From: Victivallales bacterium
Lineage (GTDB): Bacteria; Verrucomicrobiota; Lentisphaeria; Victivallales; GWF2-38-69
Assembly: GCA_021733985.1 (NCBI GenBank)
Contig: JAIPJT010000020.1
Coordinates: 1-44,546 of the forward strand
Length of the DNA: 44,546 bases
Direction of reading: 5' to 3'
A program made the translations under genes and the position numbers. The notes below the pieces were generated by a model, which was given only the letters and a program-made list of their open reading frames with translations, was not told where the DNA came from and did no database searches. This document shows, piece after piece, positions 1 through 44,546 of the stretch (its first letter is position 1; each line of letters begins with the position of its first letter).

Positions 1-17
1 TGCCGTTGAATTAAGAT

Positions 18-153
18 GTTGGAGTTCGCACTTTAGTGTGTTAGGCAGAATATTCAGCCAGACAAGCTAATCACGTCATTCGACACGACAAGAGCTTGAA
101 CTCCAACCATACACTAAAATTTGATGCTTAATTTTTTAACCCAATGACATTGA
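18..153 (+). repeat. left arm of terminal inverted repeat
   Basis: This arm is the reverse complement of 44410-44545. Alignment by eye is gap-free over 136 bp. It is perfect over 18-128 and has four mismatches after that (129, 135, 140, 141). Inside the arm, GTTGGAGTTC (18-27) is repeated inverted as GAACTCCAAC (98-107), and TTTAGTGT (32-39) as ACACTAAA (111-118), so the unit itself can fold. There is no coding potential. It ends about 30 bp before recD2. It most likely belongs to a multicopy dispersed repeat. Confidence 0.95.
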
Positions 154-184
154 TCAATATATAACAATAGAAACTTTTGCTCTT

Positions 185-2452
185 ATGAAGCCTGAAGAAA
201 AAGAAAAAAACCTCTTTGACCTTGATTTTAAGCAGAAAAAAAATACCGATGTAGTTTTCAACAGTAACACAAATTATCTTGAAGGTGAAATTGTCAGAGT
301 TGTTTTTACAAATGAGGATGAAACATATTCTGTGATAAAGATTAAAGATAAGAAAGGACACAGGCATACAGTTGTCGGGCCCTTAAGCGGTGCTTTCGAA
401 GGTCAGGGAATAAAAATAAAAGGAAAATGGGAGGATCATTCCGAGTATGGGAAGCAGTTCCGTGCGGAGAAATTCAAGTTTACACTTCCTGTAACCCCTA
501 TGGGTATTGAAAGATATTTAGGATCCGGCCTGATTCCCGGTATAGGACAAAAAAGAGCAAAATTAATAGTTTCACACTTTAAGGAGAAAACTCTTGATAT
601 TTTAGATAATTATTCTGCGCGGCTTTTGGAAGTTCCGGGGTTTGGAAAGAAAACGTTGAAAACAGTCAGATCAGCCTGGCTGGAACATGCTGAGAAACGG
701 GAAATTATTCTATACTTTCAGAGTTTGGGAATTTCTCTGACCTACTGCCAGAAAATATATAAAAGGTTTGGCTCCAATTCCCTTAACATTGTCAAAAATA
801 ATCCGTATAAACTTGCTGATGAAGTGTTTGGTATAGGATTTATAAAAGCTGATACAATAGCAAAACAGATAGGTATCAGGCATAATGATGAAAAAAGACT
901 TGCTGCAGGGGTAGGATATACTCTGAATCAGCTTTCTCAGAAAGGACATGTCTGCTATCCTGTTAAAGAATTCTTAAATACTGCTTCTGAAATTTTGGAC
1001 GTAAAGTCTGAAGAGGCTGAGAGAGGATTGCATTTAAGCTGTATGAATAAAAGCACAGTGATAGATTCGCTTCCTGTCGAAATTTCCGAGTATAAAGATT
1101 TCGTATATGATTCAAGGCTTTTTTCCGAAGAAAAAAAGCTGTCTGAGATAATACCTAAACTTCTCAGCGTCAAAGCTCATAAAGGGCGTGTTCTGTCTAA
1201 AATAAAAAATTCCAAAAACATAGTTAAACTTAACAGTGAACAGCTGCAGGCCGTTAGTAATGTTGCTGTTTCTCCGGTTTCCATTATTACCGGCGGGCCG
1301 GGAGTAGGTAAAACGACTGTAATAGGGGAGATTGTAAGCAGGTCGAAAGTGGCAGGATTGAAACTTGCTCTAACTGCTCCGACAGGAAAGGCCGCAAAAA
1401 GAATGTCTGAGGCAACCGGACATCCGGCTTCAACAGTTCACAGGTTACTGAAATGGGACCCTAATGCCGGGACTTTTGTACATAACAAAAACAATTTTTT
1501 AAATTTTGATCTACTTATTATAGATGAAGTTTCGATGATAGATATTAGGCTTGCCTACAATTTTTTTTCAGCAGTGGCTCCCAATACAACTTTAGTTTTA
1601 GTCGGTGATGTAGACCAGCTGCCCTCTGTAGGGCCTGGTAATTTTCTCAAAGATCTGATAAAGTCAAAGGTTTGTCCGGTAGTAAGGCTTACTCATATTT
1701 ACCGCCAGAGCAGCAGGGGGCATATTATACCTAATGCCCACGCAGTTAACGCGGGTAAAATGATTGACCTCAGTCAGCCTGAAAACAGTAAGATTTTAAG
1801 GGACTTTTACTGGATAGAACAGGATGATCCGGAGAAAGTTTCTGATATCATAATAAAACTTCTGACAGAGCGTATACCTAAACGCTTTGGATTTCATCCT
1901 GTTCGTGATGTTCAGGTGCTGACCCCTATGACCAAAGGCATATGCGGTACGAAAGCATTGAATGAAAGAATCCAGTCTGTAGTCCACAAAAAAAACAAAC
2001 CTCAGTTTGATTTCGGCAGCCGCACTTTTAAAGCCGGTGATAAAATCATGCAAATAGTTAATAACTACGAAAAAAATGTTTTCAACGGCGATACAGGTTT
2101 TATAAGTCTTATAGACACGAAAAATAAAGAATTCAATGTAAACTATGATTTACAGACTGTAAGTTATAGTTTTAATGAGGCCGACCAGCTCATTCACGCT
2201 TATGCGGTTACAATACATAAATCACAGGGAAGCGAATTTCCGGCTGTAATAGTTCCCTGCCTGACTTCACACTTTATTATGCTGCAGCGAAACCTTTTAT
2301 ACACTGCATTAACCAGAGCTAAAAAACTGCTGATACTGATAGGCTCTAAAAAAGCCCTCGGAATTGCAATAAGCAATTACAGGCAGGCTCCACGATATAC
2401 AGGATTCCTGACAAGACTCAAAAATAATAGCTTGAAAGGTGTCAATTTTTAA
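185..2452 (+). CDS. recD2: RecD2-type ATP-dependent DNA helicase
   Basis: Superfamily 1B 5'-3' DNA helicase of the RecD2 type, which acts without RecBC in replication and repair. The 755 residues match the usual family length of about 720-800. The N-terminal half has the OB-like region and helix-hairpin-helix repeats typical of RecD2 (for example LIPGIGQKRA near residue 120). The helicase core has Walker A GGPGVGKTT at 370-378, Walker B IIDEVSM with D447-E448, a GDVDQLPSVGPG motif III, HIYRQ (motif IV) and a C-terminal HKSQGSEF followed by YTALTRAK. There is no clear Shine-Dalgarno before the ATG, but this start keeps the whole N-terminal domain. It converges with hgcB across an 85-nt gap. 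Confidence 0.95.
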   Translation: MKPEEKEKNLFDLDFKQKKNTDVVFNSNTNYLEGEIVRVVFTNEDETYSVIKIKDKKGHRHTVVGPLSGAFEGQGIKIKGKWEDHSEYGKQFRAEKFKFTLPVTPMGIERYLGSGLIPGIGQKRAKLIVSHFKEKTLDILDNYSARLLEVPGFGKKTLKTVRSAWLEHAEKREIILYFQSLGISLTYCQKIYKRFGSNSLNIVKNNPYKLADEVFGIGFIKADTIAKQIGIRHNDEKRLAAGVGYTLNQLSQKGHVCYPVKEFLNTASEILDVKSEEAERGLHLSCMNKSTVIDSLPVEISEYKDFVYDSRLFSEEKKLSEIIPKLLSVKAHKGRVLSKIKNSKNIVKLNSEQLQAVSNVAVSPVSIITGGPGVGKTTVIGEIVSRSKVAGLKLALTAPTGKAAKRMSEATGHPASTVHRLLKWDPNAGTFVHNKNNFLNFDLLIIDEVSMIDIRLAYNFFSAVAPNTTLVLVGDVDQLPSVGPGNFLKDLIKSKVCPVVRLTHIYRQSSRGHIIPNAHAVNAGKMIDLSQPENSKILRDFYWIEQDDPEKVSDIIIKLLTERIPKRFGFHPVRDVQVLTPMTKGICGTKALNERIQSVVHKKNKPQFDFGSRTFKAGDKIMQIVNNYEKNVFNGDTGFISLIDTKNKEFNVNYDLQTVSYSFNEADQLIHAYAVTIHKSQGSEFPAVIVPCLTSHFIMLQRNLLYTALTRAKKLLILIGSKKALGIAISNYRQAPRYTGFLTRLKNNSLKGVNF

Positions 2453-2494
2453 ATTTTAATAAATATGCTACAGAAACGAATTGTAAGAATATTA

Positions 2495-2534
2495 CACAGC
2501 TGCCCTGCGTTTTGCTCCTCTTTATATAGCTGTG
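2495..2534. repeat. inverted repeat between recD2 and hgcB
   Basis: CACAGCT (2495-2501) is repeated inverted as AGCTGTG (2528-2534) with a 26-nt loop. It lies in the convergent gap between recD2 and hgcB. Neither strand has a T-tract directly after the stem, so it is not a typical intrinsic terminator. It could still mark the shared 3' boundary or be the remains of a REP-like repeat. Confidence 0.35.
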
Positions 2535-2537
2535 AAC

Positions 2538-2813
2538 TTAGTCTTCACAGCATCCGCATTTCGGTTCCTTTCCGGTAAGCAAGCTGTAGATAATGGCTTC
2601 GGCGCAGCCGACTCCTTTGTTAACTTTTATAGCATCGTAAGGGCAGTTGTTAACACAGGCTCCACACTCCATACACCTGTCCCTGTCAGTAATTTTAATT
2701 TCATTATTTTCGTATTTAAAGACTCCATGCGGACACACAACTGTACACATCAGGCATTTCTTACATTTATTTCGATCAAATTCCAGAGTTGACACATTTT
2801 TCAAATATTTCAT
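2538..2813 (-). CDS. hgcB: HgcB, ferredoxin partner of mercury methylation
   Basis: HgcB is a 2[4Fe-4S] ferredoxin required with HgcA for mercury methylation. It is thought to reduce the HgcA corrinoid and to hand over Hg(II). The 91 residues hold two full cluster motifs: C17-x2-C20-x2-C23-x3-C27-P and C47-x2-C50-x2-C53-x3-C57-P. Two further traits separate HgcB from ordinary ferredoxins. One is the extra cysteine C70 in GVGCAEAI. The other is the C-terminal cysteine group C86, C88, C89, whose vicinal pair is known to matter for Hg binding. The ATG overlaps the hgcA stop by one base (TAATG), so the two are probably translationally coupled. Confidence 0.96.
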   Translation of the reverse strand: MKYLKNVSTLEFDRNKCKKCLMCTVVCPHGVFKYENNEIKITDRDRCMECGACVNNCPYDAIKVNKGVGCAEAIIYSLLTGKEPKCGCCED

Positions 2814-3907
2814 TATATTACTCCCAGTACTGACAGTTTATATATTATAAGAATTAGTATGCATACAACAATTCCGGCAATATAGATCGGCAGCCCTATT
2901 TTAAGTTCTTTTGTTACTCCTGAAGGACTCGTATAGGTTGTTGTTCCCGTGAACAGAAGAGCTGTAAAAGAGGAGACTGCAGGTAAAAATATCCAGCAGA
3001 AAAGTATCAGCAGAAAATTACTGAAGCAGAACAACGATATAAGGGGTGCAATAAGGCCTGTTACACACCCTTTTAAAGCAAAAGATCTGAAAGGCAGGAA
3101 CGGCAGCAATACCGGAACCAATATAGCCCCGGAGACAAGAGCTGAAAAAGTTAAAAGAATCATTGGAAGTCCGATGTAATATATGTCTTTAAACATTATA
3201 CCCTCTTTTCGAAGCCCGAAAAAAATCAGGAATACTATAGAAAGATAAAAAAATTTCTTTAAAGCCGGGACCAATTCCAAAGGAGCGACTTTGATTCTTT
3301 CCCAAATCGGGAATTTAACTCTTCTTGCGTTTTCGAAAGCCTCATAATTATTTTTTATAAAACTTTTTATATCTTCAGCTTTTACAGGTCCATAAATCAC
3401 TTTAAATCCGCTCTGATTTTCTACTTCGTATGCGCTAATACCTACTGCGCCCAGTTGAGGAAGTATAAGTCTTTTATGAGAAACAAGCCTCTCAAGCTGG
3501 GTTTCCTTTATTTTTTCGACCAGTTCCTCTGTGCCGAAAGTACCTTTGCCCGCCGCACACCAGACATTTATACCCCCTGTCTCCAGGACAAGTATCCAGC
3601 AATTGAAATTATTAAGCTCTTTTCTGAGAACGTCAAAAGTATATTTATAATTTGCTGTTACAAAAACTTCAGAAGACTCGTCCGGTGTTCCCAGTGCGTA
3701 CAACCCCGGTTCAATTTTGTAGTTATTCCTAAAAGAACTGACCCTGCATTTAAAGTGTTCAAGTTTGTCTCTGAAATTAATTTTAGAAGATATGACAGGT
3801 ATGAAACCAAGCGGAGTTAATTTTGTAGTTAATACATAGCTTTCGCTATACTTACTGAAGTTGCTTTTATCTTCTGCTGAACAGCAAGAATTGTTATTAG
3901 TATTCAT
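2813..3907 (-). CDS. hgcA: HgcA, corrinoid methyltransferase of mercury methylation
   Basis: HgcA transfers a methyl group from its corrinoid cofactor to Hg(II), giving methylmercury. It is membrane-anchored with a cytosolic cobalamin-binding domain. The diagnostic cap-helix motif N114-V-W-C117-A-A-G-K121 is intact, and C117 is the predicted lower axial cobalt ligand. The soluble domain covers about residues 20-210. Some five hydrophobic segments follow (about 212-362), as expected. At 364 residues it is near the length of known HgcA proteins. An unusual vicinal pair C8-C9 sits in the short N-terminal extension. The corrinoid iron-sulfur protein AcsC is ruled out by the cysteine in the cap helix and the C-terminal membrane domain. 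The start has only a weak GGA upstream. Confidence 0.96.
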   Translation of the reverse strand: MNTNNNSCCSAEDKSNFSKYSESYVLTTKLTPLGFIPVISSKINFRDKLEHFKCRVSSFRNNYKIEPGLYALGTPDESSEVFVTANYKYTFDVLRKELNNFNCWILVLETGGINVWCAAGKGTFGTEELVEKIKETQLERLVSHKRLILPQLGAVGISAYEVENQSGFKVIYGPVKAEDIKSFIKNNYEAFENARRVKFPIWERIKVAPLELVPALKKFFYLSIVFLIFFGLRKEGIMFKDIYYIGLPMILLTFSALVSGAILVPVLLPFLPFRSFALKGCVTGLIAPLISLFCFSNFLLILFCWIFLPAVSSFTALLFTGTTTYTSPSGVTKELKIGLPIYIAGIVVCILILIIYKLSVLGVI

Positions 3908-4266
3908 TTATCTTTATTCCAATATTTATTTTTTTGTAAAACATCAATTAACCTAAATAACGCAGTTGAATTTGAAGCTGTAGCCACGACCTGTCCTCAG
4001 AAGCCTTGGCGTAGGAGGAGGCAGCAAAGCTTAGCTGTACTTTGTACTGCATACCAGTTAACCACAGCACATGAGTTGAAGCTAACAAAGTAGAAATAGA
4101 TATAGATTCAAAATCAATCATAATGATAGAGAAATTTTAAAAAAAAAATATTTTTCATCCATTGAGTGAATGCTAAAATCGGAGTAACTTCTTGTTTTTA
4201 AATACTTTAACCTTTTTAAAATCTCTCTGCTGCATTTTTTAGGTTTATAAGTGAAGAGTGTATCCT
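3908..4266. other. intergenic region upstream of hgcA
   Basis: This 359-nt gap separates the arsG-like gene from hgcA; both are on the minus strand. It contains a REP-like repeat (about 3961-4080, listed separately). A 4-bp stem CATT/AATG at 4160-4172 is followed on the minus strand by GATGAAAAATA and T10, which could be a weak terminator. I found no convincing sigma-70 promoter for hgcA and no copy of the AATTCG-N8-CGAATT box seen at arsR. Whether hgcAB is read from the ars promoter or its own cannot be settled from the sequence. Confidence 0.6.
3961..4080. repeat. REP-like palindromic repeat, copy 1
   Basis: Non-coding modules are shared with 9890-10035: ACGACCTGTCC at 3986-3996 and TACTGCATACCAG at 4045-4057. 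The first runs into an imperfect hairpin (TCCTC, AAGCCTTGGC, GAGGA), a form often seen in dispersed palindromic repeats of PVC and candidate-phylum genomes. The second copy has the modules in a different order and orientation. Confidence 0.6.
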
Positions 4267-4950
4267 TCATAACCAATATATGTAAATGATAGTGTAATAA
4301 ATACCTACAATGATAAAAATTATTCCGGCCGTGTATCTAAACCAAAGTTCAATTCTTGTAAGACAGTGAAAGGCTTTACCAAGAAGTTCACTGCCAAACG
4401 CTATTATAAATGCAAAAAAGATAACCGGCAATGCTGTTCCAACGCCATAAACTGTCGGAATAACAAAATAGCTGTTTGCTTTTACAGCTAATGGTATTAG
4501 CGCCCCGAAAAACAATCCTGCTGAAACAGGACAAAAAGAAAGAGCAAGCGCAACCCCCAAAGGAAAAGAGAAAAGTATTCCTTTTTTCTGAATTTTATTC
4601 TGCAGTTTATCACTAGCTCCAATATTCAGGGAAAAGGCATTTCCAATCATTCCAAGTAAAATCATACCTAAGAGGATAAGTACCGGCCCAAGAATTTCAT
4701 TAAGATATTTCTGGAGAAAAAGAGAAAGCTGTGAACTGGCAAGCACTCCACCGGTTATTAATGCTCCGATAAGGATATATACAACTGTCCGGCCTACAAT
4801 GTATAATAATCCGGAAATCAGAACATGCCTGTCATTGCCTACAAATCTTCCAATAAACGAGATTGCTGATATATTTGCAGCAAGCGGACAAGGGCTTATT
4901 GAGGTAAGTATGCCTAACCACAACACTGATAACACAATATAATAGTCCAT
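4267..4950 (-). CDS. CcdA/DsbD-like membrane protein, ArsG family
   Basis: A polytopic membrane protein of 227 residues with about six transmembrane segments. It carries the CcdA/DsbD signature of two prolyl-cysteines in separate helices: SPC21P near the N terminus and SFC140PVSAG. CcdA-type proteins pass electrons from cytosolic thioredoxin to periplasmic thiol proteins. Close relatives in ars operons are annotated ArsG, described as a permease for reduced aromatic arsenicals. The gene starts 7 nt after the ArsF-like gene, which supports the ArsF/ArsG pairing. It is the last gene before hgcA. Transport of electrons, of arsenicals, or both cannot be separated here. Confidence 0.8.
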   Translation of the reverse strand: MDYYIVLSVLWLGILTSISPCPLAANISAISFIGRFVGNDRHVLISGLLYIVGRTVVYILIGALITGGVLASSQLSLFLQKYLNEILGPVLILLGMILLGMIGNAFSLNIGASDKLQNKIQKKGILFSFPLGVALALSFCPVSAGLFFGALIPLAVKANSYFVIPTVYGVGTALPVIFFAFIIAFGSELLGKAFHCLTRIELWFRYTAGIIFIIVGIYYTIIYIYWL

Positions 4951-4957
4951 ATTAGAA

Positions 4958-5437
4958 TCACTCTTTTAATTTTTCCAAATAGGCATCAACTGTATCAGAA
5001 ATATATGTATTGAATTTGTTTGGTTTATCAATTAAAGTCCAAACTTTATCCAGCCTTTTATATTGAACTGTTTTGTTATCTTTCTTCAAAACTACTACGA
5101 CAGAGCTGGCAACTATTGCATATTTTTCTGCCAGTTTTTCATTTGCCTGAAAATCAATTTCTTTAAATATAATTTTTTTTGCATCGATATAACGACTAAA
5201 TTTTTCCTGTAAAAGCTCCTTAGTCAACTTTTCTATTTTGTTACAGGTAGAGCATCTAAAAGTCGAATGAAAGTAGTAGACCTTTACAAAATTACTGTTT
5301 TCCGTATTTGCGTTCTGCTCTATTTTTTTTCCATTCCCGTTACTTAAAGATGAATAATTTTTGCCAAGAGCAAATCCGATGCTTATCAGAATAAAAGTTA
5401 AAAGTATATTTTTAATTATGTTTAGAGATTTCTTCAT
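4958..5437 (-). CDS. ArsF-like thioredoxin-fold protein
   Basis: A 159-residue protein with an N-terminal membrane anchor or signal (residues 7-25) and a thioredoxin-like domain facing outside. The motif VYYFHSTFRC62-STC65 gives a CxxC pair in a context typical of the ArsF family. That family is named as a nitroreductase subunit for nitro-aromatic arsenicals, together with ArsG. Its start overlaps the stop of the preceding thioredoxin gene by 4 nt (ATGA), so the two are coupled. The likely role is reduction of an arsenical or of a partner protein with electrons from the CcdA/ArsG-like protein. The family name is recalled from motif and context and was not searched. Confidence 0.75.
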   Translation of the reverse strand: MKKSLNIIKNILLTFILISIGFALGKNYSSLSNGNGKKIEQNANTENSNFVKVYYFHSTFRCSTCNKIEKLTKELLQEKFSRYIDAKKIIFKEIDFQANEKLAEKYAIVASSVVVVLKKDNKTVQYKRLDKVWTLIDKPNKFNTYISDTVDAYLEKLKE

Positions 5438-5892
5438 TTATCTGAATCATGGTTGGAGTCTTCAGTAGTTTTAGCCTTATTTTCTGTAAAGTCATATCCT
5501 AATGATTTCCACTTTGCTATAATGTTTTTCTTTGAAATATATCCAACATGCCGCCAAAGCTCTTTTCCGTTTTTATCGAAAAATATTTGTGTCGGAATTG
5601 ATTGTATTCCATGCTCTTTAGCAAGCTGGGCATTTTCAGATTTCCAGACATCTGTAAATTTAACAATTAGTTCACCTTTGTATTCACTTTTCAACTTTTC
5701 CAGAATAGGAGCCAACTTTTTACACGCAATACATTTCTTTGCACCAAAATCCCAAAGCATTGGCAGGCTTGTGTTTTCACTGGTTTTACTATTTGAAGCA
5801 TTGATATTAATAGCAAATATAGAAAGAAGTATGAAGGCTGTAGATAAAGTACAGATTTTTAAGATATGATTTTTAGCTATCATTTTCAGCAT
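5434..5892 (-). CDS. secreted thioredoxin-family protein
   Basis: A thioredoxin-fold oxidoreductase of 152 residues. A signal peptide or anchor spans about residues 10-32. The active site is C54-IA-C57 in KKCIACKK, and the cis-proline is in SIP100T. The usual tryptophan before the first cysteine is replaced by lysine. ATG codons at residues 1 and 4 are both possible: AGGA lies 2 nt before the first and 11 nt before the second. The tail is hydrophilic and rich in Lys, Glu and Asp. The position between the mini-thioredoxin and the ArsF-like gene suggests that it relays electrons in the periplasm. Confidence 0.85.
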   Translation of the reverse strand: MLKMIAKNHILKICTLSTAFILLSIFAININASNSKTSENTSLPMLWDFGAKKCIACKKLAPILEKLKSEYKGELIVKFTDVWKSENAQLAKEHGIQSIPTQIFFDKNGKELWRHVGYISKKNIIAKWKSLGYDFTENKAKTTEDSNHDSDK

Positions 5893-5896
5893 AATC

Positions 5897-6127
5897 CTAT
5901 TTTAATATTTCTTTTATCTCTTTCGCGGAAAGAACTTTGCCGGCTGATTTTACATTTCCGTCAACAGCAAGACCCGGAGTCATCATTATACCGAAAGACA
6001 TGATTTTGTTAATGTCGGTAACCTTTTCCAGTTCGAAGTCTAACCCGAGTTCTTTTGCCGCTGTTTCAGCATTTTCAGCAAGCTTTTTACATTTTGGACA
6101 TCCTGTACCTAAAATCTGAATTTTCAT
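5897..6127 (-). CDS. mini-thioredoxin of the TM0996/MTH895 type
   Basis: A 76-residue cytosolic thioredoxin/glutaredoxin-like protein with the redox pair C10-PK-C13 right after the first strand (GTGCPKCKK). These proteins are regular members of ars operons in anaerobes, beside the permease. It has the best ribosome site of the block: AAAGGAGA, 8 nt before the ATG. A structured non-coding gap (6128-6318) separates it from the permease, and a 4-nt gap follows to the secreted thioredoxin. It may reduce ArsC or feed the CcdA-like protein. Equivalence to ArsE is possible but unproven. Confidence 0.88.
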   Translation of the reverse strand: MKIQILGTGCPKCKKLAENAETAAKELGLDFELEKVTDINKIMSFGIMMTPGLAVDGNVKSAGKVLSAKEIKEILK

Positions 6128-6192
6128 TTAGTTGTTCTCCTTTCATTTCCTCGTTTTTTTTATATCCAAAAGGATTTTTATTTTATTTATCC

Positions 6193-6220
6193 ATCACATC
6201 ATTCGATATGACTTGTGCTT
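6193..6220. repeat. degenerate fragment of the terminal repeat
   Basis: This 28-bp stretch matches the part of the terminal repeat at about 70-97 (ATCACGTCATTCGACACGAC and the next 8 bases) at 22 of 28 positions. It lies in the gap between the permease and the mini-thioredoxin. It is probably an old relic of the same dispersed repeat. Confidence 0.4.
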
Positions 6221-6239
6221 CATAGCGTGGCGAAAAATT

Positions 6240-6296
6240 AAGTGTATATCCAGGTTTCTGTTACAAAGAGCAAAAACCATAAAATCGCATACACTT
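6240..6296 (-). terminator. two-tier stem-loop inside the ars operon
   Basis: The outer arms are perfect over 8 bp (6240-6247 and 6289-6296, AAGTGTAT/ATACACTT). A nested 8-bp stem with one GU pair lies inside (6253-6260 and 6271-6278, 10-nt loop). Read on the minus strand, AATTTTTCG follows the structure directly. It comes 22 nt after the permease stop. It may be an intrinsic terminator or attenuator that splits the operon into arsR-arsC-acr3-permease and the downstream thiol genes. The short T-run makes full termination uncertain. Confidence 0.45.
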
Positions 6297-6318
6297 TTGT
6301 ATAGTTAAAATTAATATT

Positions 6319-7620
6319 TTATAAATATCCGTAAAGCATTCCCGAAAATGTAGCCATAACGATAACGAGAACTATAAAGACAACAGTTTTCTTAGTGCCC
6401 ATAACGCTTCGAATTACAAGCATATTAGGGAGACTTAAAGCCGGGCCCGCAAGCAGAAGAGCTAATGCCGGCCCTTTCCCCATTCCGCTGTTTATTAGTC
6501 CCTGCAGAATCGGAACTTCTGTTAATGTCGCGAAATACATAAATGCGCCTGCAAATGAAGCAAAGAAGTTTGCCCTTAAAGAATTTCCGCCAACGGCATT
6601 ATTTACCCATTCATAAGGAATTAATCCTTCATGTCCGACACGTCCAAGAAGCAGTCCTGCTACAAGTACACCGAACAACAATAAAGGAAGAATCTGCTTT
6701 GCAAAACCCCATGAAGAAGAAAACCACTCCTGTCCATGTCCGCTTTTATCTGTTATCGTAATTATCGAAAGACATACTGTGCCTGTAAAAAATGGAACGA
6801 GTGGGGTTTCGGGGAATAGAATAATGCTGAAAATGATAATTCCGGCAGAAAGAATTATTTTCCATAATTTTATCCGGTACCATAGAGTGAGAACAATACC
6901 GAGCAGTACTGCAAACAAAGCTGTTATAATCCATTTGCTGCTGTAAATTGCAAACCATAATCCAACTGTTTCATCAGGCTTTCCCCAGTTAGCAAATACC
7001 AGTATTCCTACTAATGATAAAAAATATAAACCATTTTGAAAGAGCGTCTGCTCATTTTCATTATCAGCATCAAATGACTCCGCAGATACAGATTTTTTTT
7101 TCTCCTCTTTTATAAAGATAATATGCATCAGTACTCCAATAATAATACTAAAGAGTATTGCTCCAATTGCCCTGGCAATACCAAGCTCAAGACCAAGTAT
7201 TCTGGCTGTCAGGGCTATTGCAAGAATATTTATTGCCGGGCCAGAATACAGAAAAGCACAAGCGGGCCCTAAACCGGCTCCCATTCTGTAAATACCGGCA
7301 AAGAGTGGAAGAACTGTACATGAACACACAGCTAGTATTGTACCGGAAACAGAAGCCACACCGTAAGCAATAAGTTTATTTGCCTTCGGCCCTAAATACT
7401 TCATAACAGCATTTTGATTGATAAATACCGTAATTGCACCGGCTATGAAAAAAGCCGGTATTAGACATAGTAGAACATGTTCTCTTGCATACCACTTTAC
7501 AAGATATAATGATTCAAGTATTGCATTATCAAACCTTTTGACCCCTACAGGTAAAAAATAAAATATTACGAATACTACTGAAATATAACCGAGTATTTTA
7601 CCTTCTTTTTTCCATTCCAT
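6319..7620 (-). CDS. ArsP / SO_0444-type efflux permease
   Basis: An integral membrane permease of 433 residues with about ten hydrophobic segments, of the family that includes ArsP (efflux of trivalent organoarsenicals) and the SO_0444 and YraQ proteins. The signature VC99SC101TVLPLFAGIYRMGA in an early helix and a second related stretch near the C terminus show the internal two-fold repeat. The paired C99/C101 are placed to bind a soft metal(loid). A hydrophilic loop rich in Lys and Glu lies in the middle (about 170-195). It starts 2 nt after the acr3 stop without a clear Shine-Dalgarno, so coupling is likely. The true substrate could be inorganic or methylated arsenic, or another metal. 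Confidence 0.85.
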   Translation of the reverse strand: MEWKKEGKILGYISVVFVIFYFLPVGVKRFDNAILESLYLVKWYAREHVLLCLIPAFFIAGAITVFINQNAVMKYLGPKANKLIAYGVASVSGTILAVCSCTVLPLFAGIYRMGAGLGPACAFLYSGPAINILAIALTARILGLELGIARAIGAILFSIIIGVLMHIIFIKEEKKKSVSAESFDADNENEQTLFQNGLYFLSLVGILVFANWGKPDETVGLWFAIYSSKWIITALFAVLLGIVLTLWYRIKLWKIILSAGIIIFSIILFPETPLVPFFTGTVCLSIITITDKSGHGQEWFSSSWGFAKQILPLLLFGVLVAGLLLGRVGHEGLIPYEWVNNAVGGNSLRANFFASFAGAFMYFATLTEVPILQGLINSGMGKGPALALLLAGPALSLPNMLVIRSVMGTKKTVVFIVLVIVMATFSGMLYGYL

Positions 7621-7622
7621 AT

Positions 7623-8810
7623 TTATTTAAACCAGTTTTGTGTTTTTAAACATATCTTTACAAGCATAAGCATTACCGGAACTTCAATTAAAACACCGAC
7701 AACTGTTGCCAGTGCCGCTCCGGAAGAGAGTCCGAACAGCATTACAGCAGTCGCAATAGCAACTTCAAAATGATTTGAAGCCCCTATCATTGCCGAGGGA
7801 GCAGCATTTTCATATTTAATTTTTAACAATTTTGCAAAGCCGTATCCCAATCCGAATATAAATACTGTCTGAATAAAAAGAGGTACGGCGATCCAAACTA
7901 TCGTTAACGGATTTTCCATAATTACATCTCCTTTAAAAGAGAACAGCAGAACCAAAGTAAGCAGAAGAGCAATTATTGTTATTGGTGTAAGAAAATGAAG
8001 GAACTTTTCCTCAAACCACTGCTTTCCCTTTGCGGTGATAATCCATTTTCTTGATAAATATCCGGCAATCAGCGGAAGAGCAACATATATTGAAATGGAA
8101 AGCAGCAACGCCTGCCATGGAACAGGCAGAACACCTACATCAAGAAGAAAACCGCCGATGACACCATAAAGGACAAGCATTGTCAGCGAATTTATTGCAA
8201 CCATAACGAGAGTGAGTCCATCATTTCCTTTAGCTAAATAGCTCCATACCAGAACCATTGCGGTGCATGGAGCCGAACCCAGAAGAATACAACCGGCTAA
8301 GTAGCTTCTCCATAGCGGAATTTGAAGCACTTTTATTCCTTCATGTACAACTACTGTGCCTGCTCCATAGCTGCTTCCGACCGGAAGATGCAGCCCGAAA
8401 GGAATTTTTACAAAATCCATGGCTTCAGCACCTATTATTCCTCTGAAAACAAAACCGAGAAAAAAAAGTGTTATAAAATACATAGTAAAAGGTTTTATAC
8501 ACCAGTTTACAATTAAAGTTAGAGTAATAGGCTTCACGCTTTTCCCGGCTTTTATAACTTCGCCGAAATCTATTTTCACCATAATCGGATACATCATTAA
8601 AAACAGGCAGATTGCTATCGGTATTGAAACTACCGGAGCACCATTGACATTAATGGTTATTTTATCAAGAGTCTTTGCCAGGTCAGGAGCAAGCTCGCCG
8701 AGAATAATTCCGCCGACAATGCATAATACTACCCATAAAGTTAAATATTTTTCAAAAATGCTGGACATTCTTCTGTGATCATCTGTCTTAAATGATTTTA
8801 TTTTTGCCAT
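7623..8810 (-). CDS. acr3: ACR3-family arsenite efflux pump
   Basis: An inner-membrane arsenite exporter of 395 residues with ten predicted helices. The essential cysteine of the family is C182 in [13 protein letters not shown]. The conserved glutamate is E376 in [10 protein letters not shown]. The [14 protein letters not shown] signature is also present. A stretch of about 35-45 residues between helices near 121-168 looks longer than in compact ACR3 proteins. The gene follows arsC by 16 nt and precedes the permease by 2 nt. It exports the As(III) made by ArsC. Confidence 0.96.
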
Positions 8811-8826
8811 ACTACAACCCTTTCTT

Positions 8827-9288
8827 TCATAAGTTTTTAGGCAACTTTTCTCTGATTCCGTAATTCAGATTTTCTATAAATCTTTTTATTTGATCTCTAA
8901 CTTTTCTATAACAGTTCAATATCTCTTCTTCAGAATCGAATTGCAATGCAAGTTTTGGAGGGTCATCAAATCCTGCATATACTTTCTTTGCTTTTCCGAA
9001 AAACATCGGACAGTTTTCATCGGCATGGCCGCATACAGTAATTACATAATCAAAATTAATTTCTTTTAATTCATTTACATTTTTAGAATACTGTTCAGAA
9101 ATATCTATTCCGGCTTCCTGCATTACTTTGACTGCATAAGGATTAAGGCCATGAGTTTCAATGCCGGCAGAATAAGGTTCAATAATATCTCCTTTTAAAA
9201 ACCTGCACCAACCTTCAGCCATTTGGCTTCTGCAGGAGTTCCCTGTACACAAGAATAAAATTTTGATTTTATGCTTAACACGATTCAT
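8827..9288 (-). CDS. arsC: thioredoxin-coupled arsenate reductase
   Basis: Reduces arsenate to arsenite in the cytosol. It belongs to the low-molecular-weight phosphatase fold. The P-loop is C14-TGNSC-R20, and the two resolving cysteines are C86 and C93 in VCGHADENC. The spacing of the C14/C86/C93 triad equals that of the thioredoxin-linked plasmid pI258 enzyme. The 153 residues include a short C-terminal extension. The start overlaps the arsR stop by 4 nt (ATGA). The mini-thioredoxin in the same operon is a natural candidate reductant. Confidence 0.96.
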
Positions 9289-9671
9289 TTTTCCGCCTTC
9301 TTATTCTTTGAACAGCAAATTCTTGAACATAATTTGTCAACATCTTCCCGAAGTACTTCCCGGAGTTTTTTCTGATCTGATAAAATTTGTTTGCTGTTTT
9401 CAAGTTCATTCCGAATAATTTTAAAAATCTTTGATGTAGGGAAATTCTGCTCTTCGAGATTAAGTCTGTAAAAAATCCATTTCCCGCTTTTTCTGCTGCT
9501 TACGAAACCGGCATGTTTTAAAATTGAAATGTGTTTTGATACAGTAGAAGGTGCTAAACCAAGCATTGCCGTTATTTGGCATACACACAATTCTTTATCA
9601 CTTAATGACAGCAGTATTCTTACTCTGGAAGTATCGGAAACAGCTTTCAGAATTTTGATCATTTTATCCAT
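9285..9671 (-). CDS. arsR: ArsR-family arsenic-responsive repressor
   Basis: A winged-helix repressor of 128 residues. It has the ArsR metalloid site E28-L-C29-V-C31 in the third helix, followed by the recognition region LAPSTVSKHISILKHAG. Three more cysteines near the C terminus (C115, C119, C120) could add a ligand or form a second site. Start codons at residues 1 and 4 are both possible; AAGG sits 9 nt before the first. It is the first gene of the operon. A perfect inverted repeat covers its promoter, so it most likely represses its own transcription and that of the genes downstream until As(III) binds. Confidence 0.95.
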   Translation of the reverse strand: MDKMIKILKAVSDTSRVRILLSLSDKELCVCQITAMLGLAPSTVSKHISILKHAGFVSSRKSGKWIFYRLNLEEQNFPTSKIFKIIRNELENSKQILSDQKKLREVLREDVDKLCSRICCSKNKKAEK

Positions 9672-9778
9672 TTTTATTTACCTTAAAAAATTATGTTTAG
9701 CAGGATTCAGGCTAAAACTAACTCGTAAACTCTTCTGTATTTATTTTATTTTTTATTTAATGTTTAACTTATTCCATT

Positions 9779-9808
9779 TTTATAATTCGTCAAATAGCGA
9801 ATTGTTAA
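9779..9808 (-). promoter_or_regulatory. arsR promoter with -35 and -10 boxes
   Basis: On the minus strand, TTAACA (9808-9803) and TATAAA (9784-9779) are separated by 18 nt. This resembles a sigma-70 promoter and would give a leader of about 100 nt before arsR. The spacer is filled by the operator palindrome. The assignment rests on sequence likeness alone. Confidence 0.55.
9784..9803. promoter_or_regulatory. candidate ArsR operator
   Basis: A perfect 6-bp inverted repeat AATTCG-N8-CGAATT lies between the -35 and -10 boxes, exactly where a bound ArsR dimer would block RNA polymerase. Its 20-bp span is typical for ArsR/SmtB operators. I saw no second copy upstream of hgcA. Confidence 0.55.
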
Positions 9809-9889
9809 ATTTTAAGTTTTTTCGAGTTTGATTATGCAGAAAACCAATACTAAACTTATACTTGTTTAATTTAACCCAAAATATGCATT

Positions 9890-10035
9890 GCACTGTATCT
9901 GCTCCCGCCGTCGCTCACCGAGCTATATGGGCGGACAGGTCGTTAACAGCAACTCAAGTACCGTCGCATGGCTGGTATGCAGTAGAGACTACTGCTGCAT
10001 TTTGTTGCCTTGCAGCTACAGGACACTGCGTAATT
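9890..10035. repeat. REP-like palindromic repeat, copy 2
   Basis: Shares ACGACCTGTCC (minus strand, 9943-9933) and TACTGCATACCAG (minus strand, 9984-9972) with copy 1 at 3961-4080, but in swapped order. The hairpin arms CCGCC/GGCGG are at about 9906-9934. It runs almost to the recQ start. Confidence 0.6.
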
Positions 10036-10091
10036 GATCCGGGTTTATTATGAAAATAGAGTTTTTAATAGAGCAGTTACAGGTGGGATAC

Positions 10092-12248
10092 ATGGTAAAC
10101 CGACCGGAAAAAATTCTGAAAAATACATTCGGTTATGAAGAATTTAGACCTTTACAGCGCGAGATAATAGAGAATATTCTTGATGGCAGGGATACTTTAG
10201 CGATATTGCCTACCGGAGGGGGAAAGTCATTATGTTATCAGATTCCTTCAATTATCTTAGAGGGTCTCACAGTAGTTGTTTCTCCGTTAATATCACTGAT
10301 GAAGGATCAAATAGAACAGTTAAACGAGTTTGGTATAAAGGCGGTTGTTTTAAACAGTTCAATATCGAGGGAGGAATACAGCAGTAATGTTAATGAAGTG
10401 AGGACACATAAAGCGAAACTTCTTTATGTAGCCCCTGAAACACTGCTTCAGGAGAGGACGACCGCATTATTAAAAGAAGTTAAAGTTTCGCTTATTACGG
10501 TTGATGAAGCCCACTGCATTTCCGAATGGGGTCATGAGTTTCGTCCCGAATACCGGCGGCTGCTTGAAATAAAAAACTATTTACCTGAAGCTGTATGGGC
10601 GGCTTTTACTGCTACAGCAACTCCGAGAGTTCAGGCTGACATAGAATATTCGCTTGGTTTTGGAGAAAAAAATGTTTTTATTGCCAGCTTTAACAGAAAA
10701 AATCTTTTTCTTGATGTGGTTACAAAGGTTACAGCACTGGAGCAAACACTGAATTTTGTTTCATCTTTTCCCAAACAGCCGGGAATAATATATTGTTTAA
10801 GCAGAAAGCAGGTTGATCTGTTATCAGAGCAGTTATCAGATGAAGGGTTTAAGGCTAAACCCTATCATGCCGGCCTCTCAGATGGGACCAGACAGAAAAA
10901 CCAGAGCCTTTTTATAAATGATGATATAGATATTATTGTGGCGACAATTGCCTTCGGCATGGGAATAAACAAACCCGATATACGATTTGTTCTTCACTAT
11001 GATTTACCAAAAAATCTCGAAAGTTATTATCAGCAGATAGGGCGGGCGGGAAGAGACGGGCTCCATTCCTACTGTAGGCTGCTTTTCAGTTACAGAGATT
11101 TAGCAAAAATAAGGTATTTTATAAACAAGATGAATAAACCGAAAGAGAAGCGGATCGCAGAAATTCATTTAGATGCGATGATAGATTTTGCTGAATCGCG
11201 GAGTTGCCGGCGAATACCGTTAATTAATTATTTTGGTGAAGAGTACAATGAAGAAAATTGCGGAATGTGTGATAACTGTACAGTCAAAATTGATCAGCAG
11301 AAAGACATTACAATACAGTCTCAGAAATTTATGTCATGTGTAGCACGGAGCAGACAGTCGTTCGGCTGCGGGCATATAATTGATATACTCAGAGGCTCTA
11401 AAGCGGAAAAAGTATTAAAACTACATCATGATGAACTGTCAACCTATAATATAGGAAAAGAGTTTAGTCGTGAAGAATGGATGATCGCCTCAAATGAATT
11501 AATAAAGCAGAATTATATAAACAGGGATGAAAACGGAGTTTTAAAACTGAATAAAAGTGCCTGGAAAGTTTTTAAAAATGAAGTAAAAGTTTACAGTTCA
11601 GAAATAAGAAAATCCCAAAAGGCAGAAGATGGACGGAAGGAAGCTGACTATGATACAGTACTTTATGAAAAGCTGCGGCAATTAAGAAAAGAACTCTCTG
11701 AAGAAAGAGAAGTTCCTCCCTTTGTTATTTTTTCAAACAAAACCCTGATGGATATTTGTAGAAAATATCCTCAGTCACTGAACTCTTTTTCCGGAATTTA
11801 CGGCATAGGCAGATTGAAGGCGGAAAAATATGCTTCATTTTTTCTTGAAGTTATTAAAAAATACTGTTCCACAAATGATATACCGGAAAATTTAAAGTCA
11901 AGCAATATAAAACCAAAGAGGAGCCCCTCAAAGGCAGAAGGCAATAAAACAGAAATTGCTGTTCTTGCTTTACGAAGGCTCAGGGACATTGACAGAGTGG
12001 CAGAGCATTTAAATGTTAAACAGGAAACTGTAATTGAGCATCTTTACAGATATGTAAGAAAAGGAAATTCAATTTCTAATGCTGAAGATCTTCTAAAGTA
12101 TATTGATTTGGATGAAGAAACCGTAAAAGCAATATTTTATTATTTTGAAGAGCTTGGCTGTTCATATTTAAAACCTGTATATCAGGAATTTGAAGGTGAA
12201 ATTTCTTATGATGATCTAAGAATTTTGAGAATTGTCTTTATGAGCTGA
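10092..12248 (+). CDS. recQ: RecQ DNA helicase
   Basis: A 3'-5' superfamily 2 helicase for recombination and replication repair. I chose the ATG at 10092 (718 residues) over the upstream one at 10050: AGGTGGG lies 4 nt before it, and the sequence then begins like other RecQ proteins. Walker A is TGGGKS (41-46), the DEAH box is at 138-141, and motif VI is QQIGRAGRDG. A zinc site with four cysteines (SCRR, then CGMCDNC), an RQC winged helix, an HRDC domain (about 535-605) and a C-terminal helix-turn-helix region follow. Its stop is 1 nt from the stop of the convergent lipase gene. Confidence 0.96.
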   Translation: MVNRPEKILKNTFGYEEFRPLQREIIENILDGRDTLAILPTGGGKSLCYQIPSIILEGLTVVVSPLISLMKDQIEQLNEFGIKAVVLNSSISREEYSSNVNEVRTHKAKLLYVAPETLLQERTTALLKEVKVSLITVDEAHCISEWGHEFRPEYRRLLEIKNYLPEAVWAAFTATATPRVQADIEYSLGFGEKNVFIASFNRKNLFLDVVTKVTALEQTLNFVSSFPKQPGIIYCLSRKQVDLLSEQLSDEGFKAKPYHAGLSDGTRQKNQSLFINDDIDIIVATIAFGMGINKPDIRFVLHYDLPKNLESYYQQIGRAGRDGLHSYCRLLFSYRDLAKIRYFINKMNKPKEKRIAEIHLDAMIDFAESRSCRRIPLINYFGEEYNEENCGMCDNCTVKIDQQKDITIQSQKFMSCVARSRQSFGCGHIIDILRGSKAEKVLKLHHDELSTYNIGKEFSREEWMIASNELIKQNYINRDENGVLKLNKSAWKVFKNEVKVYSSEIRKSQKAEDGRKEADYDTVLYEKLRQLRKELSEEREVPPFVIFSNKTLMDICRKYPQSLNSFSGIYGIGRLKAEKYASFFLEVIKKYCSTNDIPENLKSSNIKPKRSPSKAEGNKTEIAVLALRRLRDIDRVAEHLNVKQETVIEHLYRYVRKGNSISNAEDLLKYIDLDEETVKAIFYYFEELGCSYLKPVYQEFEGEISYDDLRILRIVFMS

Positions 12249-12249
12249 G

Positions 12250-13695
12250 TTACAATAAACTCTTTATGTATTTCATTCTCTGATAATATCTTTTGGAAGG
12301 CATATGAAGAAGATAGTAAATCAGATTATCAGAGAAGGTGTTACTTTCTGTAATTCCCATATGTGCCGCCTCTATTTGGACAACAGTTTGCCACTCTGCA
12401 GGTGATTCCAGGAATGGTGCCCAACCGGTAATTTCTCTTTTATCCATCAGCGCACTGGCTTTTAATACTTTTCCATCGCCGGCTTCGTATTTTGTAACTT
12501 TTACAAAGCCGTTTTTATCAATATCTAAACACCTTGAAGTTTCAACCGCATTGCCGATGAACAGATAGGTTGTAACCGGATTTTCAGACTCATGAGTATA
12601 GTCAACGAGAGATTTATGAAACTGTTCAGCTTTTTTCAGACATTTGTTAAGGTGGTCTAAAGCAGTTTTGTATCTTTTTATAGAACTGGAGATTTCCGGT
12701 AACAGCGATTTGATTATATGGGATTGTCGGGGGTTAGCAAAACCCCAGTTGAATTTTTCCCAGGTTTTGTAGTCGTAAATATTTATAAAAATATTAGGAT
12801 TTCCGCAGTATGAAATGCTTTCATCAGCAAAATACGGCATCATCTGATAGTATGAAGGAAATGTGCAGATAACTGACGGAGGGAAAACCGGTCCGCGATT
12901 TATAACTTTAAGGCCGTTTATAAGTTCTATTAGGGTATCAAAGTAACCTCCGTTCGGAGTACCTACCATAAATAATTTATCAATATATTTTTGCCCTTCC
13001 CATGTTAATTCAGGCTGAGAATAATCTTCAGGCAGAATCTGACTTCCATATCTCAGGTAGTATCTGGAGACAAGCCCTCCTAAAGAATGTGCTACTACAT
13101 CAAATTGAACGTCAAAGTTCTCAATTCCATACAGCTCTCTGTATTTCTGCTGAAGTAATTTTCTTTTTGCTAAAATAAAATAATGAAGCTTAGCTGCATT
13201 TTCGGAAATATCTCTACGCCAGTCATAAAAAAATTTGAATAAAGTAGGAAAATTTTTATCTTTGGGAAGCGGTTTATCTGCTTCGACATAACCGGCATTT
13301 ACAAGAGTACCCAACATTTTGTGGTAAGCACCTTTTTCTATATGCAGGCCTAATACTTTTATACTGTATTTTGTCAGCATATCGGATGCTTCGATATCAT
13401 CCTTAAGTTCAGAAAGAGGAACTTTTTCTTCCATGGGATGAGAAAGCAGTCTAAGCTGTTGATGTGAATATCCCTTCAGAAGATCAACGCTGTTAAAGTC
13501 CCCCCATATATTTATATCCTTTATTGTGTCATGAAGCTTTGCCCCGAGAAAACCGTGTATAACTATTACAGGGTTTTTAGCAAAACCCTCATATTTCATT
13601 GTTTTTTTTTCGATGTCACTGTAAAGAGCATGATTATACTGTCTGTTTGACTGATAAGAACCGCGGGAGGGATCATTTTGTTTGTAAAATATCAT
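12250..13695 (-). CDS. LCAT-like alpha/beta-hydrolase (lipase/acyltransferase)
   Basis: An alpha/beta-hydrolase of 481 residues resembling the lecithin:cholesterol acyltransferase family. Residues seen: the oxyanion strand VIVIHGFLGAKL (43-54), the nucleophile S204 in VAHSLGGLVSRYY, the MVGTPNGG loop, a probable acid D407 in AGDGKVLKAS and histidine H445 in AAHMGI. No signal peptide or membrane segment is visible, so a cytosolic or membrane-surface phospholipase or acyltransferase is likely. The substrate is unknown. It stands alone on the minus strand. Confidence 0.8.
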   Translation of the reverse strand: MIFYKQNDPSRGSYQSNRQYNHALYSDIEKKTMKYEGFAKNPVIVIHGFLGAKLHDTIKDINIWGDFNSVDLLKGYSHQQLRLLSHPMEEKVPLSELKDDIEASDMLTKYSIKVLGLHIEKGAYHKMLGTLVNAGYVEADKPLPKDKNFPTLFKFFYDWRRDISENAAKLHYFILAKRKLLQQKYRELYGIENFDVQFDVVAHSLGGLVSRYYLRYGSQILPEDYSQPELTWEGQKYIDKLFMVGTPNGGYFDTLIELINGLKVINRGPVFPPSVICTFPSYYQMMPYFADESISYCGNPNIFINIYDYKTWEKFNWGFANPRQSHIIKSLLPEISSSIKRYKTALDHLNKCLKKAEQFHKSLVDYTHESENPVTTYLFIGNAVETSRCLDIDKNGFVKVTKYEAGDGKVLKASALMDKREITGWAPFLESPAEWQTVVQIEAAHMGITESNTFSDNLIYYLLHMPSKRYYQRMKYIKSLL

Positions 13696-13826
13696 TCATT
13701 ATTCTTTGTTTGAAAAGTTAAAGTATAAAGCAAATAGATAAGTTATATCAACGATACTAAGTTTCAATCGAGCTTAATAGAATTGGAGAAAATTATGTTT
13801 TGTTTTGCCATATCTGCTAATTTACT

Positions 13827-14059
13827 TTATACCGATTCTTTATTATTTATATACCCTTCCGGATTAATATCTATATTTTTTTTGTCTGCCAGATAAGAAA
13901 TGAAGGCACTAAAAAAATCTTCAGATTTGAGCTTTATAAGGTGCGATTTTATACCTTTTCTGCTGAAATCATCGACACAATGCCGCTGCAATAAGCATCT
14001 TACCGCTGTCCGAAGTTGTCCCTGCAACCATTATTGCTTTTGCATGGGTTTTTTGTCAT
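13827..14059 (-). pseudogene. remnant of cobyric acid synthase (cobQ/cbiP)
   Basis: On the minus strand, one frame reads AKAIMVAGTTSDSGK then MLIAAALCR, a stop, FQQKRYKIAPYKAQ. This is the start of a cobyric acid synthase with its P-loop GTTSDSGK at 14022-13999. The in-frame stop is at 13971-13969. The candidate start ATG at 14059, preceded by AAAGG, is in another frame, so a frameshift is needed too. After KAQ (13927) the matching frame ends. Another frame then gives SEDFFSAFISYLADKKNI, which resembles the C-terminal helix of CobQ. The central 400 or so codons are missing. The N-terminal match is strong; the C-terminal match is tentative. Confidence 0.75.
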
Positions 14060-14176
14060 ATTACCTTTTAATTTCATTTTTGAAAATTCATTGGATTTTT
14101 TAAAACAGAGCATTAAAATAAATATATCTTAAACCACTTATTCTCTACAAATATAAAGCATAAACCAGTGAAAAAA

Positions 14177-14359
14177 ATGAAATATGAAGAACTAAAAACT
14201 AAAATTGATTCATATGTCAGGGAAAATTATCCCGATTTTTATAAGCATAGCGAATATAATGCTGCTATAACGCACTGGATGCATAATCCAAATATAAAAT
14301 ATCCATATATGACTAATGCAGTATTTCATTATTTGAGAAAGAAGTTCAGATTAGAATAA
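14177..14359 (+). CDS. small hypothetical protein
   Basis: Not recognised. It reads as 60 residues from the ATG at 14177; a GTG at 14168 would add three. It is charged at the start (KYEELKTKID) and rich in Tyr, His and Asn in the middle, and ends in the basic helix YLRKKFRLE. No cysteines or membrane segment are present. It lies 30 nt before the nuclease-helicase gene on the same strand, in the same low-GC stretch, so it may be its partner. There is no convincing ribosome site. It could be a spurious frame. Confidence 0.45.
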   Translation: MKYEELKTKIDSYVRENYPDFYKHSEYNAAITHWMHNPNIKYPYMTNAVFHYLRKKFRLE

Positions 14360-14389
14360 AAACAGCAACCCATTTTCCCAGGCACTATA

Positions 14390-16360
14390 ATGAGAAGAGC
14401 TTATTACAGCGATAGAATTAATAGTTTTTTGCATACAACTTCTAACGAAATTATCGGAAAACTTACTACCCAAAGCATTTTTCCGGTAGAAATAACACAA
14501 CGAAAAGCCTGGGAAGCAGAAATAGATATTTTAAAAAAGGTTTTAAAAGGAATTACTGGGAAAATTTATTTTGAATTTCTTATCCCGAGGATGGGTAAAC
14601 GAATTGATGTATTATTAATTATTGATTCTATACTTTTAATTTTAGAATTCAAGGTTGGAGAAAAATATTTTAGTTCATATGCTATAGATCAAGTCTATGA
14701 TTATGCTTTAGATTTAAAAAATTTCCATGAGCCCAGTCATAATTTAATAATTTTCCCTATTCTAATTGCGACAGAAACCCCAAAAGATTTTTCCTCAATT
14801 TGCTTTATTAAACATAATGATAAAGTAGCTCTTCCAATAAAAACAAGTCCAAAAAATCTTTCTAGTATAATAAATTGTTGCTTAAAACAGCAGGAAAAAA
14901 CGAATAAAAAAATAGTTTTTGATGAATGGGAAAATGGGAGATATTATCCTACTCCAACTATAGTGGAAGCTGCAACCGCTCTATATAATGGACATACAGT
15001 TTCTGAGATTAGTAGAAGTGATGCTGCAAACCTAACAATTACTTCTGAAACAATTTCAAGCATAATAAGAAAATCAAAATCAAATAATGAAAAATCTATA
15101 ATTTTTGTTACCGGAGTTCCAGGGGCAGGTAAAACTTTGATAGGGTTAAATATTGCTACAGAACATTCTGACAAAAATGAAGAACTTTATAGCGTTTTCT
15201 TATCCGGTAATGGTCCTCTTGTAAAAGTTCTATGTGAGGCATTGACAAGAGATAAACAAGAGAGAAACAAAAAAGAAGGAATAAACTCAAGGAAAACTGA
15301 TATAGCCAAAGAAGTGAAACAACGCATACAAAATGTTCATCATTTTAGAGATGAATATTTGCGTGATAGTAGACCACCTATAGAGCATGTTGCTTTGTTT
15401 GACGAAGCACAAAGAGCATGGAATATTGAACAAACTTCTTCTTTTATGAAGAGAAAAAAAGGAGAAATGGATTTTAATATTTCAGAACCTAATTTTTTGA
15501 TTTCTTGCATGGATAGACATAATGATTGGGCTACTGTTGTCTGTTTAGTTGGCGGCGGTCAGGAAATAAATACAGGGGAGGCTGGCATTTCTGAATGGTT
15601 ATCAGCAATACAAAACTCGTATCCCCATTGGAACGTTTATTTACCTCCTAGGCTCAAAGATAAGGAATATTCAGCTTTGGGAACCTTATATAAAATGAAA
15701 GACTGCAACGTTTCTTATCTGGAAAATTTGCATCTCGCAGTGTCAATACGTTCTTTTAGGGCAGAAAATGTATCGTTATTAATAAAACAAATTTTAGATT
15801 TTGATTTGAAAAGTGCACAAAGAACATATTTAAAATTAAAAAATAATTATCCTATTGTATTGACTCGAGATATAAATGTTGCAAAGGAATGGTTAAAAAA
15901 GAATGCCAGAGGCTCTGAACGTTATGGCATTATAGTATCTTCACAGGCTGAAAGGTTAAAACCTCATGCTATACACGTAAAAACTCCTATTGATCCAATT
16001 CATTGGTTTCTTAACGACAAGGAAGATGTTCGTTCTTCATTTTTTTTAGAAGATGTTGCAACAGAATTTCATATTCAAGGTTTAGAACTTGACTGGGCAT
16101 GTGTAACATGGGATGCAGATTTTAGATATAAGGATAATAATTGGGCGAATTGGTCTTTTAAAGGGAATAAATGGCAAAAAATAAACAAAGAAGAGCGTAA
16201 AATTTATCAAAAAAATGCATATAGGGTATTATTGACGAGAGCTAGGCAAGGAATGGTCATTGTTGTTCCAAAAGGAACTAAAGAAGACCATACAAGGAAG
16301 CCTGAATATTATGATCCAACTTTTAATTATTTGAAGCAAATTGGTTTCGAAGTTATCTAA
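14390..16360 (+). CDS. PD-(D/E)xK nuclease fused to DUF2075 (Schlafen-like) helicase
   Basis: A 656-residue fusion. The N-terminal 180 residues have the pattern of a PD-(D/E)xK nuclease: D73 after KRI, E86-F-K88 in LILEFKVG, and Q101 further on. A superfamily 1-type DUF2075 helicase domain follows. It has Walker A GVPGAGKT (242-249), Walker B LFDEAQ (D338-E339), the motif [10 protein letters not shown], and near the end [10 protein letters not shown]. Such nuclease-helicase fusions often act in phage or plasmid defence; this is inference. The region is visibly poorer in G+C than its neighbours and lies beside a decayed gene, which suggests transfer. The substrate is unknown. Confidence 0.82.
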
Positions 16361-16509
16361 GCTATAAAAGTTAAGTTAACTAAATAGCTCTTCGAAACTA
16401 TTTTTTATCACGATAAAAACAGGGTTTTCATAAAGAAGGACTTAAATTTAAAAAATGTTTCAAGGTTCATGTTACAAAATTATTTCAATAAGATTGTGTT
16501 TCAGGAGGT

Positions 16510-18585
16510 CTACTGAGTTTTATATCCGAAAATATTCCCGAATTTTTTACTGTTCAAGGCTTCTGTATATGCATTGATTTTGGTATATGTGCTGCAGGGG
16601 TCAACTGTAGGGTCTATGCAGTCACCATCAAGTACAAGTAACGGAATTAAGGCTTTATCCAGTTCTTCGCGCAGGTGTTTTATGAATGAAGCGTCTGCCA
16701 TTGAACAGCGCCCAAACATATGATTATATAAAATACAACCGTTAAACTTTCCTCTTATAGAATATTTTTTTATTTTTTCCACACGCTGCTGCGGATCAAG
16801 AAAGCCGACCGTAAGAAGTTTTCTTGCGAGAGAGCGATAAGGGTCTTTTACATCGAGCGGGTCCCAGCCCACAAAGTTGGCCTCTTCGAAAACAATAGGG
16901 GCATTGCATTCCAGTTCAATATAATCGAGCAGGCGGCTGTCATAGAAAGGCGGTAGATGAAGCCATAGTATTCTGTGTGTATTATCAATATCTACTTTTC
17001 CAGCCAGCTCATTTCTTCTTTCAGTAAGGTCTTCTAAATACTGTTCCTGTATTTCAACAAGTTCCTTCTTGCCCCAAAGCTGAGAAAATATCGCTGCGAA
17101 ATAAATAGCAAGCCCTCCTCTGAGCAAAGGTGGTGAAGTAAATCTTAATTTGTTACATTCCAGAGAAGTATCTCGTGCCCGGTTTGAAAGTTCACAGGCT
17201 TCTTCAAGTCTGCCCTGGTCCAGTTTTGCGCCTAAGGCTTTTTCGAGTTTGCCAACTGCTGTTTGGAGGTCTTCGGCAACATGTTCTACTGCAGATTCAT
17301 CGTATTTTACCGGAGTATGAAGAGAAAAGAAATTTTCCTCCATGTTGTAGTTTCTTATCAGGTCATGAAAAATACGTTCTCCCTGGAGGCAGGGCTGGGA
17401 AGTAGAAACACCAAAAACGGGTTTAGGAACTTCTATACCCTCGAGAACCCTCAGGAAAGAGCATGTTTCTGCACCTGTAAAACCTTTATATGCAGCAACA
17501 TCAAATGAATGTTTTATTTTTTTTCTGTTTCTCGCGAACAACGCTGCGTATGTTTCAAGTGTCAGCATTTTAGCGCCGAATGCATTGAGAATTTCAGGCG
17601 GAAAAAATAGGTTTCTCCATACAACTTTATCATTTTTTCTGACAAGAAAATCTTTTCTGGTATATTTAGTCCTCAACGAGATTGACTTTAAACGATCTGA
17701 GCCATAATCAACTTTTACTTTTTCTCTTAAGCTTTTTTTACGATCATAATATTCTTTTGCAAGAGATGCGGAACCCATTGCTCCCATTACACCGTTATAT
17801 TCCGGAACGACAATTTCATTTCCGGTGATTAATCTCAGGAACTCACAAACGGCCTTATTATATGCTACTCCCCCCTGAAATACGATTCTGCCTTTATAAT
17901 TATGAAATATTTCACCAACTCCTGACATAATAGTCCTTGCCTGGGCTTTGCAGGCACCGCCTATAATTTGTCCGATAGGATAACGATTTTTGAATTTGTT
18001 AATTGAGGTTGCACTTAGTACTGCACATACGGATGAAAATTCCAGTTCTGAAGAAAGATCAGCTTTTTGAGCCATTTCTTCTACAGGTACAGCCAGTTTC
18101 AAGGCAACGCTGTCAAGGAATGCACCGGTACCTGCCGCGCAAATACCGCTCATTTTGGAATTCCACATCTGCATTCCTTCATTATATATCATCGCCTTGC
18201 TGTCCTGACCGCCAACATCAAGTATTGCTTTGCAGTCCTGAAAGAACAGTTTAGCACCTGCGACATGTGCGGTAACTTCACTAACTTTATAATCAAAATC
18301 TATAGACTCGTGGGTATCTTCAACAATCTGGCTTCCAGTCACAACAGTACATGCCATGTCTTCTTCTTTTAAACCTGCATCAGAAAGAAAGGTTGTTACT
18401 GTATTCTTCAATGCCCCTATATTGCATGCCCCGCATTCAAAACATCTGCCGGTGCAGGTAATGGGCTTTGCCTTGGCCGGTTTTGTTCTTCTGTACAGCC
18501 TGTTAATTATTTTAAGATTTTCATCAAGAAGTACTGCTTTAAGAGTTGTAGACCCGACGTCTATCCCTAAAAAGAAATTTTTCAT
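16510..18585 (-). CDS. fused 2-hydroxyacyl-CoA dehydratase activator / HgdB-like protein
   Basis: A 691-residue fusion of two parts that are usually separate. The N-terminal 270 residues form a BadF/HgdC-type ATPase: GIDVGSTTLKAVL at the start, DVGGQDSK (123-130), and cluster cysteine C149 in ICAAGTGAF. The C-terminal 350 residues resemble the D-component of 2-hydroxyacyl-CoA dehydratases, with cysteines in ETCSFLR, QPCLQGE and GRCSMAD and the DGDCIDPTVDP motif. An extra cysteine set C44-x3-C48-x2-C51-x2-C54 sits inside the ATPase domain. The expected chemistry is ATP-driven one-electron transfer to a low-potential iron-sulfur cluster. The substrate is unknown, and the double-cubane reductases are relatives to consider. 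Confidence 0.82.
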   Translation of the reverse strand: MKNFFLGIDVGSTTLKAVLLDENLKIINRLYRRTKPAKAKPITCTGRCFECGACNIGALKNTVTTFLSDAGLKEEDMACTVVTGSQIVEDTHESIDFDYKVSEVTAHVAGAKLFFQDCKAILDVGGQDSKAMIYNEGMQMWNSKMSGICAAGTGAFLDSVALKLAVPVEEMAQKADLSSELEFSSVCAVLSATSINKFKNRYPIGQIIGGACKAQARTIMSGVGEIFHNYKGRIVFQGGVAYNKAVCEFLRLITGNEIVVPEYNGVMGAMGSASLAKEYYDRKKSLREKVKVDYGSDRLKSISLRTKYTRKDFLVRKNDKVVWRNLFFPPEILNAFGAKMLTLETYAALFARNRKKIKHSFDVAAYKGFTGAETCSFLRVLEGIEVPKPVFGVSTSQPCLQGERIFHDLIRNYNMEENFFSLHTPVKYDESAVEHVAEDLQTAVGKLEKALGAKLDQGRLEEACELSNRARDTSLECNKLRFTSPPLLRGGLAIYFAAIFSQLWGKKELVEIQEQYLEDLTERRNELAGKVDIDNTHRILWLHLPPFYDSRLLDYIELECNAPIVFEEANFVGWDPLDVKDPYRSLARKLLTVGFLDPQQRVEKIKKYSIRGKFNGCILYNHMFGRCSMADASFIKHLREELDKALIPLLVLDGDCIDPTVDPCSTYTKINAYTEALNSKKFGNIFGYKTQ

Positions 18586-18823
18586 ATTATTTTTCTTGTC
18601 AAATTAATAATGCTAAATTACAAAAATATTAAAAAACAGCTTTAGCGCTGAATAATATTTTATTATATAACGCAGGCCATGATTTTTCACCTGATTAAAG
18701 CAAATTTCCAGACATTATCCTGTTTTTTGTTTCACTTACAATCTCAAAATAATCAATTCATATTTGAGTTTTTATATTTTTGATATAAATTGAATTTTAT
18801 TAATACAAATTGCAGGTTGAACT

Positions 18824-18912
18824 GGAGAGGTGCCGGAGTGGCCGAACGGGGAAGTCTCGAAAACTTTTGACGGCATTGTCGTCCGCGGGTTCGAATCCCG
18901 CCCTCTCCGCCA
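18824..18912 (+). tRNA. tRNA-Ser(CGA)
   Basis: The acceptor stem is GGAGAGG (18824-18830) with CCTCTCC (18902-18908), discriminator G and encoded CCA (18910-18912). The anticodon stem GAAGT/ACTTT encloses loop CTCGAAA, so the anticodon is CGA. A long variable arm (GACGGCATTGTCGTC) and the T-loop GTTCGAATC complete a class II serine tRNA. It converges with selD but is not tRNA-Sec: the anticodon is not TCA and the acceptor stem has 7 pairs. Confidence 0.95.
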
Positions 18913-18925
18913 TTTGCTATCCGAA

Positions 18926-19969
18926 TTATTCAATAATGATTTTTTTATTTCCGGTTATAGTTTGAATTTCCCCGATTACTGCAGAGGACTCAAAACCGAT
19001 CTTATGCAGGTCCTCTACTGCGAATTCGGCTTTTTCAGCTTTACATGTAAACAAAATGCCTCCTGAAGTCTGCGCATCAGAGCAAAGCATTTTTAAGCTA
19101 TAATCAACATTTTCATCAAATAATATTTTTTCTTCATAGCTCTCGAGATTATTAAATAAGGCACAGGGCATACATCCGAGTTCGAGAAGCTTATTCACTC
19201 CCTTTAGAAGGGGTAGTAAATCAGTATTAATTTTAACGTTGACCCGGCTCCCATCCGCAATTTCGACGCAATGTCCGGCCAAACCGAACCCGGTAACATC
19301 GGTAGCACATTTTACATCATGCTTTCTCAAAATCTGCGTAATATTATTCAGCTGAGACATTGATTTAATTGCATTCAGATAATGTTTTTCAGAAAGTTCA
19401 CCAATTTTTTTACCTGCAAGGACAATCCCCGTTCCGAGTGCTTTTGTAAGGATCAATTTTTCTCCGGGTACTGCATTTGAATTGGTAAAAATTTTTTCAG
19501 GATGACAGTTTCCGGTTACTGTCAGGCCGTATTTTGGAGCTTCATCCTTTATTGTGTGCCCGCCGGCAAGGACTATGCCGGCTTCATTGAGCTTATCGTT
19601 TCCTCCCCGGAGTATATCAGAAAGCAGGCCTCTTATATTTTTTTCTGCAGGAAACATTACAATGTTTAAAGCAAACAAAGGGGTCCCTCCCATTGCATAA
19701 ATATCGCTGACTGCGTTAGCAGCTGCAATTTGTCCAAAAAAGTAAGGTTCTTCGCATAACGGCGGGAAAAAATCGACAGTTTGAATAATTGCATTATTTT
19801 TATCTGTTTTCCATACAACAGCGTCATCGAAACTGTCTTTACCTACCAGCAGTTCAGCTTTTCCAACAGAAGACAAAGAACGCATTATTTCTTTAAGTTC
19901 GCGGCCGGAAAATTTAACAGAGCAACCGCCTTCTTCTACTTTAAGCTTATTTTGAACCTTTTTTTTCAT
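18926..19969 (-). CDS. selD: selenide, water dikinase (selenophosphate synthetase)
   Basis: Makes selenophosphate from selenide and ATP for selenocysteine and 2-selenouridine. With the ATG at 19969 the protein is 347 residues, the same as the E. coli enzyme. The catalytic pair is C16 and K19 in GGCSVK. Further conserved parts are TVDFFPP, AANAVSDIYAMGG, GGHTIKD, TKALGTGI and DVTGFGLAGHC. A TTG at 20038 would extend the frame by 23 residues that carry no family sequence. The gene overlaps the DUF3343 frame by about 23 nt and is last in the operon. Selenoprotein genes, selA, selB and selU are not in the window. Confidence 0.95.
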   Translation of the reverse strand: MKKKVQNKLKVEEGGCSVKFSGRELKEIMRSLSSVGKAELLVGKDSFDDAVVWKTDKNNAIIQTVDFFPPLCEEPYFFGQIAAANAVSDIYAMGGTPLFALNIVMFPAEKNIRGLLSDILRGGNDKLNEAGIVLAGGHTIKDEAPKYGLTVTGNCHPEKIFTNSNAVPGEKLILTKALGTGIVLAGKKIGELSEKHYLNAIKSMSQLNNITQILRKHDVKCATDVTGFGLAGHCVEIADGSRVNVKINTDLLPLLKGVNKLLELGCMPCALFNNLESYEEKILFDENVDYSLKMLCSDAQTSGGILFTCKAEKAEFAVEDLHKIGFESSAVIGEIQTITGNKKIIIE

Positions 19970-20216
19970 TTGACTCTGTGCTGTTACTGTCTTTTGAGGA
20001 TTTACTGTACCTTGTGGTTTTAATTCCTGCTTCTTCAAAAATTGTTAAAATTTCATTCTCTTCACTTTTTTTTATTTCAAGAGCAATACCGCATTTTGAG
20101 GAAAATATTCTTGGTACAGGTACTGCAAGACAACTGTAGCCTTTTTTAATGCATAATTTTTCAGCAATAATTACTTTTCTTGTTGTTTCAAAAATCAGGT
20201 ATAGTTTTTCTTCCAT
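19947..20216 (-). CDS. DUF3343 putative Se/S carrier protein
   Basis: An 89-residue protein with the DUF3343 pattern: a start like LIFETTRKVIIAEKL and the conserved PVPRIFSSKC42G containing the likely reactive cysteine. Two more cysteines are C22 and C29. The family occurs beside selD and cysteine desulfurases and is thought to carry persulfide or selenide. The C-terminal 20 residues (Ser, Lys, Asn, Glu) are low-complexity and overlap the start of selD. The gap to the desulfurase is 4 nt. Confidence 0.85.
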   Translation of the reverse strand: MEEKLYLIFETTRKVIIAEKLCIKKGYSCLAVPVPRIFSSKCGIALEIKKSEENEILTIFEEAGIKTTRYSKSSKDSNSTESNEKKGSK

Positions 20217-20220
20217 AGTA

Positions 20221-21333
20221 TCAAATTTCAGCTAATGCTTTTATAACATAATTAAAATCATCAAGAGTGTGATATATAGACGGTGATATTCTTAAAGTAC
20301 CTTCAGGAAATGTTTTTAATGTTTTATGGGCAAGAGGAGCACAATGGAGACCTGCCCTCGTCGAAATGCCGTATTTATCAGATAGAATTCGGCATAATTC
20401 CGAACAGCTTTTTTCTTTGGATTTTATAGAGAATACATTCCCCTGATATTGTTTGTGTACAGCAGAATAAATACTGAATTTTTTCAATTTTTTTATTTCC
20501 TTTATAAAAGAAAAAAAATCATCATTAGTATGATACGGGGCTGGTTTGTTTGCAAGTGCCCCGTACAGACCGTAAATTCCTGCTATATTGAAAGTACCTC
20601 CTTCAAATTTATCGGGCATATTCTGTGGATATTCATAACTCTCCGATCTGCTTCCTGTACCGCCGGTAATTAAAGGAGAGATTAATTCAGGATTTTTCAT
20701 ATAAAACCCCCCTATTCCTGTAGGGCCCAGCAGCGACTTGTGCCCGGTAAAAGCTGCATAGTCAATTCCCCAGTCATCAAGCTGAATATCAACAGCGCCG
20801 AAAGACTGAGCAATATCCAGTAAAACAGGTGTATTTTCCAGAGTTTGTTTGATTTCTTTTACCGGCTGGATCACACCGTTTACATTACTCTGATGATTTA
20901 TAACTGCCAATGAAGTTTTATCTGTTACAACCTCATTAATGCGTTCCGTAATTACAGTTCCATCAACTGCTGTGGGCAGGTACTTCATAGAAAAATCGCG
21001 TTCTTTTCCGAGCTGATGTAACGGACGCATAACAGCATTGTGTTCCATCCCGCTGACAAGAACTTCAGAACCACTGTAAACTATACTCTTTATTATGGTA
21101 TTCAATCCGAAAGTTGCATTCGGAGAGAAGGCTAAATTATCTGGATTATATATTTTCAGAAGTTCTGCAAGTTTTTCTCTCGTATCCTCAACCTTAACCG
21201 CTACATCTAATGCTTTTTTGTAAAAACTTCTTCCGTAAGGGCCCCCTGTTTTATTTAAATAATTTAAAACTTCTTCGCCAACGTTTTGCGGTTTTGGAAA
21301 TGAAGTGGCTGCATTATCAAAATATTTATTCAT
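20221..21333 (-). CDS. cysteine desulfurase / selenocysteine lyase-like protein
   Basis: A class V aminotransferase-fold PLP enzyme of 370 residues, type II (SufS/CsdB-like). The PLP lysine is K199 in FTGHKSLLGPTG. The active-site cysteine is C331 in RAGLHCAPLAHKTL. It starts YFDNAATSFPKP, as in this family. In this operon it probably mobilises selenium or sulfur from (seleno)cysteine, for DUF3343 and SelD. Cysteine and selenocysteine as substrates cannot be told apart. The gap to the permease upstream is 3 nt. Confidence 0.92.
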   Translation of the reverse strand: MNKYFDNAATSFPKPQNVGEEVLNYLNKTGGPYGRSFYKKALDVAVKVEDTREKLAELLKIYNPDNLAFSPNATFGLNTIIKSIVYSGSEVLVSGMEHNAVMRPLHQLGKERDFSMKYLPTAVDGTVITERINEVVTDKTSLAVINHQSNVNGVIQPVKEIKQTLENTPVLLDIAQSFGAVDIQLDDWGIDYAAFTGHKSLLGPTGIGGFYMKNPELISPLITGGTGSRSESYEYPQNMPDKFEGGTFNIAGIYGLYGALANKPAPYHTNDDFFSFIKEIKKLKKFSIYSAVHKQYQGNVFSIKSKEKSCSELCRILSDKYGISTRAGLHCAPLAHKTLKTFPEGTLRISPSIYHTLDDFNYVIKALAEI

Positions 21334-21336
21334 AAC

Positions 21337-22929
21337 CTAAATGGCATCTATATCTCTGTTTTCTTTTACTCCCTTTGTATATGATAAAAAGAAAAACATC
21401 ACACTAAGCATTAAATAGGCGATAGTGAGCTGATAAACAAATCCAGAACTGACGCTTGAAATTTCCCATGGTAAATATGCCATACCGGTAGGGTCTGTTG
21501 AATGTATGAGCCCGAAAAAGGTTAAAATACCGAGAATAAAGAGATAAACGGAACTTTTCTTTAAGTTTCTATCTATTACTTCGGCAAGGAAACCTCCCCA
21601 CAGCATGCCTACAAGTATAAATCCGTTACCCATAGCTATTGTTATAAGAACATCCGGGAATTTAGTTGAAACCGCACACATAAGAGTATGGAGTTTTTCT
21701 ACAGGAACAATCGAAGTATTAGTGTAATTTATTGCAAGCAATCTTGCGACAGTCGGGAAAATTGCAAGACATACTGCAGGAGCATGCGCTCTAGGCGATG
21801 CATGGAAAGCCTGAGATATTATATCCATAGCCACAAAGACAAGTATAGGGGCAAGAACAGCATTCGGTATTAAATCAACAAAGAATATCACATAGCCAAA
21901 CATTCCGCCCAGACCTATAAAAAGTCCAGTAAGAATCGTGTAGCCTAAGCCGGAACCCATATGCTTATATGCCGGCTGTCCGATATAAGCTGTAGTTTGC
22001 GAAGTACTGCCGCATATACCGGCTATAACAGTTGTTATCCCGTCAACCAGAAGAATAGTTTTAGCTTTGTATGGGTCACCTGCTTCAGCAGCACTGGCTG
22101 TTACGTTGATATCGCCAACAATAACAAGGATTGCAAAAGGTATGAAAATCGGAAAGTAATCCAGGGCAGGGATCATGCCGTGTATAAAGCCAAGAGTAGG
22201 TAAAGGAAAACCGCATCTTAACTGAAGGGCGGGAACAGCATATTCACAACCCAATAAGCTTACATTACCCAGTATATGATACAAAACTGTTCCTACTAAG
22301 ATAGCTGCAAAAACTCCAGGAATACGTTTTGGGAGCGGAATTTTAGCTATTATAGTATAAATTACAAGGCCGAATGCAATAATTCCTACAATAGGCAGAG
22401 AGAATATTCCAACAAGAGCCATAAATCCTATGAGGCCAACACAGACACCTGCCAAGGATCCTAAAAGACCGGCAAGAGGGACCTTGTTCTGAATTTTATT
22501 TGCAAAAGGTACCGCAACCACTTTAAGTATACCTATGGTAACAATTCCTGCCATTCCGATAAACCAGGCCTTCATTGCAGCTTCTCCTGCGGCAATCCCG
22601 TTATTTTTCATAGCAAGAAAAGCCGGTCCGACAACAGTAAGAGCTATTCCTAAAGAAGAAGGCAGGTCAAGCCCCAGGGGCATGGCGGTAATATCAGTCC
22701 TTCCTAATTTTTTGTTCATCTTATAAGCGAAATAAGAAAGGACTAAATCGCCGATAAGCACACCTAATGCAGTCCCTGGTACAATACGCAATGCAACTAT
22801 ATCTTTCGGAAAACCGAAACCGAGTAATATTGCACACACAAAAGAAATAATTGCCATATTATCGGAGACGAGTCCGAAAAATCCGTTAATATCTCTGCCC
22901 GAAATAATTTTAAGCTTCTGCTGTGTCAT
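21337..22929 (-). CDS. NCS2/AzgA-like permease
   Basis: A membrane transporter of 530 residues with 12-14 hydrophobic segments. The stretch GICGSTSQTTAYIGQPAYKHMGSG resembles the STTT-type motif of NCS2/AzgA purine permeases, and SulP proteins share the fold. It is the first gene of the selenium-type operon and lies 3 nt from the desulfurase gene. The substrate is not predictable. Purines would fit the family, while selenium or sulfur compounds would fit the context. The kinase gene upstream is 26 nt away on the same strand. Confidence 0.75.
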   Translation of the reverse strand: MTQQKLKIISGRDINGFFGLVSDNMAIISFVCAILLGFGFPKDIVALRIVPGTALGVLIGDLVLSYFAYKMNKKLGRTDITAMPLGLDLPSSLGIALTVVGPAFLAMKNNGIAAGEAAMKAWFIGMAGIVTIGILKVVAVPFANKIQNKVPLAGLLGSLAGVCVGLIGFMALVGIFSLPIVGIIAFGLVIYTIIAKIPLPKRIPGVFAAILVGTVLYHILGNVSLLGCEYAVPALQLRCGFPLPTLGFIHGMIPALDYFPIFIPFAILVIVGDINVTASAAEAGDPYKAKTILLVDGITTVIAGICGSTSQTTAYIGQPAYKHMGSGLGYTILTGLFIGLGGMFGYVIFFVDLIPNAVLAPILVFVAMDIISQAFHASPRAHAPAVCLAIFPTVARLLAINYTNTSIVPVEKLHTLMCAVSTKFPDVLITIAMGNGFILVGMLWGGFLAEVIDRNLKKSSVYLFILGILTFFGLIHSTDPTGMAYLPWEISSVSSGFVYQLTIAYLMLSVMFFFLSYTKGVKENRDIDAI

Positions 22930-22955
22930 AAACTTTTTCTCCTTAGTTAAAAATA

Positions 22956-23960
22956 TTAAAATCTATATATATCATATATTTGCTTAATATCATTATATGC
23001 CTCTTTATAGGTCTGATATCTGTCTTCAGGATTTCTTTTCAACATTTTGTCAAGAATATCAACAATATCAGGGTTAATGTTTTTTAATAAAGCACTGACT
23101 GTTTTCATCCTAATTTTTCGCGTGTGCATAGAAATGATTTCTTTAACATCGCTGGACTCATAATAGGGGTTTCCGGCAAGACAGTAAAAAAGTACCATAC
23201 CTAAGCTGTAAATTTCGCTGTACATGTCCTCTCTGTCAAAAACACAGCGTTCAGGAGGGAGAAACATAGGGGAGCCAATGATATGCTCTTCTTCTTCAGG
23301 AGCCAGTCCTTCTATTTCTACAGCTAACCCGTAGTCAAATAATACTGCATCCTCTTTATTTTTGCTTATAATAATATTCTGAGGTTTCGTGTCTCTGTAT
23401 AAATAACCTTTTTTGTATATATACTGGAGGGCGGATAAAAGCTGCAACCCCCACTTTAAGACAGTTTCTTCTTTAACCGGCCCGTAAGTATCAACCAGTA
23501 TATCGAGCCTTATACCCTCAAGAAATTTTGATACAATATATATTTCATTATTTTTATTGCCGAACTCTATAACAGGACATAAATTAGGGTGGTCGCTAAT
23601 CTCTTTTCCAACTTTGCCTTCATGAAGCAGGTTTTGTATAACTTCCGGATCTGTTCTGTTGTCACGCTGCAAAAGTTTTACGGAATATTTTCTTGCATTC
23701 TGGTGATGTATGGCTTTATAAACGCTTCCCATTCCGCCGCTGCCAAGCGGTTGGATTAACCAGTAATCACTTACCTGATGCGGTATAAACATAGGGCATC
23801 CGCATCGGGTACATTTAGTAAAGCTTAAAGGTTTGTAAAAACTGAGAAGGTACTGGCTTAAACAATTTTCACAAGCCATATATCCTTTATTAAGCAGTGA
23901 AACATCAACTTCACTCTTTTTTCTGTTTTTTTCCTGATTTTTAAACCACTTCAGTACCAT
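22956..23960 (-). CDS. Ser/Thr protein kinase with N-terminal zinc ribbon
   Basis: A Hanks-type kinase of 334 residues. A four-cysteine ribbon (C30, C33, C50, C53) precedes the kinase domain. The glycine loop is GSGGMGSV (73-80) and the ATP lysine K95. The catalytic loop reads YLYRDTKPQN (D190, K192, N195), so the usual His of HRD is Tyr. The metal-binding DFG is D209-Y-G. The GSPMFLPPE activation segment is intact. The kinase is probably active, because Asp, Lys and Asn remain. There is no membrane segment. It starts 11 nt after coaX. Confidence 0.9.
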   Translation of the reverse strand: MVLKWFKNQEKNRKKSEVDVSLLNKGYMACENCLSQYLLSFYKPLSFTKCTRCGCPMFIPHQVSDYWLIQPLGSGGMGSVYKAIHHQNARKYSVKLLQRDNRTDPEVIQNLLHEGKVGKEISDHPNLCPVIEFGNKNNEIYIVSKFLEGIRLDILVDTYGPVKEETVLKWGLQLLSALQYIYKKGYLYRDTKPQNIIISKNKEDAVLFDYGLAVEIEGLAPEEEEHIIGSPMFLPPERCVFDREDMYSEIYSLGMVLFYCLAGNPYYESSDVKEIISMHTRKIRMKTVSALLKNINPDIVDILDKMLKRNPEDRYQTYKEAYNDIKQIYDIYRF

Positions 23961-23971
23961 TGTTTATATAC

Positions 23972-24697
23972 CTAAACCAGTAAATTTTTTTGGGCGTTCC
24001 TTTCCCAGATTATTGCTATACCCTTTAGCGTTATATCTTTAGGGGCAGGTTTTACGTCTTTAATATTTTCCAAAAGTATTTTTGAATCGCCGCCTCCAAT
24101 ATACACTTCAAGGTCTTCATTTTTTACTATTTGTTTTGCTACTCTAATAAATTCTTTTACTGCTCCTATTATACCGTAGTCAGTACCAGTCATTATAGCA
24201 TCTTTTGTTGTACGGCCAAATGTTTCAGGATTTTTTTGATATAATGGAATAAAAGGGAGCAATGCCGTATAAGAGTGTAGGTTTTTCCTTTGCAAAAGTC
24301 TTCCCGGAGCTATGGGACCTCCTAAAAATACCTTATCCTTTGAGAGCAGTTCCCCGCTGACGGCAGTACCGCAGTCAATAATCAATGCGGGCAGTTTTGA
24401 CATTTCTGCAAGTCCTGCGAGGTTCGCAATTCTGTCTGCTCCAAGTTTATCAGCTTCCACTAAACTAAGGTCTATTCCAATATCCTGTTTATAATTTACC
24501 CAAAATATATTTTTGTCTTCAATCTTTTTTTCAGCTTCGGGAACAACAGAAGCTCCGGCAGCAGGTATATTTTCAGGTATCTTCAAGTTTTCAATATCTC
24601 CGGTCGGATGGTCGGCACAGTCATACAAAATGCCGTTTTTCATGTGTCCATATCGAATGTTTGTATTTCCTATATCAAGTATAAAGAGTTCTTCCAT
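23972..24697 (-). CDS. coaX: type III pantothenate kinase
   Basis: Phosphorylates pantothenate in the first step of coenzyme A synthesis. The 241-residue CoaX protein of the ASKHA fold has DIGNTNIRYG near the N terminus, DKLGADRIANL, the phosphate motif IDCGTAVS, and GGPIAPG, as in other type III kinases. AAGGAGAG 7 nt before the ATG is a strong ribosome site. It lies 19 nt after pilC on the same strand, probably a chance operon partner of the pilus genes. Confidence 0.94.
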   Translation of the reverse strand: MEELFILDIGNTNIRYGHMKNGILYDCADHPTGDIENLKIPENIPAAGASVVPEAEKKIEDKNIFWVNYKQDIGIDLSLVEADKLGADRIANLAGLAEMSKLPALIIDCGTAVSGELLSKDKVFLGGPIAPGRLLQRKNLHSYTALLPFIPLYQKNPETFGRTTKDAIMTGTDYGIIGAVKEFIRVAKQIVKNEDLEVYIGGGDSKILLENIKDVKPAPKDITLKGIAIIWERNAQKNLLV

Positions 24698-24716
24698 TTA
24701 TCTCTCCTTATATTTT

Positions 24717-25991
24717 TTATGAACCGAGAGTCTGCATAATCTTAATAAGAGGCATAAACATTCCTACAACTATAGTTCCTACAACTACAGCCATACCGAC
24801 AATCATTATAGGTTCAATTATGGAAGTCAGTGCGTCTACCGCCGCATCAACCTCATCATCATAAGTATCAGCTATTTTTTCCATAAGTTCGGACATTTTT
24901 CCCGTTTCTTCTCCAACTTCAATCATACTGATTACCATTTCCGGAAAAACTTTAGTTTCTTTAAGTGGAGCAGATACGCTCTCACCCTCTTTTACCGCAT
25001 CATGTACTTTCTGGACCGCCCTTACGATAACCTCATTTCCGGCTGTGTCCCTAACAATAATTAAAGCGTTTAATACAGGCACTCCTGAGCTGAGCAGCGT
25101 ACCAAGCGTCCTGGCGAATCTTGAAACCGTAGATTTTAGGACAATTGTCCCGAATACAGGACTGTGAAGCAATAAATAATCCAACTTATGCTTTCCGAAT
25201 TTGAACTTTCCGAATATTTTTATAAAAACAATAAATCCGATTATTCCGCCTAAAATCCACATCCAGTCATTCATTAATGCGTCACTTACATTCAAAACAA
25301 ACTGTGTTATTTTAGGCAGGGGCATACCGCTTAAAAGTTCCTTGAATATTTTTTTAAATTTAGGTACAATAAAAATCATAAGCATAGAAGTAACTAAAGT
25401 AGCAACTGTTATAACTACTAAAGGGTAAACCATAGCCGACTTAACTTTTTTTATAATTCTTGCAGTTTTTTCCATAAATGATGCAAGTCTATCCAAAATG
25501 ATCTCAAGAGCACCTGCCGATTCCCCTGCCTTAACCATATTAACATAAAGATTATTGAAAGATTTTCTTTTTTTTGCTAATGCTTCTGAAAAAGTTGACC
25601 CCCCTTCCACTTCATCAGCCGCTTCAGATATTATCTTTTTTGTGACTTTATTTTTAGCCTGGGTTTCTATTGTCCTTAAAGCTCTTATGAGCGGAAGGCC
25701 TGCATCTAGAAGAATCGCAAGCTGTCTTGTAATAATGACCAATTCAGAAGTAGGAATTTTGGGTGTTCCTATAGTTATAGTCGAAAGGTCTTTCTTTTTT
25801 TTACCTGCTGTGCCTTTAGCCTTTTTCCCTCCTTGTTTACCCGCCTTTGCTGCACTGACAGCCTGTAAGTTTGTCGGAAACAATCCTTTGTTTTTCAGTA
25901 TTGAGGTGGCTGTTGACTCATCTGCCGCTTCAAGCTGCCCCTTTTTTTCTTTACCCGAAGAATTAACTGCTATATATTTAAATGTTGGCAT
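24717..25991 (-). CDS. pilC: type IV pilus / type II secretion inner-membrane platform protein (PilC/GspF)
   Basis: A platform protein of 424 residues. It opens MPTFKYIAVNSSGKEKKGQLEA, as GspF/PilC proteins do. A Lys/Gly/Ala-rich linker follows (about residues 50-70). Two T2SSF domains come next, each starting like FARTLGTLLSSGVP or ITRQLAILLDAGLP. Three membrane helices lie near 185-205, 235-260 and at the C terminus (VGMAVVVGTIVVGMFMPL). It anchors the assembly ATPases. The gap to pilT is 14 nt, and AAAGG precedes the ATG. Confidence 0.93.
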   Translation of the reverse strand: MPTFKYIAVNSSGKEKKGQLEAADESTATSILKNKGLFPTNLQAVSAAKAGKQGGKKAKGTAGKKKKDLSTITIGTPKIPTSELVIITRQLAILLDAGLPLIRALRTIETQAKNKVTKKIISEAADEVEGGSTFSEALAKKRKSFNNLYVNMVKAGESAGALEIILDRLASFMEKTARIIKKVKSAMVYPLVVITVATLVTSMLMIFIVPKFKKIFKELLSGMPLPKITQFVLNVSDALMNDWMWILGGIIGFIVFIKIFGKFKFGKHKLDYLLLHSPVFGTIVLKSTVSRFARTLGTLLSSGVPVLNALIIVRDTAGNEVIVRAVQKVHDAVKEGESVSAPLKETKVFPEMVISMIEVGEETGKMSELMEKIADTYDDEVDAAVDALTSIIEPIMIVGMAVVVGTIVVGMFMPLIKIMQTLGS

Positions 25992-26005
25992 TTTTTACCT
26001 TTCTT

Positions 26006-27073
26006 TTAATCTTTATTAACTGTTTTTTCAACAGATTCCGGATCCTGAGCTTTGATTATTAAATCCGTATAAGAAATTATTCCCTTATTGTAAAGCCTTA
26101 CAAGGCAATTGTCTAAGGTATACATTCCTTTTTTTGCTCCTGTCTGTAGCTCGGATGTCAGCAAATGCGTTTTGTTTTCTCTTATTATAGCCCGTATTGA
26201 CGGAGTTAAAACCATCACTTCAAAAGCTGCCACTCTTCCTGGTTTATCCTGTCTTTCTACAAGTATTTGTGATATAATTGCCTGCAGGGAAGTTGAAAGC
26301 ATAATTCTAATTTCCTCCTGCTGAGTTGTTGGAAATGCATCAACTATTCTGTCCAGAGTTTTAGTTGTTCCGGTTGTATGCAGTGTGCCGAAAACAAGGT
26401 GGCCTGTCTCAGCAGCTGTTATAGCAGCTTTTATTGTATTAATATCTCTCATTTCACCAACCATAATTACATCAGGGTCCTGTCTTAATGATCTTATTAA
26501 AGCATCATCAAAGCTTACTGTGTCAGTAGTAAGTTCTCTCTGTGTAATGATACTTTTTTTATGGTCATGATAAAATTCTATAGGGTCTTCAATGGTTATA
26601 ATGTGAACGTTTCGTTCCTCATTAATTATATCTATCATGGAGGTCAGTGTAGTAGATTTCCCGCTTCCTGTAGGGCCGGTTAACAAGATAAGGCCTCTCG
26701 GCTTAAAAAGGAGGTTTCTTATGACATTATCATCCAGCCCAATTTCCTCCAATGGCATTATTTCTTTTGTAATAAGCCTCAAAACAGCGCCGTAGTATCC
26801 CTTTTGTTTAAATGCACTTACTCTGAAACGAGCTTTGCCTTTATAATCAAATCCAAAATCTGCTGTACCTGTTTCTTTAATTATCTTTAAATGTTCGTCA
26901 GCAGTAAAAGACTGAATAAGTTTGAAGGTATCATCAGGGATGAGCTTCGGCCCTTTTATCTGTATCAGTTTTCCGTTTATACGTATTACAGGAGGCACCC
27001 CTACTTCCAAATGAAGGTCGCTCCCCTTTTCTTTTATTATAAGTTCAAACAGATCATACATTTCAAATGACAT
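26006..27073 (-). CDS. pilT: pilus retraction ATPase PilT
   Basis: A hexameric AAA-like ATPase that depolymerises type IV pili and drives twitching. It has 355 residues. Walker A is GPTGSGKS (133-140). The Asp box is ITIEDPIEF, Walker B is PDVIMVGEMRD and the His box TGHLVFGTLHT. The retraction motif SIRAIIRE matches the AIRNLIRE signature of PilT. A strong ribosome site GGAGGA lies 5 nt before the ATG. Its presence suggests that the system makes retractile pili and is not only a secretion system. Confidence 0.95.
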   Translation of the reverse strand: MSFEMYDLFELIIKEKGSDLHLEVGVPPVIRINGKLIQIKGPKLIPDDTFKLIQSFTADEHLKIIKETGTADFGFDYKGKARFRVSAFKQKGYYGAVLRLITKEIMPLEEIGLDDNVIRNLLFKPRGLILLTGPTGSGKSTTLTSMIDIINEERNVHIITIEDPIEFYHDHKKSIITQRELTTDTVSFDDALIRSLRQDPDVIMVGEMRDINTIKAAITAAETGHLVFGTLHTTGTTKTLDRIVDAFPTTQQEEIRIMLSTSLQAIISQILVERQDKPGRVAAFEVMVLTPSIRAIIRENKTHLLTSELQTGAKKGMYTLDNCLVRLYNKGIISYTDLIIKAQDPESVEKTVNKD

Positions 27074-27108
27074 ATAATTCCTCCGAACAAATATACAGCA
27101 AAGCTTTA

Positions 27109-28794
27109 TTAAGTATATTTTACAACTTCTTCAACCGTCGTTTCGCCGTTCAGGATGGCTTTTATTCCATCTTCCCTTATACTGACCATTCCCTGTTCTT
27201 TTGCTTTTCTTCTGATAACGGCTGTAGGAGAATACTTGGTTATAAGATCGCATATTTCAGGTGTTACTTTCAACATTTCTATAATAGCCTTTCTCCCCTT
27301 ATATCCTGTGCTGTTACACATAGCACAGCCCTTGCCTTTATAAAATTTGCCTTTCCCGATTTCGAACCTCTCGATATCGAGTAATTCAAGCTCTTCATCT
27401 GTGGGATCATATTCATACTTACAGGCATCACAGACTTTTCTTATTAATCTTTGACTTAGAACCCCAACAAGCGAAGAATTAAGAAGAAAAGGTTTTACAC
27501 CCATGTCTATCAGCCTCGTTATTGTGTCAGCAGCTTCTTTAGTATGCAGTGTTGAAAAAACAAAGTGTCCGGTAAGAGAAGCCTGTATAGCCATTTGAGC
27601 GGTTTCTAAATCCCTTATTTCTCCTACCATTATTATATCCGGGTCCTGCCTGAGAAATGCCCTTAGAGCTCGCGCAAACGTCATTCCAACTGTGTTATTG
27701 ACCGGGAGCTGGATTATACCTTCAAGGTCGTATTCTACAGGATCTTCCGCGGTCAGGACTTTAACTTCAGGCGCACTTACTTCTTTTAGGGATGAATAAA
27801 GAGTAGTTGTTTTTCCAGAACCGGTTGGACCGGTCACAAGAAAAATGCCGTTTGGCAGAGAGATTACAGACCTGATTTGAGCAATTATATCTTCATTCAT
27901 GCCGAGCATATCCAGATCAAGATTTACAGTGCTTCGGTTTAAGATACGTAGAACTACAGACTCGCCGAACTGTGTCGGGATAGTAGAAACACGCAAATCA
28001 ATCATTTTTCCTGCAACCCTGACCTGAATCCTGCCATCCTGCGGTATTCGCCTTTCAGCAATATTAAGCCCGCTCATGATTTTAATTCTGCTGATTACAG
28101 GGACAGCAAGGTTTTTCGGCGGCGGAGACATTTCATATAAAACTCCATCGAGCCTATATCGTATTTTAAATGAAGTTTCAAATGGTTCAAAATGAACATC
28201 ACTGGCTTTATCTTTGATAGCCTGAAACAGTACTACATCGACAAAACGAATTATCGGAGTATCGTTAGCCATATTTTCCAGGTCATCAGTATCCCAGTCT
28301 TCCTCTTCTTCACTGCCTATGTTTATATCAAGGTCATTGAGCATATCTCCCATAGATTCTGTAGGATAATATTTCTCAATAGCATTTTCTATCTGGGTTT
28401 CGCGTGCCACGTACACCAGCACATCCTTTTCAAGCATAAAACTGAGTTCATCTGCAATTTTATAGTCAAGGGGGTTGCTGCATACAACTTTAACAGTATT
28501 TTCATCGGCCTCAAAAGGTATAGTTCCGTACATTCTTGCATAATCGGCAGATATTAAATCTATAATTTTATGATCTATTTCCATATCCGCAATATTAACA
28601 ACATCCGTGCCTATGTGCCCTGCAATAAGCTCAAGCAGCTGATCGAGATCAATAATATCATAGTCAATAAGGATATTTTGAAACTGCCTGCCGGTTCTCT
28701 TGTACTCTTCCTCCAGCTCAATAAGCTGTTCCTCGTCAATCAATTCTTCGGTAAGCAGTAAATTTTTTAAAATTTCATCTTCCGGGCTCATCAT
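27109..28794 (-). CDS. PilB/GspE-type assembly ATPase, copy 2
   Basis: An extension ATPase of 561 residues. An N-terminal MshEN-like domain (1-150) is followed by the ATPase. It has Walker A GPTGSGKT (322-329), the Asp box TAEDPVEYDLEG, Walker B PDIIMVGEIRD, and the zinc cysteines C455, C458, C490, C493. It is clearly a paralogue of the neighbouring 577-residue ATPase, 26 nt away. The start may be either of two adjacent ATGs. Confidence 0.93.
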   Translation of the reverse strand: MMSPEDEILKNLLLTEELIDEEQLIELEEEYKRTGRQFQNILIDYDIIDLDQLLELIAGHIGTDVVNIADMEIDHKIIDLISADYARMYGTIPFEADENTVKVVCSNPLDYKIADELSFMLEKDVLVYVARETQIENAIEKYYPTESMGDMLNDLDINIGSEEEEDWDTDDLENMANDTPIIRFVDVVLFQAIKDKASDVHFEPFETSFKIRYRLDGVLYEMSPPPKNLAVPVISRIKIMSGLNIAERRIPQDGRIQVRVAGKMIDLRVSTIPTQFGESVVLRILNRSTVNLDLDMLGMNEDIIAQIRSVISLPNGIFLVTGPTGSGKTTTLYSSLKEVSAPEVKVLTAEDPVEYDLEGIIQLPVNNTVGMTFARALRAFLRQDPDIIMVGEIRDLETAQMAIQASLTGHFVFSTLHTKEAADTITRLIDMGVKPFLLNSSLVGVLSQRLIRKVCDACKYEYDPTDEELELLDIERFEIGKGKFYKGKGCAMCNSTGYKGRKAIIEMLKVTPEICDLITKYSPTAVIRRKAKEQGMVSIREDGIKAILNGETTVEEVVKYT

Positions 28795-28820
28795 ATTGTT
28801 ATAAACACCTTTTTATTATT

Positions 28821-30554
28821 TTAAGTATCAGCTACAGTTACGCGAATAATTTCCTGAATGGTAGTCATCCCGGCAAGAACTTTTCTGAGGCCGTCCTGCC
28901 TCAAAGTCCTCATCCCCCCTCTGATAGCATTTTCTTTAATTTCGTAGGAAGAAACACCTTTAAATATCATATCCTGCATATTTTCATCAATAAGGAACAG
29001 TTCGAAAATACCAAGACGTCCTTTATAGCCCGAATTGTTGCATTCGGCGCATCCTCTGCCTTTCAACAGTTTTCCATTTGCAAAAAACTCTCTTCTTAAA
29101 CCTAAAAACTCCAGTTCCTGGTCTGTAACTTCGTAAGGAACAGCGCAGTTGGTACACACTTTTCTAACAAGTCTCTGAGCCAAGATAGCCTGCACGGAAG
29201 ATGCAACCAAAAACGGTTTTACACCAATATCTATTAAACGCGATATAGCTCCCGGGGCATCATTTGTATGAAGTGTGCTGAATACCAGATGCCCGGTCAA
29301 AGCGGCATTTATAGCTATCTCAGCAGTTTCCGCGTCCCTTATTTCTCCGACCATTACTATGTTCGGTGACTGTCGCATCATTGCTCTTAACGCCCTTGCA
29401 AAGTCCATTTTCACTTCCCGCTTGACCTGCACCTGGTTAATTCCTTCAAGATGGTATTCCACAGGGTCTTCTACGGTTATAATTTTTTTAGATGCCTGGT
29501 TAACGGTATTTAAAAAAGAATACAGAGTTGTCGTCTTTCCTGAACCGGTCGGACCTGTAACCAGAAAAATTCCATCAGGCATAGTAATCAGCTTTTTTAT
29601 AGCGGCAATATCATCATCCATAAATCCAAGAGTAGAAATATCAATTAAAATACTTGATTTATCAAGGATACGCATAACTACACTTTCTCCGTGAGAGGTA
29701 GGAATTGTAGAAACACGTAAATCAATTGATTTGTTTCCTACGTTAAGCTGAATTCTTCCATCCTGTGGAACTCTTTTTTCAGCTATATCCATGCCGGCCA
29801 TAATTTTTATACGGCTGACTACATTACTCTGCAGGTATTTGGGTGGGCCATCTACTTCATTAAGCACACCATCTATTCGGTATCTGATTCTGAACTTTTT
29901 CAAAAGAGGTTCAAGATGTATATCACTTGCCCTTTTCTTAAATGCCTCCATTATAAGAACTGAGACAAGTTTTATAATAGGCGCATCATCCTCTTCAACA
30001 CTCATTCCCCCTTCATCGAGTTCATTCATCAATGCATTTTCTATATTATCAGGGTTGTCGTCATCCATATCTCTCAGAAAGGTGTCAACATTTTCATCTA
30101 TAGAACCGTAATGATGCTCGATAAGAGCCATTAACTTATCACTCTGAGCTACTACAGCATCAACATCGCATTTTAAAACATATCTCAGGGAATCAAGTTT
30201 GTTTAAATCCGTAGGGTCGTTCATTGCTACAGTAATAGTGTCGCCAACCTCGTCCCTTTTAACCGGCAGAACATTATATTCCTTAATGACTGATGCGGGG
30301 ATGGAATCCAATACTTCCTGTGTAATTTTTACACGGTCAAGGTCCAGATATTCCATTCCATACTCTTCAGCAAGAGTTTTCAGAATTTTTTGTTCGGTAG
30401 TAAATTTTTCTCTGATAAGTGCGTCAAAAATTGATAATTTTTCATCAGTTTCAGATATAGCCTCTTTTGCCTTTTTAATTTGCTCATCATTGATAAGTTT
30501 TTTTTCTTTCAGGATCAGAAGGGCATATTCGGTATTTTCTTCAGTAATATTCAA
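28821..30554 (-). CDS. PilB/GspE-type assembly ATPase, copy 1
   Basis: An extension ATPase of 577 residues, first gene of the pilB-pilB-pilT-pilC block. It has an N-terminal regulatory MshEN-like region and a central acidic linker (about 160-190). Walker A is GPTGSGKT (334-341), the Asp box TVEDPVEYHLEG, Walker B PNIVMVGEIRD, and the zinc site C467, C470, C502, C505. It starts with TTG: an AGGAG site lies 6 nt upstream and no ATG fits better. Confidence 0.93.
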   Translation of the reverse strand: MNITEENTEYALLILKEKKLINDEQIKKAKEAISETDEKLSIFDALIREKFTTEQKILKTLAEEYGMEYLDLDRVKITQEVLDSIPASVIKEYNVLPVKRDEVGDTITVAMNDPTDLNKLDSLRYVLKCDVDAVVAQSDKLMALIEHHYGSIDENVDTFLRDMDDDNPDNIENALMNELDEGGMSVEEDDAPIIKLVSVLIMEAFKKRASDIHLEPLLKKFRIRYRIDGVLNEVDGPPKYLQSNVVSRIKIMAGMDIAEKRVPQDGRIQLNVGNKSIDLRVSTIPTSHGESVVMRILDKSSILIDISTLGFMDDDIAAIKKLITMPDGIFLVTGPTGSGKTTTLYSFLNTVNQASKKIITVEDPVEYHLEGINQVQVKREVKMDFARALRAMMRQSPNIVMVGEIRDAETAEIAINAALTGHLVFSTLHTNDAPGAISRLIDIGVKPFLVASSVQAILAQRLVRKVCTNCAVPYEVTDQELEFLGLRREFFANGKLLKGRGCAECNNSGYKGRLGIFELFLIDENMQDMIFKGVSSYEIKENAIRGGMRTLRQDGLRKVLAGMTTIQEIIRVTVADT

Positions 30555-30821
30555 GCTCTACTCCTATAAATATATAAAAAAAACAAAATTACGCTCTCAT
30601 CAAACCTAACCCTTTCCGGGCGGCCATTCCTGTAAAAGTTTTCCGCTTTTTCTTAAAAATCGATACTACTGGATCGAAAGATTTGATAACAACTAAACTT
30701 ATTTTGGGTTCAACTATGTTTAAGGCTTTATTTATACTTTTGAAGCTATTAGATAGCAGTATTTTCTAAGTTTATAATATAAGGGTATATAAACTAAATG
30801 TACACTTCATGAATAATAAAT

Positions 30822-30847
30822 ACATAAAAAAATAAATTTTTTTATGT
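30822..30847. repeat. perfect 12-bp palindrome
   Basis: ACATAAAAAAAT is repeated inverted as ATTTTTTTATGT with a 2-nt spacer. It could be a terminator-like hairpin, a protein-binding site or simply AT-rich sequence. Confidence 0.4.
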
Positions 30848-30854
30848 AGTTGGT

Positions 30855-30883
30855 TTGATTTATATGCAACCTGAAGCTAATAT
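30855..30883 (+). promoter_or_regulatory. sigma-70-like promoter of tRNA-Thr
   Basis: TTGATT (30855-30860), a 17-nt spacer and TAATAT (30878-30883) lie 16 nt before the mature tRNA 5' end. Spacing and distance are ideal for a tRNA promoter. Confidence 0.65.
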
Positions 30884-30899
30884 AAAGATTCTTTGACCA

Positions 30900-30975
30900 G
30901 CCAGCTTAGCTCAGTTGGTAGAGCAGTTGATTTGTAATCAGCGGGTCGCCGGTTCGAATCCGGCAGCTGGCTCCA
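30900..30975 (+). tRNA. tRNA-Thr(TGT)
   Basis: Acceptor GCCAGCT (30900-30906) pairs with AGCTGGC (30965-30971), followed by discriminator T and encoded CCA. The D arm is GCTCAGTTGGTAGAGC. The anticodon stem GTTGA/TCAGC encloses TTTGTAA, giving anticodon TGT. The T-loop GTTCGAATC is standard. It lies between the two pilus blocks on the opposite strand. Confidence 0.96.
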
Positions 30976-31028
30976 TTCTTTCTCACGGACTTACAAAAAC
31001 AAAAGCATTAATCTCTATTAACAGCAAC

Positions 31029-33305
31029 TTAAAATGTATCAGGGAATTTTGCGAGTCCGTTTTCGTTTTCCGGCCTTAAAAGAGTTCCGTCCGGCATTAC
31101 TAAATGTACAGTTGTGAAGATAAGGAGGTTCTTCTTCTCAACATCTTCAATTTCCGACTGAAACAGTCTGCCGACGAGCGGTATATCCCCTATCATTGGA
31201 ACTTTATCATTATACTTGGTTGTTTCATCAGTCAGAGCCCCTCCCATTACTACGGTATCTCCATCATAAACCCTTAATCTTGTTTTTATAGACCTGCTGG
31301 CTATGACAGGCATTTCATTTTTAAACTCGACTTCTTTCGTACCCTGATTTGCTTCAAGCAGCGCTGTATAGTTATAGCTTTTATTATATTCAACAAAACG
31401 TGTAATAGTAGGTTCCAGTATAAGGTCAATAGTATAGTTATCCGAGCAAATAAAAGGGGTAACTTTAAAAACTACACCTATCTCAGTAGTATCACCAAAG
31501 GTTGGATAAGCTTTGATAAGCCAGCTCGTTTTATTGTCGTTTGCTGTTGTTTCCATTATTTTAGGGTCGTTCCATTCTTGAGGAAAGTATCTTTCGGTAA
31601 CGACTTTTATAACAGTAGTATATCCGTTCAGAGTAGTTACTCTCGGAGAGGAAAGCTGTTCGGTTTTGGAAGACTGGGCAAGGGCGTGAATCGTAGCCGA
31701 GATATCTATATTTTTATGGCTGACATTAAATTTGAACATTCTATCCGGATATCCTGATGTACGCTCACCAATAGCATCATCATATGCGTTTCTTGTGGTA
31801 GCGCCAACAGCTGGAAAAGATAAATTTGAGCTTGAAGCATTTACGTTCCACTGGAATCCGAGTTCTTCGAAATCAGTTTGACTGATTTCGATAAATTTTG
31901 CAGCAATTGACACCTGTGGAGTAACTGTTTTTTCAAGTTTTTCAAGTATCTCTTTAATTTTGCTGATCTGTTCAGGTGTATTTCGTACAATAATCCTGCT
32001 TATCCTCATATCGAATACAGCACTTGCACCTTTAGGGAATTCAACATTTCTGGCTTTAAAATATTCAATCAGGTCTACAGCAGTGCTGGGTGTTGATTCG
32101 GCATCTAAAAGAACTGAGCCGAATTTTTCTTTTTCAGCAGGGAAAACTTTTGTGACAAGCTTTTTATCTGCAGTTCCTTTAGGCGAAACGAAAACTCCAT
32201 ATTTTTTTATATTATAACTTACCCCGGCATCTTCACAGACATGTTTTATAGCTGTTATCAGAGGTACTCTGTTTTCAATAAGAGTAACATTATACCGATG
32301 TGGATTTATCTTTGGGGGGAAATCCAGCACAATATTAACGCCTTTGCCTGAGGGGTCCAGCCTTTTGCTTTCATTTTTAAGAAAAATCAGTGCATCATAA
32401 ACGGGAACCTTATTGAAGGAAATATGAGGAATAGTAATTTCTTCAAGTTTTTCATCGAGGGTTATACTTCCTTTTTCTTTCTTTATTTTTTCCTGCATAC
32501 CGGAAGTAAAATCTATTCGCTGGCCTGTAATTTTGTCTGATGTAACCGGCATTGCACTCGCCCATGAGACCTCAGAGACGCGTTTTGCGGAAACCCCCTC
32601 CCGTCTTTCCTGACCGTCTTCGTAAAGTTTTTTGTTAATGATATTTAAATAATGCATTGCCTTGGAATTATAAGGGTCAAAAACAAGAATCTGTTCAAAT
32701 TTGTCTTTAGCCTTGTCAAGTTTATTTTTCTGGAGTAAAAGTTTTCCCTGTTCAAACATAACAGACATATTATAATGTTTCTTCTGGTCAAATTTAGAAA
32801 GATCTTTATCTGATGTAATTTTATTAAATTTGTTATCTTCTTTTTGCCGCTTAAGTTTTTTTACAATGGCTTTTACCTTCTTTTTTAGCTCCGGATTAAT
32901 TTTTTTTGCTTCGTTTGCAAGGTTTATAGCTTTATCTATATTGCCGTTCCCAGAGGCTTTACGGGATTCTATAAGAAGTTTTTCCGCCCATGAGGTGTAT
33001 ACAAGAGATAAAGAATTTCTAATATTTGATATACGCTTTCTGTTTTTCAGGGTGTCCGGAAAATCATTTGACAAAATTGAAATTACTTCTAAATACTGAT
33101 TTGCGGATTTCTGATAATTTTTTGAAAAAAAATTGTCGTTTGCCTTCTTTAGTAAGTAGTTAATCTTTAATTCCTTCTCCTGTTTTACAACAGCTGCCTG
33201 ATCTAAAACTGATTCAGGCTTGACCTGAGCAGTTAAAAAACCTACTGTGAAGAAAAGCAGTATAAGCGAAAAAGAAATAAAAGTTATTTTTAATTTTTTT
33301 TGCAT
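31029..33305 (-). CDS. secretin, Amuc_1098-like, copy 2
   Basis: An outer-membrane secretin of 758 residues. The signal peptide is at residues 5-26. An N-terminal TPR-like, Lys-rich helical region (40-230) is followed by an STN/N0-like domain (IPHISFNKVPVYDALIFL). An N1-like domain (RISRIIVRNTPEQISKI) and the C-terminal secretin barrel with VMGGALTDETT and MIGDIPLVGRLF complete it. The TPR-plus-secretin layout is that of the Amuc_1098 family of PVC bacteria. It is a paralogue of the next gene upstream, 34 nt away. The two may form separate or mixed channels. Confidence 0.88.
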   Translation of the reverse strand: MQKKLKITFISFSLILLFFTVGFLTAQVKPESVLDQAAVVKQEKELKINYLLKKANDNFFSKNYQKSANQYLEVISILSNDFPDTLKNRKRISNIRNSLSLVYTSWAEKLLIESRKASGNGNIDKAINLANEAKKINPELKKKVKAIVKKLKRQKEDNKFNKITSDKDLSKFDQKKHYNMSVMFEQGKLLLQKNKLDKAKDKFEQILVFDPYNSKAMHYLNIINKKLYEDGQERREGVSAKRVSEVSWASAMPVTSDKITGQRIDFTSGMQEKIKKEKGSITLDEKLEEITIPHISFNKVPVYDALIFLKNESKRLDPSGKGVNIVLDFPPKINPHRYNVTLIENRVPLITAIKHVCEDAGVSYNIKKYGVFVSPKGTADKKLVTKVFPAEKEKFGSVLLDAESTPSTAVDLIEYFKARNVEFPKGASAVFDMRISRIIVRNTPEQISKIKEILEKLEKTVTPQVSIAAKFIEISQTDFEELGFQWNVNASSSNLSFPAVGATTRNAYDDAIGERTSGYPDRMFKFNVSHKNIDISATIHALAQSSKTEQLSSPRVTTLNGYTTVIKVVTERYFPQEWNDPKIMETTANDNKTSWLIKAYPTFGDTTEIGVVFKVTPFICSDNYTIDLILEPTITRFVEYNKSYNYTALLEANQGTKEVEFKNEMPVIASRSIKTRLRVYDGDTVVMGGALTDETTKYNDKVPMIGDIPLVGRLFQSEIEDVEKKNLLIFTTVHLVMPDGTLLRPENENGLAKFPDTF

Positions 33306-33339
33306 TTATATATACCAAAATCTTTGAGTTTAACTGTTA

Positions 33340-35691
33340 TTATATATTTTTAAAATGGAACATACCGTTTGGTTTAGGTTTATGCAATAAAGTTCCATCA
33401 GGATGAACGAGTTTTGCAGTAACAAAGAAAAGCAGATTCTTTTGTTCAACAGTTTCATATTCCGACCTGAAAAAACGACCAAACAAAGGGACGTCTCCTA
33501 ATATCGGATACTTATCTTTTACCTTATCTGTATGATCTTTCAGCATACCGCCGAGAACAACAGTTTCACCATCGTTAATTTTTAATTTTGTTTTGAGATC
33601 TCTGTTTGCTATCATGGGCATTTTCAGGGATTCATCGAATCTGGGGGTATCACCACTAAGGCTTAAATCGTATGCTTTATAACTGAAAGAATCATCATAG
33701 CCTAAAAAATTTTTAACAGTAGGGTAAATATCCATAAAAATAGTTCGATTATTCGGTGAAACAGACGGTGTAACCTGAAGAACAATTCCCATTTTCATCT
33801 CTTCAAAATTTGGAGCAGGTGGTTCTATCGTTACTGTATTATATACGACTTCAGGTTCATTCACATTCCATGAAGTTGCATAGTTATTTTCCTCTATCAT
33901 TTCAAAGTAAGCTGTTGAGCCGCTTTTTGTTACTACTTTTGGGGTTGACAGAGTTTCAGCAATTTTTGTCTGTTCAAGTGCATAAACAAAAAAATCGACA
34001 GCACCTGCTGCACCTCCAATATTTACAGGGTCCTGGCTGAATTCAAGAAGTTTCAGCAGGTCACCGGTCTGATTTAAAAAGTCGTTACCATTAATACTGC
34101 TGCTTCCCTGATCCATATCATTCATAGACCATCCGGCATCCTTAAGATTCAGTCTGAAATTAAAAGCAAGGCCCTTGTCTTTATTATAAGTAAGTTCGAC
34201 TATTTTAACTTCTATCAACACGAGCGGAGGAGAAAAATCTATCTCATCCAGAAGGTCTTCTATGATTTTAATATTCTCAGGAGTATTTTTTACTATAAGG
34301 GTACTTGAGGGCATATCCCACGATATTGCGGAATCTCCGGGAAAAGGCACTCCCCGTTCAGTAAAATAAGTTTTAATTGTTTGATCTTTAATCTCAACAG
34401 GAGAAATACTGCTGGCTTCATCAGAAGGCTTAATTTCTAATTCTTCTATTTCGACTGATTCCTTTGTCTCAATATTATTTATATCTGCAATTGAATTGAT
34501 AATATCGCTCTTGATGGGAATATATTTCAACTCCATGGTATCAAGAGTTTTATCGCTGATTATTACTGCATGTTCCTCTACTTTATGGTAAAGATCTGTT
34601 ATATCGCAGATTATTTTTATTGCTTCGCCAAGCGGAACATCCGACATCTCAAGTGTAACTACCTTATTTTCGGTTTTTTTGTTTGACGGTCTTAGGTCTA
34701 TATTGATTCCGAGATTATCTTCTTCATCAAGTTTTTGGCTTTCATCCCTAAGAAAATCGATTACGGAATTTATCGGAGCTCTATCAAAAGCAATTTTAGG
34801 TATTATTATTTCTTCAAGTTTTTTCTGCAGTTTAGTAGTTTCACGGGCAGTTTCATTTACAGGGATTATATTCTCCTTTTTGATTTTTGTTTTAATAGGA
34901 GGTACGTATCCGTAACCCCACTGAGTGCGTGCAAGTTTCTCCCTTATATGCATGTATTTTCTTTTCTTTCCGGCATTTGAGACGTTGCGATAAATATTTT
35001 TCAGCTCAAAAATAGCTTTATAGTTATAAGGTTCTATAACTAATATTTTTTCAAGCATATCGCGGGCTTTTTCGTATTCTTCAGCCTTCTTGTATTTTTC
35101 TGCAAGTTTGAAATATTTCTTAATATCAAATTGTCCCTGTTCATAATCCGGAGCAATTTTTTTTGGAGAAGTATCTTCTTTGAGTTTTTTTTCTGCAATT
35201 TTATGTCTTGCTTTTTCAGTTAATTTTTTATAGTTTTTATCAAACTTCACAGCTGATATATCTTCTCCCTTTAATTTTTTCAGTGATTCATTTGCATATT
35301 TAAGTGAATCATTCCATTTACTGTTTTTAGAAGCAGCTTCAGCTCTCTTTTCGAGATATACTGACCACTGTTCATATAATTTTTTTTCAAGAGCTTCTAT
35401 GGATTTTAATTTTTTTGAAACATAAACTGAAGATCCCAGCTCTGTAGTTAATTTTTTTACTTTGCTGATTTTTCGGGATGCCTCTTTGAACATTTGAGCA
35501 TTCATAAGTTCTTTTGCTTTTTTTATTCCTTTTTCTATTTCAGCTTCGGATTTTTCTTTTTCTGAAGATAGATTTTTCTGAAGCATAATAATATCTTCTT
35601 GAGTGTTATCGGCTAAAATTTTAAAAAGGAGAGAAAAGGTACATAATAAAAGCAAAATAATAAAAAATTGTTTAAAATGTTTTTTAAGCAT
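33340..35691 (-). CDS. secretin, Amuc_1098-like, copy 1
   Basis: An outer-membrane secretin of 783 residues with a signal peptide (7-27), a long Lys/Glu-rich TPR-like region (35-260), and an N0/STN-like domain beginning at IPKIAFDRAPINSVIDFL. An N1 domain (STLIVKNTPENIKIIEDLLDEI) and the secretin core with VVLGGMLKDHTD and ILGDVPLFGRFF follow. It occupies the position of Amuc_1098 directly after the 1099-like gene. No ribosome site is evident. Its end (VTAKLVHPDGTLLHKPKPNG) is close to that of copy 2, which supports tandem duplication. Confidence 0.88.
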   Translation of the reverse strand: MLKKHFKQFFIILLLLCTFSLLFKILADNTQEDIIMLQKNLSSEKEKSEAEIEKGIKKAKELMNAQMFKEASRKISKVKKLTTELGSSVYVSKKLKSIEALEKKLYEQWSVYLEKRAEAASKNSKWNDSLKYANESLKKLKGEDISAVKFDKNYKKLTEKARHKIAEKKLKEDTSPKKIAPDYEQGQFDIKKYFKLAEKYKKAEEYEKARDMLEKILVIEPYNYKAIFELKNIYRNVSNAGKKRKYMHIREKLARTQWGYGYVPPIKTKIKKENIIPVNETARETTKLQKKLEEIIIPKIAFDRAPINSVIDFLRDESQKLDEEDNLGINIDLRPSNKKTENKVVTLEMSDVPLGEAIKIICDITDLYHKVEEHAVIISDKTLDTMELKYIPIKSDIINSIADINNIETKESVEIEELEIKPSDEASSISPVEIKDQTIKTYFTERGVPFPGDSAISWDMPSSTLIVKNTPENIKIIEDLLDEIDFSPPLVLIEVKIVELTYNKDKGLAFNFRLNLKDAGWSMNDMDQGSSSINGNDFLNQTGDLLKLLEFSQDPVNIGGAAGAVDFFVYALEQTKIAETLSTPKVVTKSGSTAYFEMIEENNYATSWNVNEPEVVYNTVTIEPPAPNFEEMKMGIVLQVTPSVSPNNRTIFMDIYPTVKNFLGYDDSFSYKAYDLSLSGDTPRFDESLKMPMIANRDLKTKLKINDGETVVLGGMLKDHTDKVKDKYPILGDVPLFGRFFRSEYETVEQKNLLFFVTAKLVHPDGTLLHKPKPNGMFHFKNI

Positions 35692-35753
35692 AATTTATAT
35701 CTGGTTTGTAAAATTGTTTTTTTTAAGTTTATGTAAAAAAATTGTTTTTTTTG

Positions 35754-35779
35754 GCGGACAGGCTTTCGTGGCTGCCCGC
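35754..35779. repeat. GC-rich hairpin before the secretin genes (REP-like copy 3)
   Basis: GCGGACAG (35754-35761) pairs with CTGCCCGC (35772-35779) with one mismatch and a loop of about 10 nt. It stands out in an AT-rich gap. GGCGGACAGG is shared with the repeat near 9931-9940. T-tracts lie on both sides, so it could be a terminator or an mRNA stabiliser between the 1099-like gene and the secretins. Confidence 0.45.
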
Positions 35780-35792
35780 TGTTTTTTGAGAT

Positions 35793-36953
35793 TTACCTTC
35801 TCGGTCTCCGATAATCGGGTATTTTAGTTACAGTAAACTTTTTCCCGTTTTTTTCACGTTCGAAAACTAATTTATTGTTAGCAACAGAGATAAGCTTGTA
35901 TTTTTCCACTCCAGTTCTCTTATTGCCAAGTCTAAGAACATTATTAACTTTAGTCATTATCGGACTGTTTCTATATAAATCTCTTAATATAACACGCCTG
36001 CTTGGTTCAAAAACCGGTTCTTTAACTTTTGCATTTATAGACTGGCCGAGACTGTCTTTCAATATAACTACAGAGTTGTCCTTACTGACAATCGCACCCA
36101 GTTTGGGGTCTAAAACCGAATCATATCTTTCCTGTATATCTTTTATAATATAATTTATATCATTTGTTTTAAATTTATCCCCGATTTTTAAAAATTTAGT
36201 TCTCCAGGTACCCTTGGATTTTCTTATATTAATTTGTGTTTTCCAGTTATCTTTATTATAACCGTATTTGATTATGCCCATTATTTTTATAGGTATTTTC
36301 GTATTTGCAACTTCTTCAAGTTTAATCCTTTTAATTAGCGGGGGATGGATTTTAGGATTTAAAACACCCTTTTTATTATATTTATATTCTACAATATTAC
36401 TAAAGGAGTCGTTATCAGAATCATAGAAAGCATCATTTGCCGATTCCGGATTCAAACCGTATTTTTTTTCCATAACATCAGGGATTCCGTCATTATCGTA
36501 ATCGTAACTGCTCGTATATAAACTGAGCTGTTCAGAATTAGGTTTGGGCAGTGTTTCATTGGAAATAGGACATTTACCTTTTAAATAATTTTCATATGGT
36601 ATAAGCATACCGTCGGAACCTTTTGCTATACTTCTTGCTATTTTGAACGGCTGCATAAAATCAGTGCAGCAGCATATATAGGTTTTAGATTTTTTATCTT
36701 TATTTCTTTTGGGGGATTTCATCCATAAAACAGTTTTTTCAAAAAAAGATCTGGGCGTATATTTTTCTTTCTTTATAGGTTCATACTTGGAAAATCTGGT
36801 GCTTATCGAAGAGCTATTCATTTTTTCGTAATTTTTATTGATAAGAGATAAAAAATTGACAAGTATAAAAATAAATAAAACTATCCCTGCAGCCAAAGCT
36901 ATTTTATCTAGCTGCTTTAAAATTGATAAAATTATGGTTTTTAAAATCTTCAT
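35793..36953 (-). CDS. Amuc_1099-like pilus-system protein with calcium-type repeats
   Basis: A 386-residue protein with one membrane helix (15-38) and the rest outside the cytoplasm. After a CCC cluster (94-96) come two thrombospondin type 3-like Asp repeats: D151-YDNDGIPD159 and D178-SDNDSFSN, likely calcium sites. The C-terminal half is beta-rich, with short strands like KFLKIGDKF and GAIVSKDNSVVIL, similar to PilP-type proteins. The gene begins directly after the stop of the 1100-like gene. The Akkermansia Amuc_1099 assignment rests on gene order and layout. Confidence 0.7.
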   Translation of the reverse strand: MKILKTIILSILKQLDKIALAAGIVLFIFILVNFLSLINKNYEKMNSSSISTRFSKYEPIKKEKYTPRSFFEKTVLWMKSPKRNKDKKSKTYICCCTDFMQPFKIARSIAKGSDGMLIPYENYLKGKCPISNETLPKPNSEQLSLYTSSYDYDNDGIPDVMEKKYGLNPESANDAFYDSDNDSFSNIVEYKYNKKGVLNPKIHPPLIKRIKLEEVANTKIPIKIMGIIKYGYNKDNWKTQINIRKSKGTWRTKFLKIGDKFKTNDINYIIKDIQERYDSVLDPKLGAIVSKDNSVVILKDSLGQSINAKVKEPVFEPSRRVILRDLYRNSPIMTKVNNVLRLGNKRTGVEKYKLISVANNKLVFEREKNGKKFTVTKIPDYRRPRR

Positions 36954-38150
36954 TTATAACTTAACTAATTTTTTATTATATATATAATAGCTGATTCTGA
37001 TTTTTGACCTTATTAGTTTGGAAGTCCCGATGACAATTTTAATATCAAGTTGTCTTTTACGCTTAGCTGGAGGCCTAAGTTTAGTTGCATTGTCAATTGC
37101 TTTTACAAAGGAAACATAATCGACAGAATAAACTCTGTTATTTTCAGATGCCTTCTGCAGTTTATTTATAAAAGATCTGATTGATTCTAAAGAAGCTATT
37201 ACTTCAATTTCATATCTTAATACTGTAAATTTCCCTTTTTTAGTTCCCCGAAGACCGTTCAATTTTGTGTGTACCGGCATTGATTCAATATTAGAATTTA
37301 TTATTTTGGAAACTAAGTCCTGGTAGAACCATAAATAATTAATTATATATGGTATTTGATCATTATTGGGCATAGTGGTGAATTCATCAAAAAGTATTAA
37401 TTTTTGAGATGAAGACTGAATTTTATTTTCATATAGTTTTTGATTAATTCTTTTTTCTAATTGAGAGATTAATTCCTTGCATTGAATTCTTGTAATACTC
37501 AAAGGAAACCCAATACTGTTCATAAAGAAATCTTCTGCCAAGACTTTGCTGATCTTAGTAAAACTGTGCCTTTGTAAAGATTCTGTAAACATATTTAGAG
37601 CATTATCATAATCTTTTGAGGAATAACCGGATTTTTGGAGAAATTTACTGAAGGTTGCTTTGTTTGAGGAATTGGTTTTCTTTTTGGGGTGATGTTTTTT
37701 AAAGTAATTTTCCCATGATTTCAAAAAACTTTCCAAACTTTTACATTTATCAATTTTGTCTTCAGAAGCATCATTACTGTTACTGACATCGGCCTTTTTG
37801 CTTAAGTTTTTTTTAAGTGATGTTACAAATTCGCACAGAGGTTTCATATAAGGATTGCCGAATTTTGTTTTCATTTCGAATAATTTATCTCTGACAAAAG
37901 AAGCATCTTTATTAATTAAATCAATATTATTAGATGAAGGGGTTGGTTTGTAGTAATTTATAGACTTTAATCTTCTTCCTGTACGTTTAATATTTTCAGC
38001 AACTTTTTTGTTTTCCTCTTCAGTTAATGTTATAAGGCCGAGAAGATATAAACAAATAAACAGAGTTAAAAGAAGTATTCCTCCGATTATGAGATAATGT
38101 TTTTTTATCTTTATTTTTTTAATAAAGTTTAATTTAAGGTTAAGTTTCAT
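36954..38150 (-). CDS. Amuc_1100-like (PilO-like) pilus protein
   Basis: A 398-residue protein with one N-terminal membrane helix (18-42) after a basic stretch, a coiled-coil-prone segment, a long helical region and a C-terminal alpha/beta part (YEIEVIASLESIRSFINKLQKA and DIKIVIGTSKL) like PilO. Amuc_1100, known as a TLR2-active outer-surface protein of Akkermansia, has the same plan and the same place between the 1101-like and 1099-like genes. At 398 versus about 317 residues it is longer, mainly in the central Lys/Ser-rich region. It overlaps the 1101-like gene by 4 nt. Confidence 0.68.
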   Translation of the reverse strand: MKLNLKLNFIKKIKIKKHYLIIGGILLLTLFICLYLLGLITLTEEENKKVAENIKRTGRRLKSINYYKPTPSSNNIDLINKDASFVRDKLFEMKTKFGNPYMKPLCEFVTSLKKNLSKKADVSNSNDASEDKIDKCKSLESFLKSWENYFKKHHPKKKTNSSNKATFSKFLQKSGYSSKDYDNALNMFTESLQRHSFTKISKVLAEDFFMNSIGFPLSITRIQCKELISQLEKRINQKLYENKIQSSSQKLILFDEFTTMPNNDQIPYIINYLWFYQDLVSKIINSNIESMPVHTKLNGLRGTKKGKFTVLRYEIEVIASLESIRSFINKLQKASENNRVYSVDYVSFVKAIDNATKLRPPAKRKRQLDIKIVIGTSKLIRSKIRISYYIYNKKLVKL

Positions 38151-39910
38151 TGTTCTTTCAAAGTTTTTCTAAGCTTTATGTTCATACTGAATGTAGTAAT
38201 ATTATTTTTTGGATTTTCTACCGGTGTATATTTTAGTATTTTAATATCTTCAGAATTATTAGAGGTATAGTTTGACTTAAGCAGGTTTTCCTTAAAACGT
38301 TCTGCCGGAGTTTTTTTCCCTTCGGAATGAATGATTAACGAATGACCTTTGATTTTTATCATATCAATTTCCTGTTTCTCTTTTTTTTCGGAAGTCGGCT
38401 TTCTACTCGTTCTCCTGCTGAATAAAGCTCTTCTTTGAGTTTTCTTTTCAGTAGTAGAAACAGTATTTTCCGAATATGGCAAAAACTCTACTAACCAGGT
38501 ATTATCAGGCAGATATTTTTCAAAATTGTTAAGTAACAGGGGCCAGTAATTTCTGTCTTTTATAATACTTTTATAAGAATTAAGTTTATTTTGGGAGTTC
38601 TTCAGACTTTTTTCTGCGGACTTAAGTTTATTCAGGTGCTGTCGTTTTGTACTTAAAACTTTTTTTCTTAGCGATAATAATTTACTATATGCCGTGTATG
38701 TTTTATATTGTCCGAGATATATAGTAAAAAGACATAGAATAATTGTACAGCATGCTGCAGTGATATAAGGTATTTTTTGTATCAGAAAATACTTTTGGGT
38801 GATGCTTCTTGGCAGTAAAGATATTTCAATGGGGCAGGTTGTTATATGTCTGAGTCCGAGGCCTATTACTTCAGCTGTCATGTGAGCATAATTTGCCAGT
38901 TCGTTTTTATCTACAGAAGGTGATATTTTTACTACACTGAAGGGATTAAAATATTCAGTTTCCATTTTCAGCTTTGTGGAAAGGAAGCGTTCGGTAAAAT
39001 TTATTATAGAACTTCCTCCGGCCAAATAGAGTTTTTTGGGGGGCGGTGATTTTTGCTGAGACCTATAGACATTAATTGATCTGTTAATTTCCGAATGGAG
39101 CCTGGTCATCACATTTCTAATGATTTTTGAGACAATTGTGGAAACTTCTGAATCAACTTCTTCGTAAGCTCCTCCAAGCGCAACGAATCCAATATTTCTT
39201 TTCATGTTTTCCGCTTCTTCATGGGAAACATCGAGTTCTTTCATGATTTGCTGAGTAATAGTATTGCCTGCAACCGGAATTGTTCTTGCATAAAACTGGT
39301 TCTGGTTAATGAAAACAAGGGTTGAGCAGAAACTTCCCATGTTTAGAATTAAAGATGGTTCCTCCTCTCCGACTCTGTTTGCTTTGGCAGCATTAAAAAA
39401 TGTTGTTGGTGTTATATCTACAAATTCAGCTTGTAATTTGTTCCCTTCAAGAATTTTGATAAAGTTGTTAATAATATCGTTTTTGATAACAGCAATCATC
39501 ACGCTAATTTCTTCAGTTGACTCATCTACTGGACTTAAAAGCTGGTAGTCCCAGGTCACTTCTTCAATTGGATAAGGGATGTTCTGTTTTGCTTCAAATC
39601 GGACAAGCTGATTGACCTGTGTTTCCTGTTTAGAAGCAGGAGGCAGTTTAATAAATCTTACAAAGGTAGTCTGGCTCGATATAGAAAGGAAAACCTTACT
39701 GGTTCTGAATTTATTTTCTGAAAGTATTTTCTTTAAGGCTTCAGCAAGGAGCGGGAGTCTGGACTCGTTAGAATCGGCTTCACCGGCATATTCTTCATAA
39801 ATAAATTTTTCCAATACCATTTCATTTGGAGTAGGATATGTGAATTCAGCTATTTTTATGCTGGCCGCTCCTATATCGATAACAACTCTGAAATCAGCTT
39901 TTTTTTTCAT
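38147..39910 (-). CDS. Amuc_1101-like PilM-PilN fusion
   Basis: A 587-residue protein. The N-terminal 350 residues form a PilM-type actin-fold ATPase: VVIDIGAASIKIAEF at the start, LILNMGSFCSTLVF, the VAGNTITQQI strand and LYLAGGSSII. A membrane helix (380-400), a coiled coil (405-455) and a periplasmic PilN-like domain follow. Thus PilM and PilN functions are joined in one chain, as in the Amuc_1101 family. It starts 9 nt after the 1102-like gene. Confidence 0.85.
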   Translation of the reverse strand: MKKKADFRVVIDIGAASIKIAEFTYPTPNEMVLEKFIYEEYAGEADSNESRLPLLAEALKKILSENKFRTSKVFLSISSQTTFVRFIKLPPASKQETQVNQLVRFEAKQNIPYPIEEVTWDYQLLSPVDESTEEISVMIAVIKNDIINNFIKILEGNKLQAEFVDITPTTFFNAAKANRVGEEEPSLILNMGSFCSTLVFINQNQFYARTIPVAGNTITQQIMKELDVSHEEAENMKRNIGFVALGGAYEEVDSEVSTIVSKIIRNVMTRLHSEINRSINVYRSQQKSPPPKKLYLAGGSSIINFTERFLSTKLKMETEYFNPFSVVKISPSVDKNELANYAHMTAEVIGLGLRHITTCPIEISLLPRSITQKYFLIQKIPYITAACCTIILCLFTIYLGQYKTYTAYSKLLSLRKKVLSTKRQHLNKLKSAEKSLKNSQNKLNSYKSIIKDRNYWPLLLNNFEKYLPDNTWLVEFLPYSENTVSTTEKKTQRRALFSRRTSRKPTSEKKEKQEIDMIKIKGHSLIIHSEGKKTPAERFKENLLKSNYTSNNSEDIKILKYTPVENPKNNITTFSMNIKLRKTLKEQ

Positions 39911-39919
39911 AAAAAGGAT

Positions 39920-40573
39920 TTATTGCAGTTTTAAAAGTTCATATTTGTTAAAACTAATCAAGGACCATGGAGACTGCATTCGGTTTAACAGACCTCCATC
40001 AATCCTAATTGTGTTCTTACTGTTGAGGGAGTCCTGAAAAGTTTTCTCAACAGAGCGATTTTCGGGGTAATAGTAGAATGCAGAGTTTTTTCCTTTAAGC
40101 GAAAAGGATATTTTTATCATTATGTTTCTTTTCAGAAAGTCAGAATCCGGAGTTTTGTTTTTTGAAATAACTTTTCCCAGTATTTGAGGCGGTATTAAAA
40201 AGAGGGCATATTTTTTTTTGTTATTAAAGTCTATTGTCACATAACGGGCAGTATTTGATAAATGGAAATTATTTTTTCTTCCTGTCACCAGTGTATCTAC
40301 TTTAATCGCAAAATTACAGTTTATTTTATCGGAGAGATCTGAATTCACAATTGAATCAGCAGGAAATGCTTTATATTCAATATTTATCAGCACCCACTTT
40401 CCTCTTCGCTTATTACCGATTTTATTTGGAACATTCTGCACAAAAAAGATTGGTGTTGCTGCAGTTGACAGTTTAACGCGAATGCTTTTAAATATATTTT
40501 CAGCCCCATCAGATGAAAATATAATAAAAATAAATGTAAATAATATAAAATAACTGATTTTTTTTTTGAACAT
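39920..40573 (-). CDS. Amuc_1102-like pilus-system protein
   Basis: A 217-residue exported protein with a signal peptide (5-22) and a beta-rich, Lys-rich body, first in the 1102-1101-1100-1099-1098 order. Short strands such as KWVLINIEYKAF, FAIKVDTLVTG and KISFSLKG fit the immunoglobulin-like fold known for Amuc_1102. It ends with a charged helix. There is only a weak ribosome site. The assignment depends on position, size and fold-like pattern. Confidence 0.65.
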   Translation of the reverse strand: MFKKKISYFILFTFIFIIFSSDGAENIFKSIRVKLSTAATPIFFVQNVPNKIGNKRRGKWVLINIEYKAFPADSIVNSDLSDKINCNFAIKVDTLVTGRKNNFHLSNTARYVTIDFNNKKKYALFLIPPQILGKVISKNKTPDSDFLKRNIMIKISFSLKGKNSAFYYYPENRSVEKTFQDSLNSKNTIRIDGGLLNRMQSPWSLISFNKYELLKLQ

Positions 40574-40932
40574 ATTGAATAACCTGTAAATTATTGTTTT
40601 TGAAAATGTTTAGAAACAGGGTTAGTAAAAAAATAATTAATTTAGCCCAGCAGAGAAAACTTATTATAATATCTAATCATTACTGACCAATAATTTTAAC
40701 CGGAAAAACAGAATTTTTCAATAAGTTTTATTTTAATTAGAGGTAAATAGTTCAGTTTTAATCGAAAATATCGAAATAACATTTTTTTAAGCTATAATAG
40801 TTTATTAACATAAAGGATTTTTCAATAATATTGTGTTGAGAAATTTTATTCTCAAAATCAAAGTTGGCAGCGAAAACCGTTCGCTGAATGCGAATGGCGT
40901 TTCGTGAATGCTGTAATAAGGAAACAAAAAAA
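40574..40932. other. divergent region between pilus operon and RNase R
   Basis: A 359-nt AT-rich gap that must contain promoters for both directions; none was clear. The only distinct structure is the hairpin at 40868-40886. An upstream ATG at 40888 extends the RNase R frame but lacks a ribosome site. Confidence 0.6.
40868..40886 (+). repeat. hairpin and short direct repeat in RNase R leader
   Basis: CAGCGAA (40868-40874) pairs with TTCGCTG (40880-40886) around a 5-nt loop. The stretch TTCGCTGAATG (40880-40890) is nearly repeated as TTTCGTGAATG (40900-40910). It lies 46 nt before the chosen start and could affect mRNA stability or translation. Confidence 0.4.
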
Positions 40933-43068
40933 ATGTCTTCAGATAATAAAAAAAGTCAGAAAAAATTAAGTTTAGAAAAAAAAATTATTAGACTGTTAAC
41001 AAAAACACCGCAGTTTTTACCTGATATATTCAGAGAATTAAAAGCAAGGAAAAAGAAAGATTATAAGATAATTCAGAAAGCGGTAAAAAACCTTGAACAG
41101 AAAAGATATATAGTATCGGATAAAAAAGGAATGTTCAGCGTTGTATCATTTCAGGGAAAAATTAGAGGAAAAATATTAATGTCTTCCAGAGGTTATGGCT
41201 TTGTGGAAAAAGAAAACAATACTGGTGATTGTGATATTTTTATCCCTGCAAAATTTATAAACGGTGCTTTAGACGGAGATACTGTTGAGGTTAGAATTAT
41301 TAAAGAAGACCCTAATATTAGAAAACGGGCAGGTAAAGGGCCTGTGGGGATTGTAGATAAAATAGTAGAGAGAAAAAAAACTTCTTTTGTAGGAGAACTT
41401 ATTGTCAAAAGAAAAGGTTTTTATTTAAGGCCTTTAAATAGAAAAATACCTGATGATATTCCTATAATTGATGGAGACTTTGAACATTTAAAGCGCGGTG
41501 ACTGGCTTAAAGCTGAAATTATCTATTCAGGAAAAGGAAAGATCTCCTGTAAGTTTATCAAAAAAATTGGGAAAGTGGGAAATTTAGAAGATGATATTGA
41601 TGCAATTGTCGCTGAATATAATCTTCAGCCTCCATATACCGAAAAACTGAAGGATTACGCAGAGAGTATTGAACCGCTTAAAATAAAAAGAGAGGATTTA
41701 ACCGATCTGTTCTGCGTAACTATTGATCCGCATGATGCAAAAGATTTTGATGATGCAGTTTCAGTTAACAGCGGAGAAAATGAAAATGAAGTTATTTTAG
41801 GCGTTCATATTGCAGATGTTTCAGCCTGGATTACTCACGGATCAAGACTTGACAAAGAGGCCTGGAAAAGGAGCTTCACAGCTTATATTCCCGGAAGAAC
41901 CCTCCCAATGCTTCCTGAAAATCTGACTGCGGAAATCAGTCTTAGAAGCGACAGGGACTATTGCCATGCACATTCAGTTTTAATAACTGTAAATCAATTT
42001 AGCGGAAAAATAATTAAATACCGCAGGGTACATTCAAAAATTAAAATATCAAACAGGCTCACTTTCAAAGAGGTGGAAAAATATATCAGGGATGGGAATA
42101 ATTCGGAATGGAGCCGCGAGCTGTCTGAACACATCCGAATAATGTGTAATTTATATCGGAAAATGAGAGAATACAGGGAGGCTGAAGAAAAATTTTTAAA
42201 TCTTGAAACTACCGAAACTCGTGTATTAAGGGATGAAAAAGGAGAAATTACAGGACTCGAAAAGAAGAAACAGGGAGAAGCCGATTGTCTTATTGAGGAA
42301 TTTATGCTTGCTGCCAACAGTGTTGTCGCAAAGGAATTTGTTAATAGAAAATTGCCGGGTATATATAGAGTTCATCCAGAACCTGACGCTTCTAAACTTG
42401 AAGAGTTCTCTTCTTTTATTAATAAAGTTTTTAATTTATCAACAGGTGATTTAACATTAGGGCGCAAGAACTGTCAAAAATTCTTAAAGAGCATAAAAGG
42501 CACTAAGTATGAAGAAATAATCACTTCTTTTTTCCTGAGAGCAATGAACAGGGCCTTATATACAGAGAAGCCGGCGCTGCATTATGGCCTTGGCAAAGGG
42601 CTATACCTCCATTTTACAAGTCCAATTCGGCGGTACCCTGACCTTCTTGTACACCAGCAGCTGCTTTTAAAAGAATATAATAAGGAACTGATAGATTCCG
42701 AAAATGTAAAAAAAATTGCTTCAGAGTGTACTGAACAGGAAAAAAATAATGATGAGGCTTTTTTTGCAGCTAATGACAGGCTTAAACTGCACTATCTTCA
42801 GTCATTATTATCAAAGAATGAAATTGAACTTTATGAGGGTATTGTCAGCACTGTTAATGCAGGCGGAATGCTGGTAGACATCCCTGCAATAGGACTAAGC
42901 TCATATATTCCTGTTGAAAATATAGGAGGGTCTTACAGCAAAAGATATGGGCGTTTAGTTTCAGAAAGAAGAGGTACAGAATATAAACCGGGAGATTTTA
43001 TATATTTACAGCTTGAAAAAATAGATTTTATCAAAGGAACTGCTATCTTTAACCCTGTTCAGTACTAG
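40933..43068 (+). CDS. rnr: ribonuclease R
   Basis: A 3'-5' exoribonuclease of the RNB family. With the ATG at 40933 it has 711 residues; AAGGA lies about 11 nt upstream, and the 15 extra residues of the longer frame are not family-like. An N-terminal winged helix (15-75) is followed by cold-shock domains (from about 75) and the RNB domain with the catalytic aspartates D265, D271, D273 and D274 in IDPHDAKDFDDA. The motif FTSPIRRYPDLLVH marks the RNA channel, and a C-terminal S1 domain completes the protein. The tail is short. Confidence 0.95.
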   Translation: MSSDNKKSQKKLSLEKKIIRLLTKTPQFLPDIFRELKARKKKDYKIIQKAVKNLEQKRYIVSDKKGMFSVVSFQGKIRGKILMSSRGYGFVEKENNTGDCDIFIPAKFINGALDGDTVEVRIIKEDPNIRKRAGKGPVGIVDKIVERKKTSFVGELIVKRKGFYLRPLNRKIPDDIPIIDGDFEHLKRGDWLKAEIIYSGKGKISCKFIKKIGKVGNLEDDIDAIVAEYNLQPPYTEKLKDYAESIEPLKIKREDLTDLFCVTIDPHDAKDFDDAVSVNSGENENEVILGVHIADVSAWITHGSRLDKEAWKRSFTAYIPGRTLPMLPENLTAEISLRSDRDYCHAHSVLITVNQFSGKIIKYRRVHSKIKISNRLTFKEVEKYIRDGNNSEWSRELSEHIRIMCNLYRKMREYREAEEKFLNLETTETRVLRDEKGEITGLEKKKQGEADCLIEEFMLAANSVVAKEFVNRKLPGIYRVHPEPDASKLEEFSSFINKVFNLSTGDLTLGRKNCQKFLKSIKGTKYEEIITSFFLRAMNRALYTEKPALHYGLGKGLYLHFTSPIRRYPDLLVHQQLLLKEYNKELIDSENVKKIASECTEQEKNNDEAFFAANDRLKLHYLQSLLSKNEIELYEGIVSTVNAGGMLVDIPAIGLSSYIPVENIGGSYSKRYGRLVSERRGTEYKPGDFIYLQLEKIDFIKGTAIFNPVQY

Positions 43069-43149
43069 AGGCATATTTAAAACATTTTAAACCTTAAACA
43101 AGCGAAGTTTTTACTTATCAGAAAATGAACCTTTAAAAGCATTAATAAA

Positions 43150-44370
43150 ATGAACGAAAACAAAAATAAGACAGAATATACTTACCAAAGTGTGCCGCAA
43201 AAAAGACTGGGTATCTTATGGAAAATTGATTCATATATTTTAAAGGAGTTTTTAGTAATATATATATGCATTTTTTTCGCATTTAATATGCTTTTTCTTG
43301 TAAGTAATATGGTAAACAGTATGGGAGATTTAATACAGAGAAAAGCAAGTTTTTTTCAGGCTGGCTATTATTATATGTTGAAGCAGCCTGAGGCTCTGGT
43401 TTTTGTTTTTCCCATTACTCTGCTCCTGGCATGCATGTATACAATGGCCAGGATGGGGTTAAACAATGAAATTACAGCAATGAGAGCTTCCGGTATTTCC
43501 CTTTTCAGGTGCGGATTTTCAATTTATATGGTAGGCCTCGTTGTAGTCGGTATTCAGTTTTTTTTCATTTCCGGCTTTGCTTCAAGCTGTAGAAGGGAGG
43601 CTGAAAATTATATTGATAACATTAATAAAAAAAATCCTACTGACTCTTCTCATAAAATGCTCATGTATCGAAGTCCGGATAACTTAAGGACCTGGTTGGT
43701 AGAAGATTTTGTTTCTAATAAACTCCAGAAAGGCGTACAGATAAAAAGATATAATAAAAAGGGAATGCTGATTGCTGAACTTGCAGCTAAAAAAGCAATG
43801 TTTAAAAAGGGAACAGGATGGATTTTTTATGATACTATCTATACAAAATATAAGGAGCTGAAACTTGAAAAAAATTACAGCCCTGAAACAACCGGAGAAA
43901 AGCAGGAAGTTATTGCACCTGTCGAAGAAAAAATAAAAGTAGTTGTACCCGGAAGTAAAGTCTATAAGGAGCTTGGAGGTATTTCTGAACTTCCTAAAGA
44001 TATATTTAATTCAATTAAAACACCTGAAGAACTTTCATCAGGTGCAATAATGAGTATACTTTCAAGGGGGAAGGATTTGTCATCGGAAACTGTTGCTGTA
44101 TATAAAACCCTGCTTTATAACAGATATGCACAACCGTGGATTTGCCTGTTTGCTCTCTTCCTTGGAGTTCCACTGGCAGGAAGCAGTGAAAGACGAGGTA
44201 TAATGCTCTCGGTAATAACTGCAATTCTTATAATCGGGGCTTACCTTATTATTGGTCAGATTATGACCGTTTTAGGTAAAAAAAATTATATCCCTCCATT
44301 TATTGCCGGTGCTGGTCCGACACTGGCTTTTCTGGCCTATATAATTTATACAGTTATAAAACGACAGTAA
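43150..44370 (+). CDS. LptF/LptG-family lipopolysaccharide export permease
   Basis: A membrane subunit of the Lpt ABC transporter that lifts LPS towards the outer membrane. It has 406 residues. Three N-terminal helices (about 35-56, 76-96, 118-140), a periplasmic domain (145-310) and three C-terminal helices give the YjgP/YjgQ layout. The motif NNEITAMRASGISLFR, which contacts LptB, is conserved. It follows RNase R by 81 nt. The second permease of the pair is not in the window and may lie beyond the contig end. Confidence 0.9.
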   Translation: MNENKNKTEYTYQSVPQKRLGILWKIDSYILKEFLVIYICIFFAFNMLFLVSNMVNSMGDLIQRKASFFQAGYYYMLKQPEALVFVFPITLLLACMYTMARMGLNNEITAMRASGISLFRCGFSIYMVGLVVVGIQFFFISGFASSCRREAENYIDNINKKNPTDSSHKMLMYRSPDNLRTWLVEDFVSNKLQKGVQIKRYNKKGMLIAELAAKKAMFKKGTGWIFYDTIYTKYKELKLEKNYSPETTGEKQEVIAPVEEKIKVVVPGSKVYKELGGISELPKDIFNSIKTPEELSSGAIMSILSRGKDLSSETVAVYKTLLYNRYAQPWICLFALFLGVPLAGSSERRGIMLSVITAILIIGAYLIIGQIMTVLGKKNYIPPFIAGAGPTLAFLAYIIYTVIKRQ

Positions 44371-44386
44371 CATTTAAAAAAAATGT
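44370..44386. terminator. weak hairpin after the LptF/G gene
   Basis: ACATTT (44370-44375) and AAATGT (44381-44386) can pair around five A bases and are followed by AATTTATG. The stem is weak and AT-only, so termination is uncertain. Confidence 0.3.
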
Positions 44387-44409
44387 AATTTATGACATTG
44401 GTTTATGAC

Positions 44410-44545
44410 TCAATGTCATTGAATTAAGAAATTGAGCATCAAATTTTAGTGTATGGTTGGAGTTCAAGCTCTTGTCGTGTCGAATGACGTGATTAGCTTG
44501 TCTGGCTGAATATTCTGCCTAACACACTAAAGTGCGAACTCCAAC
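44410..44545 (-). repeat. right arm of terminal inverted repeat
   Basis: Reverse complement of 18-153 with four mismatches in 136 bp, all in the part nearest the genes. It begins with the near-palindrome TCAATGTCATTGA (44410-44422), the innermost part of the repeat. It ends one base before the window end, so the repeat probably caused the contig break. Confidence 0.95.
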
Positions 44546-44546
44546 G

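Follow-up and report, generated by a model that had tools for sequence, protein, structure and literature searches.

The locus at positions 14177 to 16360 raised the question of whether a short ORF and the long ORF behind it form a compact two-gene defence or toxin-like system, as an earlier note had proposed, and whether such a system already has a name. The window, that is, the whole 44,546-nt stretch of DNA analysed, was checked for the coordinates of both ORFs (Table 1), and the 60-residue ORF was found 30 nt before the large ORF, as that note had it. The GC content was 31.6% for the locus and 35.9% for the window, in agreement with the low-GC island described before, and the large ORF had the lowest GC3 (0.205) among the 27 window genes tabulated. 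About 13% of same-sized stretches, for example at 35-41 kb, were equally GC-poor; therefore, GC content alone was not diagnostic. A second GC-poor block (window 35793-40573) fell to 28-31% in places and carried minus-strand ORFs, three of them without a Pfam match; it adjoined PilM and secretin genes and is probably a gene cluster for a pilus or a type II secretion-like system. The decayed gene reported next door was the frameshifted N-terminus of a cobyric acid synthase gene, a neighbour outside the system. The window genes around the locus were housekeeping genes (RecQ, LptF/G, and SelD) and formed no defence island, and the flank gene at 16510-18585 had differing neighbours in relatives. 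Promoter-like sites at the locus were no more frequent than in shuffled sequence.

Table 1. Features of the locus, its decayed neighbour and the methyltransferase loci that carry the small module (window positions unless a locus is named).
Feature	Position	Strand	Remarks
Small ORF	14177-14359	+	60 aa from ATG; GTG at 14168 gives 63 aa
Intergenic gap between the same-strand ORFs	14360-14389	+	30 nt; terminator-like site not found
PDC-S41 nuclease-helicase ORF	14390-16360	+	656 aa; PADLOC profile and 22-sequence alignment
Predicted PD-(D/E)XK core	14561-14770	+	Residues ~58-127: E62, D73, E86-x-K88, Q101
Schlafen group 3 (DUF2075) SF1-type helicase domain	15092-16270	+	Pfam SLFN-g3_helicase; conserved motifs
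Cobyric acid synthase (CobQ) N-terminal remnant	13900-14080	-	Frameshifted; NCBIfam E 5e-12 with the two-frame peptide
Module-bearing methyltransferase loci	L040:4032-5369, L057, L058, L059, L060, L063		

PADLOC analysis of the large protein revealed a match of 942.5 bits to the PDC-S41 profile, with residues 1-655 lying on profile positions 1-652 of 657, and the likeness extended to domain order and length. By this full-length match the large protein belongs to PDC-S41, an already catalogued phage defence candidate, so the locus does have a named counterpart, which the earlier note had been unable to supply. The PADLOC definition comprises a single gene, whereas the window copy has an extra ORF upstream. 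The literature search found no paper that names PDC-S41, no published test of the family, and no paper joining DUF2075 with phage defence.

Alignment of 22 homologues drawn from several phyla (lowest identity 29%) showed that D73, E86, K88, Q101, and the Walker A lysine K248 were invariant, while E62 and the main helicase motifs were invariant or nearly so. The structure model, which was of middling confidence (pLDDT 72), contained strands at residues 58-65, 70-78, and 81-88, a helix at 96-112, and a strand at 120-127; D73 was located on the second of these strands, and E86 and K88 were located on the third. Motif conservation and predicted strand order both indicate that the N-terminus is a PD-(D/E)XK nuclease domain, and the four residues singled out in the earlier note stood up in the alignment. 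Pfam named no family for this region, and the distant G023 homologue gave weak matches to NERD/HSDR_N. Shedu was rejected as the family; an SduA-type (DUF4263) nuclease model was absent among the Pfam and PADLOC matches.

The nuclease is joined to a Schlafen-like DUF2075 helicase, as had been suggested: Pfam SLFN-g3_helicase (formerly DUF2075) covered residues 235-627 (E 1e-83), and the Walker A motif GxPGAGKT (242-249), DEAQR (338-342), QGLELD (563-568), and RVLLTRAR (612-619) were conserved. Among solved structures, the whole model most resembled human SLFN11 and SLFN14, with TM-scores so low that the matches confirm the helicase class and not the whole protein; outside the helicase, fold matches were weak. 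The likeness to SLFN11, SLFN14, and bacterial Schlafens thus lies in the group 3 helicase domain, but the window protein has an N-terminal PD-(D/E)XK domain in place of the Schlafen/AlbA_2 nuclease domain. Membership of the Schlafen family proper was rejected, since Pfam detected no Schlafen/AlbA_2 nuclease box. Nhi and AbiO are single polypeptides proposed to unite a nuclease and an SF1 helicase for phage defence; their alignment with the window protein was confined to the P-loop region (20-24 bits).

Homologues at 51-61% identity were found in Pseudomonadota, Chlorobiota, Bacteroidota, and Verrucomicrobiota, on plasmids, and on one unverified phage-labelled contig; in IMG/VR, the large protein had no match. 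Within the class, 20 of 198 genomes (about 10%) had a homologue, and the gene was absent from both other searched members of the source genome's family. In the tree, the window gene grouped with Chlorobiota and Gallionellaceae, apart from relatives of its own order, at a fork whose support (94/89) was short of the strict mark of the tool. The tree and the GC3 point to lateral acquisition of the large gene. Two Verrucomicrobia homologues (L012:5788-7964 and L015:5815-7971) were split over several frames and are either pseudogenes or the product of sequencing errors.

Among the order relatives, the neighbours of the gene included a full-length Avs4, a fused type II methyltransferase-endonuclease, a NERD-UvrD helicase, RT-Toprim, and DUF262 (HEC-06/Orf5/SspE-like) and PDC-S14 genes, and a plasmid homologue adjoined a McrC-family gene and an AAA ATPase. 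At L004:5052-9912, in a Sideroxydans MAG, a solo PDC-S41 gene lay between genes read as accD and folC in the order trpB-trpA-accD-folC; it had the same direction, and a mobile-element gene was not obvious at the junctions. Apparently, it is a lone gene inserted into a housekeeping operon.

Homologues in housekeeping loci were held in the earlier note to speak against defence. Some solo homologues do sit inside such operons, L004 among them, but as isolated insertions with flanks that vary by locus. These copies, the housekeeping neighbourhood in the window and the combination of an SF1-type helicase with a nuclease would all suit a repair or RNA-processing helicase without a part in defence. 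Such a role is nevertheless highly unlikely, as the gene occurs in so small a part of the class, its tree conflicts with taxonomy, its neighbours differ at each solo locus, it is repeatedly co-located with known defence genes, and homologues are carried by plasmids and the phage-labelled contig. A defence role of the nuclease-helicase, as predicted from its family and context, is well supported.

The small ORF had no match in Pfam or PADLOC. TIGR04540 (CLB_0814 family) was rejected as its family, with 17.6 bits against a curated cut-off of 50, and gave no match in its homologues. BLASTP analysis revealed matches to a small ORF of G023 and to the N-terminus of the L063 methyltransferase, and the pairwise comparison with a methyltransferase N-terminus gave 2e-11. 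Leave-one-out profiles recovered the small ORF of the window at 71 bits with the window row removed and that of G023 at 68 bits with the G023 row removed. Recovery at these scores indicates that the 60-residue ORF is a real gene, and the matches indicate its homology to the N-terminal extension of EcoRII/MvaI-type m5C methyltransferases. Its conservation, which the earlier note had left to be checked, was thus borne out, though the homologues are mostly fused to methyltransferases.

This module of 55-65 residues, with the motif P..HPE..A..TH...NP...P, heads EcoRII/MvaI-type methyltransferases of this phylum. Among the relatives searched, G023 carried it as an ORF by itself and G033 as part of a fusion, and the profile search added copies in G238, G354, G361, G313, and G349, the last two being the weakest. 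The copies in G033 and in these five were N-terminal extensions of cytosine-5 DNA methyltransferases, and the identified neighbours of the module-bearing methyltransferases were EcoRII-type or MvaI/BcnI-type restriction endonucleases. Module searches of IMG/VR returned one locus only, a methyltransferase; phage and plasmid records gave no module match, and about 300 genomes in each of the phyla of G390 and G389, searched without a positive control, gave weak, fragmentary matches or none. In a module-bearing methyltransferase, matches to solved structures did not start until past residue 80, which leaves the module without a solved relative at the sequence level. The small ORF was modelled as four helices (pLDDT 87), and the fold search with this model gave no match.

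Two further copies were observed. In G209 (L077:7053-7696), a third stand-alone module ends where a 145-aa ORF of unassigned family starts, and a convergent ORF beside it was read as an HNH endonuclease. In G033 (L040:6039-6476), a degraded second module lies about 0.7 kb upstream of the methyltransferase and overlaps an ORF read as PIN-toxin-like.

To survey the pairing of the two genes, the upstream regions of 32 homologous genes were taken (at most 1.5 kb, and down to about 0.5 kb at contig ends), and all ORFs of 25 aa or more in them were searched with the module profile. The module was present upstream of the large gene in two loci, the window and G023, with gaps of 30 nt and 44 nt. The best match among the other 30 loci (8.8 bits, a 42-aa fragment) was regarded as a chance match. 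The helicases of the window and G023, the latter truncated by its contig, were about 30% identical and lay on strongly divergent tree branches; the pairing therefore arose twice or was often lost. Of the three stand-alone copies in the 198 class genomes, two were directly upstream of a PDC-S41-like gene. By our estimate, one such placement among the two copies other than that of the window has a chance probability of <1e-4, on the assumption of about 0.1 PDC-S41-like genes per genome and some 3,000 genes each.

The conserved pairing sought after the earlier note was thus recovered in the divergent G023, but in only 2 of 32 loci. As 30 loci lacked the module, the usual unit of the family is one gene, and the proposed compact two-gene system applies to a minority of the loci. 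The same counts bear on the reading of the locus as a two-gene toxin-antitoxin system, in which the small ORF would be an antitoxin that silences the nuclease-helicase. Its small upstream ORF, short gap, operon-like layout and recurrence in G023 would be expected of such a pair, but obligate pairing was not observed, the module gave no match anywhere in 16 genomes or records with an unpaired large gene (a search run without a positive control), and its other relatives are methyltransferase N-termini and not antitoxins. Since the large gene usually occurs alone, the effector is tolerated alone, and a strict toxin-antitoxin pair is very improbable; the toxin-like character suggested at first found no specific support.

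A second alternative is that the small ORF is the remnant of a cytosine methyltransferase gene that lost its catalytic part, and that its proximity to the helicase is accidental. This would fit the methyltransferase N-termini that make up most of its homologues, the degraded copy upstream of the methyltransferase in G033, and the decayed gene that already adjoins the small ORF. However, the small ORF is an intact frame that keeps a conserved core and closes with its own stop, G023 has the same arrangement with similar spacing before a very different helicase, and G209 has a third stand-alone copy. We consider this origin rather unlikely, though the more plausible of the two alternatives for the small ORF.

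A possible model for its function is found in the EcoRII-related methyltransferases M.SsoII and M.Ecl18kI, which carry a small N-terminal extension in the same place as the module in the related methyltransferases. In M.SsoII, the N-terminal domain acts as a transcriptional regulator of the enzyme's own restriction-modification system (PMC3978073). That of M.SsoII and M.Ecl18kI is a repressor-like helix-turn-helix, whereas the module has a different motif and gave neither a fold match nor a helix-turn-helix match. For the small ORF, a role as regulator modelled on M.SsoII would therefore be an analogy and not a membership.

Taken together, the locus is probably a laterally acquired PDC-S41 candidate anti-phage effector, a stand-alone nuclease-helicase that is occasionally accompanied by an accessory or regulatory mini-protein. 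In this candidate effector, the Schlafen-type helicase domain would use ATP to engage and travel along the nucleic acid of an invader or, alternatively, to detect an intermediate of replication or repair; cleavage of the invader nucleic acid would fall to the N-terminal PD-(D/E)XK domain. DNA would be a likelier substrate than RNA, because several neighbouring genes are DNA-restriction genes. Either direct restriction or abortive infection could result. Most likely, the small protein would be an optional accessory, either a regulator of the operon or a tether of the effector to DNA or a partner. A broader proposal, that the module serves as a transferable adaptor for self/non-self distinction or DNA tethering, built into EcoRII-type methyltransferases but a protein of its own for the nuclease-helicase effector, so that modification enzymes and a helicase defence would have a recognition part in common, appears improbable.

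What is new here is the module, together with its relationship to restriction methyltransferases and its occasional place beside a nuclease-helicase. For the PDC-S41 family, an untested candidate gains a catalytic anatomy open to mutagenesis. The restriction-system methyltransferases and the nuclease-helicase have in common a previously undescribed module, and, should this module prove to control or target the two, modification and helicase-based defence would share a part of a new kind.
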